Below, in pieces: positions 1 through 63,438 of a stretch of 63,438 nt of DNA. The DNA comes from Candidatus Magasanikbacteria bacterium CG11_big_fil_rev_8_21_14_0_20_39_34 (lineage in GTDB: Bacteria; Patescibacteriota; Patescibacteriia; Magasanikbacterales; UBA922), in assembly GCA_002787355.1 (NCBI GenBank), contig PCWN01000008.1, positions 1-63,438 of the forward strand, read 5' to 3'. The position numbers and the translations under genes are program-made. The notes beneath the pieces are model-generated. The model worked only from the letters and a program-made list of their open reading frames with translations. It did no database searches and was not told the DNA's origin. The number at the start of each line of letters is the position of its first letter. The stretch's first letter is position 1.

Positions 1-843
1 AAAAAAGAGGTCAAATACTCTCTTATATCCATATCTAAAAGAAATAAAGAATAAACTTCTACTCTTTTTTTTCATTCCTGCAAGTAAAAGTCCTACTGCG
101 GCACCATATGCATATGTTCCCAACATATATGGACAATACTTTTCAAGATCGGTACGAAATTCTTTAATAAACAAATCCATTGCAATCGCACGCTTTTTAG
201 AAAGTTCTTTATTTGGCCTACGCACATGCAATGTTTCAGCGTTGTTTACTATATTATAGATTCCAAGTGGAAGTGGATAAAAATACATTTTTGTATTTCG
301 TGCTAACCTTCGAAAAAAAATAAAATCTAGATTTTGCATTGCCCAGCGAATATCCCCCATATACCTTTTGCGTATCATAAAAAACTGACCCTTTTTTATA
401 TGCATATTTCTTTCACACAAATAGTCCTGATAGTTAACATACCCCTCTTTTTTCATATTAAAACCTGAAAGTTCCTTTGTACCATTTACAGAAAATGGAG
501 CAAAAAAAACGCCAACATCGTGGTGAAGATCAAATGAATGGAGGGCAACATCTAGGGCATTCTTATACAATTCATCATCACTGTCTAAGAAAACTATGAA
601 ATCCCCTTTGGACTTATCTAAACCAAAATTTCTCGCGACATGAACTCCCCTATTTTTTTCAAGATAAAAATAATGTATTCTTTCATCTTGTAAGCCTTTT
701 TTGAAAAGTTCTTGTGTGCCATCTGTAGATCCATCATCTACTATTATAATTTCAAAATCTTGATAATTTTGAATTAAAATACTTTCTATGGCCCGAAATA
801 AAACGTTTCCTCCATTATATGTTGGAATAATAACACTTACCAT
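1..843 (-). CDS. Family 2 glycosyltransferase, cut by window edge
   Basis: The reading frame starts at ATG 843 and stays open for 281 codons to base 1, so the C-terminus lies outside the window. The N-terminus reads MVSVIIPTYNGG, followed by IIIVDDGSTDGT and later FLDSDDEL. These are the GT-A nucleotide-sugar fold, the first acidic motif and the DxD-like metal site of GT2 enzymes. By family knowledge it transfers a sugar from a nucleotide donor at the inner face of the membrane. It is the last visible gene of the leftward polysaccharide operon, 20 nt after the FkbM gene. Donor and acceptor cannot be told from sequence. Confidence 0.9.
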   Translation of the reverse strand, partial: MVSVIIPTYNGGNVLFRAIESILIQNYQDFEIIIVDDGSTDGTQELFKKGLQDERIHYFYLEKNRGVHVARNFGLDKSKGDFIVFLDSDDELYKNALDVALHSFDLHHDVGVFFAPFSVNGTKELSGFNMKKEGYVNYQDYLCERNMHIKKGQFFMIRKRYMGDIRWAMQNLDFIFFRRLARNTKMYFYPLPLGIYNIVNNAETLHVRRPNKELSKKRAIAMDLFIKEFRTDLEKYCPYMLGTYAYGAAVGLLLAGMKKKSRSLFFISFRYGYKRVFDLFF

Positions 844-863
844 AGAATTGATGAAGAAAACCA

Positions 864-1685
864 CTACATGGTTCTATTTTTGAACATTACAACTGCTCGA
901 TTGTGATTTTCTTTTACCTTGATTTTTTCAAACCGTTCTTTCAAAATGTCATAAAAATCCTGTAAAGTTTTGTTTTCAACTAGGTCTCTATGCACTTCTC
1001 CTGTTAAATAGCATAATTTATTCAAGTTTTTTATTTTTTCAAATACTTCATATTCCGCACCTTCAATATCGAACTTCACTATATCTACCCTATCTAAATT
1101 ATGATCCTCAATAACTTTATCTACAGTAATAGTAGATACTTCTACAAAATCTCCTACATATTTTCTTTGAATAATAGAAGATGACCAGTGAAGATCTTCG
1201 CAAGAATAAAATTTAATTCTTTCATTATCTTTACTATAAACTGCTTGATTATATAACACAACATCTGAGCCAAATTGCTCTATATTTAAATGGATAGAAC
1301 AGGCATTCCGAGGATCTGGTTCAAATGCAAAAATTTTTGCCTCAGGATACTTTAATTTAAAATATATGACGGTAGCTCCAATATTGCTTCCCATATCAAA
1401 AATTACCTTTGGTTTTATTTCAAACGGGAAATCATATTCACCATCAATAAAGGTATCCTTTAAAAGATCAAAGTCTAATTGGTTTCGAACAAAAAATGAA
1501 AAAACCTTCCCTTCAAACCGTAGCTGAAAACGCACAAAGTGCTCGAGACGTACTTTTTTGGTGATTTTTCTTCTTAAAAACAAAGCAAAATAACAGAAAA
1601 AAAGCTTACACTTAAAATAAGGGGTTGCACCCAACTGAGAAATATTCAATAATTTTTTAAACCACCGTACTATTTTTTGAATCAT
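864..1685 (-). CDS. FkbM-family SAM-dependent methyltransferase
   Basis: A 273-aa protein. Motif I is at about residues 94-100 (FDMGSNIGA), with FAFEPDP as the acidic end of strand 2 and DIVKFDIEGAEYEVF as the signature of the FkbM family. FkbM-type enzymes O-methylate sugars or other small hydroxyl groups. In this operon the likely substrate is a sugar of a surface glycan (inference from context). The start ATG overlaps the stop of the upstream glycosyltransferase gene as ATGA, which suggests coupled translation. The N-terminal 80 residues are basic and hydrophobic and carry no recognised domain. Confidence 0.85.
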   Translation of the reverse strand: MIQKIVRWFKKLLNISQLGATPYFKCKLFFCYFALFLRRKITKKVRLEHFVRFQLRFEGKVFSFFVRNQLDFDLLKDTFIDGEYDFPFEIKPKVIFDMGSNIGATVIYFKLKYPEAKIFAFEPDPRNACSIHLNIEQFGSDVVLYNQAVYSKDNERIKFYSCEDLHWSSSIIQRKYVGDFVEVSTITVDKVIEDHNLDRVDIVKFDIEGAEYEVFEKIKNLNKLCYLTGEVHRDLVENKTLQDFYDILKERFEKIKVKENHNRAVVMFKNRTM

Positions 1686-2827
1686 ATCTTTTTTATAAAA
1701 TGAAAAATTCGTTTTGCTCTTTTATCCCATGTATATGATTGAACTTTTTGATAGGCATTCTCGGCCATATTAGCATAGGAAGATATATTCTGCAAGATGG
1801 AATCAAGTGCCATCTGAAGTTTGTCTTTGTTCGGTGAATCTTGAAAAAACACCGCTTCATTGTCCCCAATTACTTCCCGTAGAGATGGCAAGTCGGACGT
1901 TACAATTATTCGTTTACTTATCATATACTCAAAGAGCTTCAATGGAGACATAAATTTTGCATAATGCTCTGTATATGGATAATTCATAATAAGAATATCA
2001 CACGCTTTTAGATAAACCGGAATTTCTGACTGCTTTTTGTGTTCTTCAATATGAAAATCTATTTTTGGGATTCCTAAAGCAAAAGCATATTCCTCAAATA
2101 CTTTTTTCTCTTGTGGTTGAGCCCCTACCAAAAGAAGGAAGGTTTCCGGGTATGCTCTTACTATAACTGAGAAAGCTTCTATGATTTCCTTCACTCCCTT
2201 CTCTTTACCCATAGTTTGAAATTTTCCAATATATCCCAAGATAATCCTATTTGAAGGCAAAGATAAAGTTGAGCGAGCCTCCTCCTTTGAGAGTGCAATA
2301 TCAAAAATTTTCTCATCAACAGCATCTGGTTCAACCAATGCTTTCTCCTGTGATAAACCATTCTGAATAAAATATTCCTTGAGTCCAGAAGAAATACAAA
2401 CAACACCTTTGCATCGGCGTAAAAGGCTCTTTATAAAAAAATTATTTTTTTGTGTATGTGCCTCCCAAAATACATTCTTATGCAAAAAAGTAGCAAATAA
2501 AAGTATAAATGGATCTCTTCCATAGATTACATTCTGTCGAGAAAAGAGCACAAACAATGATGACCAAAAAGAGAAAGAAAACATTTGTATATAAAATCCA
2601 ATTTTGCCTAAAAAAATGAGATCCAACGAAGGAACCTTTCGAATAGAAAAAGTTTTTTTTATCCCATAATATAAAAATGGGTCCCCTTTTATTTTGTTAT
2701 TTCTCCAAGGTAAAAGTAACGTCACTTCATCAAATAACTTTGAAAATGAAGAAGACATATTCATTATTTGTACTCCATGAGCCTTTTCTGTAGGAAGTCT
2801 TGCATTGCTTATATAGAGAAGATTCAT
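1682..2827 (-). CDS. GT4-type glycosyltransferase
   Basis: A GT-B glycosyltransferase of about 381 residues. The chosen start (MNLLYISNARLP) overlaps the TGA of the upstream deacetylase gene as ATGA; a start seven codons further up is possible. The N-terminal domain has the HGVQIMNM acceptor-side motif typical of family 4. The C-terminal domain has the donor-binding part (ILGYIGKFQ, then KLFEYMISKRIIVTSDLPSLREV, in which the usual E-x7-E is only partly preserved). The role is addition of a sugar to a lipid-linked or nascent glycan at the cytoplasmic membrane. The sugar is unknown. Confidence 0.85.
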   Translation of the reverse strand: MNLLYISNARLPTEKAHGVQIMNMSSSFSKLFDEVTLLLPWRNNKIKGDPFLYYGIKKTFSIRKVPSLDLIFLGKIGFYIQMFSFSFWSSLFVLFSRQNVIYGRDPFILLFATFLHKNVFWEAHTQKNNFFIKSLLRRCKGVVCISSGLKEYFIQNGLSQEKALVEPDAVDEKIFDIALSKEEARSTLSLPSNRIILGYIGKFQTMGKEKGVKEIIEAFSVIVRAYPETFLLLVGAQPQEKKVFEEYAFALGIPKIDFHIEEHKKQSEIPVYLKACDILIMNYPYTEHYAKFMSPLKLFEYMISKRIIVTSDLPSLREVIGDNEAVFFQDSPNKDKLQMALDSILQNISSYANMAENAYQKVQSYTWDKRAKRIFHFIKKI

Positions 2828-3615
2828 ATTTTTTTCTGAAGCAACCAATTTTTTATCTTATTATAACGATCTACAGTAGAATTAAGTTTTCCACGAAACT
2901 GCACAAAATCCACGCTCGCATCTACTGCAGTTCTCTCCAATAAATAGGGATTGCTTTTCAAACTCACGAGTCCCTCCTTTACACTGACTGCTCCAAGCCA
3001 ACCAGACACTCGGAGATAATTTACCACCTCAGATGTATACCGTCCTTTGGGGTATGCAAAAAGATCTATTTTTTTTCCAAAATTCTTCTCAAGAAATATC
3101 TTCGATATACTTATTTCCTCTTCTGCCTCTTTCTGAGTAATCTTTGTAAGTTTAGGGTGTGTATGTGTATGAGACATTATTTCTATAATACCGGAATTCA
3201 TTAGCTCTTTGATCTCCGAAGAATCTAACATAGGAAGTGTTACCCCACCCGAATTTGTATATGTCTTGCCAATTAAATCTGTTATAACAAAAATAGTAGC
3301 AGGAAAGTTATATTTTTTTAAAATAGGATAAGCTATAGTATAGTTATCTTTATACCCATCATCTATAGTAATACTGACACAATTTGATATATCCTCTTGA
3401 TTACGTAATTTTTCTAATAATTCACGTAATGAAATAACGTGAAATCCTTTTTTATGAAGATACTCCATTTGTTTTCTAAAAGTTTCTTCTTTTACCGTAA
3501 AAAAAGCAGGGTTATCTCCAAAAGAATGGTATGCTAAGATACTCGCTTTCTTTACAAGTTTCAATGCCCCCAAAGAAAGAAGACCATAGGCTAGTGTTTT
3601 GTATAGTTTTTTCAT
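2824..3615 (-). CDS. Polysaccharide deacetylase (NodB/CE4 family)
   Basis: A 263-aa protein with the NodB homology domain. The metal and catalytic Asp pair is in SITIDDGYKD, the metal-binding His pair is in SHTHTHP, and FAYPKGRY is the Arg/Tyr loop. The first 25 residues include a short hydrophobic stretch (YGLLSLGALKLV) that could be a membrane anchor or uncleaved signal, followed by ILAYHSFGDN. The known family reaction is removal of N- or O-acetyl groups from polysaccharides. In the glycan operon it probably modifies the exported polymer. Translation of the next gene is coupled by an ATGA overlap. Confidence 0.85.
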   Translation of the reverse strand: MKKLYKTLAYGLLSLGALKLVKKASILAYHSFGDNPAFFTVKEETFRKQMEYLHKKGFHVISLRELLEKLRNQEDISNCVSITIDDGYKDNYTIAYPILKKYNFPATIFVITDLIGKTYTNSGGVTLPMLDSSEIKELMNSGIIEIMSHTHTHPKLTKITQKEAEEEISISKIFLEKNFGKKIDLFAYPKGRYTSEVVNYLRVSGWLGAVSVKEGLVSLKSNPYLLERTAVDASVDFVQFRGKLNSTVDRYNKIKNWLLQKKI

Positions 3616-3774
3616 ATGTTACAAGAGGAATATATGAGCTATATTCTGCAGCAATCAAAATTTAAAATAGTTAATTTCATCATAACATAGGGGTTTTTTA
3701 GCGTCAATCAAGATACTTTTTTACAAAAAATTCATTCAAACCATTCTTTGTTTATGATAATTTCCATAAAATAT

Positions 3775-3910
3775 AGTGTTTGAAACAAGAGGTATACATT
3801 CGGTGCTCATTGCTTCAAATGTTGTTTTATCAAAACTTTCAGTTCAATTTATATTTGCATTTTGATAAAAAGTTATAGTTTGGACATTGGGAATCCTCCC
3901 ATAAAATGAA
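3775..3910 (-). pseudogene. Decayed remnant of a GT4 glycosyltransferase
   Basis: This lies in the 311-bp gap between the deacetylase and the methyltransferase genes. The bases align by eye with about 4857-5005 inside the neighbouring GT4 gene: a shared core around 'ttgttttatcaaaactttc', then 'gcatttygataa' and 'ccataaaaygaaatt'. Read leftward, the fragment gives pieces such as KVLIKQHLKQ and YLLFQTLYF with in-frame stops. These match SFDKTTLEAM and VVSNTVF of the intact gene. It is a duplicated and eroded fragment with no coding capacity. The rest of the gap is AT-rich without recognisable content. Confidence 0.7.
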
Positions 3911-3926
3911 ATTTTTTCTTTTCATA

Positions 3927-4565
3927 TTATTTTTTTGCTATAACAAAAAAACCCAACGGGACTGAAACTCTCTCCGGAACAAGACGATCCAACACAATAG
4001 CTGCCCCATAAATAAACCATTTCAAAAATCGAAAATAAAAAAAAGGATAGAGCAAATATGCAACAGATGAAAAATTTTTTCCAAAAGGGATAACTTTTAC
4101 CTTCACAAAACCTTGTGACTGACACATCTCTAAAAGCTTTTCACTCGTAAATCTGTAATAGTCATGTGGTTCCGGTGATTCACGAAAAATAAAAGGAGTC
4201 GTGAGAAATAATTTACCTTCTGACTTTAAAACAGAATATATATTATGAATCACCTGTTCAGGTTGTGCAGAAATATAAAGCGTATTATGACAAAAAACCG
4301 TATCATATGATTCTTTTTTTACCTCCCAATGCTCAGCATTCATGTCCAAAAGTATGTCCGGATTTTTTTCTTTGTTACACTCTGCTCGTATAAGCGTAGT
4401 TTCTTTGGGAAGATATTTTCTGTATGTTGGATTTTTCCCACCACCTAAATCAAGGATATTTCCTTGAATATTTTTGCAATATTTTTGCAACTTCCAACTA
4501 AACAAAATACGGTAAATTGTTCTCCCTTTAAAAACTTCTTGTGTGAAATCTATTAACTTTTTCAT
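3927..4565 (-). CDS. Class I SAM-dependent methyltransferase
   Basis: A 212-aa protein. Motif I NILDLGGGKNP is at about residues 35-45. The post-motif region YDTVFCHNTLY is strand 4, and GKLFLTTPF with PEPHDYYRFTSEKL follows. The HDYYRFT element recurs in methyltransferases encoded in polysaccharide clusters. The target is probably a sugar or lipid intermediate. The gene sits between the deacetylase, separated by the glycosyltransferase remnant, and a GT4 gene 81 nt upstream. The C-terminal about 40 residues are hydrophobic (YLLYPFFYFRFLKWFIYG) and may associate with the membrane. Confidence 0.8.
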   Translation of the reverse strand: MKKLIDFTQEVFKGRTIYRILFSWKLQKYCKNIQGNILDLGGGKNPTYRKYLPKETTLIRAECNKEKNPDILLDMNAEHWEVKKESYDTVFCHNTLYISAQPEQVIHNIYSVLKSEGKLFLTTPFIFRESPEPHDYYRFTSEKLLEMCQSQGFVKVKVIPFGKNFSSVAYLLYPFFYFRFLKWFIYGAAIVLDRLVPERVSVPLGFFVIAKK

Positions 4566-4646
4566 ATTCCCATTTTATGATACCAATTTTATGCTACTCC
4601 TCAGTTTTTATTAAAACTGTACAAAAAATGTTGTTGCATAAGTGAA

Positions 4647-5690
4647 TTACGCTTTTAAAGCCTCATATATCTTCCGTGAAAGGCTCAAAGTACTATGCTC
4701 TACACGAATAATTTCTGACATCTTGGATGAAATTCGTTCTTTTTTTTGTACATTCATAGCAAATAATGAAGTAAGCTTTTCTGAAAGATCTGTGCTTTGT
4801 GATTGAGAAAAAATTAACGATTGTTGTAAATCTTGAGGAAAAATTTCACAAAAAACAGTATTGGAAACAACAGGAATGCAGCCTGTGCTCATAGCTTCGA
4901 GCGTTGTTTTGTCAAAGCTTCCAGATCGAGTTAAATTTACGAAGTAATCTGCATTTCGATAATAAGCAACCGTCTGAGCATTTGCTACTTTTCCATAAAA
5001 CGTAATTCTATCTGAAAGCTGAAGATTTTCAACTTTTTCACGTATGGAAAAAAAATAATCTTTACTCGATTCAAGCGGCGCTCCAACAACATCCAGATGC
5101 CATGATTTTTCTTTTAGGTAAGAGAGAGCATCAATAAGTACATCGAGTTCTTTAACCGAAGAAATACGTCCTAAAAAGAGTAATTTTGGTTCTTGCAAAA
5201 AAGTTCTTGGTTTGTATGCAAAGCGTTTTGTATCTATCCCCTGCCCAACTACTACAATTTTTTTTGATTGCAATCGACATGCGTATGCAGTGGACGTGAA
5301 AATAATATCAGTGAAAAAATTCGCAAGGCGTAAAAGAATGGATGTGTGATAGTGTGCAAACCACAGACTTACTTTCTTATCCATCATTCTCCAAAACAGT
5401 CCACCGAGTACAACATAAATAGGATTCATGTGTACAAACACTGCATCATATTGCTTTTTATATGCAAAAATGTATTTATAAAAAAGCCAAAGACGCTTTA
5501 TTTTTCCACTCCCCTTTTCTTTTTTCAAACTTATCACTTGTACATTTTCGGGAAGATCATTTTCACCTTTTTTCAAACAAATAACAGTAACTTGCTGAGC
5601 TTGTTTTGCCATGGCAAAAACCCAATCTTGCATAAAACCAAGAAGGTCGTCATTTTTATCCATTATTTGTGTAACAATAAGAAGTTTCAT
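4647..5690 (-). CDS. GT4-type glycosyltransferase
   Basis: A GT-B fold protein of about 347 residues. The start MKLLIVTQIMD is chosen because it overlaps the stop of the upstream gene as ATGA; a start six codons earlier exists. The donor-binding half is clear: KLLFLGRISSVKEL, then RITFYGKV, then a run from SGSFDKTTLEAMSTG carrying the family E-x7-E-like region. The remnant at 3775-3910 is a damaged paralogue of this C-terminal half. It belongs to the leftward glycan operon. Specificity is unknown. Confidence 0.85.
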   Translation of the reverse strand: MKLLIVTQIMDKNDDLLGFMQDWVFAMAKQAQQVTVICLKKGENDLPENVQVISLKKEKGSGKIKRLWLFYKYIFAYKKQYDAVFVHMNPIYVVLGGLFWRMMDKKVSLWFAHYHTSILLRLANFFTDIIFTSTAYACRLQSKKIVVVGQGIDTKRFAYKPRTFLQEPKLLFLGRISSVKELDVLIDALSYLKEKSWHLDVVGAPLESSKDYFFSIREKVENLQLSDRITFYGKVANAQTVAYYRNADYFVNLTRSGSFDKTTLEAMSTGCIPVVSNTVFCEIFPQDLQQSLIFSQSQSTDLSEKLTSLFAMNVQKKERISSKMSEIIRVEHSTLSLSRKIYEALKA

Positions 5691-6778
5691 AGCAAAGCTT
5701 TTTTCCATGAATCAAGATAGAGACGCAAAGTTTCTTGATGATTTGGTAATTTTTGCAAACTTTTTGATATGCCTACGCATAATTTTCTATAGAAAGCATC
5801 ATCTTGCATAATCCGAATGATAGCATCAGCAAAAGCCTTTTCATCATTTATCGATGTAATAAGTCCACTTGTTTCATTTTCAATAAACTCTCCAGCACAT
5901 CCCACATCTGTCATGACCGTTGGCAGACCTTGAACCGCAGCTTCTATAACCACCCTGCCCCATCCTTCATAATTTGAAGACAATACATGCAAATCTGCCT
6001 TTTTGTACATCTGTGATGTATCATTTGTCCAGCCATGAAGCTGGACGCTTTTTTCAAGTTTAAAATTTTTAATGCACTGCTTGATCTCAGATTGCATTTC
6101 TCCTTTTCCTACCAGTATGAGTTTTGCATCCGGTTGCTTTTCTAGCACATGCTTCCAAGCACGTAAAAGCATCAAAGGATTTTTTTGTTTTACAAAACGT
6201 ATGATACACACACATACTCGTGCTTGCATACGGTCAATTTTTATTGAATTCACGTTTGGAACAAACACGGGAATAACAGTGATTCTATCGCTCTTAAGCC
6301 CAAAGCCTTCAAGTGTATGTTGTATCTTTTTACTCACAACACGAACGCTGTCGGCTTTTTTTATTAGAAACTTCCCTAAATAATAACGAAAAAAATGGAT
6401 ACATTTTTCATTTCTCCAATAGGTATACGAAAAAAAATCTCCATGTTCTTGGATATGCAAACGAATACCACAGGATCTTTTAAGAAAATACCCAAGAAGT
6501 GCATACTCAAAAGGATTCTGTGCAGACACTATCTCTACATTATATTTTTTGACGAGTTGCTTTGCTTGTTTATATAATTTCAAAAGTGTAAAAATAGAAA
6601 ATTCTCTTTTTACTCCAGATACTACCAATCTTTCATTTACCTCTTGAATCAGATCCTCTTCTGCCGGAACCACGACAATGTATTTTTCTACAAGTGTGGA
6701 ATAACTCAAAGCACGCTCTTGAGAATTAGAGTGCGCATGCAAAACATTACTGTCCGAACCAAGAACTAAAATTTTCAT
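5687..6778 (-). CDS. GT4-type glycosyltransferase
   Basis: A 363-aa GT-B protein starting MKILVLGSDSNVLHAHS. The donor domain shows VCIIRFVKQKNP, KLILVGKGEM, VQLHGWTND and SSNYEGWGRVVIEAAVQGLP, the last being the EG...E-x7 signature of family 4. Family knowledge predicts a retaining transfer from a nucleotide sugar at the cytoplasmic membrane. Both ends are ATGA overlaps with neighbouring glycosyltransferase genes, so it is likely translated in strict series with them. Confidence 0.9.
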   Translation of the reverse strand: MKILVLGSDSNVLHAHSNSQERALSYSTLVEKYIVVVPAEEDLIQEVNERLVVSGVKREFSIFTLLKLYKQAKQLVKKYNVEIVSAQNPFEYALLGYFLKRSCGIRLHIQEHGDFFSYTYWRNEKCIHFFRYYLGKFLIKKADSVRVVSKKIQHTLEGFGLKSDRITVIPVFVPNVNSIKIDRMQARVCVCIIRFVKQKNPLMLLRAWKHVLEKQPDAKLILVGKGEMQSEIKQCIKNFKLEKSVQLHGWTNDTSQMYKKADLHVLSSNYEGWGRVVIEAAVQGLPTVMTDVGCAGEFIENETSGLITSINDEKAFADAIIRIMQDDAFYRKLCVGISKSLQKLPNHQETLRLYLDSWKKALL

Positions 6779-7854
6779 AACATATTTACAAATTTTGAAG
6801 CGACATCTGAGAATGAGTAATCCGTATGTACGTCATTAACTTTTTTAACTATATCTTTATACATATTTGGATCTTCATGCATTTCTATAGCCCTTACCAG
6901 CTGATTAATATTTTTTGGGTCAAAAAAGCTAACAACATTGGCATATTCATCCCTGTATCCTGTCTCCTGAGTACAAATCACGGGCGTTCCCAAAGCTAAT
7001 GCTTCAAGCAACGTATTGGGACTCACCTCTGAAAAAGAAGGAATAATAACTGCTCGTGCCTGCGCCATAATATCAAACAATTCTTCTTGTGAAACACTCT
7101 CACTAATAGATATTCTGGATTCTAAATTATGTTCCTTAACCCAGGAAGTTAGCTGACTTTTGAGTGGACCTGATCCCAATATTTTTAGAACAACCTGATC
7201 AAATTGTTCTATAACTTTGAGAAGTATGATGGGATTTTTTAAAGCAACCAATCTTCCAGCAAAAAGGTAAAAGTTCTTCCTATCCTTTTCACTTCGTTTC
7301 ACTATTGGAAAGGGATTCTTGATGACTTCTAGTTTGTCCTGCAAAACACTATATTTTTCCATTAAAATTTTGGAATACATGGTCTCTGTGGCAATGACCT
7401 TATCAAAAGATTGCAAAGAAAATTGTAGCAAATGAATGAGAACCTTTTCCTTGAAAGATTTTGATTTTTGATAATATTCCGAAAGTGTACTCATTTCTCC
7501 ACTTCTTTCCCAAAGATAATCTCCTCCTACACGAACAATCCACTTCTTTGTACGCAAAAATTTTGATGCACACGCACAAGGCAAGCCCGTACTGAACGCA
7601 TTAAACGTAATAACTACATCATATTTTTTTTGATGAAAAACAAGGTAGAAAAAAAGACGTAGCATCCTTAAAAAAGATCCTCCTGAAAAAGAGACACATG
7701 CTGTATCTTTTGTATATGTTGCCGTATATACCTCATACCCCAAATTTTTGAATTCCTCAAAAAGATGCGCAACATACATAGAAGGCCCTCCAATCTCCGG
7801 CGGAAAAATACTACTCACCAATAGAATCTTTTCTTTTTGAGATTCTTCTTTCAT
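6775..7854 (-). CDS. GT4-type glycosyltransferase
   Basis: A 359-aa GT-B protein. The N-terminal motif VSSIFPPEIGGPSMYV is a classic family 4 acceptor-side opening. The C-terminal half has LFAGRLVALKNP, LKILGSGPL and PSFSEVSPNTLLEALALGTPV. By homology it is a retaining glycosyltransferase for an envelope glycan. Its start overlaps the preceding gene's stop as ATGA. No unusual features or missing motifs were noticed. Confidence 0.9.
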   Translation of the reverse strand: MKEESQKEKILLVSSIFPPEIGGPSMYVAHLFEEFKNLGYEVYTATYTKDTACVSFSGGSFLRMLRLFFYLVFHQKKYDVVITFNAFSTGLPCACASKFLRTKKWIVRVGGDYLWERSGEMSTLSEYYQKSKSFKEKVLIHLLQFSLQSFDKVIATETMYSKILMEKYSVLQDKLEVIKNPFPIVKRSEKDRKNFYLFAGRLVALKNPIILLKVIEQFDQVVLKILGSGPLKSQLTSWVKEHNLESRISISESVSQEELFDIMAQARAVIIPSFSEVSPNTLLEALALGTPVICTQETGYRDEYANVVSFFDPKNINQLVRAIEMHEDPNMYKDIVKKVNDVHTDYSFSDVASKFVNML

Positions 7855-8957
7855 AACGAATCTTCATAAATATTCTTAATATCTTTCAAAATATTTTTCC
7901 ACTCAAAACTTTTTACAGTATTTTTTGCATTTTCTATAAACCTTTTTCGCAGTGACTCATCATGCAAAAGTTGAAACACAGCTTCCTCTATCTCCTTACT
8001 GTTTTTTTCCTCAATTAAAAGACCTGTTTTCCCGTCCTCGATAATATCGGGAATACCTCCCACACGTGTTCCAATCACAGGAACACCACAGGCTTGTGCT
8101 TCTATAAAAACAATTCCTAATCCTTCTGCCAGAGAGGGACAAATAAAAATTTCTGACTTGCTCATTTCCTCTAAAACTTGCTTATGTGGAAGGTTCCCCA
8201 AAAGTTTTACGCTCTTTTCAATATGTAAATTTTCAATTTGTCTTTCAATATTTTTGCGTTCCTCACCTTCTCCCACTAAAACAAGCTGTGCCCCCGGGAA
8301 TTGTCTGAGTATCTGTGGCCACGCCTCCAAAAGATATTTGTGCCCCTTTACCCATGAAAGACGCCCTACACAAATAATCCGCCCCGGAATTGATTCTGTA
8401 TCTCCCGGAACATCTGAAAAATCCAAGCCATTGGGTGTAATCGTTACCATATCCTTCCGAAATGAACTCCCCCTACTCGCCAAAAAACGACTTATCGCCG
8501 TTACTTTATGAGGGTTTACATGTATTCCCCTCCAAAACATTCGAAGAAAAATATTCTTTTGCTTATCCTCATGATCCAGCCCACCACTTTGCAATGTTAA
8601 AATTCTTTTTGCTGAAGGAAGAACAAAACGCAAAAACATCAATGCAATACCTGCATAACTTTCAAGAATTGCATGCACCACCTGAGGGTGTAATTTCTTT
8701 GCTGCAAAAGGTGCCAAAAATGGATACAGATACTTATCAAACCTACTTCCAAAACCCACGCGAACCAAAGTAAATGTATCACGATATTCCTTTTTGGGAA
8801 GATCTTTTTGGATTCGAGCCGTTACAAGTGTCATTTCGTATTCAGAACCAAGATGCTCCAAAATCTCCTTCACCATCTGTTCTGCCCCACTCATGAATGG
8901 CTCATAAAATGCCGAAAAAAGTACAATTTTAGGCTTGCTGCGACTGGTACCACTCAT
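7851..8957 (-). CDS. GT4-type glycosyltransferase
   Basis: A GT-B glycosyltransferase of about 368 residues. It shows FSAFYEPFMSGAEQMV at the N-terminus and IICVGRLSWVKGH, QLVLVGEGEE, VKLLGNLPH and CPSLAEGLGIVFIEAQACGVPVIG in the donor half, a full family 4 signature. The start is ambiguous: ATG 8957 (MSGTSRSK) or ATG 8978. Both lie inside the end of the upstream epimerase gene, so the genes overlap by 29 or 50 bp. Sugar specificity is unknown. Confidence 0.9.
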   Translation of the reverse strand: MSGTSRSKPKIVLFSAFYEPFMSGAEQMVKEILEHLGSEYEMTLVTARIQKDLPKKEYRDTFTLVRVGFGSRFDKYLYPFLAPFAAKKLHPQVVHAILESYAGIALMFLRFVLPSAKRILTLQSGGLDHEDKQKNIFLRMFWRGIHVNPHKVTAISRFLASRGSSFRKDMVTITPNGLDFSDVPGDTESIPGRIICVGRLSWVKGHKYLLEAWPQILRQFPGAQLVLVGEGEERKNIERQIENLHIEKSVKLLGNLPHKQVLEEMSKSEIFICPSLAEGLGIVFIEAQACGVPVIGTRVGGIPDIIEDGKTGLLIEEKNSKEIEEAVFQLLHDESLRKRFIENAKNTVKSFEWKNILKDIKNIYEDSL

Positions 8958-9906
8958 ATGTCTTTGCAAGATTTTCATTAAAATTATCTTCTATGGAAGT
9001 CTCAAGAAGCTGTTGCATTTTTGTGACGTCCGGACTTCTGTAACGAATTTCATATTCTCTTGCTGGTTGAAAAATTGGTTTAAGATCCTTACCACTAATG
9101 TCAATGAGCCGTTCTGCCAAATCACGTATGGTAGTTTGTCTCCCCATTCCTACATTCACAATATGTCCATCTGCTTTTTCAGACTCCAATGCTCTGAGTG
9201 CTATGTTTATGTTATCATCTATGTAAATAAAATCACGAGTCTGATATCCATCACCAAAAATTACTGGAGATTTTCCTTCCAAAATTTGTTTGATGAAGAT
9301 CCCAATAACAAATCCATATGAAGAGGACTCTTGCCTTGGACCAAAAACATTAAAAAAACGAAGTGAACATGTAGGGATTTTATAGTTATAATTATACACC
9401 TCCAGAATTTTTTCTGAAGTAATCTTAACCAAAGAATATAAACTGGTACTATGTGTCTGATGTGAGAGTTCCTTTCCAGTATCTTCTTTAAGTGGAAGCT
9501 CCGCCATATGGCCATAGGCTTCAGAAGATGAAGAAAAAACAACTTTTTTTATCCCATATTCGCACGCAAGTTCCATAATGGCCCGAGTCCCTGCAATATC
9601 ATCCAAAACAAGCAAAGGCTGTTCTATCACTCTTTGGACTCCCAAAACAGCAGCATAGTGAAACACATAGTCAAACGAATATTTTTCAAATATTGGCTGT
9701 AAAAACGCTTTATCATTGACATCTCCTTCTATGAATACGAAATGCTCAGAACTCAAAGCATGCTCCAAATTTTCTGTTTTTCCTGTGGAAAGGTTATCCA
9801 TGCATACTACATGTGCACCACGGCCCAAAAGTGCATCGCAAAGATGAGAACCGATAAATCCAGCTCCACCCGTCACAAGTATTGTACTTCCTTCTATTTT
9901 ATACAT
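8929..9906 (-). CDS. NAD-dependent sugar epimerase/dehydratase (SDR)
   Basis: A 325-aa extended short-chain dehydrogenase/reductase. The Rossmann motif is VTGGAGFIGSHLCD at about residue 12, the catalytic YxxxK is in SLYSLVKITSEK, and FFNVFGPRQ and DFIYIDD are substrate-side motifs of UDP-sugar epimerases. The reaction is probably C4 epimerisation or decarboxylation/dehydration of a nucleotide sugar, feeding the glycosyltransferases downstream. It lies 9 nt after the O-antigen ligase gene in the same operon. Sequence alone does not separate GalE from related 4-epimerases. Confidence 0.88.
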   Translation of the reverse strand: MYKIEGSTILVTGGAGFIGSHLCDALLGRGAHVVCMDNLSTGKTENLEHALSSEHFVFIEGDVNDKAFLQPIFEKYSFDYVFHYAAVLGVQRVIEQPLLVLDDIAGTRAIMELACEYGIKKVVFSSSSEAYGHMAELPLKEDTGKELSHQTHSTSLYSLVKITSEKILEVYNYNYKIPTCSLRFFNVFGPRQESSSYGFVIGIFIKQILEGKSPVIFGDGYQTRDFIYIDDNINIALRALESEKADGHIVNVGMGRQTTIRDLAERLIDISGKDLKPIFQPAREYEIRYRSPDVTKMQQLLETSIEDNFNENLAKTYEWYQSQQA

Positions 9907-9915
9907 ATGGAATAA

Positions 9916-11997
9916 CTATTTTGTTTTTGTATCTTCACTTGCGGAAGCCTGTTGCGACTTCCATTCATTCACATCAGCACGAACTTTGTCCACTGCGGAG
10001 GCCTCAGTTGGACGAAGTTGTGGAACATTTTTGTCTATACTTTCCAAAACCTTCTCCAAATTTTCAAAGTCTTCTTCTTGTCTATACACCGAAGCCAATC
10101 TCAATTGTCCTTCTACTACTTGTGGATCATCTTGAATACTTTTTTTCAAAGCATCAATGGCACCATCTATGTCTCCCAAACGTAAAAGTGTATAAGACAA
10201 AGAATACAGAAGCTGTTGTCTTTCTGGAGAGTATGGGAGTACCCTTTCCAACATAACTTTTCCTTTTTCCAGCCATTGCTTATCCTGAGTTGCATCATAG
10301 AGTCGATCATAGATTTGATCATGCAAAGCATAGGATCGTACATCCATTGGATGAAGAATATGATTTTCATCAAGTCCCTTATCTGCAAGAAGCATAAGCT
10401 TCACCGCTTCATCTTTTCTTCCGGCATTAAAATAATCAGATGACTTTGTCCAAAGTGTTTTTGCAAAGTCATGACGGATATCATCTATATGAGGACTGCG
10501 AATTTCAATGGCTCTATTATAACTCTCAATTGGGTCTACACCGCTGTTTATGGATATTAAAGATTGTAAAGAAGCCATATTTGCACGTGCCGGAATAATA
10601 TTGGTGAGATAAATTACAATGAAAGCAATTACTACAATAAGCCCGCAGGAAAATAAAGATGGAAATACAAATGTCTCTTTTTCCTCGTGCATCTTTGGAT
10701 ACAAAATACTATTGTAAAATGCCAAAAAGAAAAAGAAGTAAAGATACGAATTTGGATTTTCAAAAACAAAAAAGTTATGAACGAGGTGTCCCAAAAAGAA
10801 AGCTATACCTATTGCGGCAACATGTTTATCAATACTCTTTCTTCTATATGCGAAAAAAAGTGCCCAAAAAATAACCCCAAACATTCCCAAGTAACTCAAT
10901 AAACCAACGGTCCCCTGGGTTGTTAATGTATTTACCAAAACATTGTGCGCATTATCAAACCATGTCTCACTCCAGGAGAAACGGAGAAATTCCGCTTGGT
11001 AATATTGATTAAATGCATAAAAAAAGTTGTTCGGTCCCCAACCAAACACCGGGTAATCAAGATACCCTCTCAAACCGCTCTCCCATGCCATGATACGTGT
11101 TTTCGCAGTTCCCCCTGAGAGAGATATACTCGATAAACGATTTACCAAAGGAATACTTTTTACGAATGCTGTATTTTTGAAGAAAAAAATAGAACTTAAA
11201 AGTACAACACCGGCAATAATTAAACCAATCGTTACTTTCCGTGTTTTGCTTCCTTTTTCGGAAGTAAATGCATAGAAGAATAACGCAAAAGCAATACCCG
11301 CAAGAAGGCCCAAAAATGTTCCTCTTGTTCCTCCCAAAAATATTGCTAACAAACCCAATAAAGTTCCAACCGCTGAATAGATTTTCCAATATCTATGTTC
11401 TTCCTTCCAAAATAAAAGCGCTCCTAGATATGTGGTAAAAAGACCCAATCCACTAAAATAGATTGCATTCCCTAATGTGGCAGAAACACGATAAGCCCCA
11501 CGATTATATAAAAAATCGGGATTCCCTTTTTGGAGCACGCCAATAAACGCTACCAACATCCCAACAAATAAAAATGATCTCAAAAGCCACTTCCAATCTT
11601 CTTCTTTCCTCAATACAGAAGTAAGTACATAATAATAGAAGATAAAGTGGAACAAGGTAAAGAGTCCCAACATGCGCTCATGACTGTCCCAAAAACTCTT
11701 GTACGGGTCCACCCCCACAAACGTAGAAATCGTAAGACTCAACAAGAATACAAAAATTGATATATTTATAGGGGTCTTTACCAAAGAATACTTCTTTACA
11801 CTCCCCAGAAGAAGAACAGAATATACGGATAAAAGTAAAACTGCAGCCGTTCGAATATACAAAATTTTGGGCACAATAAACGGAAATACAAATTTTTGTG
11901 CCACGGGCCCACCAAAAAAGACAGGCATAAACAAACTCACTCCTACCAAGATCTTAAATAAAATTTCCAAAGTCTGCTGAAGATTGTTTTTTCTCAT
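9916..11997 (-). CDS. O-antigen ligase-like polymerase/ligase with C-terminal TPRs
   Basis: A 693-aa polytopic membrane protein, first gene of the leftward operon. About a dozen hydrophobic segments fill residues 10-460. The GWGPNNF stretch and the large periplasmic loop around residues 300-360 fit the Wzy/WaaL O-antigen ligase superfamily. The last 230 residues are soluble and helical, with TPR-like repeats (LSYTLLRLGDIDGAIDALKK, then QLRLASVYRQEEDFENLEK). The likely role is polymerisation or transfer of lipid-linked oligosaccharide outside the membrane. The TPR tail may hold partner proteins (inference). Confidence 0.85.
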   Translation of the reverse strand: MRKNNLQQTLEILFKILVGVSLFMPVFFGGPVAQKFVFPFIVPKILYIRTAAVLLLSVYSVLLLGSVKKYSLVKTPINISIFVFLLSLTISTFVGVDPYKSFWDSHERMLGLFTLFHFIFYYYVLTSVLRKEEDWKWLLRSFLFVGMLVAFIGVLQKGNPDFLYNRGAYRVSATLGNAIYFSGLGLFTTYLGALLFWKEEHRYWKIYSAVGTLLGLLAIFLGGTRGTFLGLLAGIAFALFFYAFTSEKGSKTRKVTIGLIIAGVVLLSSIFFFKNTAFVKSIPLVNRLSSISLSGGTAKTRIMAWESGLRGYLDYPVFGWGPNNFFYAFNQYYQAEFLRFSWSETWFDNAHNVLVNTLTTQGTVGLLSYLGMFGVIFWALFFAYRRKSIDKHVAAIGIAFFLGHLVHNFFVFENPNSYLYFFFFLAFYNSILYPKMHEEKETFVFPSLFSCGLIVVIAFIVIYLTNIIPARANMASLQSLISINSGVDPIESYNRAIEIRSPHIDDIRHDFAKTLWTKSSDYFNAGRKDEAVKLMLLADKGLDENHILHPMDVRSYALHDQIYDRLYDATQDKQWLEKGKVMLERVLPYSPERQQLLYSLSYTLLRLGDIDGAIDALKKSIQDDPQVVEGQLRLASVYRQEEDFENLEKVLESIDKNVPQLRPTEASAVDKVRADVNEWKSQQASASEDTKTK

Positions 11998-12023
11998 AGA
12001 TTAGATAAAATGTAAACACAAGT

Positions 12024-12052
12024 ATTCTACCTTATTTGTCCTTGAAATTCAA
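12024..12052 (-). promoter_or_regulatory. Sigma70-like promoter of the leftward glycan operon
   Basis: On the minus strand TTGAAT (12052-12047) is followed after 17 nt by TAGAAT (12029-12024), ending 26 nt before the ligase start codon at 11997. It is the only strong promoter visible upstream of the operon. Confidence 0.7.
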
Positions 12053-12137
12053 GAAATGGGTCCTCTTATTCTTAAATAACAAATATTTTGCTAAATTAAG
12101 GCAAAAAACACTGTATATAATCCCCAGGTTTGCATAC

Positions 12138-12166
12138 TTGACAAATTATTCCCTTTGCCTTATAAT
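12138..12166 (+). promoter_or_regulatory. Sigma70-like promoter of rpmG
   Basis: Consensus TTGACA (12138-12143), a 17-nt spacer and TATAAT (12161-12166), 24 nt before the rpmG start codon. Both hexamers are perfect, as expected for a ribosomal protein gene. Confidence 0.85.
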
Positions 12167-12190
12167 AGTCTCACTTTATAACAAAAATCT

Positions 12191-12364
12191 ATGTCACAAG
12201 ATAATCTTATCAAACTTGAATCAGAAGGTGTAGAAGAAACCGGTCTTGGAAAGGGTCATATCCGTTACAGTAAAAAGAACAAAAAGACTCTCAAAGAAAG
12301 ACTTCGTATCAAGAAACACAATCCTATTGCCAAAAAACACACCTGGTACAAGGAAACAAAATAA
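12191..12364 (+). CDS. rpmG: 50S ribosomal protein L33 (bL33), cysteine-free type
   Basis: A 57-aa basic protein starting MSQDNLIKLESEG. The C-terminal half (RYSKKNKKTLKERL, then KKHNPIAKKHTWYKETK) follows the bL33 pattern of a TxKN(K/R) stretch, ERLxxKKxxP and KHxxxKE. The four zinc-binding cysteines of the C+ form are absent, so this is the zinc-independent C- type. It has its own consensus promoter and is followed by two hairpin terminators, so it is probably monocistronic. A small acidic insertion (GVEETGLGKG) lies after the first strand. Confidence 0.88.
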   Translation: MSQDNLIKLESEGVEETGLGKGHIRYSKKNKKTLKERLRIKKHNPIAKKHTWYKETK

Positions 12365-12372
12365 TATATAAT

Positions 12373-12438
12373 ACATGAGCACAATACTGCTCATGTTTTA
12401 TTGTACCAGAAAAAAACCTCCGTTTTGGGCGGTTTTTC
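12373..12438 (+). terminator. Two successive hairpin terminators after rpmG
   Basis: The first hairpin pairs ACATGAGCA (12373-12381) with TGCTCATGT (12388-12396) and is followed by TTTATT. The second (12411-12438) has an AAAAACC...GGTTTTT stem with a T tract and would also work leftward. Confidence 0.75.
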
Positions 12439-12465
12439 CCTCCCTATTTATTTATACGTATTTTT

Positions 12466-13275
12466 ATGAAATTTTTTTTCAAATCCTTATACCTCAGTAT
12501 TACCCATTTTGAATGGATGAAAGATAATAGAAAAGACTTCAAAAATGCTCTCGGGTATTTTTTTATTTTTCTCCTTATTGTTTCCGCTCTTACCCTTGCA
12601 CGGATAACATGGGTACTCCCTGAAGTCCTTCAAGAAGCTCAAACTACGCTTACAGAAAAGTTCCCAGACTTTACTGCCAAAATTCATGATGGAAAACTCT
12701 CCACGGAAAATATTCAGGAACCTTTTATCTTTACACTCCATGAAGAAGGTGGAGACTTCAAAATCGTGATCAATTCACAATCTGAAAATACCCGTATAGA
12801 TGAAGTCATTGATACATCCAAGGAAAGTGGTATTCTTTTTACCAAAACCACCCTCTCCGTGCATGATCACACCAATATGCAAACAAAAACACAGAGCCTC
12901 ACTACTTTCCCAAATATGGAATTCTCAAAGTCCGCTCTGTCACAAAAAATCAAAAAGCTTCAGGAACCAACCCGTGTAATTGGTATTACTCTTCTGACGA
13001 TACTCCTTTACTTTGTGTTTTTATGCATTGGAAAACTTGCCTATATTGCCCTTATGTCCATACCTATTTATATTGCCACACAGGTTATGAAAAAGAAATG
13101 GAAATACTCCCACATTTTTACGGTAGGATTATTTGCCATTACCATTCCAACCATTATCCAGCATGTTCTTATTGCCATTAACTTTCCTATTCCCTTTATC
13201 TACACCATAGCCTTCCTTGCCTATATACTCTTCCCTATTTTTTACCTCCCAGATGAAGTTCATCACGAAACTTGA
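12466..13275 (+). CDS. DUF1189-like membrane protein
   Basis: A 269-aa protein. One transmembrane segment lies near residues 28-48 (ALGYFFIFLLIVSALTL). An extracytoplasmic domain of about 110 residues follows, and then four C-terminal hydrophobic segments between residues 165 and 262. This layout, and the opening with a short amphipathic stretch before the first membrane helix, fit DUF1189, a family of unknown function in Gram-positive-type and CPR bacteria. It sits alone between rpmG and tRNA-Trp. No catalytic motif was seen. Confidence 0.65.
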   Translation: MKFFFKSLYLSITHFEWMKDNRKDFKNALGYFFIFLLIVSALTLARITWVLPEVLQEAQTTLTEKFPDFTAKIHDGKLSTENIQEPFIFTLHEEGGDFKIVINSQSENTRIDEVIDTSKESGILFTKTTLSVHDHTNMQTKTQSLTTFPNMEFSKSALSQKIKKLQEPTRVIGITLLTILLYFVFLCIGKLAYIALMSIPIYIATQVMKKKWKYSHIFTVGLFAITIPTIIQHVLIAINFPIPFIYTIAFLAYILFPIFYLPDEVHHET

Positions 13276-13312
13276 TTCTTCCATCCTTTTCTGGTAGTAT
13301 CTATTACCATAT

Positions 13313-13386
13313 GGGCGAGTCGTATAATGGTAGTACATTGGTCTCCAAAACCAATTGCGTGGGTTCGATTCCTACCTCGCCTGCCA
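13313..13386 (+). tRNA. tRNA-Trp (anticodon CCA)
   Basis: The cloverleaf folds fully. Acceptor GGGCGAG pairs with CTCGCCT (G1-U72 wobble). Anticodon stem TTGGT/ACCAA has loop CTCCAAA and anticodon CCA. T stem GTGGG/CCTAC has loop TTCGATT. Discriminator G and the 3' CCA are encoded. The last 12 bases (13375-13386) also encode, on the other strand, the C-terminal WQAR of the adjacent serine recombinase, so this is the apparent integration site of the element to the right. Confidence 0.93.
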
Positions 13387-14976
13387 ACGTGTAATCACAG
13401 AGTCTAAAAGCTCTGTTTTTGCTTTATTTAAGCCATTTTTGTTTGGTTCTAACGCAAGATATTCGGCTTCCAGGGGTTTATACCCTTTTTTAATTGGATC
13501 AAAGTAACTATGTGGAGAATAAGCCAATTTTTGATCCTCTAGCAAAAAGTTCGAACCTAAACCACTCAATACTGCTTTTTTCTCTTCCAGAGTTCCATTT
13601 TCGAAATTCCCTTTTGCAAATCTTGCAAACTGAAATGCTTTCTCAGTAAGCTCCAACCAATCCTCGGCTCGCTGTTCTGTCTCTTGTACCTTTTCTTGTA
13701 AATCTTTTATCTTTGCTTTAAGTTCGGTACTTTCTTTGATAAACATCTCGTCGTCTATCAATTCCCGATACCGCATCTTTGTCAGATTGTCGAGCTCCTT
13801 TTGAGTCTTTTCGAGTGAGCTGTGTTGCATTTCATAGATCTTCGTTCGGTCTACAATCTCTTGATCATTCTCTTGATTAAGTGCCTCCATCGCCCAATCA
13901 AAAAACTCTGGAAGGATCGTTAGTTTATCAATTTCATCCAAAATCATACCTTCTAAGGATGGCTCATCGATGGACCGACGCTGGGTACACTCGACGTCTC
14001 TTTTCCTTCTGGTGCAATGGTAGTACGTGTAGTACCTTAGTTCCTGACTTGCTTTAATAAACTTTTTTTTCTTTTCTGCAGTAATGCGACAACCACATTC
14101 CCCACAGTTAATCATACCTGTAAAAGGAAAAACATAACTCTTTGGCCTCGGTTTTCCTTTCCTACCTAATATAACCTGTACCTGATCAAACTCTTCGAGT
14201 GTTATCATTTTCTTATGTTTGCCGACGTATTCCTTCCCGTCGTATTCAAATACCCCTGTGTAAAAGAGATTTGTAAACACACGATAAAGTCCACTCATAG
14301 AAAGTGGCTTTCCACCCAATCGTTTTCGCTTTTTTGTTCGGAAGCCCCACTCGTCATTTAGCTTGGTGAGTATTTGAGGAACAGTATAATTTCCCGTAAG
14401 CATGTAATCCCACGCCTTTCGGATGAGATCGAAGCGCTCAGGGTCTGGTATGAGCGTATGGTTTTCAAGTTCATTCAGATATCCTGTCGGCGCAAGACCA
14501 GGTTTCCACCCATTCTTTACCTTAAACAAGTTTCCTCGTTTTACATTCTTGCTTAGATCAAGGATAAACTGGTTTGCCATCCCACTTTCTACATTGAACA
14601 AAAGTACATTATCTTCTGGTCGATATTCACGATCTATCGTTTGAATTGATTTCAGAACCTTCTGCTGGAGCAACCACTGGATTTGTGCGCTATCAATCGG
14701 ATTTCGTGATAGTCGGTTGATCTGCCAACAAAGAATGCCGTCAGCCTCACCAGCCTCGAGCCGTTCCATCATGCTAGTAAATACTGGTCGATTACTAGGT
14801 TTCTTGGCAGACTTGGCTTCTGTTAACACCTCCTTGATTGTAATACCGATGTTTTGTGCAAGCTCTTTGAGTCTATCAACTTGATCATCTATTGATTGCA
14901 CTTGTCGATCCTCACTTTCAGACGATTTTCTCGCATAGAGAAAGTATGTGTAATTTTTGTTGTCATGGTAATTCAT
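13372..14976 (-). CDS. Large serine recombinase (integrase) of the accessory element
   Basis: About 534 aa from ATG 14976; an upstream in-frame ATG at 15027 would read through an inverted-repeat region. The N-terminal resolvase domain has the catalytic Ser in YARKSSESEDRQ, and the Arg motif near RLSRNPID is present. A recombinase domain, a zinc ribbon (CGECGCRI, with later C and HC), a coiled-coil segment and a C-terminal tail follow. Large serine recombinases integrate and excise phages and ICE-like elements. The stop codon and last four codons lie within the tRNA-Trp gene, so the attachment core probably encodes the end of the protein. Confidence 0.92.
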   Translation of the reverse strand: MNYHDNKNYTYFLYARKSSESEDRQVQSIDDQVDRLKELAQNIGITIKEVLTEAKSAKKPSNRPVFTSMMERLEAGEADGILCWQINRLSRNPIDSAQIQWLLQQKVLKSIQTIDREYRPEDNVLLFNVESGMANQFILDLSKNVKRGNLFKVKNGWKPGLAPTGYLNELENHTLIPDPERFDLIRKAWDYMLTGNYTVPQILTKLNDEWGFRTKKRKRLGGKPLSMSGLYRVFTNLFYTGVFEYDGKEYVGKHKKMITLEEFDQVQVILGRKGKPRPKSYVFPFTGMINCGECGCRITAEKKKKFIKASQELRYYTYYHCTRRKRDVECTQRRSIDEPSLEGMILDEIDKLTILPEFFDWAMEALNQENDQEIVDRTKIYEMQHSSLEKTQKELDNLTKMRYRELIDDEMFIKESTELKAKIKDLQEKVQETEQRAEDWLELTEKAFQFARFAKGNFENGTLEEKKAVLSGLGSNFLLEDQKLAYSPHSYFDPIKKGYKPLEAEYLALEPNKNGLNKAKTELLDSVITRWQAR

Positions 14977-14990
14977 ATTTTTTGATACAA

Positions 14991-15104
14991 AAAGGGACAG
15001 CCCCCGCTTACCCAACTCGTATGCCAAGAAGACATATTTGCTGGAAGGGCTGCCCTTCTTTGATCAAATAAAAATCTTCTTGGCTTTTTATGAATTGGGT
15101 AAGC
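14991..15104. repeat. Nested inverted repeats ahead of the recombinase gene
   Basis: GCTTACCCAA (15006-15015) pairs perfectly with TTGGGTAAGC (15095-15104). Inside it GCCAAGAAGA (15023-15032) pairs with TCTTCTTGGC (15075-15084). The loop holds the 15-bp palindrome GAAGGGC-T-GCCCTTC (15044-15058). An outer AGGGACAGCCC (about 14993-15003) is almost complementary to part of that palindrome, allowing an alternative pairing. It could be an attP-type site, an operator for the recombinase gene or a structured leader. Which one cannot be decided by eye. Confidence 0.75.
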
Positions 15105-15116
15105 AACTAAAGTATA

Positions 15117-15740
15117 TCACGAGTGTAGCTTCTTTTCCATATCCATAGTCATCGCATCAAAGTCTATTTCAAGACATCTTTTTCTCAGCTCTATGAGCTT
15201 TTTGTACTTCTTGGTAGGCCGACCGTCATAGTATGGAGTAACAACTACTTCTTCAAGCTCTTCGATTTTTCTCTCCATTCGAAAAGCCTGTCCGAGACCA
15301 AACAGGAAGTGCCGTCGGTTCTCATTTTTACTCGCATATGTCAGTTCATAACAATGCCGGCACGCAAATCGATCCCCACCTTTGTAGAGAACCCCAACAC
15401 GCCGACCGCAGTATTTTCCATTTTTATACCACGGACAAATAAACCAGTACCGAGATCCTCCGTAATAACATTTCGTTGTCACAAGTAGTATCTTGTAATC
15501 GAAATGCTCCTTACTTCCATTGTCAATATAGGTTTGTGTGTAATAGATCCTCAGAAACTTTTTTCCTCCAGAGAGAATACTTTGTACACCAACGGTACTC
15601 TCTCTTCCATCAAATTTGTTTCTCCAGACGATCGTTCCAATTCGAGACGTTTCGAGGTACTTCCATTTTTTGAGTGAACAGACGTCAAGTTTTTTGAGGT
15701 AGTCGGCCTCTTTTTTTTTATTCCAGTTATATCGCCACAT
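15117..15740 (-). CDS. Zinc-finger protein of the integrated element, function unknown
   Basis: A 207-aa basic protein. The middle carries a clear treble-clef or zinc-ribbon-like cluster: FICPWYKNGKYCGRR, then RFACRHCYELTY, giving C-x8-C and C-x2-C about 20 residues apart. The rest is rich in Lys, Tyr and Trp. It is transcribed toward the recombinase gene and separated from it by the inverted-repeat region. Similar Cys-rich proteins are often found near recombinases of mobile elements (general impression, not checked). Nucleic-acid binding is plausible, but no enzymatic motif was seen. Confidence 0.65.
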   Translation of the reverse strand: MWRYNWNKKKEADYLKKLDVCSLKKWKYLETSRIGTIVWRNKFDGRESTVGVQSILSGGKKFLRIYYTQTYIDNGSKEHFDYKILLVTTKCYYGGSRYWFICPWYKNGKYCGRRVGVLYKGGDRFACRHCYELTYASKNENRRHFLFGLGQAFRMERKIEELEEVVVTPYYDGRPTKKYKKLIELRKRCLEIDFDAMTMDMEKKLHS

Positions 15741-15819
15741 AATTTGCCGAAATCATTAAGGAATATCGTTTTTTCTATATATAGATTTACCTGCTTTCAG
15801 CCTGTATTTGCAGGACAAT

Positions 15820-16080
15820 CTATCTGATATCCAACAGGTCAGACAAGGACGACTTTGAATGTTCTTTGTCGTATTCTTCCCAGTCCTTATCCTCTTTCGT
15901 TACAGCTCTAGCGATATCAATGAACAGACAGTCAAATGCAGTAGCAACGGCCTCATCGTCGATAAGGGTGACAGGTATTCTTTTTAATTCAGCATCAGTC
16001 AGCTCTCTCCCTAAGTTCGCCTCCGCAAGGCTTTGGATCAGGAGAACGTCAATAGTTAACACGAGATTTACGTTAGTCAT
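15820..16080 (-). CDS. Small acidic hypothetical protein of the element
   Basis: An 86-aa protein with an N-terminal hydrophobic/helical half and an acidic C-terminus (KEDKDWEEYDKEHS). No family is recognised. It follows a region of repeated TATAGTACT boxes just upstream of its ATG, which may control it. It lies in the leftward run of short element genes. Confidence 0.55.
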   Translation of the reverse strand: MTNVNLVLTIDVLLIQSLAEANLGRELTDAELKRIPVTLIDDEAVATAFDCLFIDIARAVTKEDKDWEEYDKEHSKSSLSDLLDIR

Positions 16081-16099
16081 ATGTTATTTGGTTAATTGA

Positions 16100-16133
16100 T
16101 ATAGTACTTATATAGTACTGTTACTATAGTACT
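16100..16133. repeat. Three direct TATAGTACT boxes
   Basis: Exact copies lie at 16100-16108, 16111-16119 and 16125-16133, with starts 11 and 14 bp apart. They fall 20-53 bp upstream of the leftward gene that begins at 16080. A related palindrome (AACTATATAGTT) follows at about 16141-16152. The spacing near one helical turn suggests an operator or a small iteron cluster. Confidence 0.6.
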
Positions 16134-16180
16134 AATGTAGAACTATATAGTTCTTACTATGAAGTGCTAATACTATATGG

Positions 16181-16519
16181 TTAGAATTCAATATCATCTA
16201 TTTGATTGTTTGTTTGCGTGTTCATTTCGTGCATGAGATGATCATCAAACTCAGCGTAGAAAGCGTCCAATGCCGCCCTTTCTATTTTTGCCCAGTCTTC
16301 CTTATTTGGCACGTAGAATATGTGTAACCACTTTGCTCCACCCACATTTTTTGAAGGTGGATATAGTGTGTGACGTACACTCCCATTCGGGTATTTACTT
16401 TTTCTTACAGTAAAACCTCGAACCTCGAACTGACCAATCAGTAGCGTCATCGAAGCGGGAAAATCGATATCATCTCTGAACTTGAATTTGAACTTCATGT
16501 CTGCGGTAGTAATAGTCAT
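16181..16519 (-). CDS. Hypothetical element protein
   Basis: About 112 aa from ATG 16519 (MTITTADMKFKF); the frame is open further up to 16594, but the extension (CEVFGVVCGHLS...) looks non-coding. The central stretch has alternating strands (LLIGQFEVRGFTVRKS, then LYPPSKN and WLHIFYVP) and a final helix. The strand-then-'PPSK' pattern faintly recalls SpoVG-like small DNA-binding proteins, but this is weak. It belongs to the leftward run of short genes near the recombinase. Confidence 0.55.
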   Translation of the reverse strand: MTITTADMKFKFKFRDDIDFPASMTLLIGQFEVRGFTVRKSKYPNGSVRHTLYPPSKNVGGAKWLHIFYVPNKEDWAKIERAALDAFYAEFDDHLMHEMNTQTNNQIDDIEF

Positions 16520-16601
16520 ATTTTTTCTGATTTCGTGGCAAGATTTGGGGTAGAGGGAAAGATGTCCGCATACTACCCCAAAAACCTCACACACGCTGTT
16601 T

Positions 16602-16835
16602 TTAGGCCGATTTCGTGCGTTCCTCAGGGTAGTTTGAGATGTGGTCGAGAAAGTCGACTATCTGTTTTTTATCACCCTTAATGTAATCACGCTTATCAAC
16701 CAATTTGTTGAACCAAAATAGGATCGTACGACGTTGGAAGTATTGACCAGCAATGGCCTCTGCGAAGCACATATACGTACTCAATCCGTAATGTCGTCGG
16801 ACGATCTTTTTAAACCTTCTTTCTATAGATTTCAT
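16602..16835 (-). CDS. Hypothetical element protein, helical and basic
   Basis: A 77-aa, predicted all-helical protein (MKSIERRFKKIVRR start). It contains aromatic residues around FQRRTILFWFNKLV and an acidic middle. Arg/Lys richness suggests nucleic-acid contact, possibly a small HTH, but no family is recognised. It lies between two other short leftward genes with similar base composition. Confidence 0.5.
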   Translation of the reverse strand: MKSIERRFKKIVRRHYGLSTYMCFAEAIAGQYFQRRTILFWFNKLVDKRDYIKGDKKQIVDFLDHISNYPEERTKSA

Positions 16836-16857
16836 AATAGTAATAGTTATTGAATGA

Positions 16858-17010
16858 TTATTTTTGCTCTCTTTCGAGCGGTCGATAGATCACCTTCATC
16901 ATTTCTAGGAGGGCAGACCCTTGGAGGGTCGCCTCTTCCTTTGAAATATCCTTGCCATATCGTTTTTGATACAGCTCTTGAAATCGCTCAACCAATTCTT
17001 CGGAAAGCAT
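16858..17010 (-). CDS. 50-aa conserved recombinase-neighbour protein
   Basis: ATG 17010 opens a 50-codon frame starting MLSEELVERFQELYQKRYG, followed by ISKEEA and ending VIYRPLEREQK. The pattern 'eFQeLYkkrfGkeISkeeA...ql..l..iiyRP' is a recurring short protein near serine recombinases in Patescibacteria genomes (from memory, not searched). It is predicted as two helices. The gene sits 2 nt after the preceding DUF5659-like gene, so they are co-translated. Function is unknown. Confidence 0.7.
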   Translation of the reverse strand: MLSEELVERFQELYQKRYGKDISKEEATLQGSALLEMMKVIYRPLEREQK

Positions 17011-17012
17011 AC

Positions 17013-17294
17013 CTAGCGATGGGAATATAGTTGGTTTTTGATATTCTTGAGCGCATTGAAGTACCCAAGAGCATCAACTTGTAATTCCCCACGCCAATAC
17101 TGTTGAGCAGACTCAACGATCTCGTCACTGTTCTCAAAGAAAAACAGGGCTTTATCTCCTTTTGTCCTGTCTATATGCAGAAGCTGATACCCCAGACTCA
17201 CCAAACCAGCGCACATACCGATGTCGTAGCTTGAAAATGGATTTGGGTAATCATCAAGAATGGGAACGTATGATTGTTCTTTTGTCATATTCAC
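17013..17294 (-). CDS. DUF5659-like protein
   Basis: A 93-aa protein; starts at 17294 and 17288 are both possible. It follows the layout 'fss.DigmcA.LvslGyqLl.id....kalFfFe.sdeive.aqqYw.GeL.Vda..YFnalKnlKnqLys', which matches my recollection of DUF5659, a short family of unknown function found in CPR bacteria and mobile elements. It is directly followed by the 50-aa gene and probably forms a pair with it. Regulation or DNA interaction is only a guess. Confidence 0.6.
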   Translation of the reverse strand: MNMTKEQSYVPILDDYPNPFSSYDIGMCAGLVSLGYQLLHIDRTKGDKALFFFENSDEIVESAQQYWRGELQVDALGYFNALKNIKNQLYSHR

Positions 17295-17341
17295 GTAATT
17301 TTAGAAATAATTACGCTTTCCCCTTGATGCGCGCGCAAACA

Positions 17342-17368
17342 AAAAGTAAGCATGGGTAGCTTACTTTT
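17342..17368 (-). terminator. Hairpin terminator after the 572-aa gene
   Basis: AAAAGTAAGC (17342-17351) and GCTTACTTTT (17359-17368) form a 10-bp stem with a 7-nt loop. Read leftward it is followed by a T-rich tract. It lies about 80 bp past the stop of the gene ending at 17447. Confidence 0.65.
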
Positions 17369-17446
17369 AAAATGTGGTATTTCTAATATGCTTTGATTAG
17401 GCGGTTTTCTTAATGTTTTTATCTAAATTTAGGTATACTATTTCGC

Positions 17447-19165
17447 CTATGTTGAAAACCCTATCCAAGTGATATCAAATTGTTCCGTGTTTAAGTAATA
17501 GCCCCCCCTACCGTTCTTGATCAAATCAATATCTGTACCAAGTATGTTCTTAACATGGGTATTTATACCTATATTACCCTTTTTATTACTTTGTATTGCG
17601 GCATAGATTGATTTACTCAAATCATTATCCACAGTGCCTTTGTATCCAACTTGTCTAGCTAATCTTACTGCTGTTATTGAAGTAGCATCTTTCAACAGAT
17701 TTATAATATCTAATCGTCTATTTTTTGCTTGGTACAACTTAGATGGATCATTCTTTAAGTAAATGCCTTTTTGTTTATCTACCACGAGCTCTGTCTTTGC
17801 TTGCTCAGGTGAAGATTTCTTTACTTCGTTGAGATTCAAATCTATGGGTTTCTCCTGAGCACTATTTTTAAATTCGTGAGTGTGGGCATGCTCATGCTTG
17901 ACCACCTCCTGTTTTGGTTTGGTAAATTGGTTAAACCTTTCTCTATCCGCATCAGCATCTTTTTCAAATTGATGTAACCTTTCTTTTCTCAACTTATCAC
18001 ACCTACGTGTTATATCTCTAGTCTTGTCCAAAAAAATGACAAGCTGAGGATCTAGCGAAAATTCTTTTCGCCCAAACTTCATCCACAGCTTTTCTAAAAG
18101 ACCATATGCTGTTAGCAGACTATTTTTAACACCAAATTCTCCCCACCACATATCCATATCGTCCAAAGATCCTAAAATGGTGTCTGGCATCCACTCGGGG
18201 AGATTTTCTTTGATTTCTTGAAGAAATTGACGTTCTAAAATTTCATCAAGATACATTTTTAACTGTATGTATTGAGTGTTTAAATCATAGTCACAGATTA
18301 AAATGTAGTTGCCACAGACCGTACTTAATAATTCCACCAGCTGAGATAGTACAATTCTACAAAAGTAAATTGCTTGTTCGTCAGTCAACTTATCGATATC
18401 CACCATCTCACTTTCTCTATTAACACAAATCGCAATTTTTGATAAAAGATTATCTTCCAAACTAAAAACAATCCCATCAGATCCTACCCATTTTTGTTCT
18501 TTTTTTTCGGTGCTCGGAACCTTAGCAAAAATACTATCACCCACAATCTTTACATCATCATATTTTAAATACTTTTCGTATTTTGTCATCACCTCTGATG
18601 CTTTTTCTTCATCCCCAACAAAGACTAAAGGATGTAATACTTTTTCAAGTATTTTCAAAAACATTGAAATCTCTTCTGGTTTTTTAGATGTTGAATAGTA
18701 TGAAAGTACATAAAATACCACCACCCACTTTGTCGTATGCGTAAACATGCTTTCGGGTACGCCTAGTCTCGTAAATATTTGAATAATTTTATTCAACGAA
18801 AATCGACTTCCAATTTCCTTTGCTATTAGTTCTAAAGCATCTAAATTAACAATTCCATCAACACCTAGAATTCGTTTTTTAAGTAACAAAATTCTGTCCG
18901 CCTCTATATAAAACTCAATAAGTCTATTTCCTATTTCACGATGTGTTTGCTTTTTCATTTCCTCCCAGTCGTAAACCACAACCTCAAGATCTATCAAGAT
19001 TTGAATCAAATCATCGTTTCGTTCGTCAGTTGTAACAGTATAAGCATGCCCCGCCTGTACATCACCGACTATTCGCAACGCTTTTTCAAATAATTCTTTA
19101 TGCTGAATTAATTGATCAGTTGTTTTGATGTGACTATATAAGTTACTTCTCCTAGAAATAGCCAT
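17447..19165 (-). CDS. Unrecognised 572-aa protein, divergent from the methyltransferase cassette
   Basis: I do not recognise this protein. The first 400 residues look like a helical repeat fold without obvious catalytic motifs. A charged low-complexity linker at about 395-470 contains HEHAHTHE. The last 100 residues (KNRRLDIINLLKDATSITAVRLARQVGYKG, in part) resemble a winged-helix DNA-binding domain. It is transcribed away from the HTH/methyltransferase/helicase genes, with a 67-bp shared upstream region, and has its own terminator. Position suggests a regulator or sensor of that cassette (inference). Confidence 0.7.
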   Translation of the reverse strand: MAISRRSNLYSHIKTTDQLIQHKELFEKALRIVGDVQAGHAYTVTTDERNDDLIQILIDLEVVVYDWEEMKKQTHREIGNRLIEFYIEADRILLLKKRILGVDGIVNLDALELIAKEIGSRFSLNKIIQIFTRLGVPESMFTHTTKWVVVFYVLSYYSTSKKPEEISMFLKILEKVLHPLVFVGDEEKASEVMTKYEKYLKYDDVKIVGDSIFAKVPSTEKKEQKWVGSDGIVFSLEDNLLSKIAICVNRESEMVDIDKLTDEQAIYFCRIVLSQLVELLSTVCGNYILICDYDLNTQYIQLKMYLDEILERQFLQEIKENLPEWMPDTILGSLDDMDMWWGEFGVKNSLLTAYGLLEKLWMKFGRKEFSLDPQLVIFLDKTRDITRRCDKLRKERLHQFEKDADADRERFNQFTKPKQEVVKHEHAHTHEFKNSAQEKPIDLNLNEVKKSSPEQAKTELVVDKQKGIYLKNDPSKLYQAKNRRLDIINLLKDATSITAVRLARQVGYKGTVDNDLSKSIYAAIQSNKKGNIGINTHVKNILGTDIDLIKNGRGGYYLNTEQFDITWIGFST

Positions 19166-19232
19166 ATTTTGTCGTAATATTCATTTTAATGTATACTTAT
19201 GTTAACTTATATAAACTCTTAGATCAAGAGCT

Positions 19233-19418
19233 ATGGACACGCAAAAAATGCCTCAATTGCTCACACTAAAGGAGGCATGTGAGATATTGAATTGTCATCC
19301 CAACACACTACGGAAGTGGGATAACGAAGGAAAACTCAAAGCCATACGGTTTGGCTCCCGAGGAGATCGAAGATACAAAAAAGAGAACATCTTAATGTTC
19401 ATAGAAAAACAAACATAA
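19233..19418 (+). CDS. Small HTH protein (excisionase/MerR-like)
   Basis: A 61-aa protein with a single helix-turn-helix of the HTH_17/excisionase type: LLTLKEACEILNCHPNTLRKW, the wing GKLKAIRFGSRGDRRY and a final helix. Such proteins serve as recombination directionality factors or as transcriptional regulators of restriction-type operons. It sits 7 nt before the DNA methyltransferase gene, so it is probably co-transcribed and could act as controller (C-protein-like) or excisionase. Both readings are open. Confidence 0.85.
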   Translation: MDTQKMPQLLTLKEACEILNCHPNTLRKWDNEGKLKAIRFGSRGDRRYKKENILMFIEKQT

Positions 19419-19425
19419 TTTATCT

Positions 19426-22080
19426 ATGAATATATACGAAATTCCTGATAAAATCGATAACATACTATTTCCTCTTAATAAGGAATTATTTTTGTACGAT
19501 TTTTTAGGTATCTACAACTTACCCAAAAGTACAATTACACTCACACAAAAAAATCCATATAAACTGTCCGGGAAAGATAATGAAATTATCATAAAAAACA
19601 GGATTCAATTTTATGTTGTAAAAGAAGTAGAGGATTTGCACGAGACAATACACAATTTTCAAACCAACCCATCTAAGTATAAACCCCGATTTATAATCGT
19701 TACTGATTTCGAAACTTTACTAGCTGTTGATACCAAAACTAACGAAACGCTAGATATACCAATAACGAAACTATCTCGACACTATACTTTTTTTCTACCT
19801 TTAGCAAAAATTGAAAAAACACAAATTGACAATGAAAATCCGGCTGATGTTCGGGCTTCGATCAAACTTGCAAAGCTATACGATCAGATAATAAAAGATA
19901 ATAATAATAACAAATCAAAATTACAGGATCTTGATGTTTTCCTTACTCGTCTCTTGTTTTGTTACTTTGCAGAAGATACCAAAATTTTTCATGCAGATGA
20001 AGAAAGTATTTTTAGCAACTCATTGGGGTCACATACAAAAAATGATGGTTCTGACCTTTCCATATATATAAAAGAACTATACAGAGTGTTAAACACTCCC
20101 ATCAATGAGCGACAAAATATACCATCTCATTTTGCAAAATTTCCGTACGTAAACGGTGGTCTTTTTGAAAAAGAAATTACTCTCCCAGTGTTTACAACTC
20201 AATCAAGAAAAATGATTTTGGAAACAGCAAAGCTTGATTGGAGTTGTATTAACCCAGATATTTTTGGTTCAATGATTCAGGCTGTTGTTAATCCGGATGA
20301 ACGAGAAAATTTAGGGATGCACTACACCTCTGTTTCTAATATCATGAAAGTTTTAAAGCCTCTCTTTTTAGATGAACTTTACGAAGAATTTGATAAAGCC
20401 AACTCTGTCTCAAAGTTAGAAAAACTTCGAAAAAGAATAATTGATATCCGCATTTTTGATCCTGCATGTGGGTCTGGAAATTTCTTAATTACGGCATATA
20501 AGAGACTTTCTGAGCTCGAAAGTGAGATAATTAAGAAAGCCAAAGATCTCGGTAAAGATGTTCTCCCAATTTCAGGGATGTCTTTAAACAATTTCTATGG
20601 AATCGAGATTGACCATTTTGCTAGTGAAGTTGCAAAATTATCGCTATGGATTACTCAGTATCAAGTTAATGAATTGTTTCAGGATAATTTTGGAATCATG
20701 AAACCTATACTACCTCTTACACAAAGTGGAAACATTTTTTATGGGAATTCAGCAGTCATTGACTGGACCGAAGTCTGCCCTCGAAAATATGGAGAAGTGG
20801 ACTTAGAAATATATATAGTAGGCAATCCACCATTTGGTGGTTCTCGCAAACAGACTAAGGAACAGAAAAATGATATGGATAAAGTTTTTTCTGGTATTAT
20901 CCAAAAGTTCAAATCTCTCGATTACGTTGCAATCTGGTATTATAAACTAGCTAAATATATTATCGGTTCAAATATCTCTGGAGCACTTGTCTCAACTAAT
21001 TCGATTTCTCAGGGTTTGCAGGTTTCAATTTTTTGGCCTTATATCTTGAATATGGGAATTGAAATTTCTTTCGCATATACGTCATTTAAGTGGAAAAATT
21101 TGGCAAAGGGGAATGCTGGAGTTACAGTTGTAATTATTGGGCTCTCATCAAATCCTCAGAAGAAAATTTTATATTCAGAAAATACATATGAACTTGTAGA
21201 TAACATTAATCCTTATTTAGTAGGTAGCCCAAATCTAATTATTGAACCTCAAGCTAGGCCTATTTCATCATTTCATGAAATGAACTTTGGCAATATGCCC
21301 GCTGATGGTGGCCATTTACTTTTGACAGAAAATGAAAAAAAAACTGTCATAGAAGAAGATCCGCGCGTAGGTCAATTTATCAGAGAATACGTGTCTGCTA
21401 AGGAATATCTTGATGGAAAAAAACGTTATTGTATCTGGTTAGATGGTGTAAATAGAAATAAATATGATGATATTTCAATTTTGACTAGACGTATTGAACT
21501 GGTTAGAAAAGTTAGGTTAAACTCGTCTAGACCGCATCTTGCAGAATATCCATACTTATTTGCACAAATAACTCAGAACTTTAATTATGATCAAATAGTA
21601 ATCCCAGGTATTTCATCAGAGAACAGAACGTATGTTCCTATTTGGATTTCACCAAAAGATGCTATAGTCAGTAATCGCTGTTACATAATTCCAACAATAG
21701 ATTTGTCTCTAATAGGCATACTGCAATCCAAGATGCATATGATTTGGTTTCATGCAGTTGGAGGAAAACTTGAAACGCGTTTAAGCTATTCAAAAAATAT
21801 TGTTTATAATACTTTTCCGTTTCCAGAAATTTCAAAAGAACAGAAGGATCTAATCATTGATCATGTGTATAATATTTTAGATACACGTGAAAAGTATCCA
21901 GAAAAAACTCTAGCTAAAATGTATAACACAGAATCAATGCCAAAAGATTTACTTGAAGCACATGAGATGCTAGATGAAGTAATTGAGAAAATATACAGAA
22001 AGAAACCTTTTGAAAACGATGAGGAAAGGCTTGCTCATCTCTTCGATCTTTATGAAGAAATGATTACTAATGAAAAATAA
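19426..22080 (+). CDS. MmeI-like class I DNA N6-adenine methyltransferase
   Basis: An 884-aa protein. The SAM motif DPACGSGNFL is at about 345-354 and the catalytic motif IV NPPFGG at about 467-472, in the gamma-class order of motif I before IV. The N-terminal 60-170 region (FLYDFLGIYNLPKSTI, then ENPADVRAS) matches the opening of MmeI-type single-chain type IIG/IIL enzymes. The C-terminal 350 residues would hold the target-recognition and C-terminal domains. At the expected nuclease ExK position the sequence reads YVVK, so cleavage by this chain looks lost. It is followed by a helicase gene and a GIY-YIG gene with almost no spacing. Confidence 0.85.
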   Translation: MNIYEIPDKIDNILFPLNKELFLYDFLGIYNLPKSTITLTQKNPYKLSGKDNEIIIKNRIQFYVVKEVEDLHETIHNFQTNPSKYKPRFIIVTDFETLLAVDTKTNETLDIPITKLSRHYTFFLPLAKIEKTQIDNENPADVRASIKLAKLYDQIIKDNNNNKSKLQDLDVFLTRLLFCYFAEDTKIFHADEESIFSNSLGSHTKNDGSDLSIYIKELYRVLNTPINERQNIPSHFAKFPYVNGGLFEKEITLPVFTTQSRKMILETAKLDWSCINPDIFGSMIQAVVNPDERENLGMHYTSVSNIMKVLKPLFLDELYEEFDKANSVSKLEKLRKRIIDIRIFDPACGSGNFLITAYKRLSELESEIIKKAKDLGKDVLPISGMSLNNFYGIEIDHFASEVAKLSLWITQYQVNELFQDNFGIMKPILPLTQSGNIFYGNSAVIDWTEVCPRKYGEVDLEIYIVGNPPFGGSRKQTKEQKNDMDKVFSGIIQKFKSLDYVAIWYYKLAKYIIGSNISGALVSTNSISQGLQVSIFWPYILNMGIEISFAYTSFKWKNLAKGNAGVTVVIIGLSSNPQKKILYSENTYELVDNINPYLVGSPNLIIEPQARPISSFHEMNFGNMPADGGHLLLTENEKKTVIEEDPRVGQFIREYVSAKEYLDGKKRYCIWLDGVNRNKYDDISILTRRIELVRKVRLNSSRPHLAEYPYLFAQITQNFNYDQIVIPGISSENRTYVPIWISPKDAIVSNRCYIIPTIDLSLIGILQSKMHMIWFHAVGGKLETRLSYSKNIVYNTFPFPEISKEQKDLIIDHVYNILDTREKYPEKTLAKMYNTESMPKDLLEAHEMLDEVIEKIYRKKPFENDEERLAHLFDLYEEMITNEK

Positions 22081-24004
22081 TATGAAAACTATTCAAGTAG
22101 CAGAAGTTACATACAAGCAATCTGGAGAGAGTACAAAAACTAACGAGCTTGGAATGCGTGAAATGCAAGCTAAGGCTTACGAACAACGTACGGCTCAATA
22201 TCTTCTCATTAAAGCACCTCCTGCGTCCGGTAAATCACGTGCTCTTATGTTTATTGCACTTGATAAGTTGTACAACCAAGACATAAAGAAAGTGATTGTT
22301 GCAGTTCCAGAAAAATCTATTGGAGGATCTTTTAAAAACACAGATCTAACTAGCCATGGATTCTTTACTGATTGGAGTTTAAATGATAATTACAATTTGT
22401 GTACACCTGGCACCGATGGTAGCAAAAGTAAGATTACAACATTCAAAAACTTCATAAAGAATGATGAAAAAATCTTGATTTGTACTCATGCTACGCTCCG
22501 ATTTGCAGCCGACCAGCTGAGTGATGAGGATTTTAATAATACGCTTGTTGCAATTGATGAGTTTCATCATGTATCCGCAGATAAAGAAAATAGTAGACTT
22601 GGATCTGTCCTTCATGGAATTATGACTAATTCAAACGCACATATTGTAGCAATGACAGGATCATATTTTCGTGGAGATGGTGTTGCCGTATTACTTCCAG
22701 AAGATGAACAAAAATTCACTAAAGTTACATACAACTATTATCAACAGTTGAATGGATATAAATATTTGAAAACATTAGGTATTGGATACCACTTTTATAG
22801 TGGGAAATACTTATCAGCCATTGGTGAAGTACTAGATACTGATAAAAAAACTATATTGCATATCCCAAATGTAAATTCTGGTGAATCTACAAAAGACAAA
22901 CTCAACGAGGTCGATATGATTCTCGACATCATTGGAGAAGTAGATCATCAGGATCATGATACAGGTATTATTTATGTAAAACGTGATAGTGATGGAAAGT
23001 TACTCAAAGTAGCCAATTTGGTTGATGATGCCAGAGATCGAGACAAAATCGTCGATTACCTCCGTAATATGTCAGAAGAAGATGACATGGATATTATTAT
23101 TGCTCTCGGTATGGCCAAAGAAGGTTTTGATTGGCCATATTGTGAGCATGCCTTAACTGTAGGATACAGAAGCTCTCTTACTGAAATTATTCAAATTATC
23201 GGGCGTTGCACTCGAGACAGTGCAAACAAAACACATGCACAATTTACAAATCTTATTGCACAACCAGATGCAACAGATGAAACCGTAAAAATATCGGTTA
23301 ACAACATGCTAAAGGCTATAACTTGCTCGCTTTTGATGGAACAAGTTATGGCACCACATTTTGAATTTAAAGCGAAATCAACTAAACAGGGCAACCCAGG
23401 AGATATATTAATAAAGGGTTTTAAAGAACCTAGTACAGTTCGAGTAAAAGATATTATTGAATCAGATATCCATGATCTTAAAGCTTCAATTCTTCAAGAT
23501 GATCAAGTTGTAAGAGCTCTGCCAGGTAACATCGATGCAGAAGTGTTAAACAAGGTAATGATTCCTAAAATTATTAAGGAAAAATACCCAGATCTGACAG
23601 AGCAAGAAATTGAAGAAGTCCGTCAGCATGTTGTTGTAGACTCGGTTATAAAAAATGGAGAAATTAAAGAAGTAGGAAATCAAAAATTTGTCCGTATGGC
23701 GGGACAATTTGTAAATATTGAAGATCTTGCTATAGATCTTATTGATCGCATAAACCCATTCCAAGAGGCCTACGAAATACTCTCCAAAGAGGTAACAACT
23801 GCTACACTGAAAGTAATTCAAGATATAATTGATGCATCAAGAATTGAAATCACACCAGAGGAGGCTGCACTACAATGGCCAAAGATTCAAGCTTTTTACG
23901 AAAAAAATGGCCGTAAACCAGACATGAAATCAGAAGATCCACTTGAACGTCGAATGGCTGAGGTAGTAATCTACTTAACACAAATTAAGGCAAAACGAGG
24001 ATAA
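22070..24004 (+). CDS. DEAD/DEAH-type SF2 helicase
   Basis: A 644-aa protein (ATG 22070 overlaps the methyltransferase end by 11 bp; ATG 22082 is an alternative). The Walker A motif APPASGKS is near residue 49, the DEFHH Walker B box near 163, MTGSYF is motif III, and IIQIIGRCTRD near 374 is motif VI. These give a complete SF2 ATPase. No PD-(D/E)xK or HNH nuclease motif was seen in the C-terminal half. The last 50 residues (FYEKNGRKP, then ERRMAEV) form a short domain also found at the N-terminus of the next protein. It likely translocates on DNA for the cassette's restriction-like activity (inference). Confidence 0.88.
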   Translation: MKNNMKTIQVAEVTYKQSGESTKTNELGMREMQAKAYEQRTAQYLLIKAPPASGKSRALMFIALDKLYNQDIKKVIVAVPEKSIGGSFKNTDLTSHGFFTDWSLNDNYNLCTPGTDGSKSKITTFKNFIKNDEKILICTHATLRFAADQLSDEDFNNTLVAIDEFHHVSADKENSRLGSVLHGIMTNSNAHIVAMTGSYFRGDGVAVLLPEDEQKFTKVTYNYYQQLNGYKYLKTLGIGYHFYSGKYLSAIGEVLDTDKKTILHIPNVNSGESTKDKLNEVDMILDIIGEVDHQDHDTGIIYVKRDSDGKLLKVANLVDDARDRDKIVDYLRNMSEEDDMDIIIALGMAKEGFDWPYCEHALTVGYRSSLTEIIQIIGRCTRDSANKTHAQFTNLIAQPDATDETVKISVNNMLKAITCSLLMEQVMAPHFEFKAKSTKQGNPGDILIKGFKEPSTVRVKDIIESDIHDLKASILQDDQVVRALPGNIDAEVLNKVMIPKIIKEKYPDLTEQEIEEVRQHVVVDSVIKNGEIKEVGNQKFVRMAGQFVNIEDLAIDLIDRINPFQEAYEILSKEVTTATLKVIQDIIDASRIEITPEEAALQWPKIQAFYEKNGRKPDMKSEDPLERRMAEVVIYLTQIKAKRG

Positions 24005-24009
24005 TAGTT

Positions 24010-25155
24010 ATGAATGAAGAAGAACTGTACAAATTAATAGAACAAGACCAGCACAATTTGTTGGTTCCAGAAAAAAAGCCTCAGAAAGTTACGTCATCTG
24101 ATAGACTTGTTGATTCATTTTTAGAAATTAGCAATTTTTATATTGAACATGGTCGAGAGCCACGGAAAGGGACAGACATCACTGAAAGAAAGCTAGCTGC
24201 TCGTCTTGCTGGTTTTCGTGATAATCCTGAACATGTCGAGGTTTTAAAACAATATGATGAACACGGCTTACTAACTATTTACGCTTCTCAGCCTGAAACA
24301 ATTACGGATATTTTTGAAGATGATTCACTGGGAATTTTAGATATTGAAGAAAGCTCAATTCTTAATATAAAGAATGTCCCCGTCGATACTCGTACAACCC
24401 CAGAATTCATTGCCAAAAGAAAACCTTGTAAAGATTTCTTAAAATATGAACATTTGTTCAACGGCATACAAACAGGTTTACTGAATGGTACTTGGGTGTT
24501 TGGAGAAATAGACAAACATACTGAGCTACAACCTGGAACTTTTTTTATCCTTAGCGGTATTGTTGGTTATATCCAAGAAAGCGAGGAAATGGAAAAAGAT
24601 GAAAAGAAAAGAATTGACGCACGTCTACGTGTTATCTTTGAAAATGGTACTGAATCAAACATGTTCCTACAATCTCTTCGCAGGTCTATTCAGAAAGAAA
24701 ATGGTAAGATTATTAGACCAATCAAACCGATGGAGATTGAAAATGAAGATACTCAAACAGGACATATCTATGTATTAAAATCCAAAAGTAAAGTTCCTCG
24801 TATATCAAGTATAAAGGATTTGTATAAAATTGGCTTTACCACAAACCTTGTCGAAGATCGGATTAAAGGAGCTGAGCTAGACCCAACATATCTAATGGCA
24901 CCTATTAAGGTAGCTTTGGATTATACTTGTTTCAACATAAATCCTCATAGGTTCGAAAGGCTGATTCACAGGCTGTTTGGAGAAGCAAAATTAGACATAG
25001 AGATGTTTGATAGTAATGGAGTATCCTACACCCCGAAGGAGTGGTTTGTTGTTCCACTTGATGTCATTGAGCAGGCTATCGAGTTAATAATTAACGGAGA
25101 AATTATTAACTATAGTTATGATCATAGAAACAAGATCATGATTAAAAAGAGGTAA
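24010..25155 (+). CDS. GIY-YIG nuclease-domain protein (T5orf172/MUG113 type)
   Basis: A 381-aa protein. Residues about 27-75 hold a short domain (FYIEHGREP, then ERKLAARL) resembling the end of the preceding helicase. The C-terminal domain from about residue 251 is GIY-YIG-like: GHIYVLKS, then DLYKIGFTT, the Arg in EDRIKGAE and the Glu in RFERLIHRLF, closing with EWFVVPL. This is the layout of the T5orf172/MUG113 subgroup. It would supply the nuclease that the methyltransferase and helicase lack (inference). It starts 5 nt after the helicase stop. Confidence 0.85.
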   Translation: MNEEELYKLIEQDQHNLLVPEKKPQKVTSSDRLVDSFLEISNFYIEHGREPRKGTDITERKLAARLAGFRDNPEHVEVLKQYDEHGLLTIYASQPETITDIFEDDSLGILDIEESSILNIKNVPVDTRTTPEFIAKRKPCKDFLKYEHLFNGIQTGLLNGTWVFGEIDKHTELQPGTFFILSGIVGYIQESEEMEKDEKKRIDARLRVIFENGTESNMFLQSLRRSIQKENGKIIRPIKPMEIENEDTQTGHIYVLKSKSKVPRISSIKDLYKIGFTTNLVEDRIKGAELDPTYLMAPIKVALDYTCFNINPHRFERLIHRLFGEAKLDIEMFDSNGVSYTPKEWFVVPLDVIEQAIELIINGEIINYSYDHRNKIMIKKR

Positions 25156-25167
25156 GTAGACGGTTTT

Positions 25168-25384
25168 ATGGAAGAAAATACCCATACAGTCAAGTGCAAA
25201 AAAATGTAACTGACTATATATTTACGACTCAATCAATAGACTTAAGCAATGGTGTGAAGATGCAAACGATCGTCAGAAGAAAATTGAGTATCAAATGCTC
25301 TATGTTAAGCAAGAAACCTGGGAAAAATATACTCCAAAGACCTTTGAAGAACTGATTAAGCTTACAAAAAATGCAAAACAGTAA
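25168..25384 (+). pseudogene. Frameshifted N-terminal copy of the gene at 27121
   Basis: Joining three frames gives KYPYSQVQKNVTDYI and then YDSINRLKQWCED. This matches KYPEGQMQRNVTDYINDSIDRLKEWC of the intact protein at 27121-27687. One frameshift lies in the A run near 25175 and another near 25221. The remainder runs in frame to TAA 25384 but diverges in sequence. It is a broken paralogue or a relic of duplication within the island. Confidence 0.7.
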
Positions 25385-25553
25385 GACGCAAAAGACCAAT
25401 TATGAATTTTCAGAAGAAGAACTAAAAAACCTTGTAAACTTCTTTGTAACTCTCAAAAAAATCGACCAACGAATACGTGCTGAAAAAAAGAATGCTAATA
25501 CTCCCCCTTTATGCCAGAAACCAAAGACGACCAAGAAGTCGAAGAAGATTTAA
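25371..25553 (+). CDS. Small hypothetical protein in the island
   Basis: A 60-aa, highly charged and helical protein (YEFSEEELKNLVNFFVTLKK core, Lys-rich tail). Its ATG overlaps the end of the frameshifted gene. The sequence looks protein-like, with an amphipathic helix, but no family is recognised. It overlaps the next small frame by 43 bp, so only one of the two may be made. Confidence 0.4.
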   Translation: MQNSKTQKTNYEFSEEELKNLVNFFVTLKKIDQRIRAEKKNANTPPLCQKPKTTKKSKKI

Positions 25554-25621
25554 CTCTCTTTGCTGAAATCATCTTTGATAAATTCTTGGCAGAAGTCAAA
25601 AAGCAAAAAAATAGTGAGTAG
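25511..25621 (+). CDS. 36-aa acidic hypothetical peptide
   Basis: ATG 25511 opens 36 codons (MPETKDDQEVEEDL start, then an amphipathic helix IIFDKFLAEVKK). It overlaps the preceding frame by 43 bp and ends 21 nt before the DUF2779 gene. The helix pattern looks coding, but the length makes this uncertain. Confidence 0.35.
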   Translation: MPETKDDQEVEEDLTLFAEIIFDKFLAEVKKQKNSE

Positions 25622-25642
25622 CAGTGGAGAATAAAAATTACT

Positions 25643-27124
25643 ATGTATATTACAAAAACTGATTATCTCGAATATCTCTTCTGCAAGAAGAATTTTTGGC
25701 TCAAAAAACACAAACCTGAGCTTTTTGAGGATATAGAATTATCTGAATTTGAAAAGAAAATCGTTGAGGAAGGTAATATTGCCGATGAGACTGCACGCCA
25801 CCTCTTTCCTGAAGGAGTTTTGGTTACTACACACGAACAGGAGGCTCTTGAAGACACAAATCAATATATTGACACGCATGAGAAAGTCATATTCCAAGGG
25901 GCATTTTTTGTTGATTCTTTTTTGATTCGTGCAGATGTCATTGTTTGGGATGAAATCCTTGGTGGCTGGGAGCTTTATGAAGTAAAAGCTACAACCAAAG
26001 TAAAACGGGAGCAACTTCATAGCCACATAAAAGACATTGCCTTTCAGAAGGAAGTACTTACTCGTTCGGGGTTGTCAGTAGTAAAGTCTTGCATCATTCA
26101 CCTTAATGGAGAGTACAAAAGACGTAAGGATATTTCATGGAGGGATGTTTTTGTCATTGAGGATGTCACTGACGAAGTAAAGGAAGTGGTAGATGAAGTA
26201 TCCATGGAGATGGATGAAATGAAGAAGGCTATGAATATGCCTGAAGGAAGCGGTTGCGCTTGTATCTATCGTGGCAGATCAAATCAGTGTACTACTTTTG
26301 CCTACTCAAACCCCAAGGTACCTGAGTACAGCATTCATGACCTCCACAGAATCGGCTTGAGTAAGAAAAAACTTGAGGCTTGGGTAGATGAAGGTGTCTT
26401 TGCACTTGAGGATATTCCCAATACTTCTATTCTCAACGACAAACAGGCTCTACAGGTACAGACATACCTATCGGGCGAGCCTTTTATTGACAGAGACAAG
26501 ATTCGAAAAGAAATAGAATCACTTGAGTACCCACTGTACTTCTTTGATTACGAAGGGTATGGAACGGCCATACCTGAGTTTCAGGGATATGGGACCTTTG
26601 AGCAGGTACCCTTCCAGTATTCACTTCATATTATGCACGAAAACGGCGAAATTGAGCACAGAGAGCACCTGGTAAGGCAGAAACGCTCAGATATAGCAGG
26701 AAGCCTCGTAAAACAGCTTGCAGAGGATATTGGGCCGAAAGGAAGTATCATCTCATGGCATAAATCCTATGAGGTAGGGAGAAATAATACGTTAGCTCGG
26801 ATATACCCCAGTCACACTCACTTTTTTGAGGATATGAACGATCGTATGTTCGATCTTGAAAGCATATTCCTCAACCAACTGTATGTACATCCTGATTTCA
26901 AAGGAAAGACGAGTATCAAAAAGATTCTCCCAGTTTTGGTACCTGAACTTACCTACGACAAGCTTTCCGTGAAGGCTGGAGATCAAGCCATGGAGCGATG
27001 GGAGTATATGCTTTCAGAGGAATGTGAGGATGAAGAGGCTATCTACCATGATCTGTTAGAGTATTGTAAACAAGATACGTGGGCAATGGTAAAAATTTAC
27101 GAGGAATTATTGGCACTACTATGA
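25643..27124 (+). CDS. DUF2779-type protein: Cas4/RecB-like nuclease plus DEDD exonuclease-like domain
   Basis: A 493-aa protein. The N-terminal half has an early Cys (EYLFCKKNFWLKKHKPEL), the PD-(D/E)xK core (RADVIVWDE, then YEVKATT) and a later Cys cluster (CACIYRGRSNQC), together resembling the Fe-S nuclease layout of Cas4/AddB. The C-terminal half (FFDYEG, then FDLES, then YCKQDTWAMVKIYEELL) is an RNase H-like DEDD exonuclease fold. This two-domain order is that of DUF2779. The exact biological role is unknown, and nucleic-acid degradation or repair in a defence setting is likely. Its stop overlaps the next start as ATGA. Confidence 0.8.
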   Translation: MYITKTDYLEYLFCKKNFWLKKHKPELFEDIELSEFEKKIVEEGNIADETARHLFPEGVLVTTHEQEALEDTNQYIDTHEKVIFQGAFFVDSFLIRADVIVWDEILGGWELYEVKATTKVKREQLHSHIKDIAFQKEVLTRSGLSVVKSCIIHLNGEYKRRKDISWRDVFVIEDVTDEVKEVVDEVSMEMDEMKKAMNMPEGSGCACIYRGRSNQCTTFAYSNPKVPEYSIHDLHRIGLSKKKLEAWVDEGVFALEDIPNTSILNDKQALQVQTYLSGEPFIDRDKIRKEIESLEYPLYFFDYEGYGTAIPEFQGYGTFEQVPFQYSLHIMHENGEIEHREHLVRQKRSDIAGSLVKQLAEDIGPKGSIISWHKSYEVGRNNTLARIYPSHTHFFEDMNDRMFDLESIFLNQLYVHPDFKGKTSIKKILPVLVPELTYDKLSVKAGDQAMERWEYMLSEECEDEEAIYHDLLEYCKQDTWAMVKIYEELLALL

Positions 27125-27687
27125 ATAGCGATGAAAAGTATCCCGAAGGACAAATGCAAAGAAATGTTACGGATTATATAAATGATTCAATTGACAGATT
27201 AAAAGAATGGTGTAGTCTACTAGAATTGATTAAAACGAAACGTGAAGAGCTACCTAAACATAAAAAAGTTTTCAATTCACTTATTGATGTCTATAGTCGA
27301 GACATGATAAATGTCCTTTCAAACGTATTGGATCAAAATAAACAAACATCTTCACTTTTTACACTCTTGTCGTACATAGAAACTAACAAAGAAAGTACAA
27401 ACTATAGAAAAAAAATCGATAAAATTAAGCTAGAAGTAAATGATTATATAATCACAAGAGGCGCACACACTGGTCACTTTAATACAAAACACAATTCTTA
27501 TCCAAATGATCGACTTCCATTAAACACCCCTATTTCTGTCAATCAAGAATTCATGACAGGCATAGTTAATAGAATCGAGGATTTATTTTGGAAAATGAAA
27601 GAAGAAGCTAAAATAGACGGAGTGTTTGTTAGCACACATAATTGGACTATGAGAGATGCCTTTAGTGATTTTATTTCATCTCTTTAA
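27121..27687 (+). CDS. Possible HEPN/AbiU2-like protein
   Basis: A 188-aa, predicted all-helical protein starting MNSDEKYPEG. A central Asp/Arg/Lys-rich helix pair (VYSRDMINVLSNVLDQNKQ) is followed by the segment ITRGAHTGHFNTKH, which contains an R-x5-H as in the catalytic motif of HEPN ribonucleases. The overall layout recalls AbiU2-like HEPN proteins, though this is from memory only. It is translationally coupled by ATGA to the DUF2779 nuclease. A frameshifted copy of its N-terminus lies at 25168. If HEPN is right, it would be an RNase effector. Confidence 0.55.
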   Translation: MNSDEKYPEGQMQRNVTDYINDSIDRLKEWCSLLELIKTKREELPKHKKVFNSLIDVYSRDMINVLSNVLDQNKQTSSLFTLLSYIETNKESTNYRKKIDKIKLEVNDYIITRGAHTGHFNTKHNSYPNDRLPLNTPISVNQEFMTGIVNRIEDLFWKMKEEAKIDGVFVSTHNWTMRDAFSDFISSL

Positions 27688-27730
27688 GCTAGGGTAGGTA
27701 CTCTAACGTATCCCTCCTCTTTCTTCATCA

Positions 27731-27796
27731 TAGTTCCAACATCCTCTACGATCCCCTGCTCCGTAATTCGTCGCTCATTTTAGCGAGGTTTTTTTT
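27731..27796 (+). terminator. Terminator preceded by a tRNA-3'-end-like sequence
   Basis: TCGCT (27771-27775) pairs with AGCGA (27782-27786) and is followed by a long T tract. The 35 bases before it (agttccaacatcctc...) resemble the damaged tRNA-Thr-like end at about 48930. This 189-bp gap (27688-27876) closes the defence island and has no gene. Confidence 0.5.
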
Positions 27797-27876
27797 ATAC
27801 CCTTTGCAAAAGTTAGAACTTTTTTACAAAAAATGATACAGTTAGCTAATGAATCTAACCAATGTGAATAACTTAT

Positions 27877-29253
27877 ATGGAAAAGCTTATATCTACAAAC
27901 CCTGCTAACAACTACAGTATCTTGGGAGACGTGTCAATAAGCAGTTCTGAAGAAATAAACAAAAAAGTCAAAACGGCAAATAATGCAAAACTATATTGGA
28001 AAGAGATAGGTGTACTGAAACGAATTGAATTGCTAAGACCTATTTGTGAAGAATTTAAAAAAAGATCAAATGAAATTGCATCGCTTATATGCAACGAAAC
28101 GGGAAAACCAATCCAAGAATGTCAAAGTGAAGCAAATGGCTATACAGATGAATTTGATTGGTTTCTTGAAAATGCCACAAAGACACTTCAAGATGAGATT
28201 ACCCATGAAGACGAAACTTCTATCCACAAGATAGTCTACGAGCCTTTTGGTTCAACTGCAGTAATAACACCCTGGAACTTTCCTTTTGGTATGGCCATCT
28301 GGGGTATTGTCCCAAACCTATTAGTCGGAAACACAGTAATATTTAAAATCTCTGAAGAATGCCCCTTAGTGGGAAAACTTATTGAAGATGTATTTAATAA
28401 CCATAATCTCCCCGAAGGGGTATTCGCTGAAATATATGGTAGTGGAGAAGTTGGAAAAGAACTTGCAGAAAGCGACATAAACTTTATTTGGTTTACAGGT
28501 AGTAGCAAGGTTGGACAAGGTTTATATAAAACGGCAGCAACTAAATTTGTAAAAGCACTCCTTGAAATGGGAGGATCAAATCCCTGTATTGTTTTTGAAG
28601 ACTCTAACATATCAGAAATAGTCCCAACTATATATGACGGAAGATTTCAAAATTGTGGTCAAGTATGCGATGCCATCAAACGACTTATCGTTCATGAAAA
28701 TATCATCGACGAACTTACAACAGGGCTAAAGCGATATATTGAAACAAAAAAAGTGGGAAATCCCACACTCGAATCTACTGATATTGGAAGTCTCGTTGCA
28801 CAAAGACAACTTGTACTTCTCCAAGAGCAACTCGATGATGCAATACAAAAAGGAGCACAGATAGTAACAGGTGGGAAACAGCCGGAAAACCTCCTTGGTG
28901 CATTCTTTGAGCCAACACTTGTAACAAATGTGAACCGCGAAATGCGGATTTGGAAGGAAGAAGTCTTTGGTCCCCTCCTCCCGATCATCAGTTTTACATC
29001 GGAAGAAGAAGCAATTGAACTTGCCAACGATACACTTTATGGCCTTGGAAGCAGAGTCATTTCAAAAGATTTAGAACGTGCCCAAAGAGTTGCATCAAAA
29101 ATACAAGCAGGGACAGTAGAGATCAATAATGCAAGCCGTTGGCTTTCATGTAACCCTTTTGGTGGGTACAAAAAATCTGGCATGGGACGAGAGCACGGCA
29201 CAGTAGGATTTCGAGAGCTGTGTCAGATAAAAGTAATATCCATGAGTAAATAA
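27877..29253 (+). CDS. NAD(P)-dependent aldehyde dehydrogenase (succinate-semialdehyde type)
   Basis: A 458-aa ALDH superfamily enzyme. The Rossmann-side motif is TPWNFPFGM, the general-base Glu is in LLEMGGSNP and the catalytic Cys in FQNCGQVCDA; EEVFGPLLP is near the C-terminus and NPFGGYKKSG completes the fold. The family oxidises aldehydes to acids. The closest class by motif is succinate-semialdehyde dehydrogenase (GabD/Sad), which is an inference. A possible promoter (TTACAA-17-TAATGA) lies just upstream. A strong hairpin follows the gene, so it is probably monocistronic. Confidence 0.9.
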   Translation: MEKLISTNPANNYSILGDVSISSSEEINKKVKTANNAKLYWKEIGVLKRIELLRPICEEFKKRSNEIASLICNETGKPIQECQSEANGYTDEFDWFLENATKTLQDEITHEDETSIHKIVYEPFGSTAVITPWNFPFGMAIWGIVPNLLVGNTVIFKISEECPLVGKLIEDVFNNHNLPEGVFAEIYGSGEVGKELAESDINFIWFTGSSKVGQGLYKTAATKFVKALLEMGGSNPCIVFEDSNISEIVPTIYDGRFQNCGQVCDAIKRLIVHENIIDELTTGLKRYIETKKVGNPTLESTDIGSLVAQRQLVLLQEQLDDAIQKGAQIVTGGKQPENLLGAFFEPTLVTNVNREMRIWKEEVFGPLLPIISFTSEEEAIELANDTLYGLGSRVISKDLERAQRVASKIQAGTVEINNASRWLSCNPFGGYKKSGMGREHGTVGFRELCQIKVISMSK

Positions 29254-29309
29254 TTTTTCATGATATGCTTGTTTTCACACATATTCTATCGTCTAAAAAA
29301 ATAAAAAAA

Positions 29310-29336
29310 ACATCTCATGATATTGAGATGTTTTCT
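29310..29336. terminator. Bidirectional terminator
   Basis: ACATCTCA (29310-29317) pairs with TGAGATGT (29324-29331), flanked by A and T tracts on the two sides. It separates the rightward dehydrogenase from the leftward gene ending at 29346. Confidence 0.85.
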
Positions 29337-29345
29337 TTTGCATAC

Positions 29346-29720
29346 CTACACGCTCATTAATGGTTGGATTACTTGTTTTCTATGTCGTGTGTCCACTGAA
29401 GAAACGTCACCACAATTTCTTTTGGAAACCCAACTATGTTTCACTCCTGGTAGAACAAGCGTAAGTGCTCGCTCAGGAAGTGATATATACACATCTCCAT
29501 AAAAGAGATCAAGCGCTTTGGATTTATATAATGATAGAAAGGTATGTTTATGCTCTTTTGTTTTTTCCTTTTTCTTAACCTCTTCCTCACCATGAGAACC
29601 CACTGGAATACTTTCATAAAGTTCCTTATTTTGAGTTAAGTCCGCCACCAAAAATGGCCCCTTGACAGTAAATGTCACACCCTCAAGGGAAGAGAAGTAC
29701 CCTTCAATTTTTGTTTTCAT
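29346..29720 (-). CDS. Cupin-like small protein
   Basis: A 124-aa protein (MKTKIEGYFSSLEG start). A His pair (KEHKHTF) is followed about 25 residues later by FYGDVYISLPE and then PGVKHSW. This fits the two metal-binding halves of a cupin barrel, though the spacing is loose. It is transcribed away from the TrmB-like regulator gene, with a 98-bp intergenic region, so it may be regulated by it. The substrate is unknown. Confidence 0.5.
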   Translation of the reverse strand: MKTKIEGYFSSLEGVTFTVKGPFLVADLTQNKELYESIPVGSHGEEEVKKKEKTKEHKHTFLSLYKSKALDLFYGDVYISLPERALTLVLPGVKHSWVSKRNCGDVSSVDTRHRKQVIQPLMSV

Positions 29721-29782
29721 ATAGAAATATATTAGTAAGTTATATTGCTATATTAGATGGTTCAATATTATTTGTAAAACTG

Positions 29783-29811
29783 TTGACACAGTTTGACAAA
29801 TATGCTAAAGT
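29783..29811 (+). promoter_or_regulatory. Promoter of the TrmB-like regulator, near-leaderless
   Basis: TTGACA (29783-29788), 17 nt, TAAAGT (29806-29811). The predicted transcript start falls within a few bases of ATG 29819 (the second of two in-frame ATGs), so the message is likely leaderless or has a leader under 10 nt. Confidence 0.65.
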
Positions 29812-29818
29812 TATGCAT

Positions 29819-30574
29819 ATGAATACACTCCTCATAGATACAAAAGAAAAATCTATACTAGCAGCTCTCTACAAAAGTGGGCAGTCTTCTGTTTCAAATT
29901 TGGCAAAGGTAACCCTTATTAACCGTACAACACTCTATCCCCTACTCGAAAAACTTGTAAAAAAAGGTTTAGTAAGTAATGTACAATTCGAAGGAAAAAA
30001 TCTTTATGAGGCTATATCCTTACATGACTTAAAATTGTGGGCTGAGAGAAAGAAGAATGAATCTATACAAACAACAAACGAATTTTTTGACTGGGCAAAA
30101 GAACAAACGCAAGGTCCAAAAAATATTCTTCTAACTGATATAAAATATTTTGAAGGTCTAGATGGTGTAAAGAACCTCTATCATGATACATGGAGGAATA
30201 ATTCAGAAAAAATGATTTATGCTTTAACCGATTATGAAAAAGCATATGATATTGTTGGTGATGAATTTTTAAGAAATGATTATTTTAAACAAAGAGTTAA
30301 CCACGGAGTTCATGTAAAAAGTCTCCTACCAAATTCTGAAATAGGAAAACATGATATAACAATGGCAAAAGAATTGCTACGAGACATGAGATTCATTGAC
30401 TTGTTTCAAGACCTTGGAATCGAGATTAATCTCTATGACAACAAAGTTGCGATTTTTGCTTTTGATAAGCATCGGCCATCTGGAATACTTATAAAAAATC
30501 AAACCATAGCCAAAGCATTTAAACATATTTTTGAATACCTTTGGAAAAATGGAAAATCACCAAATTCTATTTAA
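29819..30574 (+). CDS. TrmB-like winged-helix transcriptional regulator
   Basis: About 251 aa. The N-terminal winged HTH (KSILAALYKSGQSSVSNLAK, then LYPLLEKLVKKGLV) is followed by a C-terminal sensor-like domain with PLD-like elements (NEFFDWAKEQ...GVKNLYHDTW), as in the TrmB/PLD-related regulators common in CPR and archaea. The open frame extends upstream to 29672, but the promoter sits inside that extension, so ATG 29819 is preferred (29813 is also possible). It lies between the divergent cupin-like gene and the reductase gene 24 nt downstream, and probably controls one of them. Confidence 0.75.
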   Translation: MNTLLIDTKEKSILAALYKSGQSSVSNLAKVTLINRTTLYPLLEKLVKKGLVSNVQFEGKNLYEAISLHDLKLWAERKKNESIQTTNEFFDWAKEQTQGPKNILLTDIKYFEGLDGVKNLYHDTWRNNSEKMIYALTDYEKAYDIVGDEFLRNDYFKQRVNHGVHVKSLLPNSEIGKHDITMAKELLRDMRFIDLFQDLGIEINLYDNKVAIFAFDKHRPSGILIKNQTIAKAFKHIFEYLWKNGKSPNSI

Positions 30575-30598
30575 AAAATAAAATACCCAAAATTTACT

Positions 30599-31450
30599 AT
30601 GCAGTACAAGAGACTTGTAACTGAAGGACAAATACCTGTACTTGGCCTCGGTACATGGCTTATTGGTGGTGGACAAGAGCCTGACTATACTGATGATAAA
30701 AATGCCATTTCAACAATTAAAAACGCTATACATCTTGGTTATACACATATTGATACTGCTGAAATGTATGGAGGTGGGCATACGGAAGAGCTAGTAGGAA
30801 AAGCAATTCAGGACTTTTCACGCAAAGAAATTTTTGTTACAACAAAAGTGAGAAATACAAAACTAAGATATAATGACGTTCTCCAGTCAGTCAAAGAAAG
30901 CTTACATAGACTTCAAACAAATTATATTGATTTGCTTCTTATACATGCACCAAGTAATACGATACCAATCAGTGAAACTCTACGTGCTTTCGATTCCCTA
31001 GTCGAAGCAAAATTAGTTAAATATATTGGTGTAAGTAATTTTCAAGTAGACCAGCTTATTGAAGCGCAACAACATACCAAGAATAAAATAGTGGCCAATC
31101 AAATTGAGTATAGTCTTCTCACACGAAATACCGGAAGATATGCAGAAAATAAAGATATGGAAACAAAAACTATCCCCTACTGTCAGCAAAATAATATTAT
31201 TATCATAGCGGAACGACCAATTGAAAGAGGTCTACTCTTAAAAAGCCACCCTCTTTTAGACAAGCTGGAAGTAAAGTATAATAAAACCAAAGCACAGATT
31301 GCTATAAACTGGTTAATCTCTAAGCAAAATGTGGTAACAATCCCAAAGTCCACAAACGAGAAAAGACTTATGGAAAATTTAGGAGCCCTCGGCTGGAAAA
31401 TGGATAAAGAAGATACGAAGCTTTTAGATGAAGCTCAATTTGTTTCATAG
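30599..31450 (+). CDS. Aldo/keto reductase
   Basis: A 283-aa TIM-barrel oxidoreductase. It has the AKR tetrad regions: HIDTAEMYGGG (Asp and Tyr), VTTKV (Lys) and LLLIHAP (His). VSNFQVDQL and TIPKSTN, the NADPH-binding loop, are also present. It reduces aldehydes or ketones with NADPH. With the nearby aldehyde dehydrogenase, symporter and methyltransferase it may belong to an uptake and detoxification set (inference). It starts 24 nt after the regulator gene. Confidence 0.9.
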   Translation: MQYKRLVTEGQIPVLGLGTWLIGGGQEPDYTDDKNAISTIKNAIHLGYTHIDTAEMYGGGHTEELVGKAIQDFSRKEIFVTTKVRNTKLRYNDVLQSVKESLHRLQTNYIDLLLIHAPSNTIPISETLRAFDSLVEAKLVKYIGVSNFQVDQLIEAQQHTKNKIVANQIEYSLLTRNTGRYAENKDMETKTIPYCQQNNIIIIAERPIERGLLLKSHPLLDKLEVKYNKTKAQIAINWLISKQNVVTIPKSTNEKRLMENLGALGWKMDKEDTKLLDEAQFVS

Positions 31451-31494
31451 CCATAAAACAAAAATCATTCCCCAATCATTAATCTATTTTACCT

Positions 31495-32835
31495 ATGGAA
31501 ATATCTTCCGGAAATATTTTTCTCATTGCCTTTTATTTTATTGTTATCTTTGCCATTGGTTTTTGGGTAAAAAAGAAGGAAAGTGTACGCGAATACTTAA
31601 ATGCAGATAGAAAAATTGGTCTTCTGCAAACAACCGCTTCCATCTCTGCCGTCATGGGAGGAATGATACTGGTGGCACAAGCCACACTTGGATTTCAAAT
31701 GGGTATAGCTGCAGCTTGGTACTTTATTGGCATTGCAATTGGGATGACATTTATAGGAGTCTGCGCGAAAAAAATGAAAAAAATCACGGAAGAAAAAAAC
31801 CTTCTTACACTTGCAGATTATTTTAAAGAAAAACTTGATCATAAAAATAAAATCCTCTCAGCAATTATAATTTTCATTGCACTTTTTGCTTTACTGGTAG
31901 GACAATTTATTGCCGCTGGAAGTCTCTTCTCCCCTCTTTTGGGTATTCACTATGCCTATGCTGTTTTGTTAACTATGGCTGGAGTCCTTGCATATCTTGT
32001 CCTTGGTGGTTTCAAGGCGGTAGTAAAAACAGATGTACTACAATTTCTCATCATGGCAGTAGTATTTGGTTCCATACTTTTTGTAATAGATATTGGAGAA
32101 TACACGCCCTCACAAATAAGTATAACTTCTATTGGCGGATCATATATCTTTTCTTTCCTCATTATTGGTGCCTTTGCAATGATTAGCGGAGCAGATATCT
32201 GGCAGAGAGTATTTGCAGCAAAAAATGCAAAAACAGCCCGCAATGCATCCTTTTTATCTGCCGGAATTTTTTTGTTATTTGGTATAGTAATCACAGTCAT
32301 TGGCATGGCGGCAAAAAATCATTTCCCCGATATTAAACCTGAAGAAGCTCTCTACCATGGACTTTTTCAACTTATTCCCCTACCACTTGTAGGTATTGCC
32401 GTGGTCTTTGTTTTAGCAGCTATTATGTCTACCATAGATACTGAACTTTTTTACCTCTCATCAAGTCTTTCAAAAGATTTTCTCAAAAAAGAAACGACTC
32501 TTCCAGAAGAAAAACTTGCAAAAAATATACAAAAATATATTCTTGTTTTGGCATGTGTTTCCGCAGTTACCGCAATTGTATTTTCAAATATCCTTACTAT
32601 TCTTTTTGGTATAGTAAGCCTTTCACTTGCAATTTCCCCTGTACTGGGAGCATCTTTCATTTGGAAAATAAAAAACAATGCTGCCTTTTTAAGTATGCTC
32701 GCTGGACTTCTCAGTCTTGTACTTCTCACAGTTACCGGAAATTTTAATGCAGATAACTCTATCCTTCCACTTCCAACAGCAATTATCTTTCTCATCATTG
32801 GCCAAATAATTTTTAGAAAAAATAAATCAAAATAA
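31495..32835 (+). CDS. Sodium:solute symporter (SSS family)
   Basis: A 446-aa protein with about 12-13 hydrophobic segments beginning IFLIAFYFIVIFAIGFWVKK. The early helix ends in SAVMGGMILVAQATLGF. A loop with GADIWQRVFAAKNAKTAR is the SSS-type cytoplasmic signature near helix 6, and AIMSTIDTELF is a characteristic later motif. It couples Na+ entry to uptake of an organic solute, which cannot be named. It lies between the aldo/keto reductase and a methyltransferase 5 nt downstream, so these genes are likely one operon. Confidence 0.85.
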   Translation: MEISSGNIFLIAFYFIVIFAIGFWVKKKESVREYLNADRKIGLLQTTASISAVMGGMILVAQATLGFQMGIAAAWYFIGIAIGMTFIGVCAKKMKKITEEKNLLTLADYFKEKLDHKNKILSAIIIFIALFALLVGQFIAAGSLFSPLLGIHYAYAVLLTMAGVLAYLVLGGFKAVVKTDVLQFLIMAVVFGSILFVIDIGEYTPSQISITSIGGSYIFSFLIIGAFAMISGADIWQRVFAAKNAKTARNASFLSAGIFLLFGIVITVIGMAAKNHFPDIKPEEALYHGLFQLIPLPLVGIAVVFVLAAIMSTIDTELFYLSSSLSKDFLKKETTLPEEKLAKNIQKYILVLACVSAVTAIVFSNILTILFGIVSLSLAISPVLGASFIWKIKNNAAFLSMLAGLLSLVLLTVTGNFNADNSILPLPTAIIFLIIGQIIFRKNKSK

Positions 32836-32840
32836 AAAAT

Positions 32841-33647
32841 ATGAATGTCCAAACAGATCCAAAAAAGTTAGTCACAGGTCAATATAAAGACACCAAGCCA
32901 CTCAATATAAGACAGGCATATAATGATCAATTTAAGCCAAGAATAGACCTAGACGAAGAGATAAGAAAGGTACTCCAAAATGACAAAACTGGAGATATTC
33001 TTGATATTGGCTGTGGAAATGGAAATACGCTTATCTATCTGCGAAAAAATGGCTTTTCTGGAAAAATGATAGGAATTGATATATCTGATGGAATTATGCA
33101 ACCAGGGAAAAAAGTAGCAAGTGAATGCCATCTGGAATTCCAAAATGCTTCTGCAGATAATCTTCCCTTTGGGGAAAATACATTTGATATAGTTATTGCC
33201 AGACACATGCTCTACCACATGCCAGATGTTGCAAAAGTAATGCAAGAGGTAAAACGAGTTCTCAAGCCCGGTGGAAAATTTATCATCACTCTCAATTCCA
33301 TGGATAATAAACCAATTTTTAACCATATTATTCAAAAGATAAAAGAAAAATTTGGTTTTGTTATTGTTCGTAATGCAAATGTAATCAACACAGAAAATAT
33401 ACAACGTTTTCTTGCACCACATTTTTCTTTTTCAGTATACGAATTTCGTACTTCATATCCAATAGAAAGTACCTCCCCATTTATTGAATATTTTAAAACC
33501 TACCAAACTACATTTGAACGAGAACTCACGGAATCGGAATGGAGAGATGTTCTTACCGAGGCAGAAAGAGAGCTTTCCTCTTTGATGGCAAAAGATTCAA
33601 ACCTTCACGAATATAATGTTGGCTCTGTAATCACAGCAAATTTATAA
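32841..33647 (+). CDS. Class I SAM-dependent methyltransferase (Methyltransf_11 type)
   Basis: A 268-aa protein. Motif I DILDIGCGNGNTL is at about residues 50-62, GIDISDGIM binds the ribose, and NLPFGENTFDIVIARHML and VLKPGGKFIITLNS complete the fold. It resembles small-molecule or ubiquinone-type methyltransferases. It begins 5 nt after the symporter gene, so it is probably co-transcribed. The substrate is unknown. Confidence 0.85.
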   Translation: MNVQTDPKKLVTGQYKDTKPLNIRQAYNDQFKPRIDLDEEIRKVLQNDKTGDILDIGCGNGNTLIYLRKNGFSGKMIGIDISDGIMQPGKKVASECHLEFQNASADNLPFGENTFDIVIARHMLYHMPDVAKVMQEVKRVLKPGGKFIITLNSMDNKPIFNHIIQKIKEKFGFVIVRNANVINTENIQRFLAPHFSFSVYEFRTSYPIESTSPFIEYFKTYQTTFERELTESEWRDVLTEAERELSSLMAKDSNLHEYNVGSVITANL

Positions 33648-33673
33648 GTACTGTGAATATCTTCCACAACTAG

Positions 33674-33703
33674 TTGGGACCCCAAATACATTTATGGTAT
33701 AAT
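33674..33703 (+). promoter_or_regulatory. Promoter of the LamG protein gene
   Basis: TTGGGA (33674-33679), 18 nt, TATAAT (33698-33703), 16 nt before the ATG, giving a very short leader. Confidence 0.55.
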
Positions 33704-33719
33704 ACCAAAAAATAATCCC

Positions 33720-35045
33720 ATGTTTTTCACTAAAAAAGCCCACACGCTTCTACGTATACTTTCTATTGGTATTTTGCTTACATACCCGGTTTTGGTGTAT
33801 GCAACAACCGTAACAGATAGCAGTTGTACAGGAGAATTTGGAAGTGGTACCAACAGTGATACCCAATGTACAAGTGAACAAGTAGAGCTTGATTCTACCG
33901 GTCTTACCAATGGTTCTGGAAATTTTACTTCTCGTATTATTGATGCAGGATCTTCTGTTACCTGGAGTTCTCTTGCTTGGACACCAAACTATCCTTATCT
34001 CAAAAATCTTCCAAATTCCGCTGGGGCTGAGTCGGCCTATACCAATGGAAATGCTAACATGTCAAACAATCTTCTCCTCTGGCATTTAGATGAGGCTTCA
34101 GGTAATTTTACGGATTCGTCTGGGAATTCCCACACCGGAACAGCAACAGGAGCCACAGCAGGTGGAACCGGTATACTTAATAACGCCGTAACCTTTGACG
34201 GCAATGACTATGTTACCGCATCCAATGATTCAGATCTTGCACGTGTGGGTGACTTTACTGTTTCTGCATGGATTAAAGATACATCTGGAAACTATACCAT
34301 CACAGCAGGAATAGCTGGAAAAATTCAGCTGCTTTCTTCCCCATCACGATACTATGGATACTCTCTTTCAAAATCTGGTGGATGGCTACAATTTTATACG
34401 GGCAATTCTACAGGAGCCTTTGTGGTATCAGATGCACAATCTCTAGATGCCAACTGGCATTTTGTTGTAGGTGTCATAAGTAGTGGGACAAATTACCTGT
34501 ATGTAGATGGTGTACTCCAATCAGGATCAGCAAGCACCATTTATACAGACCAAGGAAGTTTTACTATTGGAAAAAATTTCAGCAATACAAATAACTTTTA
34601 TTGGATAGGAAACATCGATGAGGTATCCGTTTGGAATCGAGCTCTTTCTGGAACTGAAATTTTAAACATGTACAAACGTGGCGCACTCCGTCTTAAATAT
34701 CAAGTAAGAAGTTGTGATGATAATGCCTGTAGTGGAGAAACATTTGCTGGACCAGATGGCACAGGATCGAGTTACTACTCAGAACTTACCACTTCTACCG
34801 ATGCGCTTCCTAGCAAAACCCTAACCAATGTTTCAGATAATGAATATTTCCAGTATAAAGCTTTCTTTGAAACTTCTAGTACCACACTTACTCCTGAACT
34901 TTTGGATGTCACCATTACACACTCTGCACCTACCCTTGGTGTACCTGAGTTTTCCGATGCTCTCTATATTGTAACCATCCTCTTTGGTCTCTATTACCTT
35001 ATTCGATTCTCTTCCCAATTCCCCATCCATCCTTCTAATACGTAA
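33720..35045 (+). CDS. LamG-domain surface protein with PEF-type C-terminal tail
   Basis: A 441-aa protein. The N-terminal signal segment (ILSIGILLTYPVLVYA) ends with an A-T-T cleavage-like site. A LamG/concanavalin A-like domain occupies about residues 118-318 (LWHLDEASG, then VTFDGNDYV, FTVSAWIK, then IDEVSVWNRALSGTEI). The C-terminus reads VPEFSDALYIVTILFG, with one membrane helix and a short Arg/Ser-rich end, which resembles the PEF/PEP-CTERM type of sorting tail. It is thus an exported, membrane-anchored glycan-binding-like protein. No sorting enzyme was recognised nearby. Confidence 0.85.
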   Translation: MFFTKKAHTLLRILSIGILLTYPVLVYATTVTDSSCTGEFGSGTNSDTQCTSEQVELDSTGLTNGSGNFTSRIIDAGSSVTWSSLAWTPNYPYLKNLPNSAGAESAYTNGNANMSNNLLLWHLDEASGNFTDSSGNSHTGTATGATAGGTGILNNAVTFDGNDYVTASNDSDLARVGDFTVSAWIKDTSGNYTITAGIAGKIQLLSSPSRYYGYSLSKSGGWLQFYTGNSTGAFVVSDAQSLDANWHFVVGVISSGTNYLYVDGVLQSGSASTIYTDQGSFTIGKNFSNTNNFYWIGNIDEVSVWNRALSGTEILNMYKRGALRLKYQVRSCDDNACSGETFAGPDGTGSSYYSELTTSTDALPSKTLTNVSDNEYFQYKAFFETSSTTLTPELLDVTITHSAPTLGVPEFSDALYIVTILFGLYYLIRFSSQFPIHPSNT

Positions 35046-35226
35046 AATTTAAAATAATTACACCCCTTACAACAAGTTAAATTGTCCCAAATTTTTGACC
35101 TTTTTAAAAAAAGTTTTTTTGACGTTTCTTAATTTTTATCCATTCTATATAAGGTTGCATTAAAAATAAAAATACGCTACTATATCTATAATTTGACTGA
35201 GTATAAAATATCTATTTCTTTCAAAA

Positions 35227-36093
35227 ATGATTTTAAAAGAACTCTACAAAATAGTTTACCTTGGATCTCAAAAACCCTTATTTTTTTGGTTAGATCAGTA
35301 CAATCGTATACGAAAAAATGTTCTTTTAGAGCCTGAAATGAATACTCAACGACTACACGAAACCAATGTCAAATTAAATTTTCAAAAACTCATAAAAATT
35401 TTTGAAGAAAAAAATCCGAATGAACTTGATTTAGCAAAAGCACTCGATAGTCTTTCTCCAATTTTCTCTATTGACAACACAAAAAAAGATATACTGAAAC
35501 TGGTGAATGATTATATACAAAAATCGGTTACTTTTGTAAACCTGGCACAAAAAACAGAGTCCTTTCGGTTGAAACGAGCACAAATATCTATACACTGGTC
35601 CCAAAAAGAAAAAACAGAATTTGATGACCGATTATTTAAAAATGAAGGAATGCAATTTTGCTTGGAGTACTATTTAACAATTTATAAAAAAATTATAGAT
35701 GCAACTTCAATTGAGGAAAAGAAAAGTTATATTGAAAATACCCAAGTAGATTTGGGAGCAGGGGGTGTTCCTGGCCTTTGGACTGATTTTCAAAGTATGG
35801 ATGTTGCAGAAAAGTTTATTTTTTTAATACTTGACGATGATTTGCGGAATGCCCTACTTGATATATACTTTGAAACTCGTATTCGGTTTATGAAGTTACA
35901 TGTTATAAAAAATAAACAAGAACAACCCCACATTGACTATGCCGGTATTTCCCTTGAAGAACTCATCCTCTCTTTTCGTCAGTTGCTCCTTGTTTTTTTA
36001 TCTACTTACCAAAAACAAGGAACTGAACAGCTAAAAAGTTACTTTTTTACCCCCTACGGTAATAAACCCCTTATTCGTGATATTCACTTATAA
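35227..36093 (+). CDS. Hypothetical protein, first of a three-gene cluster
   Basis: A 288-aa, mostly helical, charged cytoplasmic-looking protein (MILKELYKIVYLG start). No catalytic motif or known domain was recognised. It is followed after 2 nt by the coiled-coil membrane protein and then a DUF5663-like gene. I believe similar triads occur in CPR genomes, but this was not checked. The 181-bp region upstream is AT-rich with no other gene. Confidence 0.6.
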   Translation: MILKELYKIVYLGSQKPLFFWLDQYNRIRKNVLLEPEMNTQRLHETNVKLNFQKLIKIFEEKNPNELDLAKALDSLSPIFSIDNTKKDILKLVNDYIQKSVTFVNLAQKTESFRLKRAQISIHWSQKEKTEFDDRLFKNEGMQFCLEYYLTIYKKIIDATSIEEKKSYIENTQVDLGAGGVPGLWTDFQSMDVAEKFIFLILDDDLRNALLDIYFETRIRFMKLHVIKNKQEQPHIDYAGISLEELILSFRQLLLVFLSTYQKQGTEQLKSYFFTPYGNKPLIRDIHL

Positions 36094-36095
36094 AT

Positions 36096-37211
36096 ATGGA
36101 AATGGAGCATACAGATTTGGAGCAAGAGGTAAACCCTGAACTTAAAGAAGATGCACAAAATTCAGCTGATTCTTTAAATTTAGAAGAGGTTGATGCCCAT
36201 GCAGTGCAAGAAAAATTGCTTCATGAAAATAGAAAAAGAGAAACTGAAAATGATATAGAATTTCTTGAAAAAAGGCATTCTTCTCTTGAAGAATCTCGTA
36301 AAAATTATATAGATACCTATCGAAACTTTTTAAAAGCAAAGCGGGAAAATGCCTCCAATGATACCTTAGCTTATATACAGCAACAACTTGATAATGATAG
36401 ACGTTCATATCTAGATTCTAAAAATAATTATGCTGAGGCACTGGTAGAAATAAAAAAATCAAATCTTACCAATGATTCACTAAAAAGTGAAGAAGAAATT
36501 CAGACAGAAATTGAAAATTACATCCGTACAGAAATTTTTCATCGTCTTGTAATTGAAGAAGAAGAACGTCTTCAAGCAGAAAAAGCGGATTCTTATCCCC
36601 CAAAGGAAACCGGAGTAATTCGAAAGTTATATAATTATTGGGATAACCTGGGAACCGTACAAAAAACGTTAGTAACTACTGCCATTGCGACAGGTATAGC
36701 TTTTACGAGTGCTGCAACTTCCAAAGAAGGTGCGCCTTCTGGAATTGAGACAGCAGGAGTTGCGCTCTTTTTTGCTAAAAAGTTTGTGTCAAGTCTTGCA
36801 CAAGATGTTTTTTCAGGATTTGTTGGACTTGGGGTAAATAATATTCTTACAAAAAAAATTGAAAATAGCCACAGTTCAAATGTTGAAGAGCTCAAAAAAG
36901 AATCCACTTTAAATAACTTAGATATAATGACACAAAAATACCATGACTTATTAGAAAAAAAAGCTACCAAGGGAAGTGCTGCTCTTGTTGCCTCCTTATT
37001 ATCTGCTTTTGCATCAGGAAAGGCCTTTGATATTGGTATGGATTTTTTAAAAAATGCGACTATGCTAGGAAATTTCACAACGCAAACTACAGTAACCCTT
37101 GAAAATACAACCGATGTCATGGATCGTGTTGGTGCCACGGAAACAATAACAAAAGTATCATCAAAATTTTTTAAAACAATATATAAATTGTTTAAAATTA
37201 ATAATAAATAA
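36096..37211 (+). CDS. Coiled-coil membrane protein, function unknown
   Basis: A 371-aa protein. Residues 1-185 are acidic and strongly helical, likely coiled coil (EKRHSSLEESRKNYIDTYRN and similar). Several apolar segments lie between about 200 and 325 (TTAIATGIAFTSAATS, then VASLLSAFASGKAF) and look like membrane helices. No family is recognised. It starts 2 nt after the preceding gene and is followed by a small DUF5663-like gene 9 nt later. An envelope-associated scaffold is only a guess. Confidence 0.6.
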   Translation: MEMEHTDLEQEVNPELKEDAQNSADSLNLEEVDAHAVQEKLLHENRKRETENDIEFLEKRHSSLEESRKNYIDTYRNFLKAKRENASNDTLAYIQQQLDNDRRSYLDSKNNYAEALVEIKKSNLTNDSLKSEEEIQTEIENYIRTEIFHRLVIEEEERLQAEKADSYPPKETGVIRKLYNYWDNLGTVQKTLVTTAIATGIAFTSAATSKEGAPSGIETAGVALFFAKKFVSSLAQDVFSGFVGLGVNNILTKKIENSHSSNVEELKKESTLNNLDIMTQKYHDLLEKKATKGSAALVASLLSAFASGKAFDIGMDFLKNATMLGNFTTQTTVTLENTTDVMDRVGATETITKVSSKFFKTIYKLFKINNK

Positions 37212-37220
37212 CACGTTTGT

Positions 37221-37541
37221 ATGGCAATACTCACAGCGGAACTTACCCAAAATATAATTGCCCTATTTGGTCTTGAAAAACTCAACCAACATGATTTGGA
37301 ACAGGCGCTAGACAGAATTGGAAAAATTATTTTCTCACGGGTTACCCTAAAAGTGGTAGAAATATTACCACCAGAAAAACTTGAGGAGTTTCAAATAGCA
37401 ATCGAATCAGAAGAAAAAAATCCAGGGTGTACACTCGCATTCTTAGAGACAAATATTCCACATTTTTTTGACTTGGTTAATGATGAAATATCTAGCTTTA
37501 AAAAGGAATCCGACGAGTTAATGAAAGCATCGTCTCTCTAA
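37221..37541 (+). CDS. DUF5663-like small protein
   Basis: A 106-aa helical protein. It follows the pattern 'lGLekLnqhDleqaLdrIGkIIFsRVtlKVvEiLppEkLeeFqiaie...pgctlaFLetnIPhFfdLVndEissFKkE', which recalls DUF5663, a family seen in CPR bacteria. Function is unknown. It is third in the cluster. Confidence 0.65.
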   Translation: MAILTAELTQNIIALFGLEKLNQHDLEQALDRIGKIIFSRVTLKVVEILPPEKLEEFQIAIESEEKNPGCTLAFLETNIPHFFDLVNDEISSFKKESDELMKASSL

Positions 37542-37561
37542 ATATAATAGTAAACAAAATT

Positions 37562-37918
37562 ATGCCAAACCATCACTATACGGGTAGCTGCCATTGCGGC
37601 ACAGTAAAATTTACCGTAGACACTTCTCTTGATAAAACCATCACCTGTGATTGTTCCATGTGCAACCGTGCTGGAACTATTCTTGCCTTTGTGCCGGAGG
37701 GCCAATTTACGCTCCTTTCCGGAGAGGAATCTTTAACCAACTATCAATTCAACAAAAAACGTATTGATCACCTTTTTTGCAAAATTTGTGGAATTAAGCC
37801 CTTTGGTCGTGGTAAAGACGATGCAGGAAACTCTATGATTGCCGTAAATGTACGCTGCCTTGACGGTGTGGATACACAAACACTCAATCCACAGCACTAC
37901 AATGGAAAGGACCTCTAA
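37562..37918 (+). CDS. GFA/CENP-V family zinc protein
   Basis: A 118-aa protein with the GFA zinc-binding cysteines: SCHCGTVKF, then CDCSMC and FCKICGI, and the YQFNKKRIDHLFC core. The family includes glutathione-dependent formaldehyde-activating enzymes and other uncharacterised small proteins. Its actual reaction is unknown. It starts 20 nt after the DUF5663-like gene and 9 nt before the HAD gene. Confidence 0.85.
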   Translation: MPNHHYTGSCHCGTVKFTVDTSLDKTITCDCSMCNRAGTILAFVPEGQFTLLSGEESLTNYQFNKKRIDHLFCKICGIKPFGRGKDDAGNSMIAVNVRCLDGVDTQTLNPQHYNGKDL

Positions 37919-37927
37919 ACGCTTCCT

Positions 37928-38536
37928 ATGCAGAAAAAATATAAAGGAATTGGATTTGACTGGAGCGGCGTGGTCTACCATTATGGGAGTAGCTACCCCC
38001 AAGCCGTAGAACACCTTTTCGGGATTCCCCCAGAACAGTTTCGTCCTGTATATTTTACCTACAATCATCTTCTCAATGTTGAGAGCCGTGATATCCGGGA
38101 AGTATGGAAAAAAATATTTTCTCATTTTAATTTGGAAAATGAAGTTGATGCCTTTTTTTCTTATCTCAATAGCCTTCCACCAGGATCTCTCGACCAGGAG
38201 ATCATCCTACTCATTACAGAATTAAAAAAACAAGGATATAAAGTAGGACTCCTTAGTAATCATACTCTCTCTGGTGCACAACATGCACGCTCTATTTGTG
38301 ATCTCGATTCTTTATTTGACGTTTCTTTATTTTCTGCAGAAATACACTTTATGAAGCCGCAACCGGAAGCTTTTTTTATTCTCGCCGAAAAACTTGGGAT
38401 TGATATTTCAGAATTACTATTTATAGATGATGCAAAAAAAAGCCTGGAGGGCGCAGAACAAGTTGGCTACACCCCTATACGGTATTTGAATGCAGATCAA
38501 CTCAAAAAAGAGCTATCACAGATACTCAATGTCTAA
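37928..38536 (+). CDS. HAD-superfamily hydrolase with Ser at the second motif I position
   Basis: A 202-aa HAD fold protein. Motif I reads GFDWSGVVY, so the usual second Asp (DxD) is Ser. SNHT is motif II, the Lys in HFMKPQPEAF is motif III, and FIDDAKKSLEGA is motif IV. Family phosphatases use the second Asp as general acid, so hydrolysis may be altered or absent. It lies immediately after the GFA gene. The substrate is unknown. Confidence 0.8.
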   Translation: MQKKYKGIGFDWSGVVYHYGSSYPQAVEHLFGIPPEQFRPVYFTYNHLLNVESRDIREVWKKIFSHFNLENEVDAFFSYLNSLPPGSLDQEIILLITELKKQGYKVGLLSNHTLSGAQHARSICDLDSLFDVSLFSAEIHFMKPQPEAFFILAEKLGIDISELLFIDDAKKSLEGAEQVGYTPIRYLNADQLKKELSQILNV

Positions 38537-38618
38537 AGTGATGTTGCTCTAAAAGATATAAAAAAAGGAGAAATGGTAATAACAGATGCTCCACTTGAGA
38601 ACACCGACAATCAAAAAA

Positions 38619-40403
38619 TTAGTGCAAATTTTTTTCAATTGTTTCAACCCTTTCTACAGTTTGAACCCAAAGAATTTCTTTTTCGGATAGAAACTCTTCG
38701 AGTTCCTGATGTCTTTCACTTTTTTCCCTGGAATATTCTGTAGGATGTTTTTCAAACCAATGAAGAATTTTTTGTTTCTCCATTCGGAAAGACTCCATTT
38801 CTTCTTCTAATTTTTGTAGAGCCCTTTTTTCTTTTCGCAGTTCAAGTTGAAGTGCTTTGCGTTCATTTACTGGTGTTGACGCTACCACCTCATTCTTTTC
38901 TTCTCCCACTTCTTCGTCATGTAGATGTTTCTTGAGATGATACACATACTCTTCAAAATTATGTCTATAACGGAGTACCTTTCCTTTTCCAACCTCAATA
39001 ATTGCATCCGCAACCGTATTTACAAATGCACGATTATGTGAAACAAACAAAAGTGTTACATTACAGTTTTGTAATGCAACTGCAAGGGACTCAACCGTTT
39101 CAAAATCCAAATGGTTCGTAGGTTCGTCGAGAAGGAGAACTTCATTTTTTTGCAAAAGTAATCCTGCCAGACACAGCCGTGCCTTTTCTCCCCCACTCAA
39201 AAGTGAAATGGGCTTCAATACATCATCACCCCGAAAAAGAAAGTTCCCTGCCATTTTGAGAATCTCCTCTTGTTTTGTTCCGGAAAGGGCTACTCGTTCC
39301 AAATACTTTTGTACCTGTTCCTCTCCTTTGAGCATAGAGGCAACATGCTGTGAGTAATATCCAATATGTATATCATGAGAAAAACGAAAATTCCCCTTAA
39401 GTGGAGCTATTTCTTCTGTAAGTGTCTTTAAGAATGTAGATTTTCCCTGTCCATTGTCACCCAAAATGGCTATGTGTTCTCCACGATCCACTTCAAAGGT
39501 GATATCTTTTGCAACCACTTTATCGCCATACCCAATGTGAAGATCCTCTACACGCAACGCAATCCCCTTTTTATCAGCTACACGCGGGATTTGAATACGC
39601 GTAGTACTCATGGGATGCGCTATATCTATAGTCTTCAGCTTCTGGATTTGTTTTGCTTTGGATTGTGCTTGTGAGGCCTTAGAAGCCTTTGCACTAAAAC
39701 GATCCACAAAAGACTGAAGATGTTGTTTTTCCTTTATGATTTTTTTATTAAACCGTTTCGCCATTTCTATCTGCTCTTCTTTGTATTCCAAGTATTCATC
39801 CAAGGGTCTTGGGTACAATGTTATTTTTCCCTGTTCAATTTCTAAAGTTTCTTTACATGTTTTTCTCAAAAATTCACGATCGTGGGAAATAAGCAAAAAA
39901 GTTCCTCGATACGAATGTAAAAAATCTTCCAGCAGGAGCAATGTAGATAAATCCAAATAGTTTGTTGGTTCATCCAAAAGGAGAATATTTGGATCTGCCA
40001 AAAGCATGGAAATAAGTTTTACACGCATTTGATATCCTCCAGCAAGGGATGCAATGTTTTTTTCCAAAAGTTCATTTTTAATCTGAAATTTTCCTGCCAT
40101 TTTTGAGCACTCCCATGGTTCTTTTCCAGAAATTCGAAGCAAAAAATCCATCACCGTTTCATCTGGCAAAAAAAGATCATGCTGCGTAAGATACCCTATT
40201 CGTGTATAGTCTGGGATGAGAATTTCTCCGGAATCTTTTTCTTCTTCTCCCATGATCATTTTAAAAAGGGTGGATTTCCCAGCTCCGTTTCTTCCTATGA
40301 CAGCTATTTTTTGTTTATCTACCACCGTCAAACTTGCCTTTTCAAAAAGGATACGCTGCCCGTAGGTCTTATTCAGATTGTTAATTTGTAGCAAAGTAGA
40401 CAT
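38619..40403 (-). CDS. ABC-F family ATPase
   Basis: A 594-aa protein with two ABC cassettes. The first has Walker A GRNGAGKST, signature LAGGYQMR and Walker B LLLDEPTNYLD. The second has GDNGQGKST, signature LSGGEKAR and LLLDEPTNHLD. A helical linker of about 80 residues (FVDRFSAKASKASQAQSK) and a charged C-terminal coiled coil from about residue 520 complete the protein. There are no membrane segments, so it is a ribosome-acting ABC-F protein (EttA/Uup/antibiotic-resistance group). The subgroup is not assigned. It converges with the HAD gene across an 82-bp gap that shows nothing recognisable. Confidence 0.92.
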   Translation of the reverse strand: MSTLLQINNLNKTYGQRILFEKASLTVVDKQKIAVIGRNGAGKSTLFKMIMGEEEKDSGEILIPDYTRIGYLTQHDLFLPDETVMDFLLRISGKEPWECSKMAGKFQIKNELLEKNIASLAGGYQMRVKLISMLLADPNILLLDEPTNYLDLSTLLLLEDFLHSYRGTFLLISHDREFLRKTCKETLEIEQGKITLYPRPLDEYLEYKEEQIEMAKRFNKKIIKEKQHLQSFVDRFSAKASKASQAQSKAKQIQKLKTIDIAHPMSTTRIQIPRVADKKGIALRVEDLHIGYGDKVVAKDITFEVDRGEHIAILGDNGQGKSTFLKTLTEEIAPLKGNFRFSHDIHIGYYSQHVASMLKGEEQVQKYLERVALSGTKQEEILKMAGNFLFRGDDVLKPISLLSGGEKARLCLAGLLLQKNEVLLLDEPTNHLDFETVESLAVALQNCNVTLLFVSHNRAFVNTVADAIIEVGKGKVLRYRHNFEEYVYHLKKHLHDEEVGEEKNEVVASTPVNERKALQLELRKEKRALQKLEEEMESFRMEKQKILHWFEKHPTEYSREKSERHQELEEFLSEKEILWVQTVERVETIEKNLH

Positions 40404-40457
40404 ACCGCTCTATTCTAGCAAAGATATCTCTTTAAATAAAGTTTTTATTCTAAATGC

Positions 40458-40481
40458 AAAAAACCCTCTTGTGGGTTTTTT
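40458..40481. terminator. Bidirectional hairpin terminator
   Basis: AAAAAACCC and GGGTTTTTT form a 9-bp stem around a TCTTGT loop. It separates the GC-richer cassette gene from the ABC-F gene, which is transcribed in the same direction downstream. Confidence 0.85.
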
Positions 40482-40560
40482 GTTCTGATATGGACTCCAT
40501 TTTTGAAGAACATATTGGAAGTTTGGTGGGTGTGTTGATAAGGTGGAGTTGGTGAGTGGG

Positions 40561-40800
40561 CTAGCGAGTACGGTGACGAGTCCCCGCACTCCGAATCTGA
40601 TCCTCAAAGTGTTCAGGCCTCCTCGTGAAGACCATCAGAGTCCCACCGTTGGATGTCCTGAAGGTGAAGACATGCGTCTGCCCATCACCACAGGTGCTCC
40701 TCTGTTCACCATGCGCGATCTGGGCATCGCTTAGCCCTACGATCGCAGCCGGGAGCGTCCTCTCTCGACGCCCCTGATGATCGACGTCACTTCTTGGCAC
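40561..40800 (-). CDS. Small unknown protein in a GC-rich cassette
   Basis: GTG 40800 has a textbook ribosome-binding site AAGGAGG (40814-40808) seven bases upstream. An ATG six codons earlier would place that site inside the gene. The 79-aa product is basic with a plausible fold (HVFTFRTSNGGTLMVFTRRP) but no recognisable family. The G+C content is clearly above that of the flanking genome. It has its own promoter and terminator and looks like a self-contained transferred gene. Confidence 0.6.
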   Translation of the reverse strand: MPRSDVDHQGRRERTLPAAIVGLSDAQIAHGEQRSTCGDGQTHVFTFRTSNGGTLMVFTRRPEHFEDQIRSAGTRHRTR

Positions 40801-40827
40801 GGGAGTGCCTCCTTGCATCCGGTTGGT

Positions 40828-40882
40828 GGGGTATGAACCCCGAATGTGCCAAGATTTTATATTATTTTAGGAAAAAAGTCAA
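40828..40882 (-). promoter_or_regulatory. Promoter and leader hairpin of the GC-rich cassette
   Basis: Reading leftward, TTGACT (40882-40877) is followed by a 17-nt spacer and TAAAAT (40859-40854). About 13 nt later a GGGGT/ACCCC hairpin with a 4-nt loop (40828-40841) lies ahead of the Shine-Dalgarno sequence. Confidence 0.7.
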
Positions 40883-40942
40883 TATAAACATGATTGTATG
40901 ACTCTAAAATGTATGTTATTATTCAACTGAAAAAATAGAGCT

Positions 40943-41902
40943 ATGCAAAAAAAAGAACTTGAACAATGGGTAGATACTATCTGTCAAAAAACAGGTTTTA
41001 TAAAAGAAAAACCCCTAAAATGGGGTACTTTTTACCGTGATGATAACTATAGAAATGCTATCTATCTTGGAAAATATGAGGGGAAAGATGCTGTCCTCAA
41101 AGCATACGACGACCCCAGAAAACCAGATGAACCAATTGCTTTGCAATATTTCAATGATCACAACCATAACCCCCATCTCCTTGCTCCTCAAATTTATACC
41201 TTTGATAGAGAAACTGCAGAAAGAGGGTTTTTTATAATGGAAAAATTACCAAATGATGCGACTCAAATATCAAAGAATAATAAATTACAATTTTTAAAAA
41301 TATTTCAAGAATATAAAAAATTTTTTCCAAAAACACCACACCGAAAACTTTTTCCAGAAGAAGAGCTTCCCTCCCATCAATTTCATATTGCACGCATTTC
41401 CAGATGGTTTGAAATGGCAAAGAAAAAACACGATACGGATTTTCCTATGGAAAGGTTTCTTCCTCTTTATCAAAAAAGTTTATCTCTTATTGAAAAAGAA
41501 TTTGAAGAAAGACCAAAATATTGGTGCCATGGACATTTTAAAAATGAAGAAGTTTTTTTTAGTGACTCAAAGAATGCCTATTATCTTTTAGACTTTGCAC
41601 ATGTTCACATGTTTCCTCTTGGATACGAAGAAGCTTTCATTGTTTGGGCAGATTGTCTTATGAATGGAGACTACTCCACTTCCTACATGGAATGGAAAAA
41701 AGAAATTGATACCTGGAAAGCGCTTCTTGTCTCTTCTCTTCAAGAAGAAGGTATACCCCATGCAGAAGAGCTTTTTGATGCCAGTATGCTCGAGAGATGT
41801 CTTGGAACCATACTTGCAGATATAGCAAGTTCAGATAAACCAGAAAAACAAAAATATTATCTTCATCTCTTTTGCTACCTCGAAGAGCTCCTTCAATCCT
41901 AA
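40943..41902 (+). CDS. APH/choline-kinase-like phosphotransferase
   Basis: A 319-aa protein with the kinase-like APH fold: the Brenner-type catalytic loop is CHGHFKNEEVFF (His-Gly-x3-Asn), the metal-binding region is LLDFAH, and a central E/K pair lies in KDAVLKAYD. The catalytic loop has His where HGD is usual (HGH), so activity may be atypical. Known members phosphorylate sugars, aminoglycosides, choline or homoserine. The substrate here is unknown. It converges with ung. Confidence 0.7.
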   Translation: MQKKELEQWVDTICQKTGFIKEKPLKWGTFYRDDNYRNAIYLGKYEGKDAVLKAYDDPRKPDEPIALQYFNDHNHNPHLLAPQIYTFDRETAERGFFIMEKLPNDATQISKNNKLQFLKIFQEYKKFFPKTPHRKLFPEEELPSHQFHIARISRWFEMAKKKHDTDFPMERFLPLYQKSLSLIEKEFEERPKYWCHGHFKNEEVFFSDSKNAYYLLDFAHVHMFPLGYEEAFIVWADCLMNGDYSTSYMEWKKEIDTWKALLVSSLQEEGIPHAEELFDASMLERCLGTILADIASSDKPEKQKYYLHLFCYLEELLQS

Positions 41903-41904
41903 GA

Positions 41905-42567
41905 CTACCAATCAATCTCCTTTTTTCCAACACTTCTGAGAAATGCATTGGTCTTACTAAAATGTTTGCATCCAAAAAATCCACGGTATACAGAAAAGGG
42001 TGATGGATGTGCAGCTTTGAGAACATAATGTTTTGATTCATCAATAATAGCTCCTTTTTTTTGCGCATAAGCTCCCCAAAGCAAAAAGACTAAATTTTCT
42101 TTTTTATCAGAAAGAAGTTTTATGACGCTATCGGTAAATTCCTCCCAGCCTTTGTTTTGGTGTGATCCTGGTTTTCTCGCCTCTACCGTAAGTGTTGCAT
42201 TCAACAGGAGGACCCCCTGTTTTGCCCAACGCTCTAAGTTTCCAGAAGCTGGCAATTTCTTACCAAGATCCGACTCTATCTCTTTGTATATATTTTGCAA
42301 TGATGGAGGAATAGGAACATTTTCCCCAACAGAAAAGCACAAGCCATTCGCCTGTCCCGGACCATGGTATGGATCTTGACCCAAGATAACCACTTCTACA
42401 TTATCAAAAGTACACCATTCAAATGCCGAAAAAACCTGCCGAGGGGGTGGGTAGATCTTTTTTGAGAGATATTGCTCTCGCACAAATTTTGCCAGTTCTG
42501 CAAAATAAGGCTTTTTAAATTCGTTTTCAAGCTCTTTTTTCCAAGAGTCATCTATTTTTACATCCAT
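41905..42567 (-). CDS. ung: Uracil-DNA glycosylase, family 1
   Basis: About 220 aa from ATG 42567 (MDVKIDDSWKKEL); the frame is open up to 42633, but the extension is AT-rich and not conserved. It contains the water-activating GQDPYHGPGQANGLCFSV, the NATLTVEARKPGSH stretch and the uracil-specific HPSPFSVYRGFFG motif. It removes uracil from DNA at the start of base-excision repair. A CATAAT-type -10 box lies a few bases upstream of the ATG, so the message may be leaderless. It is divergent from the MBOAT gene. Confidence 0.95.
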   Translation of the reverse strand: MDVKIDDSWKKELENEFKKPYFAELAKFVREQYLSKKIYPPPRQVFSAFEWCTFDNVEVVILGQDPYHGPGQANGLCFSVGENVPIPPSLQNIYKEIESDLGKKLPASGNLERWAKQGVLLLNATLTVEARKPGSHQNKGWEEFTDSVIKLLSDKKENLVFLLWGAYAQKKGAIIDESKHYVLKAAHPSPFSVYRGFFGCKHFSKTNAFLRSVGKKEIDW

Positions 42568-42598
42568 AGTAAAATTATGATAACAAAAAAATAAACGC

Positions 42599-42626
42599 TT
42601 GAATAGTCTGAAATTTATGTTATGAT
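42599..42626 (+). promoter_or_regulatory. Promoter of the MBOAT/AlgJ-like operon
   Basis: TTGAAT (42599-42604), 16 nt, TATGAT (42621-42626), 43 nt before the start codon. The divergent ung gene begins 102 bp from the MBOAT start. Confidence 0.5.
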
Positions 42627-42668
42627 TGACCATATTTCCTACCTTTCAATTCACTATTTTGCCTTCCT

Positions 42669-44042
42669 GTGGTTTTTTCTTCTATTACATTCCTTTTCTT
42701 TTTCCTCCCGACTACACTGATCCTGTATTTTGTGGTCCCAAAAAAGTATAAAAATACTATTCTTTTGCTTTTAAGTCTCCTTTTTTATGCTTGGGGTGAA
42801 GGAATCTACATTGCCTTTCTTCTTTTGAGTATAGTAGGAAATTTTTTCTGTGCAAAAAAAATTTCACAAAAGGGAAAAGTTCCTTTATTTTTTGGAGTAC
42901 TTTTTAATATTCTGCTCCTTGGTGTACTCAAATACGCTTTGTTTTTTACGGAAACCCTAAATTCCGTCTTTCATCTTCATATTTCATCACCCCATATTCA
43001 TCTTCCCATTGGTATTTCATTTTTCACCTTTCAGGCACTCTCCTATATTATAGATGTTTACAGAAAAAAAATTCATGTCCAAAAAAGTATAACCAAATTA
43101 GGCCTCTATATATCACTATTTCCACAACTTATAGCAGGTCCAATTGTTCGGTATAGTGATATAGAATCAGAAATTGATACCAGAACTATAAACCTGCAAA
43201 AAGTAACCGAAGGAGCACAGCGCTTTATCATAGGACTTTCAAAGAAGGTTCTTATCGCCAATACCCTAGCATCCACGGCAGATCTTATTCTTGACGGCAA
43301 CACAGATTTGCTTTCCTCCCCCATTGCCTGGCTTGGGATACTCTGTTACACCTTTCAAATATATTTTGATTTTTCAGGATATTCAGATATGGCCATAGGA
43401 CTTGGAAAAATGTTTGGCTTCTCCTTTCCAGAAAATTTTCACTATCCCTACATAAGTACATCTATACGAGAGTTTTGGCAACGTTGGCACATTTCTCTTT
43501 CCTCTTGGCTCAAAGATTACCTCTATATCCCCTTGGGAGGAAATAGAAAAGGAATGTACAGAACATATGTAAACTTGATCATTGTATTTTTACTCTGTGG
43601 CCTTTGGCATGGTGCTGCATGGAACTTCATCCTCTGGGGTGGTTACTATGGCATATTTTTAGTCCTTGAACGCATAGGATTCATCCAAAATTTTCTCAAA
43701 AAGATCCCAAAACTTTTCCTCCATATATATGCTCTTCTTGTTGTGATAATAGGTTGGGTATTTTTTCGCATAGAAAGTATCCCACAGGCATTCCTTTATA
43801 TACAACATATGTTTACCTTTTCCGAATGGAACAACTTTGCTTCGCAATTACAATATTACTTTACACCAAAATTTTCTATCCTCTTTTTATGTGCAATACT
43901 TGCCTCAACCCCAATTGCGCAACTTGTAAAAAGAAAATATAGAATGTATTTCATACAACCTATCCTTATACTCCTTTTGCTTTTATGTTCACTGGAGTTA
44001 GCGTCAGGAAGTTATAATCCATTTATTTACTTTCGATTTTAA
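42669..44042 (+). CDS. MBOAT O-acyltransferase (AlgI-like)
   Basis: A 457-aa polytopic membrane protein with about ten hydrophobic segments (FSSITFLFFFLPTTLILYFVV and others). The MBOAT core shows FPQLIAGPIVRY, FDFSGYSDMAIGLGKMFGF and the catalytic His in LLCGLWHGAAWNFILWG. AlgI-type enzymes transfer acetyl groups across the membrane to exported polysaccharides. The next gene encodes an AlgJ/X-like partner, so the pair probably O-acetylates an envelope polymer such as the one built by the operon on the left (inference). Confidence 0.92.
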   Translation: MVFSSITFLFFFLPTTLILYFVVPKKYKNTILLLLSLLFYAWGEGIYIAFLLLSIVGNFFCAKKISQKGKVPLFFGVLFNILLLGVLKYALFFTETLNSVFHLHISSPHIHLPIGISFFTFQALSYIIDVYRKKIHVQKSITKLGLYISLFPQLIAGPIVRYSDIESEIDTRTINLQKVTEGAQRFIIGLSKKVLIANTLASTADLILDGNTDLLSSPIAWLGILCYTFQIYFDFSGYSDMAIGLGKMFGFSFPENFHYPYISTSIREFWQRWHISLSSWLKDYLYIPLGGNRKGMYRTYVNLIIVFLLCGLWHGAAWNFILWGGYYGIFLVLERIGFIQNFLKKIPKLFLHIYALLVVIIGWVFFRIESIPQAFLYIQHMFTFSEWNNFASQLQYYFTPKFSILFLCAILASTPIAQLVKRKYRMYFIQPILILLLLLCSLELASGSYNPFIYFRF

Positions 44043-44059
44043 GGTCCTCTATATTTCTT

Positions 44060-45133
44060 ATGAAAAAAATGGTCAGTATACTTTTCTTGGTCCTTTGCGG
44101 AGTAATAATTTTTACGCCATTTTTTTCTATGCCCTTCTTTAAAAACTCTGCTTCGGAAGAAAAACGAGAGAAGGCAACCTTTCCCTCATTCTGGCTCCGT
44201 GGCATTGCCAGTGCCAACTATTTTCGAGAAATGGATAACTTTTTACAAGATAATTTTGGTTTGAGAGAACAAATGGTAAAAATAAATAGTTTATTCAATC
44301 TACGTGTCTTACATACATCTTCCAATCCTTTCGTCCTCGTCGGAAAAAATGGATGGCTTTTTTATAATGCAGAAAATGCATATGAAAACTATAGTGGACA
44401 AGACCTTTTTACAAAAGAAGAATTAGCAAAGATAACAGAAATTCTTCTCACTACAAAAGAAAAGTTAGAAAACAAAAATATTAAATTTCTTTTTGTAATT
44501 GCCCCCAACAAGCACAGTATCTACTCAGACGAACTTCAAAAAATATTTCAAAGAAAAAATACCTTCACACAAACGGATCAAGTAGATACAATTCTTGAAG
44601 AAAATTCTATTCCCTACTTGGATCTTAGAAAGACACTCTCACAAAATGCACAAAAAATGCAACTGTATTACAAAACAGATACCCATTGGAATAATTTAGG
44701 AGCCTATCTTGCCTATAAAGAAATTTCAAAACAACTTAATTTTGCACCTTATGAATGGAGTTTTCAAATGGGAAGCAAATCCGGTGGAGACCTTTCTGCA
44801 TTTCTCTCTCTTAAAGAAAATATAATGGATACTCAAATTATTGCACATCCAAAATTTGAAGCAAAAGCAAAGCTTCTTCCTACCCTTTTTGAAAACCCAA
44901 AAAAAAATCATGACCTGTACACCTTTGGAACGCAAGACACTACACAACCAAAAGCCGTTGTATTCCGAGATTCATTTAGTAATGCCCTTGTCCCCTATTT
45001 ATCGGAACATTTTTCTCAAGTTTCTTATGTATGGACCTACAATGTTTTAGACTATATAATAGAAGAGGAACATCCCGATGTAGTTGTTGTAGAAATTGTA
45101 GAAAGATATCTCAATAAACTCCTTGAAGAATAA
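44060..45133 (+). CDS. AlgJ/AlgX-like SGNH O-acetyltransferase
   Basis: A 357-aa protein with an N-terminal membrane anchor (ILFLVLCGVIIFTPFF). The soluble domain has an SGNH-like catalytic set: FRDSFSNALVPYL (Ser) and DTHWNNLGAYLAYKEI (Asp-x-His). These are the features of AlgJ/AlgX proteins that pass acetyl groups to polysaccharides outside the membrane. It lies 17 nt after the AlgI-like gene, so it is probably co-transcribed and functionally paired with it. Confidence 0.85.
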   Translation: MKKMVSILFLVLCGVIIFTPFFSMPFFKNSASEEKREKATFPSFWLRGIASANYFREMDNFLQDNFGLREQMVKINSLFNLRVLHTSSNPFVLVGKNGWLFYNAENAYENYSGQDLFTKEELAKITEILLTTKEKLENKNIKFLFVIAPNKHSIYSDELQKIFQRKNTFTQTDQVDTILEENSIPYLDLRKTLSQNAQKMQLYYKTDTHWNNLGAYLAYKEISKQLNFAPYEWSFQMGSKSGGDLSAFLSLKENIMDTQIIAHPKFEAKAKLLPTLFENPKKNHDLYTFGTQDTTQPKAVVFRDSFSNALVPYLSEHFSQVSYVWTYNVLDYIIEEEHPDVVVVEIVERYLNKLLEE

Positions 45134-45166
45134 TCTCTCAAACATCTCATTCCTAATCATTCTCTT

Positions 45167-45670
45167 ATGAAACAAAAAATTCCTATTGCTATTGTCATTC
45201 TTCTTCTTGCACTTGGATTTTTAGGATATAGAAGCTTTCATATCAAACAGTCTGAAAAACACATAGATTCCATAAAACCAGAAATAGTAAAAAGTGAAGA
45301 AGAATGGAGAAAAATTCTTACACCAGAACAATACAATATCCTTCGAGAAAGTGGAACAGAACCTCCATTTTCAAGTCCGTTGTACCACAATGAGAAAAAA
45401 GGAATCTATGTGACAGCAGATTGTGATGAAGAAGTATTCAGTTCAGAACAAAAGTTTGACTCCAGAACCGGCTGGCCAAGTTTTTGGGCGCCTATCAAAG
45501 AAGATGCGGTGGTTTTGGTAGAAGATTGGAGTCTTGGTTATAAACGTGTAGAAATCCGAAGTAAGAAATGTAATAGCCATCTCGGTCACGTATTTGAGGA
45601 TGGTCCAAAGCCAACTGGCCTACGATACTGTATAAATGGTACCGCACTCAAATTTATTCCAGAGGAATAA
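45167..45670 (+). CDS. msrB: Membrane-anchored methionine-R-sulfoxide reductase
   Basis: A 167-aa protein. Residues 5-25 form a signal/anchor (IPIAIVILLLALGFLGY), then the MsrB domain follows: FDSRTGWPSFW, SHLGHVFEDGPKPTGLRYCIN with the catalytic Cys. The two zinc-site CxxC motifs have each lost their first Cys (TADC and SKKC), and the resolving-Cys position before GWPSF is Thr. The enzyme should still reduce methionine-R-sulfoxide but with a modified metal site. It acts on extracytoplasmic proteins. It follows the AlgJ-like gene by 33 nt. Confidence 0.9.
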   Translation: MKQKIPIAIVILLLALGFLGYRSFHIKQSEKHIDSIKPEIVKSEEEWRKILTPEQYNILRESGTEPPFSSPLYHNEKKGIYVTADCDEEVFSSEQKFDSRTGWPSFWAPIKEDAVVLVEDWSLGYKRVEIRSKKCNSHLGHVFEDGPKPTGLRYCINGTALKFIPEE

Positions 45671-45676
45671 ACCATC

Positions 45677-46825
45677 TCATGTTTTTTTTCGTGAAAAAAC
45701 ATATGCTGCCAAAGCAGTTGTTATTGGTACTGCAAAAATAAGGGAAATACTTCCCACCAACATCCGTGCAATCTCTTCAATCAAAATTTCACTGTTCAGT
45801 GTAAGCCAAATAGGTTGTTGATATATGTTGAATAAAAGAAGAAGTGGAAAGGATGCACCTGTGTAGGCTAGTACCAATGTATTCACAAGTGAAATAATAT
45901 GTTCTTTTCCGACTGAAAGTCCTCTTTTGTACAGTTCACCGAAAGAGAGACTGGAGTTTGCCTTATGTATTTCATCTACAGATGCCGCTTGCGCTGTAGT
46001 GATATCATCTAAAATTCCTAAAGTTCCAATAATGATTCCTCCCAAAAGAAGACCTTGCAAATTGATTTCTCCCTTTGGAGAAAACCTCAAATAAAACGCT
46101 TCTTCACTTCCCAAGCCAAAGAGTCTCATACTATGTACAGCAATATATGCCAAAAGCAATGAAATAAAAATTGTAACAATGGTAGAAAAAAAGGCAATAT
46201 GCGTCCGTGGCTTTATGCCATGTGCAACATAAATAGAAAAACAGGCTATAGCCATAGTACCTACAAAACTAATCAAGAAAGGATTCGAACCGGAGATAAT
46301 TTTGGGCACAATGAAATACATGATTACAAAAAAACTTAATCCCAAACCGATAAAAGCATGCATACCATGTTTTCCAGCAAAAATAAGTGCTACAAATATA
46401 AAGAAAAGAAAAAACCAAAGAAGTGCATGCAATCTATACACATCAGCGATATAATATGTTTCTTGTGTATCAAACTCATTCAAAGACCTCCCTACCACAA
46501 CCTTCTCTCCCATTTTTAAACCTAATTGATCCTCCGCGTTAGAACGAGACTCATACAATAAATTCAATTGTTTTCCCTTAAGATCACCATCAATAAGCTC
46601 CACTTTAACATTCTGAAAAAATGATTTCGTCCCAAATTCTTCCTTGATCTCCCCTTTTTGAACTTCAACTACTTTTGCCTTAAAGAAAACATCTGCAATG
46701 GGAGTAGAAACGTCTGGGCCATTCCCTAAAACAACTGTAGAGGTTGTCACTTCCTCTTGACTCGTAAATACTATCCCCGGGAAAAGAAAAAGACTCAGTA
46801 CAGCATAAATAATAAATTTTTTCAT
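45677..46825 (-). CDS. YibE/F-like membrane protein
   Basis: A 382-aa protein. A signal-like segment (FIIYAVLSLFLFPGIVF), an extracytoplasmic beta-rich domain of about 100 residues and at least seven C-terminal membrane helices are visible. The family core has GTLGILDDITTAQAASV and ANTLVLAYTGASFPLLLL-like stretches (NTLVLAYTGASFP here). YibE/F proteins are of unknown function and are found widely in Gram-positive and CPR bacteria. It is convergent with msrB. Confidence 0.85.
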   Translation of the reverse strand: MKKFIIYAVLSLFLFPGIVFTSQEEVTTSTVVLGNGPDVSTPIADVFFKAKVVEVQKGEIKEEFGTKSFFQNVKVELIDGDLKGKQLNLLYESRSNAEDQLGLKMGEKVVVGRSLNEFDTQETYYIADVYRLHALLWFFLFFIFVALIFAGKHGMHAFIGLGLSFFVIMYFIVPKIISGSNPFLISFVGTMAIACFSIYVAHGIKPRTHIAFFSTIVTIFISLLLAYIAVHSMRLFGLGSEEAFYLRFSPKGEINLQGLLLGGIIIGTLGILDDITTAQAASVDEIHKANSSLSFGELYKRGLSVGKEHIISLVNTLVLAYTGASFPLLLLFNIYQQPIWLTLNSEILIEEIARMLVGSISLIFAVPITTALAAYVFSRKKT

Positions 46826-46855
46826 ACATTCTTTGAAATTTTGTATAATGACAAT

Positions 46856-46916
46856 AGTATAGCGTTTTAGCTTCCTTCTTTCAACTCTTGACCAAAAAAG
46901 GGAAATTTACTATAAT
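46856..46916. promoter_or_regulatory. Divergent overlapping promoters for YibE/F and tRNA-Thr
   Basis: Leftward: TTGAAA (46884-46879), 17 nt, TATACT (46861-46856) for the YibE/F gene. Rightward: TTGACC (46888-46893), 17 nt, TATAAT (46911-46916) for the tRNA. The -35 boxes are only 3 bp apart, so the two units probably compete or are jointly controlled. Confidence 0.7.
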
Positions 46917-46931
46917 AAAGCACGTTAATAA

Positions 46932-47004
46932 GCCGTCATAGCTCAGTTGGTAGAGCGTATCCATGGTAAGGATAAGGTCCCCAGTTCAATCCTGGGTGAC
47001 GGCT
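46932..47004 (+). tRNA. tRNA-Thr (anticodon GGT)
   Basis: Complete cloverleaf: acceptor GCCGTCA/TGACGGC, anticodon stem TATCC/GGATA with loop ATGGTAA (anticodon GGT), T arm CCCAG/CTGGG, discriminator U. The 3' CCA is not encoded. It is followed by a rho-independent-type hairpin. Confidence 0.93.
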
Positions 47005-47021
47005 CAATATTTTCTGTAATA

Positions 47022-47078
47022 AAAAATCGCTGTATTAAGCGATTTTTGTTTTTGATATTGCTTTACCCTGAACCAAGG
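47022..47078 (+). terminator. tRNA-Thr terminator, first copy of a recurring module
   Basis: AAAATCGCT (47023-47031) pairs with AGCGATTTT (47038-47046), and a T tract follows. The bases after it (gaaccaaggtttgaact...) match the start of the modules at 48980 and 50849, but the -10 region is not preserved here. Confidence 0.8.
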
Positions 47079-47139
47079 TTTGAACTTGATGTACTAATTT
47101 TTAGAATTGTATTGGCACCAACATTAGTGTCAGCATATT

Positions 47140-48804
47140 TTAGTAGTTCAATAGAGAATCCCCCGTATTGATCGTTAAAACTGTGTGAATGTCAGGATTA
47201 AAGTTTGGATCAATCGTTTTAAGTCTATTCAATATTGCAATTCCTGAAGCACCACTTGGTTCAGCATCAATATTATTTTTTTTCAATTCATTCATTGCAC
47301 TACAAATTTCTTCATCAGTAACATGATAAACAGTATATTGAGTACGATGTCTTCCTTTTTTATCAATTGGTTCATGTCGTGTTAAAGCCTGCCCTTTGAC
47401 GAATAACTCTTCTGTGTCTACCCATATTGGTCCATAGAGCATTACTGCAATAGTATTTGGGTCACCACTACTCACTGGAATAACTTTTGTTTTCAGCTTA
47501 TGTTCATCTACATAATCAATCACTTCATTACACAAGATCCCTGCTCCAAAGGGCACAATAACATAGTCTGGGGAAAAACGAAGTTGTTGTTCAATGGCTT
47601 CAATAATAATATTAACATAGGCTGGACGATTTAACCCTTCTGTAATATCTACAAATTCACCAATTACTTTTTTATGTTTTTTTGCTAAATTTTCAATGTC
47701 TTTGGATCGGTAAATTTTCTTGCTAAGATCAATGGGAACAATTTCACAGGTGTCATGTAAATGGCCTATCACTTCTTTTGCTGTTACGACGGAACTACTT
47801 GTATCTGGACCAAAAGTTTTCTTTTCGAGTTTTGGAGGGATAAATGCCACAGCCCGTGAAACTTCATATCCAGCCATTTCATTTAGAAGCGATACATAAT
47901 ATCCCATTGATCTTGCTGTATTTCCATAGGAAATTGATCCAAATGTAATAGGCTTTGGAATTTTTCCTTGTCTAATTTCTTCCAACAGAGGACGAATCAT
48001 TTCATATGCGAGCCTGTCTTTGAAGGTGTGCGTTGGATTTTTACTTTCATCTTTGATCAAAAGATTTTTTATACCATAAATTGTCTCTCTTGGTACGATA
48101 ATGGGAGTATTCCCAGGTTTTACGACTTTTTCAGCTTGCTGAAGTTCATAGATGAGAGCTGCATCCCAAGTAGAAAGAAAAAACTCTTGATATCTTTCAC
48201 AAATTACTCCTGATTTTGTTTGAATAGCAATTGGGTGTTTTCCCCAAACCAATGTAATAACCCTATCTTTCAAGATTATCATACCCGTGGGTACATCTTT
48301 GTCTGTAAATCTGAATTTTAGTGTCTGTAAACTCAGATTCTGGTAGGTCTTTTCAATGACATCTTTTACCGATATTGACGCAATAGAACGATCATCCACA
48401 CCACGTTTGCCAATAGAATGATGAAAATCAAATAAAAATTGTCCAAGTTCTGAATCGTAGTACTCATTTTTAAAAGCAAATGACCAATAAAAATCATTGG
48501 CCTCAAGTGAACTTTCAATTTCCTTAAACATTGTACGAAAAGAACTGTGACCACTAAAAACAGTAACGAGTTTACTTCCTGCACTATCTAATATCTCGTC
48601 CTTTCTTTTAATTGAATAATACACACCTCGTCCTTGACCATGACGATAAACTAGACCAAGACTAAGTAGCTTTTGGAGAATCTGCTTGGCGGTAGGACGC
48701 GGCAAGCTTAATCTTTTTGAAATTTCTGCTACAGTGCCATTATCCTGAGTTTCTAGCAATTTCAAGACATTCTGTTGGTTAAGGGAAAATACATGATTAT
48801 GCAT
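47140..48804 (-). CDS. Winged-helix/TrmB-like regulator fused to a threonine-synthase-like PLP enzyme
   Basis: About 554 aa from ATG 48804. Residues 1-70 form a winged HTH (VAEISKRLSLPRPTAKQILQ, then GLVYRHGQGRGVYY). Residues about 75-210 resemble the effector domain of TrmB/PLD-like regulators (FWSFAFKNEYYDSE... WGKHPIAIQ). From about 215 on the protein is a fold-type II PLP enzyme: the Schiff-base Lys262 in NPTHTFKDRLA, the substrate loop SYGNTARS, and the phosphate loop VPFGAG. All PLP residues appear intact, so catalysis and DNA binding may coexist. The actual substrate (threonine-like?) is unknown. Confidence 0.8.
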   Translation of the reverse strand: MHNHVFSLNQQNVLKLLETQDNGTVAEISKRLSLPRPTAKQILQKLLSLGLVYRHGQGRGVYYSIKRKDEILDSAGSKLVTVFSGHSSFRTMFKEIESSLEANDFYWSFAFKNEYYDSELGQFLFDFHHSIGKRGVDDRSIASISVKDVIEKTYQNLSLQTLKFRFTDKDVPTGMIILKDRVITLVWGKHPIAIQTKSGVICERYQEFFLSTWDAALIYELQQAEKVVKPGNTPIIVPRETIYGIKNLLIKDESKNPTHTFKDRLAYEMIRPLLEEIRQGKIPKPITFGSISYGNTARSMGYYVSLLNEMAGYEVSRAVAFIPPKLEKKTFGPDTSSSVVTAKEVIGHLHDTCEIVPIDLSKKIYRSKDIENLAKKHKKVIGEFVDITEGLNRPAYVNIIIEAIEQQLRFSPDYVIVPFGAGILCNEVIDYVDEHKLKTKVIPVSSGDPNTIAVMLYGPIWVDTEELFVKGQALTRHEPIDKKGRHRTQYTVYHVTDEEICSAMNELKKNNIDAEPSGASGIAILNRLKTIDPNFNPDIHTVLTINTGDSLLNY

Positions 48805-48836
48805 ATAAAATATCTGTTTATATACGATTATATCCA

Positions 48837-48865
48837 ATTATATACACTTATACCGATTTTGTCAA
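48837..48865 (-). promoter_or_regulatory. Promoter with repeated operator-like boxes for the fusion gene
   Basis: Perfect TTGACA (48865-48860), 17 nt, perfect TATAAT (48842-48837). From the spacer to the start codon the minus strand repeats GTATATAA/GATATAAT/GTATATAA units about 10 bp apart. They overlap the -10 and transcript start, as expected for autorepression by the protein's own HTH. Confidence 0.75.
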
Positions 48866-48932
48866 GACCTTAGATGAACTTATGAACATAATGAACTTTC
48901 CAGAAGTGGTAATAAGCTACTAAATCCCCTAT

Positions 48933-49065
48933 TCCCAGTTCTAACATCCTCCGTTACTCGGCTCAATATTTTTGAGAAAAAAAATCGCTGTAATAAGCGG
49001 TTTTTGTTTTTTGCATTGTTGTACCGTTTACCGAGGTTTGAACTGATTCATTATTTTGATATACT
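48933..49065 (+). repeat. Second copy of the tRNA-end/terminator/promoter module
   Basis: It begins with a damaged copy of the tRNA-Thr 3' end (cccagttc..., then ggctcaatattttt), followed by an ATCGCT/AGCGGT terminator hairpin (48984-49001) and a promoter with TTGAAC (49038-49043), 16 nt and TATACT (49060-49065). The promoter serves the gene at 49088. The tail is nearly identical to the copy at 50905-50932. Confidence 0.7.
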
Positions 49066-49087
49066 CTATTACAAATAACCTATACCT

Positions 49088-49783
49088 ATGAACGACACCT
49101 TTACTATTGAGAAAATGGGGAAATTTCAAGTGGTGCGTGATGATCTCTACCAGGGAGGCACGAAGAGACGAGCTTTCAAAAAACTCATAAGCACTATACA
49201 AGAAGAAGAACTTGTATATGCTTGTGACTACTATGGACATGCTGCCTACGCCATTGCTCTTACTGCACAAGAAGTAAATAAGAAGGTCACCCTTTTTTAC
49301 CTGTCACCCAAAAAAGACACCGATATTTTTCAAAAGACAGTAGAAATGCCAAATGTGACCTACCATATCGTTGCAGACGCAGATACGCAAATCGAAGCGA
49401 GCAAAACTGCCATGGAATATGCCAAGCAGCATAATGCCCTTTTTTTACCAATAGGTCTTGACTTTCCTGCATTTGAATCAAAACTTACCGAAGTCGTTAA
49501 AGAAGCAAACATTCATGCCCCTGAAATTTGGTGCATGGGAGGATCTGGGACACTAAGTCGAGCACTCAAAAATGCTTATCCAGAAACACCCGTACATGTT
49601 GTAAGCGTTGGCACCGCGAACTTTTTTGGTGGTGGTAATACCGTGTATAATGCTCCTGAAAATCTGGATGAAGAAGCACAAAACAAACCTCCCTATCCAT
49701 CCAGCGCGCACTATGATGCAAAAACCTGGCAGTTTGTTGAAAAACATGCAAAAAATGGAGCTTGTATTTGGAATGTAGCGTAA
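49088..49783 (+). CDS. Fold-type II PLP enzyme (ACC deaminase/D-cysteine desulfhydrase-like)
   Basis: A 231-aa protein, shorter than typical family members (about 330 aa). It shows the opening VVRDDLYQGGTKRRAFKKL with the Schiff-base Lys, YACDYYGHAAYAIA in place of the usual substrate loop, and the phosphate loop MGGSGTLSRAL. ACC deaminase and D-cysteine desulfhydrase are related enzymes; the true reaction is unknown. It has its own promoter within the module upstream and a terminator hairpin. It lies next to the other PLP enzyme, which may indicate a shared amino-acid pathway (inference). Confidence 0.7.
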   Translation: MNDTFTIEKMGKFQVVRDDLYQGGTKRRAFKKLISTIQEEELVYACDYYGHAAYAIALTAQEVNKKVTLFYLSPKKDTDIFQKTVEMPNVTYHIVADADTQIEASKTAMEYAKQHNALFLPIGLDFPAFESKLTEVVKEANIHAPEIWCMGGSGTLSRALKNAYPETPVHVVSVGTANFFGGGNTVYNAPENLDEEAQNKPPYPSSAHYDAKTWQFVEKHAKNGACIWNVA

Positions 49784-49871
49784 ACTTACCAACCAATATA
49801 GTTGATCATTTACTCAAAACTGTTTTTTATGCTACTCGGACTCAGACGCGGGACCGTACAACTGAATTAAT

Positions 49872-49897
49872 ACTCCGACCAATGGCCGAAGTTTTTT
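49872..49897 (+). terminator. Terminator after the PLP enzyme gene
   Basis: ACTCCGACC (49872-49880) and GGCCGAAGT (49884-49892) form a stem with two mismatches, followed by a T6 tract. Confidence 0.6.
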
Positions 49898-49929
49898 AAA
49901 ATTGAATGAAAAAAAATGAGATAAAAAAA

Positions 49930-49962
49930 GTGCTCGGAGATCAAACCTCAGACATTGAGCAC
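49930..49962 (-). terminator. Terminator after the 241-aa gene
   Basis: GTGCTC (49930-49935) and GAGCAC (49957-49962) pair. Read leftward, a T7 tract follows. Confidence 0.6.
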
Positions 49963-49987
49963 ATAGAATCTACTACTCTCAGGAAGA

Positions 49988-50713
49988 CTATTCTTTGTTG
50001 GATCTAATGTAATCCTTAAGTTGTTTCACTTGTTCACCAACAAAGTCTGGTAGTTGATCCAGCCTGCCACCACCTTCAACATGCCGTACGATTTCTTGAT
50101 GAACCCTACGCGCCATATCATGGGCATCTGGGTCTGTTTGAGGATCGATTGACAAAGGATATACAACCTCAGCTCCCTGATCCTGATAACTCCTCAATAG
50201 CGCTGCATCATTTTCATTCGTAGCTAAAAATGATTTTTCTCCTTCAGAAAAATTCGAATGAACTACAATTCTATCTGCTCTTTGAATTTCTGGCGGAATA
50301 CTTACAAGAACATCATATTCATCAACATCAAGAACGCTCTCCATTTTGTCACCTAGCCTACGACCTGGCTTTTTATAGTCAGGTACTCCTTCCGTAGTAA
50401 TACGTATACCTTCTCCTCCAATATCAGAACCGCGAACCACGTACGTTGACACCACATCAACAAAAAATAATTCTCCTTTAGAATTCCTAACAAATCCTCT
50501 AAAATCGCCAGTGCTGGACTGGGGAATAAGATCGCCATCTTCACGATCTCTTCTGAAGATATCGTGGTATTCTTCCTCTGTAACAACCGGAAATCCGTGT
50601 CTAGTTTCTCTTTGTACGAACTCTGTACCTTGTCCTGACCCATGCTCTAAACATGGAGATGCCTTTCCACATTGGGAACAATGACCAGTTTCGTGTGCTT
50701 TACCTTCTTTCAT
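49988..50713 (-). CDS. Hypothetical protein with N-terminal Cys-rich motif
   Basis: A 241-aa, soluble, acidic protein. The N-terminus has a zinc-ribbon-like half-site (HCSQCGKASPC). The centre is beta-rich (GFVRNSKGELFFVDVVSTYVV) and the C-terminus helical (VEGGGRLDQLPDFVGEQVK). No known family is recognised. Its G+C is mildly higher than that of its neighbours. It has a consensus promoter and its own terminator. Confidence 0.6.
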   Translation of the reverse strand: MKEGKAHETGHCSQCGKASPCLEHGSGQGTEFVQRETRHGFPVVTEEEYHDIFRRDREDGDLIPQSSTGDFRGFVRNSKGELFFVDVVSTYVVRGSDIGGEGIRITTEGVPDYKKPGRRLGDKMESVLDVDEYDVLVSIPPEIQRADRIVVHSNFSEGEKSFLATNENDAALLRSYQDQGAEVVYPLSIDPQTDPDAHDMARRVHQEIVRHVEGGGRLDQLPDFVGEQVKQLKDYIRSNKE

Positions 50714-50743
50714 ACTATTACATTTAAAATTAACATCAATTTT

Positions 50744-50772
50744 ATTATATATCTGGACTTTTTTTTTGTCAA
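50744..50772 (-). promoter_or_regulatory. Promoter of the 241-aa gene
   Basis: TTGACA (50772-50767), 17 nt, TATAAT (50749-50744); 31 nt before the start codon. Both hexamers are perfect. Confidence 0.8.
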
Positions 50773-50848
50773 AAAATATCTTTCCTTAGACACCTCCACA
50801 ATTCCAAATTCTGACATATTCATCACCCGAATCCTTTTTTCAAATTAA

Positions 50849-50932
50849 AAAATCGCTGCAATAAGCGATTTTTGTTTTTAGCTTATTGTATCCTTGACCC
50901 AAATTTGAACTGATTCATTATTTTGCTATACT
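50849..50932 (+). repeat. Third copy of the terminator/promoter module
   Basis: A hairpin of AAAATCGCT (50849-50857) and AGCGATTTT (50864-50872) is followed by a promoter with TTGAAC (50905-50910), 16 nt, TATACT (50927-50932). From TTGAAC on it matches the copy at 49038 almost base for base for about 40 bp. It drives the gene at 50956. Confidence 0.8.
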
Positions 50933-50955
50933 CTACTAAAACATAATATTCTTCT

Positions 50956-51561
50956 ATGGAAGCAAAACGAATAACAATCTTTGGTGATAGTATCACCTGG
51001 GGGAAAGCCGATAATGAATTTGGAGGTTGGGTGAACCGGTTGAGGTGTTATTGTGATGAAATGTACAACTACGATGTAGAAATTTACAATGTTGGGGTAT
51101 CTGGAGATACGACTGACGATATCCTTCAAAGGTTTGATGGAGAAGCTACAGCAAGAAATAGAAAACCACAACGTTTTGTATTTGCTATTGGAATAAATGA
51201 TTCGTACTATGATAATACTGAAGAAAATCCAAAGGTCCCCATAAAACGTTTTGAAAAGAATCTACAAAAAATCATAGCAAAAGCAAAAAATTTCTCCAAA
51301 AATATAGTATTCATTGGCGCAACGAATGTTGATGAGTCTCAAATGCCACGAAAGGGAGTAAAAATTTGGAAAAATGATAGAATTCAAAAATACAATGAAA
51401 TAATTAAAAAAGTCTGCGATGAGAATGGTATTCCATTTTTGGAACTCTTTGGCATTATTGATCATGCTGAGCTTCCAGACGGACTGCATCCAAACGCAAA
51501 AGGCCATGAAAAAATGTTTCAAAAGATAAAAGGCTTTTTACAAAAAGAAAAAATTATTTAA
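50956..51561 (+). CDS. SGNH/GDSL hydrolase
   Basis: A 201-aa protein with the SGNH blocks: IFGDSITWG (block I Ser), block III GINDS (Asn), and the Asp-x-x-His in DGLHPNAKGH (block V). No signal peptide was seen, so it is probably cytoplasmic. The reaction is ester or related hydrolysis, substrate unknown. It is the first gene of a six-gene rightward run and is driven by the recurring module's promoter. Confidence 0.9.
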   Translation: MEAKRITIFGDSITWGKADNEFGGWVNRLRCYCDEMYNYDVEIYNVGVSGDTTDDILQRFDGEATARNRKPQRFVFAIGINDSYYDNTEENPKVPIKRFEKNLQKIIAKAKNFSKNIVFIGATNVDESQMPRKGVKIWKNDRIQKYNEIIKKVCDENGIPFLELFGIIDHAELPDGLHPNAKGHEKMFQKIKGFLQKEKII

Positions 51562-51564
51562 AAT

Positions 51565-52011
51565 ATGAAAATAGCTATCTGTGGAAGTATCCAATTTACC
51601 CACAAAATGAAAGAAATAGCAGATGAATTGATCAAGCTAGGTCATGAAATTGAATTACCGCTTACCTCCCAGCGCATATTGAGTGGTCAAATTTCTATGG
51701 AAGAGTTTGAACAGGAAAGTGAGAAAAAAGAGAGAAAAATACAAGATGATGTAATCAAACGATATTACAATATCATACATGATAGTGATGCCGTACTTAT
51801 AGTGAATCCTGAAAAGAAAAAAACTCCCAACTATATTGGTGGAAATACGTTTCTCGAAATGGGGTTTGCTCACGTCCTTGGGAAACATATTTATATCCTC
51901 AACGATATTCCAACTATGTTGTATACAGATGAAATACAGGCTATGAAACCCATAATTTTAGAAGGGAACCTCTCTAAAATACAACACTCGGGTCAACCTA
52001 TTGCCAAATAA
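51565..52011 (+). CDS. Nucleoside 2-deoxyribosyltransferase-like protein
   Basis: A 148-aa Rossmann-like protein. It has the opening KIAICGSIQFTHKMKEIADEL, the acidic HDSDAVLIVNPEKK, then the conserved GGNTFLEMGFAHVLGKHIYIL. These fit the nucleoside 2-deoxyribosyltransferase superfamily, in which the Glu in FLEMG is the catalytic nucleophile. It starts 3 nt after the SGNH gene, so it is tightly coupled. It may act on nucleosides or nucleotides. Confidence 0.7.
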   Translation: MKIAICGSIQFTHKMKEIADELIKLGHEIELPLTSQRILSGQISMEEFEQESEKKERKIQDDVIKRYYNIIHDSDAVLIVNPEKKKTPNYIGGNTFLEMGFAHVLGKHIYILNDIPTMLYTDEIQAMKPIILEGNLSKIQHSGQPIAK

Positions 52012-52052
52012 AATCATCCTCTGTAATATATGTCCATAAAACATATATACCT

Positions 52053-53057
52053 ATGAAACCACATATTCTTCTTATCTTTGCAGGAGGAACCATTGGTATG
52101 GTCCCCAATAAAGATACCGGTGCCCTCCAGCCCGCGGAGTCTGCCTTGGAACTTATGAAACAAATCCCAGAACTTGAGGAAATTGCCACACTTGATATTG
52201 AAGTGGTTGCAAATATTGATAGTTCCAATATGACACCGGAGCACTGGGTGAAAATTTCACATACCATCAATGACAACTATTCAAAATATGATGGGTTTGT
52301 CGTAGCTCAAGGAAGTGACACTATGGCATACACGGCAAGTGCCCTTTCTTTTGCCCTCCAAGGACTTGGAAAACCCGTTATATTTACCGGATCACTTATT
52401 CCTCTGCAAAAAGCAGGATCGGATGCAAGAAACAATCTAGTTTATGCCTGCATGACGGCGGCTCTTGATTTAGCAGAAGTCTGTATTGTGCTTTCCCACA
52501 CCATTTTGCGTGGAAACCGAGCAAAAAAACATCATGAGTCATTTGTGGCAGCCTTTCACTCCCCTAACTTTCCCAACTTAGGAGAATTAGGACGGCCTAT
52601 TACTCTTCATAGTTGGCGTAACAAAAGAAATAATAGTTCCCCACTCACACTGCACGCAGATTTTGATGAAAATATTGCCGTCATCCGACTCTTTCCAGGA
52701 TTTCCGCCAAAAATTATTGATTCTATTGTGGCACAAGGAACCCATGCACTTATCATAGAGGGATTTGGTCCAGGGAATGTCCCATTTCTTAATACCTCTA
52801 TTATCCCCTCTATCCAAAAGGCTATTTCACATGGGATTCCCGTCATCATAAGTAACCAAATGGAGGAAGGAACTACCAATCTCCATGCCTATGAAGCAGG
52901 TCTAGAAGCTCAAAAAGCGGGTGCTATCTCTTCTGGTGACATGACTATTGAGGCCACTATAACCAAAACCATGTGGGCATTGGCAAATAGTGATAAAAGT
53001 ATTAAATCTATAAAAGCTATTCTTGAAAAGGATATATCTGGAGAGTTAAGCGAATAA
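52053..53057 (+). CDS. L-asparaginase family protein
   Basis: A 334-aa enzyme with the two active-site threonine regions: FAGGTIGMVPN and VAQGSDTMAYTASAL (Thr-Asp pair). TGSLIPLQKAGSDARNNL follows. The N-terminus has no signal, so it is cytoplasmic and fits the type I (AnsA-like) class. It hydrolyses asparagine to aspartate and ammonia. It is within the six-gene run, 41 nt after the preceding gene. Confidence 0.92.
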   Translation: MKPHILLIFAGGTIGMVPNKDTGALQPAESALELMKQIPELEEIATLDIEVVANIDSSNMTPEHWVKISHTINDNYSKYDGFVVAQGSDTMAYTASALSFALQGLGKPVIFTGSLIPLQKAGSDARNNLVYACMTAALDLAEVCIVLSHTILRGNRAKKHHESFVAAFHSPNFPNLGELGRPITLHSWRNKRNNSSPLTLHADFDENIAVIRLFPGFPPKIIDSIVAQGTHALIIEGFGPGNVPFLNTSIIPSIQKAISHGIPVIISNQMEEGTTNLHAYEAGLEAQKAGAISSGDMTIEATITKTMWALANSDKSIKSIKAILEKDISGELSE

Positions 53058-53076
53058 TTCAACAGAAAAATAAAAT

Positions 53077-54342
53077 ATGTCCTTTAACCTTGGACAACTC
53101 CCCTTTTATACTCCAAAGCAAGTATATGCGCATCCTTTGCTTAATTTTGAAATAGAAAAAACCCCGGTAGATACATGGATTGAAAAACATATCTATGAAA
53201 ATAGCCACCACATCAAAGAAATAGTTTTCTCAATTGACCATATCTCATCTAAGGTTATACCTTGGTGCGTAAAATATGAAATTGGCAATATTGTTATTCA
53301 TGAACATGAAAACCCAATTGCCCATCTCTGTGTTACTCCATGTGGAGGTATCCATCTAACGATTCTTCCTGACTGTTATTCAAACGATAGAGAAAAAAAA
53401 CTTATAGAGAAAATTCAACCCACAACATTAAGCATTGCACAACCAACCAGAGAACTTTGGGAGAACCTTCAGCAACAAGATTACCTCCTTCGCACAGAAA
53501 TGGTGCGTTGGTATGCAAAAGTTGGATCTGCACATAACCCATGGGAATATTTGCCGTCCAAACGGGCAAAAAAAGTTCGCTATTACGTTAAAAAATCAGA
53601 AGGGTATCACTTTGAAGTCCTTCCCATGACTGTAGAAAATTTTTCTGCCTGGCTTCCCATATATGAGCAAGAAGTTGCAGAACGACCAAATGGTTTTTCT
53701 ATTTTTTATCCAAAAATTTTTCTTTCTGCCAATAAGCTCAAAGATATGAAAATGATTCATATTTTTGATAATGAAAAACAACTTGTTGGTGGCGCCGTGG
53801 TAAATACCTGGGGAGGGTTTGGAGACATTGGTACACAACCAAGAAAATATACATCTTTTCTTCTCCAAGCATATAAAAAAGACTATAGAAATAGTGCCCT
53901 TGCGTACCGTCTTGCAGAAGAAGTTATGTCTATTGCCAGAAGCTATGGGGATAAAATTTACGGCTATGGTGGAGATTTTAATTTTTGGGGTGAAACCATT
54001 CAACCGGGTCTTCTATCTCACAAATCAATCTTAGGGATGCTCCCACTTCCTGAGTTACAAGTAGAAGCGTTCCGAATTATTAATCAAAAAATGCTTCAAT
54101 CATATTCAAAACAAGGCCTCTATATTCTTGCCCTCCAGGAGAACCATAGCCTCGTCCAAAAATATTTCAAACAAAGAGAAACAGATCTTGTATATAATTT
54201 TGCTACACTCTATGCACCTCCATATAAAGACCTGGATATTTTAGATGAAGTCCCAAAAATTTGGACCGCATATCATTTTGACCAAAAGCATTCCTCCTCT
54301 ATCTCTCTTCCGCAACACATTCAATGTATTGAAATAAATTAA
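53077..54342 (+). CDS. GNAT/FemAB-like acyltransferase
   Basis: A 421-aa protein. The middle (NPWEYLPSKRAKKVRYYVKK, then FEVLPMTVENFSAWLPIYE) and the later strand/helix part (KQLVGGAVVNTWGG, then LAYRLAEEVMSIARSYG) fit a GNAT or FemAB-type acyltransferase fold. The N-terminal 130 residues are of unknown fold. It probably transfers an acyl or aminoacyl group; the acceptor is unknown. It starts 19 nt after the asparaginase gene. Confidence 0.6.
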   Translation: MSFNLGQLPFYTPKQVYAHPLLNFEIEKTPVDTWIEKHIYENSHHIKEIVFSIDHISSKVIPWCVKYEIGNIVIHEHENPIAHLCVTPCGGIHLTILPDCYSNDREKKLIEKIQPTTLSIAQPTRELWENLQQQDYLLRTEMVRWYAKVGSAHNPWEYLPSKRAKKVRYYVKKSEGYHFEVLPMTVENFSAWLPIYEQEVAERPNGFSIFYPKIFLSANKLKDMKMIHIFDNEKQLVGGAVVNTWGGFGDIGTQPRKYTSFLLQAYKKDYRNSALAYRLAEEVMSIARSYGDKIYGYGGDFNFWGETIQPGLLSHKSILGMLPLPELQVEAFRIINQKMLQSYSKQGLYILALQENHSLVQKYFKQRETDLVYNFATLYAPPYKDLDILDEVPKIWTAYHFDQKHSSSISLPQHIQCIEIN

Positions 54343-54349
54343 AATACCC

Positions 54350-55135
54350 ATGAAAAATACACCTTCCAAAAATACAGTTTTCTTCCCGGACACACAAGGA
54401 AATTCTCTATGCGCTATTTTATCAGAACCAAAAGAAAATGAGCTCTCCCCCATTGTCATTCTTTGTCACGGATTTACCACATCAAAAGATTCCACCAAAA
54501 ATCAAACTTTTGAAAAACTATTTAATGCATGCAATATCGCCACCATCCGAATTGATTTTTTTGGCCATGGAGAAAGTGATGGGAATTTTGAAGAAATTAC
54601 ACTCTCCAAGGCAAAAGATGATATTTTAAGTACCATACAAGATCTTACAAAAATAGGATATACAAAAATTGGGTTAGTTGGTTCCAGCTTTGGTGGAATG
54701 TCAAGTATACTTGCTTGCGCACAAACAGATGCGCTTTGCTGTCTTGCACTCACTTCCCCGGTATCAAACTATCATGATAAACATCTTCAAGATTATACAA
54801 AACAAGAATTACTGGATTGGAAAAACAAAGGATATATCATTTATGAAAATGGAAAGGGTGAAAAAATGAGGCTGAACTATACTTTTTTTCTTGATGCCAT
54901 TATTAATGATGGATATGTAAGTGCAAAGGATATAAAAGTCCCTACATTAATTGTACATGGAGAAAAAGATACGGTTGTCCCTATAGAACAAAGCAGAAAA
55001 CTCGTTACTCTCTTGCAAGCAGGAAAACTCATAGAAGTTTCTGGTGAAGGACACAAATACAAAACTCCAGAAAATTTTGAAAAAATGATTGATCTTATTT
55101 TTCAATTTACGAAAGAAAGGTTACTTAACCTCTAG
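54350..55135 (+). CDS. Alpha/beta hydrolase
   Basis: A 261-aa protein with the alpha/beta hydrolase core: the oxyanion HG in ILCHGFTTSKDS, the FGHGESDG loop, the nucleophile elbow GSSFGGMS, the acid in VHGEKDTVVP and the His in GEGHKYKT. The class is esterase/peptidase-like (BAAT or dienelactone hydrolase-related). It acts in the cytoplasm on an unknown ester. It starts 7 nt after the previous gene and 10 nt before the SET gene. Confidence 0.88.
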   Translation: MKNTPSKNTVFFPDTQGNSLCAILSEPKENELSPIVILCHGFTTSKDSTKNQTFEKLFNACNIATIRIDFFGHGESDGNFEEITLSKAKDDILSTIQDLTKIGYTKIGLVGSSFGGMSSILACAQTDALCCLALTSPVSNYHDKHLQDYTKQELLDWKNKGYIIYENGKGEKMRLNYTFFLDAIINDGYVSAKDIKVPTLIVHGEKDTVVPIEQSRKLVTLLQAGKLIEVSGEGHKYKTPENFEKMIDLIFQFTKERLLNL

Positions 55136-55145
55136 AATTACATGT

Positions 55146-56078
55146 ATGGAAAAAATAGAAATTAAGTCTTCTTCTATCCATGGAAAAGGTATTTTTGCAA
55201 AAGACAAAATAAAAAAGGGGGAAACGATATTCCATGTACGAGGAGCTACCATTAAATATCCCTTTGTTCCTGACTGGCGAATTGGGCAAGACTGGCTCAA
55301 CATTGGTCCCAATACATGGAAAATTGCTTATCGTAATAACCCATGGCCATATATCAACCACTCTTGTGAACCCAATGCAGGACTATTTGGAAAAACCAAA
55401 GTTGTAGCGATGCACCCTATTGATATTGGAAGTGAAATAAATATAGATTATTCCTGTACGGAGGGGTCCACAAGCAAATGGAAAATGAAATGTAACTGTC
55501 GCAAAAAACAATGTAGAAAAATTATCCGTTCTATACAATTCCTTCCCAAAAAACTTTTTATTAAATACAAAAAATTTATTCCTTTATTTTTACAGAAAGA
55601 ATATTTGGCACAAAAGGTATACGAAGATAAAATGAACAATGGAAAAAATGCTCTTTTTGCCAAAGAAAAAATAAAAAAGGGAGAAATAGTATTCAAAGTG
55701 AAAGGTCCCATAATTCACTATCCAAAACCACCAAAATCTGAAATTGGATTCAGATGGCTGGGAATTGAAAAAAATACTTGGCTTATTCCAAAACGAGACA
55801 ACCCTTGGTATGTAATGTGTCATTCTTGTGAACCTAATGTTGGATTACAAAATCGAACCAATGTCGTAGCCATGCGAACAATTTTTCCTCATCAGGAGAT
55901 AACCATTGATGACTCTATTACAGAAGCTGATTTGAACTGGAAAGTAACCTGTTCTTGTCATTCAAAAAACTGTAGGAAAGAAATACGATCTATCCAATAT
56001 CTTCCTCAAAAGCTATATAAAAAATACCAACCATTTATTCCAAAATTTTTTCAAAATACCTATAAAAAAGGAATCTGA
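55146..56078 (+). CDS. Tandem-SET-domain protein
   Basis: A 310-aa protein from ATG 55146, made of two related halves (about 1-155 and 160-310). Each has KGIFAKDKIKKGE or ALFAKEKIKKGE, then NPWPYINHSCEPNAGL or NPWYVMCHSCEPNVGL, the FK or NR element, VVAM, and a post-SET cluster (CNCRKKQCRK or CSCHSKNCRK) followed by IRSIQ(F/Y)LP. The first half keeps the catalytic-type Tyr (INIDYSCTE); the second has Asp there (ITIDDSITE). So the first domain could be an active lysine methyltransferase and the second may not be. It is last in the run. Confidence 0.85.
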   Translation: MEKIEIKSSSIHGKGIFAKDKIKKGETIFHVRGATIKYPFVPDWRIGQDWLNIGPNTWKIAYRNNPWPYINHSCEPNAGLFGKTKVVAMHPIDIGSEINIDYSCTEGSTSKWKMKCNCRKKQCRKIIRSIQFLPKKLFIKYKKFIPLFLQKEYLAQKVYEDKMNNGKNALFAKEKIKKGEIVFKVKGPIIHYPKPPKSEIGFRWLGIEKNTWLIPKRDNPWYVMCHSCEPNVGLQNRTNVVAMRTIFPHQEITIDDSITEADLNWKVTCSCHSKNCRKEIRSIQYLPQKLYKKYQPFIPKFFQNTYKKGI

Positions 56079-56419
56079 ACAGTCATTTGATGATGATTTC
56101 AACTTTGGAATAACTTTTCAAACAATCACTAAAAAAATCCCGTAGAATATTCCCCTACAGAAGCAGCCATCTAAAATAATACCCTAGTAAATCAAAATAT
56201 AGCTCAATAAAGAGGTTTTTGTCCCAATTCTTATCAAAAAGCCCCATATAGGACAAAAGCCATACCCTGTGTTATCCCCCCTTGAAAAAAATAACCGACT
56301 ATGCTATACTTACCCCACTATCATAGATACGTGTATTTGTGCTAGGATAGTTTGACTGGATAGAGTCGTCGAGTATTCCTTTTGAACTATAAGTTATCTA
56401 TTTAAATGCCATTTTCAAT
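56079..56419. promoter_or_regulatory. Intergenic region with the cold-shock gene promoter and long leader
   Basis: 341 bp without a gene. A promoter with TTGAAA (56282-56287), 17 nt, TATACT (56305-56310) gives a leader of about 100 nt before the cold-shock protein start at 56420. The leader is typical in length for cold-shock mRNAs, whose folding controls translation. Nothing else was recognised. Confidence 0.6.
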
Positions 56420-56617
56420 ATGACAGGTACAATCAAGCGTATTATCGCTGATAAAGGATTTGGATTTATTGAGGCTGAAGGACGAGAGAAAGATATTTTC
56501 TTTCACGTCAGCCAGTTCGATGGAGATTTCAATACTCTTAAAGAAGGCGATCGCGTCAACTTTGAAGTAGAAGAAAGTCCACGAGGACCACAAGCGATAA
56601 ATGTGACACTTGCATAA
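56420..56617 (+). CDS. Cold-shock protein (CspA family)
   Basis: A 65-aa OB-fold protein. RNP1 appears as KGFGFIEA, RNP2 as DIFFHVSQF, and the end reads GPQAINVTLA. It binds single-stranded RNA or DNA. Its own promoter with a long leader and a terminator 24 nt after the stop make it monocistronic. Confidence 0.95.
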   Translation: MTGTIKRIIADKGFGFIEAEGREKDIFFHVSQFDGDFNTLKEGDRVNFEVEESPRGPQAINVTLA

Positions 56618-56640
56618 AGTATCATTCCAATCAAAAAAGA

Positions 56641-56670
56641 AACCACTAGCTCTTGCTAGTGGTTTTTGTT
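56641..56670 (+). terminator. Rho-independent terminator of the cold-shock gene
   Basis: AACCACTAGC (56641-56650) and GCTAGTGGTT (56655-56664) form a 10-bp stem with a TCTT loop, followed by a T-rich tract. Confidence 0.9.
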
Positions 56671-56688
56671 TACAAAAAATTTTATCAT

Positions 56689-58683
56689 TTATATTCCTCC
56701 CAAAACAATAATCTCATTTTCTCCATCAAAGTTGACATCGGTAAGCTGCAAACTCATAGGTTCTTTAAAAGAAAGTTCCAGTACCTGAGTACTTTCTATT
56801 TTTTGTGAAAGGATATCTATAATGCTTATTGCAAGCTGTGAGGATTTCTTATACAAAACAGCTACTCTATTATTACCCAAAAATGCTATGTCTTGAGTAG
56901 AGGAAAAGTTCATTGAGAAACTTTTTGCAACATCAAAGCCATTGTACACAAACATATCCAACGCACTTGCTCTTTGGTTTGCAAGGATAAAACCGTCTAA
57001 ATAATCTGTTGCCAAATACTCCCCCTGATAACTCTTTCCAAATGGGTACCAATCAGCACCAATCTGAACACCCGAATAAGTATACACCTTAATTGGCAAA
57101 GATTCATGGGATTTTGGAACCACAACAATTTGTTTCTTCCCTTGTTCTCCCATCTTTTGCAAAAAAATTTTTATGTCTCCATCATATGAAGCACCAAATG
57201 GATATCGGGAAAAGTATTTTTGTCCATCATGGCGCAAAACCGTAAGCCGTCCATGAGAGAATGAAAAAAAGTCCGGAAGTGAATCCCCATTTACATCTAC
57301 GTCTCCAACAAGATCTCCTCCTGTTACGGTATCGTCAAAAAGAAATAAACCATTTCTTGCTTTTTTCCCCGCCTGAGTGAAAAATTGTGCAAAAACTCCA
57401 TTTTTATAGAAGATATCTCGCACATCTGTGGGATCAATGACTCGCTGTAAAAGCAAACCATCCTTTGGAGGCACATACACCTGAGAGAGAATTCGTCCAT
57501 CATTTGTTTTTGGATCTTGTTGACCACGAATCTTTTCAAATTCTGCAGGTAATTCTACCATTTGGGGTTTTTCAGAACTATTTACCAATACCAAACCATT
57601 TTCAAACTCACGAAACCATACTCCTTCTTGATATGCTTTTTTTCCATCTATAGACTTGGTTGAGAGTGCTTGTTTCCCCAAATTCACATTGTATTCATCA
57701 TACCACCATGTTTGTCCATGCCAAGCATCTCCATGATCAAAAGAATAGTATCCATCCCCCAAAAGCGTACTCGCCAAACCATAACGCATGGCACGAAAAT
57801 CATTTTGGTTTCCGGTATTATTGGAGTTACTATTTACCAGGTTCAGTGCATAAGGAAAAGAATTGTTTTCGTCATAGTCCTTATATATTTTCATTGCTTC
57901 TTCCCAATTATGTCCATCAAAATTTTCTATCATCAGACCGTTCAAATTTGAATTGTATAGAGTAGTAAAACCATTCCCCACAATAAAATCTTTTTCAGAT
58001 ATTTTTTCTCTGGTAGTGTCATAGATAAAACGCATCCCATCTTGCCAACGCATATCTATTTTTTCTCGATTATCAGCAATTCCATCATTATCAATATCTG
58101 TTTCTCCTTGTATAAACCATTGCGTCTGTTCCCATGCATTGTCATAAAAAACTCCATCCCAGAGCCCAGACGAAAGCAATTTCTGTGTTACAAAATTTAC
58201 TAAATATTCATTATACCGTTGCGAACCAACTTTGGGAGATACATTGCTTATGTTCATGAGGTATGTCCCCTCCCACCAACTTTTTCTTTGTTGAGAAGGA
58301 TCTTTGAGATACCACTCGCTCTTGAGCCCCTTTCCAAATTCACGCCGCATACTGCTCACAGATGAGTAAGAATCCTTCTGCACCTGAAGCGGAGATACAA
58401 AAACCAAGAGTTTTATATTTGGATTATACTCGCGCATTTTTTTGAGAAGATCTGGTCTGCGTGCCTGAATTTCCATATCAAGAATCACCACATCCCATTT
58501 GGCAAGTTGCCTGGCTTGATCATCTGTGAGTGACCAATTGAGAAAATAGTTTACTTTTCTTGGAAAAAGATCATCAAACGCCAATGCAGGACATGCAAAA
58601 ACAAATATTCCTACAAGACAAAAGAGGAAGAATGCTTGTCTCTCCTTTTTGAAAAATTTTTGTAAAGCTTGTTTCATACGCAA
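56689..58683 (-). CDS. GHL15-like putative glycoside hydrolase, secreted
   Basis: A 664-aa protein with a signal peptide (FFLFCLVGIFVFACPALA). The next about 380 residues carry KVNYFLNWSL, WDVVILDMEIQ and LWDGVFYDNAWEQTQW, typical of the GHL15 family, whose YDN is the catalytic-type Asp region. The C-terminal 250 residues contain FG-GAP-like repeats (DVDVNGDSLPDFF, then DVNFDGENEIIVLGG) that could form a beta-propeller. It may cleave or bind envelope glycans. It follows the GT4 gene by 12 nt. Confidence 0.8.
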   Translation of the reverse strand: MRMKQALQKFFKKERQAFFLFCLVGIFVFACPALAFDDLFPRKVNYFLNWSLTDDQARQLAKWDVVILDMEIQARRPDLLKKMREYNPNIKLLVFVSPLQVQKDSYSSVSSMRREFGKGLKSEWYLKDPSQQRKSWWEGTYLMNISNVSPKVGSQRYNEYLVNFVTQKLLSSGLWDGVFYDNAWEQTQWFIQGETDIDNDGIADNREKIDMRWQDGMRFIYDTTREKISEKDFIVGNGFTTLYNSNLNGLMIENFDGHNWEEAMKIYKDYDENNSFPYALNLVNSNSNNTGNQNDFRAMRYGLASTLLGDGYYSFDHGDAWHGQTWWYDEYNVNLGKQALSTKSIDGKKAYQEGVWFREFENGLVLVNSSEKPQMVELPAEFEKIRGQQDPKTNDGRILSQVYVPPKDGLLLQRVIDPTDVRDIFYKNGVFAQFFTQAGKKARNGLFLFDDTVTGGDLVGDVDVNGDSLPDFFSFSHGRLTVLRHDGQKYFSRYPFGASYDGDIKIFLQKMGEQGKKQIVVVPKSHESLPIKVYTYSGVQIGADWYPFGKSYQGEYLATDYLDGFILANQRASALDMFVYNGFDVAKSFSMNFSSTQDIAFLGNNRVAVLYKKSSQLAISIIDILSQKIESTQVLELSFKEPMSLQLTDVNFDGENEIIVLGGI

Positions 58684-58695
58684 AGCGAGTGAAAT

Positions 58696-59916
58696 CTATT
58701 TTTTTGCTCTATACAGCCGCAAAATGCTTTTTAAGTGGTCATTTTGGTCATGAGCTTTTAAAACCTCCTTTTGCATCCGCATACCCAGTTTTTTTCGCTC
58801 AGTAGACGCTTTATTGTACCACAAATCAATCTTTTTTGCAAGCCCTTCTGAATCTCCCCTTTTGAACAAAAATTCTGACTCGAGAAGCTCTTTTGTGCCC
58901 CCAGTATCACTTGAAAGCACTACCTTTCCAAGAGCCTGCCCTTCCAAAATACTCAAGGGCGCATTCTCATAACAAAGAGACGGCAAAACAAGAATTCTCG
59001 CCTTTTGAAGAGATTTTTTCAATACACCCCCCTCTTGAAAACCCAAAAAAGTGACGTTTTTCATGCCTTTTCTTTTCACATCAAGATGCAACGCGGGTAG
59101 CTCTGGTCCCTCACCAATAATACTATAGGGAATATGGGGGGTACGCATGGCAGCATCCAACAAGATACGTACTCCTTTTTCTTCAGATATCCTCCCGGCA
59201 TATACTACCCCCTCCCCATCTTGATAGGACATCTCCTCACCTTTCATATCCACGGGATGTGGAATATGAACAAATTTTTCTCGCGGCCAACCATATTCTA
59301 CACATTTATTGAGAAGAAATTCACTTGGAGCAATAAACTTGTCTACATACCGCTCATAGTATTTCATTATTTTATGATGAAATATCATCTCAAAAGTAAG
59401 CAGAGCACTCTGTGACGTGCTATCTGAGACACATTTATTTTTTATACAACTTGTATACCATCCCTTTGCATCTTCTTCATGGATTTGACCATGATGATAC
59501 ATAATATAATTTGGAGAAAGTAATTTAAGGTCATGCAGGGTCATGATAATTTTTATACCTCTTTTTTTAAGTACCCGAAGAATAGATGGCCCTATATGAT
59601 GATAAATATTATGCAAATGCGCAACGTCTATATTTTCTTGCAAAAGAAGCTTCTGCAGGTTTTTTTTTGCTTCCCGATTGTATAAAATTTTTTTTGCCGT
59701 AGATATTTTTTGCAAAAAAGAAACATCCTCCGTATCTCGCAGGTTGAGCTCACTTACAAAATACTTTTCAAAAGGTGTTTCTCTATTTCTTTTTCCCTTC
59801 ATGGAAAATGGAATGACCGTATGCCCCGCATTTTCCAAAAGAGATGACAAAAAAAGCATATAATTGGTAGCCCCATCCTTTTGGTAGTAAAACTTGTGAA
59901 CCTGAAGTATTTTCAT
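58696..59916 (-). CDS. GT4-type glycosyltransferase
   Basis: About 406 aa from ATG 59916 (MKILQVHKFYYQKDGAT). It shows an N-terminal acceptor side with TNYMLFLSSLLENAGH, and the donor side VVYAGRISEEKGVRIL, VTFLGFQEGG and LPSLCYENAPLSILEGQALGKVV, a full family 4 signature. It is probably an envelope glycan glycosyltransferase and is co-transcribed with the GHL15-like gene. Confidence 0.88.
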   Translation of the reverse strand: MKILQVHKFYYQKDGATNYMLFLSSLLENAGHTVIPFSMKGKRNRETPFEKYFVSELNLRDTEDVSFLQKISTAKKILYNREAKKNLQKLLLQENIDVAHLHNIYHHIGPSILRVLKKRGIKIIMTLHDLKLLSPNYIMYHHGQIHEEDAKGWYTSCIKNKCVSDSTSQSALLTFEMIFHHKIMKYYERYVDKFIAPSEFLLNKCVEYGWPREKFVHIPHPVDMKGEEMSYQDGEGVVYAGRISEEKGVRILLDAAMRTPHIPYSIIGEGPELPALHLDVKRKGMKNVTFLGFQEGGVLKKSLQKARILVLPSLCYENAPLSILEGQALGKVVLSSDTGGTKELLESEFLFKRGDSEGLAKKIDLWYNKASTERKKLGMRMQKEVLKAHDQNDHLKSILRLYRAKK

Positions 59917-60070
59917 GTATAATGAGCTCAAGCTGGAAAGCTTCAGAAATTTTTGTATCCAAAAGCATTCCATTGAGTAATTCTTACCTATAAGGATACA
60001 TCAAAATCCCCAAAAGAGGAAGTTTTTTTGCGAAAAAAATATCCTAATCCTCACTCCCTACAGATTTTTT

Positions 60071-61480
60071 ATGTTTTCCATTCCTTCAAAAAAAGTATTC
60101 AAATCATTTCTTGTTTTCCTCTCCCTTGTTGGGTTTGCCATTATTGTGAACCCTTGGACAAATATTGACATTCTATTATTGCTCATTACGGCACTGGTAG
60201 CAAGTTATATCTTCCTTCAAGAAAAATTACTTCTTGTATTTTTGATCATACGACCAACGCTCGATCATTGGCGAGACTATCCCCTTATTACCTATCAAGG
60301 TACCGTCATAAATCTGAATTCCACACTCTCTATTCTTCTGCTTATTTGGTGTATTTTTATAGTACTGCGTTATAGAGTTCGTCTCAAGAATCATCTTTTT
60401 TTGTTAAGCGCATTTTTTTTGAGCCTTCTTACCCTCTTGAGTTCACTCTACAGTGTAGACCCATTTACTAGCCTTATAGAATCCTTGAAGCTCTACAACA
60501 TATTTTTCCTATTTATTGCAGGATACATTCTCATAAAAGCGGAAAAAATATCCCTCCAGGAAATATTTTTTACCACCATACTCTCTGCCATTGTCCCCAT
60601 ACTTACGGGACTCTATCAACTTATTACTGGAACCGGTCTTACCACAGATGATATCCATGGAAGAATCCTTGGTACCCTTGCCCATCCAAATGTGTTTGCC
60701 TTTTTAGTACTTTGGCTACTTTTTTTCTATGTCCAGTTTACGCACATAACCAAAAAATATCTATCCTCTAAAAAAATACAAAATATCATAGGCGGTTTTC
60801 TTTTTTTGCTTCTCTTGTTTACCTATACCCGTGCTGCACTTCTTGGATTTCTTATTTTTTTAGGGTGCATTGGTCTTATAAAATACAGAAAAATATTTTT
60901 CATAAGTACCGGAACGCTCATACTTCTCTATGGACTTTTCTTTCCTATCAATGCACTCATCAGAAATACAACTTCTTATGATCTGCAAAATATAAGCGTC
61001 ATAAGTAGACTTACGGCTCGTAGTGAGGACGCTGACTCCATATCCTGGAGAAGTTCCGTGACACGAGAAAGCATACCCATTGGTCTTAAAAAACCATTTT
61101 TTGGGTATGGATATGGGACCTTTCCTGTTGTCTGGGAAAATTTTCGTGGAGATGAACATCTTTGGGACTCTGGAGTGGAAGCACATGATGACTACCTACG
61201 CCTATTTGTAGAAGTTGGAAGCATTGGACTCTTCCTTTACCTCATGTTCATTGTTTCTTTTATCTTTTTTGTTGGAAAAAATATTACCAAAGAACCAAAA
61301 GAAAAATATTTGCTCTTTGGTTGGGTCATTACCTTTGCGCTTTTGAGTCTCTCAGACAATATGTTACACCACACACCTGTCATGTGGCCCATGTGGACGC
61401 TTTGGGGAGCCATGGTGGCAAATTATTATAAAGAAAAACTTTTTGATTGGTCCCCAGAAAATGTATTGGAATCCAAATAA
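60071..61480 (+). CDS. O-antigen ligase-like membrane protein
   Basis: A 469-aa polytopic protein with about 11 hydrophobic segments. RESIPIGLKKPFFGYGYG and AHDDYLRLFVEVGSIG are signatures of the Wzy/O-antigen ligase fold. Compared with the 693-aa protein at 9916 it lacks the C-terminal TPRs. It is divergent from the GT4/GHL15 unit. It probably polymerises or transfers lipid-linked oligosaccharide. Confidence 0.85.
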   Translation: MFSIPSKKVFKSFLVFLSLVGFAIIVNPWTNIDILLLLITALVASYIFLQEKLLLVFLIIRPTLDHWRDYPLITYQGTVINLNSTLSILLLIWCIFIVLRYRVRLKNHLFLLSAFFLSLLTLLSSLYSVDPFTSLIESLKLYNIFFLFIAGYILIKAEKISLQEIFFTTILSAIVPILTGLYQLITGTGLTTDDIHGRILGTLAHPNVFAFLVLWLLFFYVQFTHITKKYLSSKKIQNIIGGFLFLLLLFTYTRAALLGFLIFLGCIGLIKYRKIFFISTGTLILLYGLFFPINALIRNTTSYDLQNISVISRLTARSEDADSISWRSSVTRESIPIGLKKPFFGYGYGTFPVVWENFRGDEHLWDSGVEAHDDYLRLFVEVGSIGLFLYLMFIVSFIFFVGKNITKEPKEKYLLFGWVITFALLSLSDNMLHHTPVMWPMWTLWGAMVANYYKEKLFDWSPENVLESK

Positions 61481-61575
61481 AAATCTACTTTATTTGTCAT
61501 TGAAAACCGTAGGTGAAGCAATCCACCTATGTAGACTATACTCCATATTTCTCCAGAAACCATCATCCACTCACT

Positions 61576-61857
61576 ATGAACAATACCTACTTTGTCTATA
61601 TTATGGCAAATAGAAAGTTTGGAACCATGTACGTTGGAGTGACAAATAGTCTACACCGAAGAGTTGCAGAACATAAAACAGGATACGGATCAAAATTTGT
61701 ATCTCAGTATAAATTACATCGATGCGTTTACTATGAGACCTATGGAAATATTCAAGAGGCAATAAAGCGAGAAAAGCAACTCAAAGCCGGTACACGAAAA
61801 CAAAAAATAGAACTCATAGAAAAAGAGAACCTGGCTTGGAGAGATCTATGCACGTAA
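61576..61857 (+). CDS. Small GIY-YIG domain protein (COG2827-like)
   Basis: 93 aa from ATG 61576 (the frame is open to 61513 but runs through repeat sequence). The GIY-YIG core is YFVYIMANRKFGTMYVGVT with the Arg in HRRVAEH and Glu in IKREKQLK. It is a URI-like minimal nuclease domain. Both flanks are repeat copies, so it may belong to the repeat family. Its role is unknown. Confidence 0.88.
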   Translation: MNNTYFVYIMANRKFGTMYVGVTNSLHRRVAEHKTGYGSKFVSQYKLHRCVYYETYGNIQEAIKREKQLKAGTRKQKIELIEKENLAWRDLCT

Positions 61858-61886
61858 AAATAAATTTGGAGTTAAAGCAAATAGGT

Positions 61887-61910
61887 GGATCCCAACTTCG
61901 TTGGGATGAC
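61887..61910. repeat. Perfect hairpin of a second dispersed-repeat type
   Basis: ATCCCAAC (61889-61896), TTC, GTTGGGAT (61900-61907): an 8-bp perfect stem. Its GGATCCCAACTTCGTTGGGA form resembles a second kind of dispersed repeat that occurs in the same repeat clusters elsewhere (from memory). Confidence 0.6.
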
Positions 61911-62381
61911 AAGAGTGTATTATTACAAAATAAACCATCTATACAATCATATTTCTCTGTCATTGCGAGATATGAAATAACCGAGGTACTCTACAATATA
62001 AACCAATTTGAAAAATTAATACTTCTTTTGTCATTGCGAACCGCAGGTGAAGCAATCCACCCATATAAAGAATGCTCCATATTTCTCATAAGCTTTTTAA
62101 AATTTTACCAATCAAATTAAAATATACTTCTTTTGTCATTGCGAGTGTAACGAAGCAATCCACCTATGTAAATCATACGCCATATGAGTTCCAAGCATTC
62201 ATCCTAATATCCAAACTACAATCAAATAAGTAGATTGCCACGCCGTATACTCGGCTCGCAATGACAGAGAGGTGCCTGGCAGATAAAAAATATACAAACT
62301 TCACTTGTGTCATTGCGAGTGTACGAAGCAGTCCACCTATGCAGAATATACTCCCAGTTTTTTATAAAAATTCCATAAAAT

Positions 62382-62411
62382 AAAAAATACCGACTGAAAT
62401 CGGTATTTTTT
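62382..62411. terminator. Bidirectional hairpin near the GC junction
   Basis: A 12-bp stem AAAAAATACCGA/TCGGTATTTTTT with loop CTGAAA. It lies about 50 bp before the jump to high G+C. Confidence 0.8.
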
Positions 62412-62461
62412 ATTTATCTCTACATACCAGTGTAATGCACTGATATTCACAGATTGATTTG

Positions 62462-62493
62462 CCCAGGCGTACGATGGGTATGCACGCCTTGGG
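62462..62493 (-). terminator. Terminator-like hairpin of the GC-rich gene
   Basis: CCCAGGCGT (62462-62470) pairs with ACGCCTTGGG (62484-62493) with one bulge. It lies 60 bp past the stop of the leftward gene. No T tract follows, so this is weak. Confidence 0.4.
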
Positions 62494-62554
62494 GCTTGGG
62501 GGGTGTCACGTCGCGGGAAACGACGTGACGAAAGGTGGGGGGAGGACTACTCGG

Positions 62555-63438
<884 letters not shown>

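Follow-up and report, generated by a model that had tools for sequence, protein, structure and literature searches.

The dnmA-yeeB-yeeC cluster of Bacillus subtilis encodes an MmeI-homologous methyltransferase (MTase) without nuclease motif, a helicase and a T5orf172/GIY-YIG protein, and the conserved synteny of these genes has already been published (PMC7261158, PMC9973331). The cluster is widespread: one genome scan confirmed at least 553 relatives of the helicase. Published results on its function disagree. In B. subtilis the cluster does not restrict transformation, and DnmA showed no endonuclease activity when it was assayed (PMC7261158); the cluster also gave no protection against three phages and is called a relic by the authors (PMC9973331). 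In contrast, Vibrio crassostreae reportedly becomes more sensitive to some phages when its dnmA and yeeB homologues are deleted (as cited in PMC9973331). Biochemical work on YeeB or YeeC was not found in the literature.

The window analyzed here, a stretch of DNA of 63,438 nt, contains four genes that form a tight operon on the plus strand. The first encodes a small MerR/excisionase-type HTH protein of 61 aa (19233..19418; HTH_17, 50 bits), probably the regulator of the operon. It is followed after 7 nt by the gene for an MmeI-like N6-adenine DNA methyltransferase of DnmA type (884 aa, 19426..22080), an SF2 DNA motor/helicase gene of YeeB type (644 aa, 22070..24004) with ResIII, DEAD and Helicase_C matches and, 5 nt further on, a GIY-YIG (T5orf172) gene of YeeC type (381 aa, 24010..25155). 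The MTase and helicase genes overlap by 11 nt or, if the helicase starts at its second Met (nt 22082), are separated by 1 nt; the helicase of a 79% relative (G020) begins at the position matching this second Met. The open reading frame coordinates agree with the first-pass annotation, which had described four nearly contiguous rightward genes with these spacings.

By protein families and gene order, we assign the last three genes to the dnmA-yeeB-yeeC cluster. An MmeI-like MTase lacking the nuclease motif is followed directly by the helicase, with the T5orf172/GIY-YIG gene second downstream; families, order and orientation are those of the B. subtilis cluster and its V. crassostreae homologues. 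Both the PADLOC MTase model PDLC03598 and T5orf172 find their targets in the B. subtilis control genome, and the helicase in a Bacillus mediterraneensis cluster (L059) is 64% identical. The first-pass annotation had suggested a search for co-occurrence, and this search found the same gene order in 12 of 13 plasmid loci. It also holds for 67 of the 80 genome loci, with many phyla and one archaeon represented. The GIY-YIG gene directly follows the helicase gene in all 78 testable genome loci. The linkage of the trio is thus far beyond chance. In viral contigs, a query with the single helicase returned no matches, while an alignment query returned 43. CBASS, McrBC, Abi, TIR and HsdM/S genes are found in the neighborhoods of relatives.

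The MTase carries the MmeI_N, hel, Mtase, TRD and C domains, each above the Pfam cut-offs, as well as the motifs NPPF and FDPACGSG, and matches the MmeI structure 5hr4 with E=3.6e-176. Its target recognition domain (TRD; residues 602-802, 21229..21831; MmeI_TRD, 222 bits) is the most variable part, with a median identity of 35% to relatives. The N domain (residues 19-157, 19480..19896; MmeI_N, 77.5 bits) is nuclease-like and degenerate. Alignment to 5hr4 showed that the catalytic residues D70, E80 and K82 of MmeI are absent, bearing out an earlier impression that the built-in nuclease site was lost. The loss extends through the family: the position of D70 lies within a deletion in 97 of 98 members, a Glu is retained at the E80 position in 2 of 98, and a Lys at the K82 position in none. 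A generic D-x(7-12)-[DE]xK string is present in 58 of 98 N domains, compared to 29% in shuffled sequences. Such matches mostly represent a hairpin of the form D..DTK, which the MTase studied here carries as D94..D102-T-K104; a relocated nuclease site in this domain is unlikely. Since the MmeI site has been lost family-wide, no nuclease other than the GIY-YIG protein is visible in the cassette.

The helicase retains its motifs (Walker A APPASGKS, DEFHH, MTGSYFRGD and QIIGRxTRD), and Pfam, conserved motifs and an AF2 model gave no nuclease domain within its 644 aa, in line with its initial description as a complete SF2 helicase without visible nuclease. In the YeeC-type protein, the GIY-YIG domain (residues 249-379, 24754..25146) matches T5orf172 and MUG113 in Pfam and has intact catalytic residues; G251, Y254, K273, G275, R284 and E316 are invariant in 82 sequences. 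When the whole AF2 model was submitted to Foldseek, only the middle barrel (residues 158-240) was matched; no GIY-YIG structure was returned and the search is uninformative on this point, so that the domain assignment is drawn from sequence. The barrel itself (residues 160-240, 24487..24729; pLDDT 89) is SH3/KOW-like. In addition, a module of about 40 residues is homologous between the C-terminus of the helicase (helical, residues 599-638, 23864..23983) and the N-terminus of YeeC (helical, residues 33-71, 24106..24222). hhalign gave this pair a probability of 94.8%, whereas the best window of an unrelated helicase reached only 0.9%. The module common to motor and nuclease and the SH3/KOW-like middle domain of YeeC are new observations.

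The cassette sits in a serine-recombinase element at the tRNA-Trp gene of a bacterium with a tiny genome, also a new observation; a recombinase-borne element had been recognized in the first-pass annotation. The tRNA-Trp gene (13313..13386, plus strand) is the integration site, and the 3' end of the large serine recombinase gene (13372..15027, minus strand; Resolvase, Recombinase and Zn_ribbon_recom domains; phrog_95 integrase, 244 bits) overlaps it. The left flank is shared with two related genomes. One (G030, L168) has the same left-flank gene and tRNA-Trp without a recombinase and represents the empty site; the other (G026, L167) has the same left flank and tRNA-Trp with a 76% identical recombinase, that is, the integration module without the cassette. 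Two further element genes on the minus strand are common to the G026 element (15117..15740, 51% identity; 17013..17294, 75% identity). The region 17447-19165 gave Abi-like matches, all below threshold, and had no relative among 40 genomes of the family. When the right boundary of the element was sought, the tRNA-Trp 3' end proved not to be repeated within the window, the rest of the genome contained no convincing duplicate of it, and the direct repeats recovered were of chance size.

We propose, with a probability of roughly 65%, that the cassette is an ATP-dependent restriction system of Type I/ISP-like character, distributed over three chains and directed against foreign DNA. In host DNA, the MTase would recognize a short asymmetric site and mark it on a single strand, and at unmarked sites in incoming DNA it would double as the recognition subunit. 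There the YeeB motor would be loaded and subsequently translocate along the duplex. YeeC would be tethered via the homologous module, either directly to the motor or to a partner of both, and would then act as the cutter, perhaps at the point where two motors run into each other, comparable to Type ISP and Type III enzymes. The sequences show an MmeI-type adenine MTase with its own TRD but without the MmeI nuclease site, a duplex-type motor with intact motifs, a GIY-YIG protein with all its catalytic residues and a conserved operon on an integrative element; these features are the basis of this proposal, and they make YeeC the probable cutter. Further support comes from the resemblance of the motor core to the duplex translocases RIG-I, MDA5 and FANCM, with HsdR of EcoR124I and the Type ISP enzyme LlaBIII among the Foldseek top 50, from the variable TRD, from the CBASS, McrBC, Abi, TIR and HsdM/S genes near relatives and from the phage sensitivity reported for V. 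crassostreae mutants; the lack of restriction and of phage protection in B. subtilis speaks against it. The duplicated motor-nuclease module and the intact GIY-YIG residues lead to directly testable predictions. More tentatively, and with the odds somewhat against it, the trio could represent a mechanistically new type of restriction, in which recognition/modification, translocation and cutting reside on separate chains, a RIG-I/FANCM-like duplex motor delivers a cutter of GIY-YIG type to which it is joined by a duplicated helical docking module, and CPR-like bacteria acquire the system on serine-recombinase elements targeting tRNA genes.

The best surviving alternative, which we nevertheless consider unlikely, follows the view taken for B. 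subtilis: the MTase would be an orphan enzyme regulating genes, and the helicase and GIY-YIG protein would no longer restrict. The lack of effect of the B. subtilis cluster on transformation and on three phages and the altered gene expression caused by DnmA agree with such a relic (PMC7261158, PMC9973331). However, none of the three genes is disrupted here and no catalytic residue is missing; motor and nuclease residues are likewise intact across 54-82 sequences, the helicase motifs being invariant. The helicase is moreover the most conserved protein (median identity 65%, compared to 46% and 41% for the other two), which fits poorly with decay. The cassette is also mobile, being found on plasmids and mobile elements, and the reported phage sensitivity of the V. 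crassostreae mutants (as cited in PMC9973331) likewise speaks against a relic.

Improbable too, and second among the alternatives, is a defense by another route, for instance a block of phage replication or cell killing, with YeeC acting on RNA instead of DNA. GIY-YIG proteins are diverse, and the nearest folds to the motor core include the RNA/DNA duplex sensors RIG-I, MDA5 and LGP2; the AF2 model of the helicase reached Z about 22 with RIG-I, MDA5 and FANCM. FANCM, RadD and other DNA motors, however, score equally within the noise of the method. The YeeC barrel resembles domain I of EF-P/eIF5A, with the UvrD Tudor domain and CarD also among its matches, but these matches are weak (Z 4-6). 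The fixed pairing with a DNA methyltransferase argues for DNA as the target rather than RNA.

It is very improbable that the MTase is an ordinary Type IIG/IIL enzyme lying beside a helicase and a GIY-YIG gene by chance. Annotation tools see only the MTase and support this label: PADLOC gave no system name for the trio, in which only the MTase has a matching model, and this model, PDLC03598 'REase_MTase_IIG', covers the MTase in full length with 963 bits, consistent with the MmeI homology. The label is contradicted because the nuclease site is lost, and a Type IIG enzyme with a working nuclease was ruled out by the loss of catalytic residues over 98 members; the inactivity of DnmA in the endonuclease assay (PMC7261158) and the conserved partnership with helicase and GIY-YIG genes point the same way. 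Least probable of all is a new, unnamed four-gene defense system including the HTH gene, as had been put forward in the first-pass annotation. The HTH gene is co-directional and 7 nt upstream, and in MADS, too, an HTH gene, mad1, comes ahead of the MTase gene (PADLOC mad1, E=1e-9). Yet the trio has already been published (PMC7261158, PMC9973331), ruling out novelty, and the type of HTH is not conserved. Such a match to a known system is what, according to the first-pass annotation itself, would overturn its proposal. Only one match to the HTH, a weak one, was found among the upstream open reading frames of 94 loci, and no conserved MerR-type HTH was present there or among 41 upstream proteins. 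The 79% relative has a Cro/C1-type HTH instead (L147:7897-8094), and HTH_3 of this type occurred in 10 of 41 upstream open reading frames scanned, with unrelated genes at this place in others. This turnover excludes the HTH as a core gene; it is probably an exchangeable regulator. What stands of the earlier proposal is a conserved multi-gene cassette with split activities, carried by a recombinase element, and a probable role in defense.

Among named systems, BREX and DISARM do not match. PglX models gave 25-42 bits against cut-offs of 400-900, and neither BrxC/PglZ nor, among the cassette and neighboring proteins, DrmA/DrmB were matched; the MTase merely has DrmMI-like similarity. MADS (MAD1-MAD8) resembles the cassette in a small HTH gene preceding a DNA methyltransferase gene, but the NCBIfam models MAD1 and MAD2 scored 15 and 15 bits against cut-offs of 80 and 720, and other MAD genes were not found among cassette and neighboring proteins with PADLOC and NCBIfam. 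The Type III arrangement of helicase and nuclease in one Res chain is absent. MmeI (Type IIL) has the five-domain layout, adenine MTase and TRD in common with the cassette MTase; in contrast to Type IIG/IIL enzymes, no PD-(D/E)XK site is present in the same chain, D70/E80/K82 being lost, and motor and GIY-YIG protein have genes of their own. Type I systems (HsdR/M/S) also have MTase and motor in separate chains. In relatives of the cassette, YhcG, RhuM/ORF6N, Fic, AIPR or Mrr genes are sometimes located directly upstream of the helicase; genes of this kind occur within Type I loci, and accessory genes such as RhuM, Fic and YhcG close to that of the motor are a trait in common with Type I systems. 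Unlike Type I, the cassette has no HsdS, the recognition domain being part of the MTase, and its nuclease is not fused to the motor. Type ISP enzymes (LlaBIII, LlaGI) likewise unite a nuclease with an SF2 motor, a gamma methyltransferase and a TRD for an asymmetric site, but in one polypeptide with an Mrr-like nuclease, whereas three separate genes encode three chains here and the nuclease is of GIY-YIG type. The B. subtilis cluster likewise lies in a low-GC mobile region with recombinase genes, and the cassette differs from it in the MerR-type HTH gene ahead of the trio, the serine-recombinase element at tRNA-Trp and the tiny genome of its host.

By sequence, the methyltransferase, helicase and GIY-YIG genes of the window almost certainly (about 97%) belong to the dnmA-yeeB-yeeC family of Bacillus subtilis. 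The cassette comprises an HTH gene (19233-19418, Pfam HTH_17), the methyltransferase gene (19426-22080, all five MmeI domains), the helicase gene (22070-24004, ResIII/DEAD/Helicase_C) and the GIY-YIG gene (24010-25155, T5orf172 and MUG113), all on the plus strand and spaced by 7 nt, -11 (or +1) nt and 5 nt. These coordinates and spacings match the rightward four-gene layout described in the first-pass annotation, which had also read the nuclease site built into the methyltransferase as lost. The methyltransferase matches the MmeI crystal-structure sequence with E=3.6e-176, and a full-length alignment to MmeI was obtained with a profile of 11 methyltransferases from such cassettes. The catalytic residues of MmeI are D70, E80 and K82 (PMC4833311). 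These columns were scored in 98 methyltransferases (those of the window and the related genome G020, and 96 others): the D70 column is deleted in 97, Glu occupies the E80 column in two and Lys the K82 column in none, in agreement with a lost site. A displaced nuclease site is unlikely. Although 58 of the 98 carry a looser D-x(7-12)-[DE]xK string, compared with 29% in shuffled sequences, these matches stem mostly from a 'D..DTK' hairpin, and nothing supports such a site.

The motifs APPASGKS, DEFHH, MTGSYFRGD and QIIGRxTRD are conserved across the helicase alignments, one 5'-truncated plasmid copy being the exception. In the AlphaFold2 model (mean pLDDT 78) the SF2 core matches RIG-I, MDA5, LGP2 and FANCM with Z of about 22 over about 340 residues, and the top 50 Foldseek matches include HsdR of EcoR124I and the Type ISP LlaBIII; these model-based matches leave DNA and RNA motors undistinguished. 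Residues G251, Y254, K273, G275, R284 and E316 of the GIY-YIG protein are invariant in 82 sequences. Its model (pLDDT 89) has a helical module at the N-terminus, an SH3/KOW-like barrel in the middle that resembles EF-P domain I, UvrD Tudor and CarD (Z 4-6), and the GIY-YIG region at the C-terminus. The helicase C-terminus (599-638) was aligned to the GIY-YIG N-terminus (33-71) with an hhalign probability of 94.8%; control windows reached at most 0.9% in the helicase outside its tail and at most 6.7% in the methyltransferase. Judged from this alignment the two modules are homologous, and no earlier report of this homology was found in the accessible literature.

By tblastn, 263 plasmid records contain the helicase and 229 the GIY-YIG protein, and 43 viral-database contigs carry a helicase relative. 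Scanning genome contigs with an alignment gave at least 553 confirmed helicase relatives, the best 80 of which include hosts from Bacteroidota, Planctomycetes, Lentisphaerae, Campylobacterota, Proteobacteria, Bacillota, Actinomycetota, Chlamydiae and Saccharibacteria, and one Methanosarcinaceae archaeon. Among these best 80, the GIY-YIG gene lies 3' of the helicase gene at all 78 testable loci and the methyltransferase gene 5' of it at 69 of 76; the conserved co-occurrence that the first-pass annotation had suggested looking for was found, with the trio complete and in the same order at 67 of the 80. Seven loci lack a methyltransferase gene directly 5' of the helicase, one of which (L046) has the order helicase, GIY-YIG, methyltransferase; at the others and on one viral contig a YhcG, RhuM/ORF6N, Fic, AIPR, AlbA-like or Mrr gene lies upstream. 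Such unrelated accessory genes abut the helicase 5' side at loci L024, L048, L055, L064, L065, L089 and L127, and at L018 an ORF without Pfam match is inserted between methyltransferase and helicase. The same set of genes is also known inside Type I restriction loci. These arrangements resemble a variable slot within the locus. Against 91 relatives, the median identity reaches 65% in the helicase, compared with 46% in the methyltransferase (35% within its TRD) and 41% in the GIY-YIG protein. On a Ligilactobacillus salivarius plasmid (L008:4319-6994) the methyltransferase gene is in three pieces, the middle one (residues 160-256) inverted onto the opposite strand, possibly by phase variation or as an assembly artefact.

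The HTH gene is best interpreted as encoding a regulator that can be exchanged. The window's HTH protein had just one weak match in the upstream ORFs of 94 loci, and G020 carries instead a Cro/C1-like HTH gene 3 nt 5' of the methyltransferase. Scanning 41 small upstream proteins detected HTH_3 in 10 and HTH_17 in the window's own only.

The window's genome (1.18 Mb, 11 contigs, 99% complete) encodes ribosomal protein L16, and no match to L30 was found in it; related genomes of the phylum are similarly small. The source is accordingly taken to be a Patescibacteria/CPR bacterium. A full-length helicase relative is present in only three of 380 genomes of the phylum (the window's, G020 at 79% and G252 at about 55% identity), and the cassette here is therefore a rare acquisition. 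The window helicase shares 79% identity with its counterpart in G020, a genome of the same family, and just as much with a sequence from Izemoplasmatales, which favours transfer. A large serine recombinase gene (13372-15027, minus strand) overlaps the 3' end of tRNA-Trp. In the related genome G026 the left-flank gene has a homologue, and beyond it and tRNA-Trp come a recombinase of 76% identity and two more element genes in common with the window, and the cassette is absent from this element; G030 has the left-flank gene and tRNA-Trp with no recombinase there. The cassette is thus cargo of an element integrating at tRNA-Trp. The right end of the element was searched for and not found. The abutment of recombinase and tRNA 3' ends (window 13313-15027; L151, L152, L153, L167) recurs in this bacterial family with related large serine recombinases, at tRNA-Trp (window, G026), tRNA-Asn (G011) and tRNA-Asp (G036); enzymes of this class are not known to target tRNA genes commonly. 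Divergent from the cassette, a gene at 17447-19165 (minus strand) encodes a 572-aa protein with sub-threshold AbiJ/AbiEi-like Pfam matches only and no relative among 40 genomes of the family; it is possibly a separate cargo gene. Just 3' of the cassette lies a DUF2779/UU173-family gene (25643-27124, plus strand) with a weak Cas4/RecB-like N-terminus, its end overlapped by a gene for a 202-aa protein (27079-27687, plus strand) with a sub-threshold HEPN_AbiU2 match. In G252 a protein with similar start and end to the DUF2779 protein is encoded several kb from the cassette (L148:17350-18843, minus strand).

The motor and cutter residues are intact, the MmeI nuclease site is lost, the linkage is conserved and the carrier is mobile. 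Defence genes are enriched near dnmA-yeeB-yeeC neighbourhoods (PMC9973331), and V. crassostreae deletion mutants are reported to be more phage-sensitive (Piel et al., as cited in PMC9973331). Because of these neighbourhoods, the mobility and the reported Vibrio phenotype, the cluster probably has a restriction role; against this counts that three phages were unaffected by the B. subtilis cluster (PMC9973331). With slightly less than even confidence we infer that the recognition subunit would be the methyltransferase and the duplex translocase YeeB, with YeeC as a cutter docked via the duplicated module.

PADLOC, proposed earlier as a check, had a matching model for the methyltransferase, labelled Type IIG, and none for the helicase or the GIY-YIG protein, and its labels for relatives of these two were weak and unrelated. 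For BREX, DISARM and MADS, models scored far under threshold or other genes of the system were missing. The proposal of an unnamed new system had to be abandoned, since the cluster has been published as B. subtilis dnmA-yeeB-yeeC (PMC7261158, PMC9973331). DnmA, an MmeI homologue without nuclease motif, generates m6A at GACGAG, and its gene is followed 3' by those of a putative helicase and then a putative endonuclease (PMC7261158); a Type I-like system was proposed by Morgan et al. (2009), as relayed in PMC7261158. The synteny is kept in 368 neighbourhoods, with the helicase at +1 and the T5orf172/GIY-YIG protein at +2 (PMC9973331). The cassette belongs to this already known kind of cluster.
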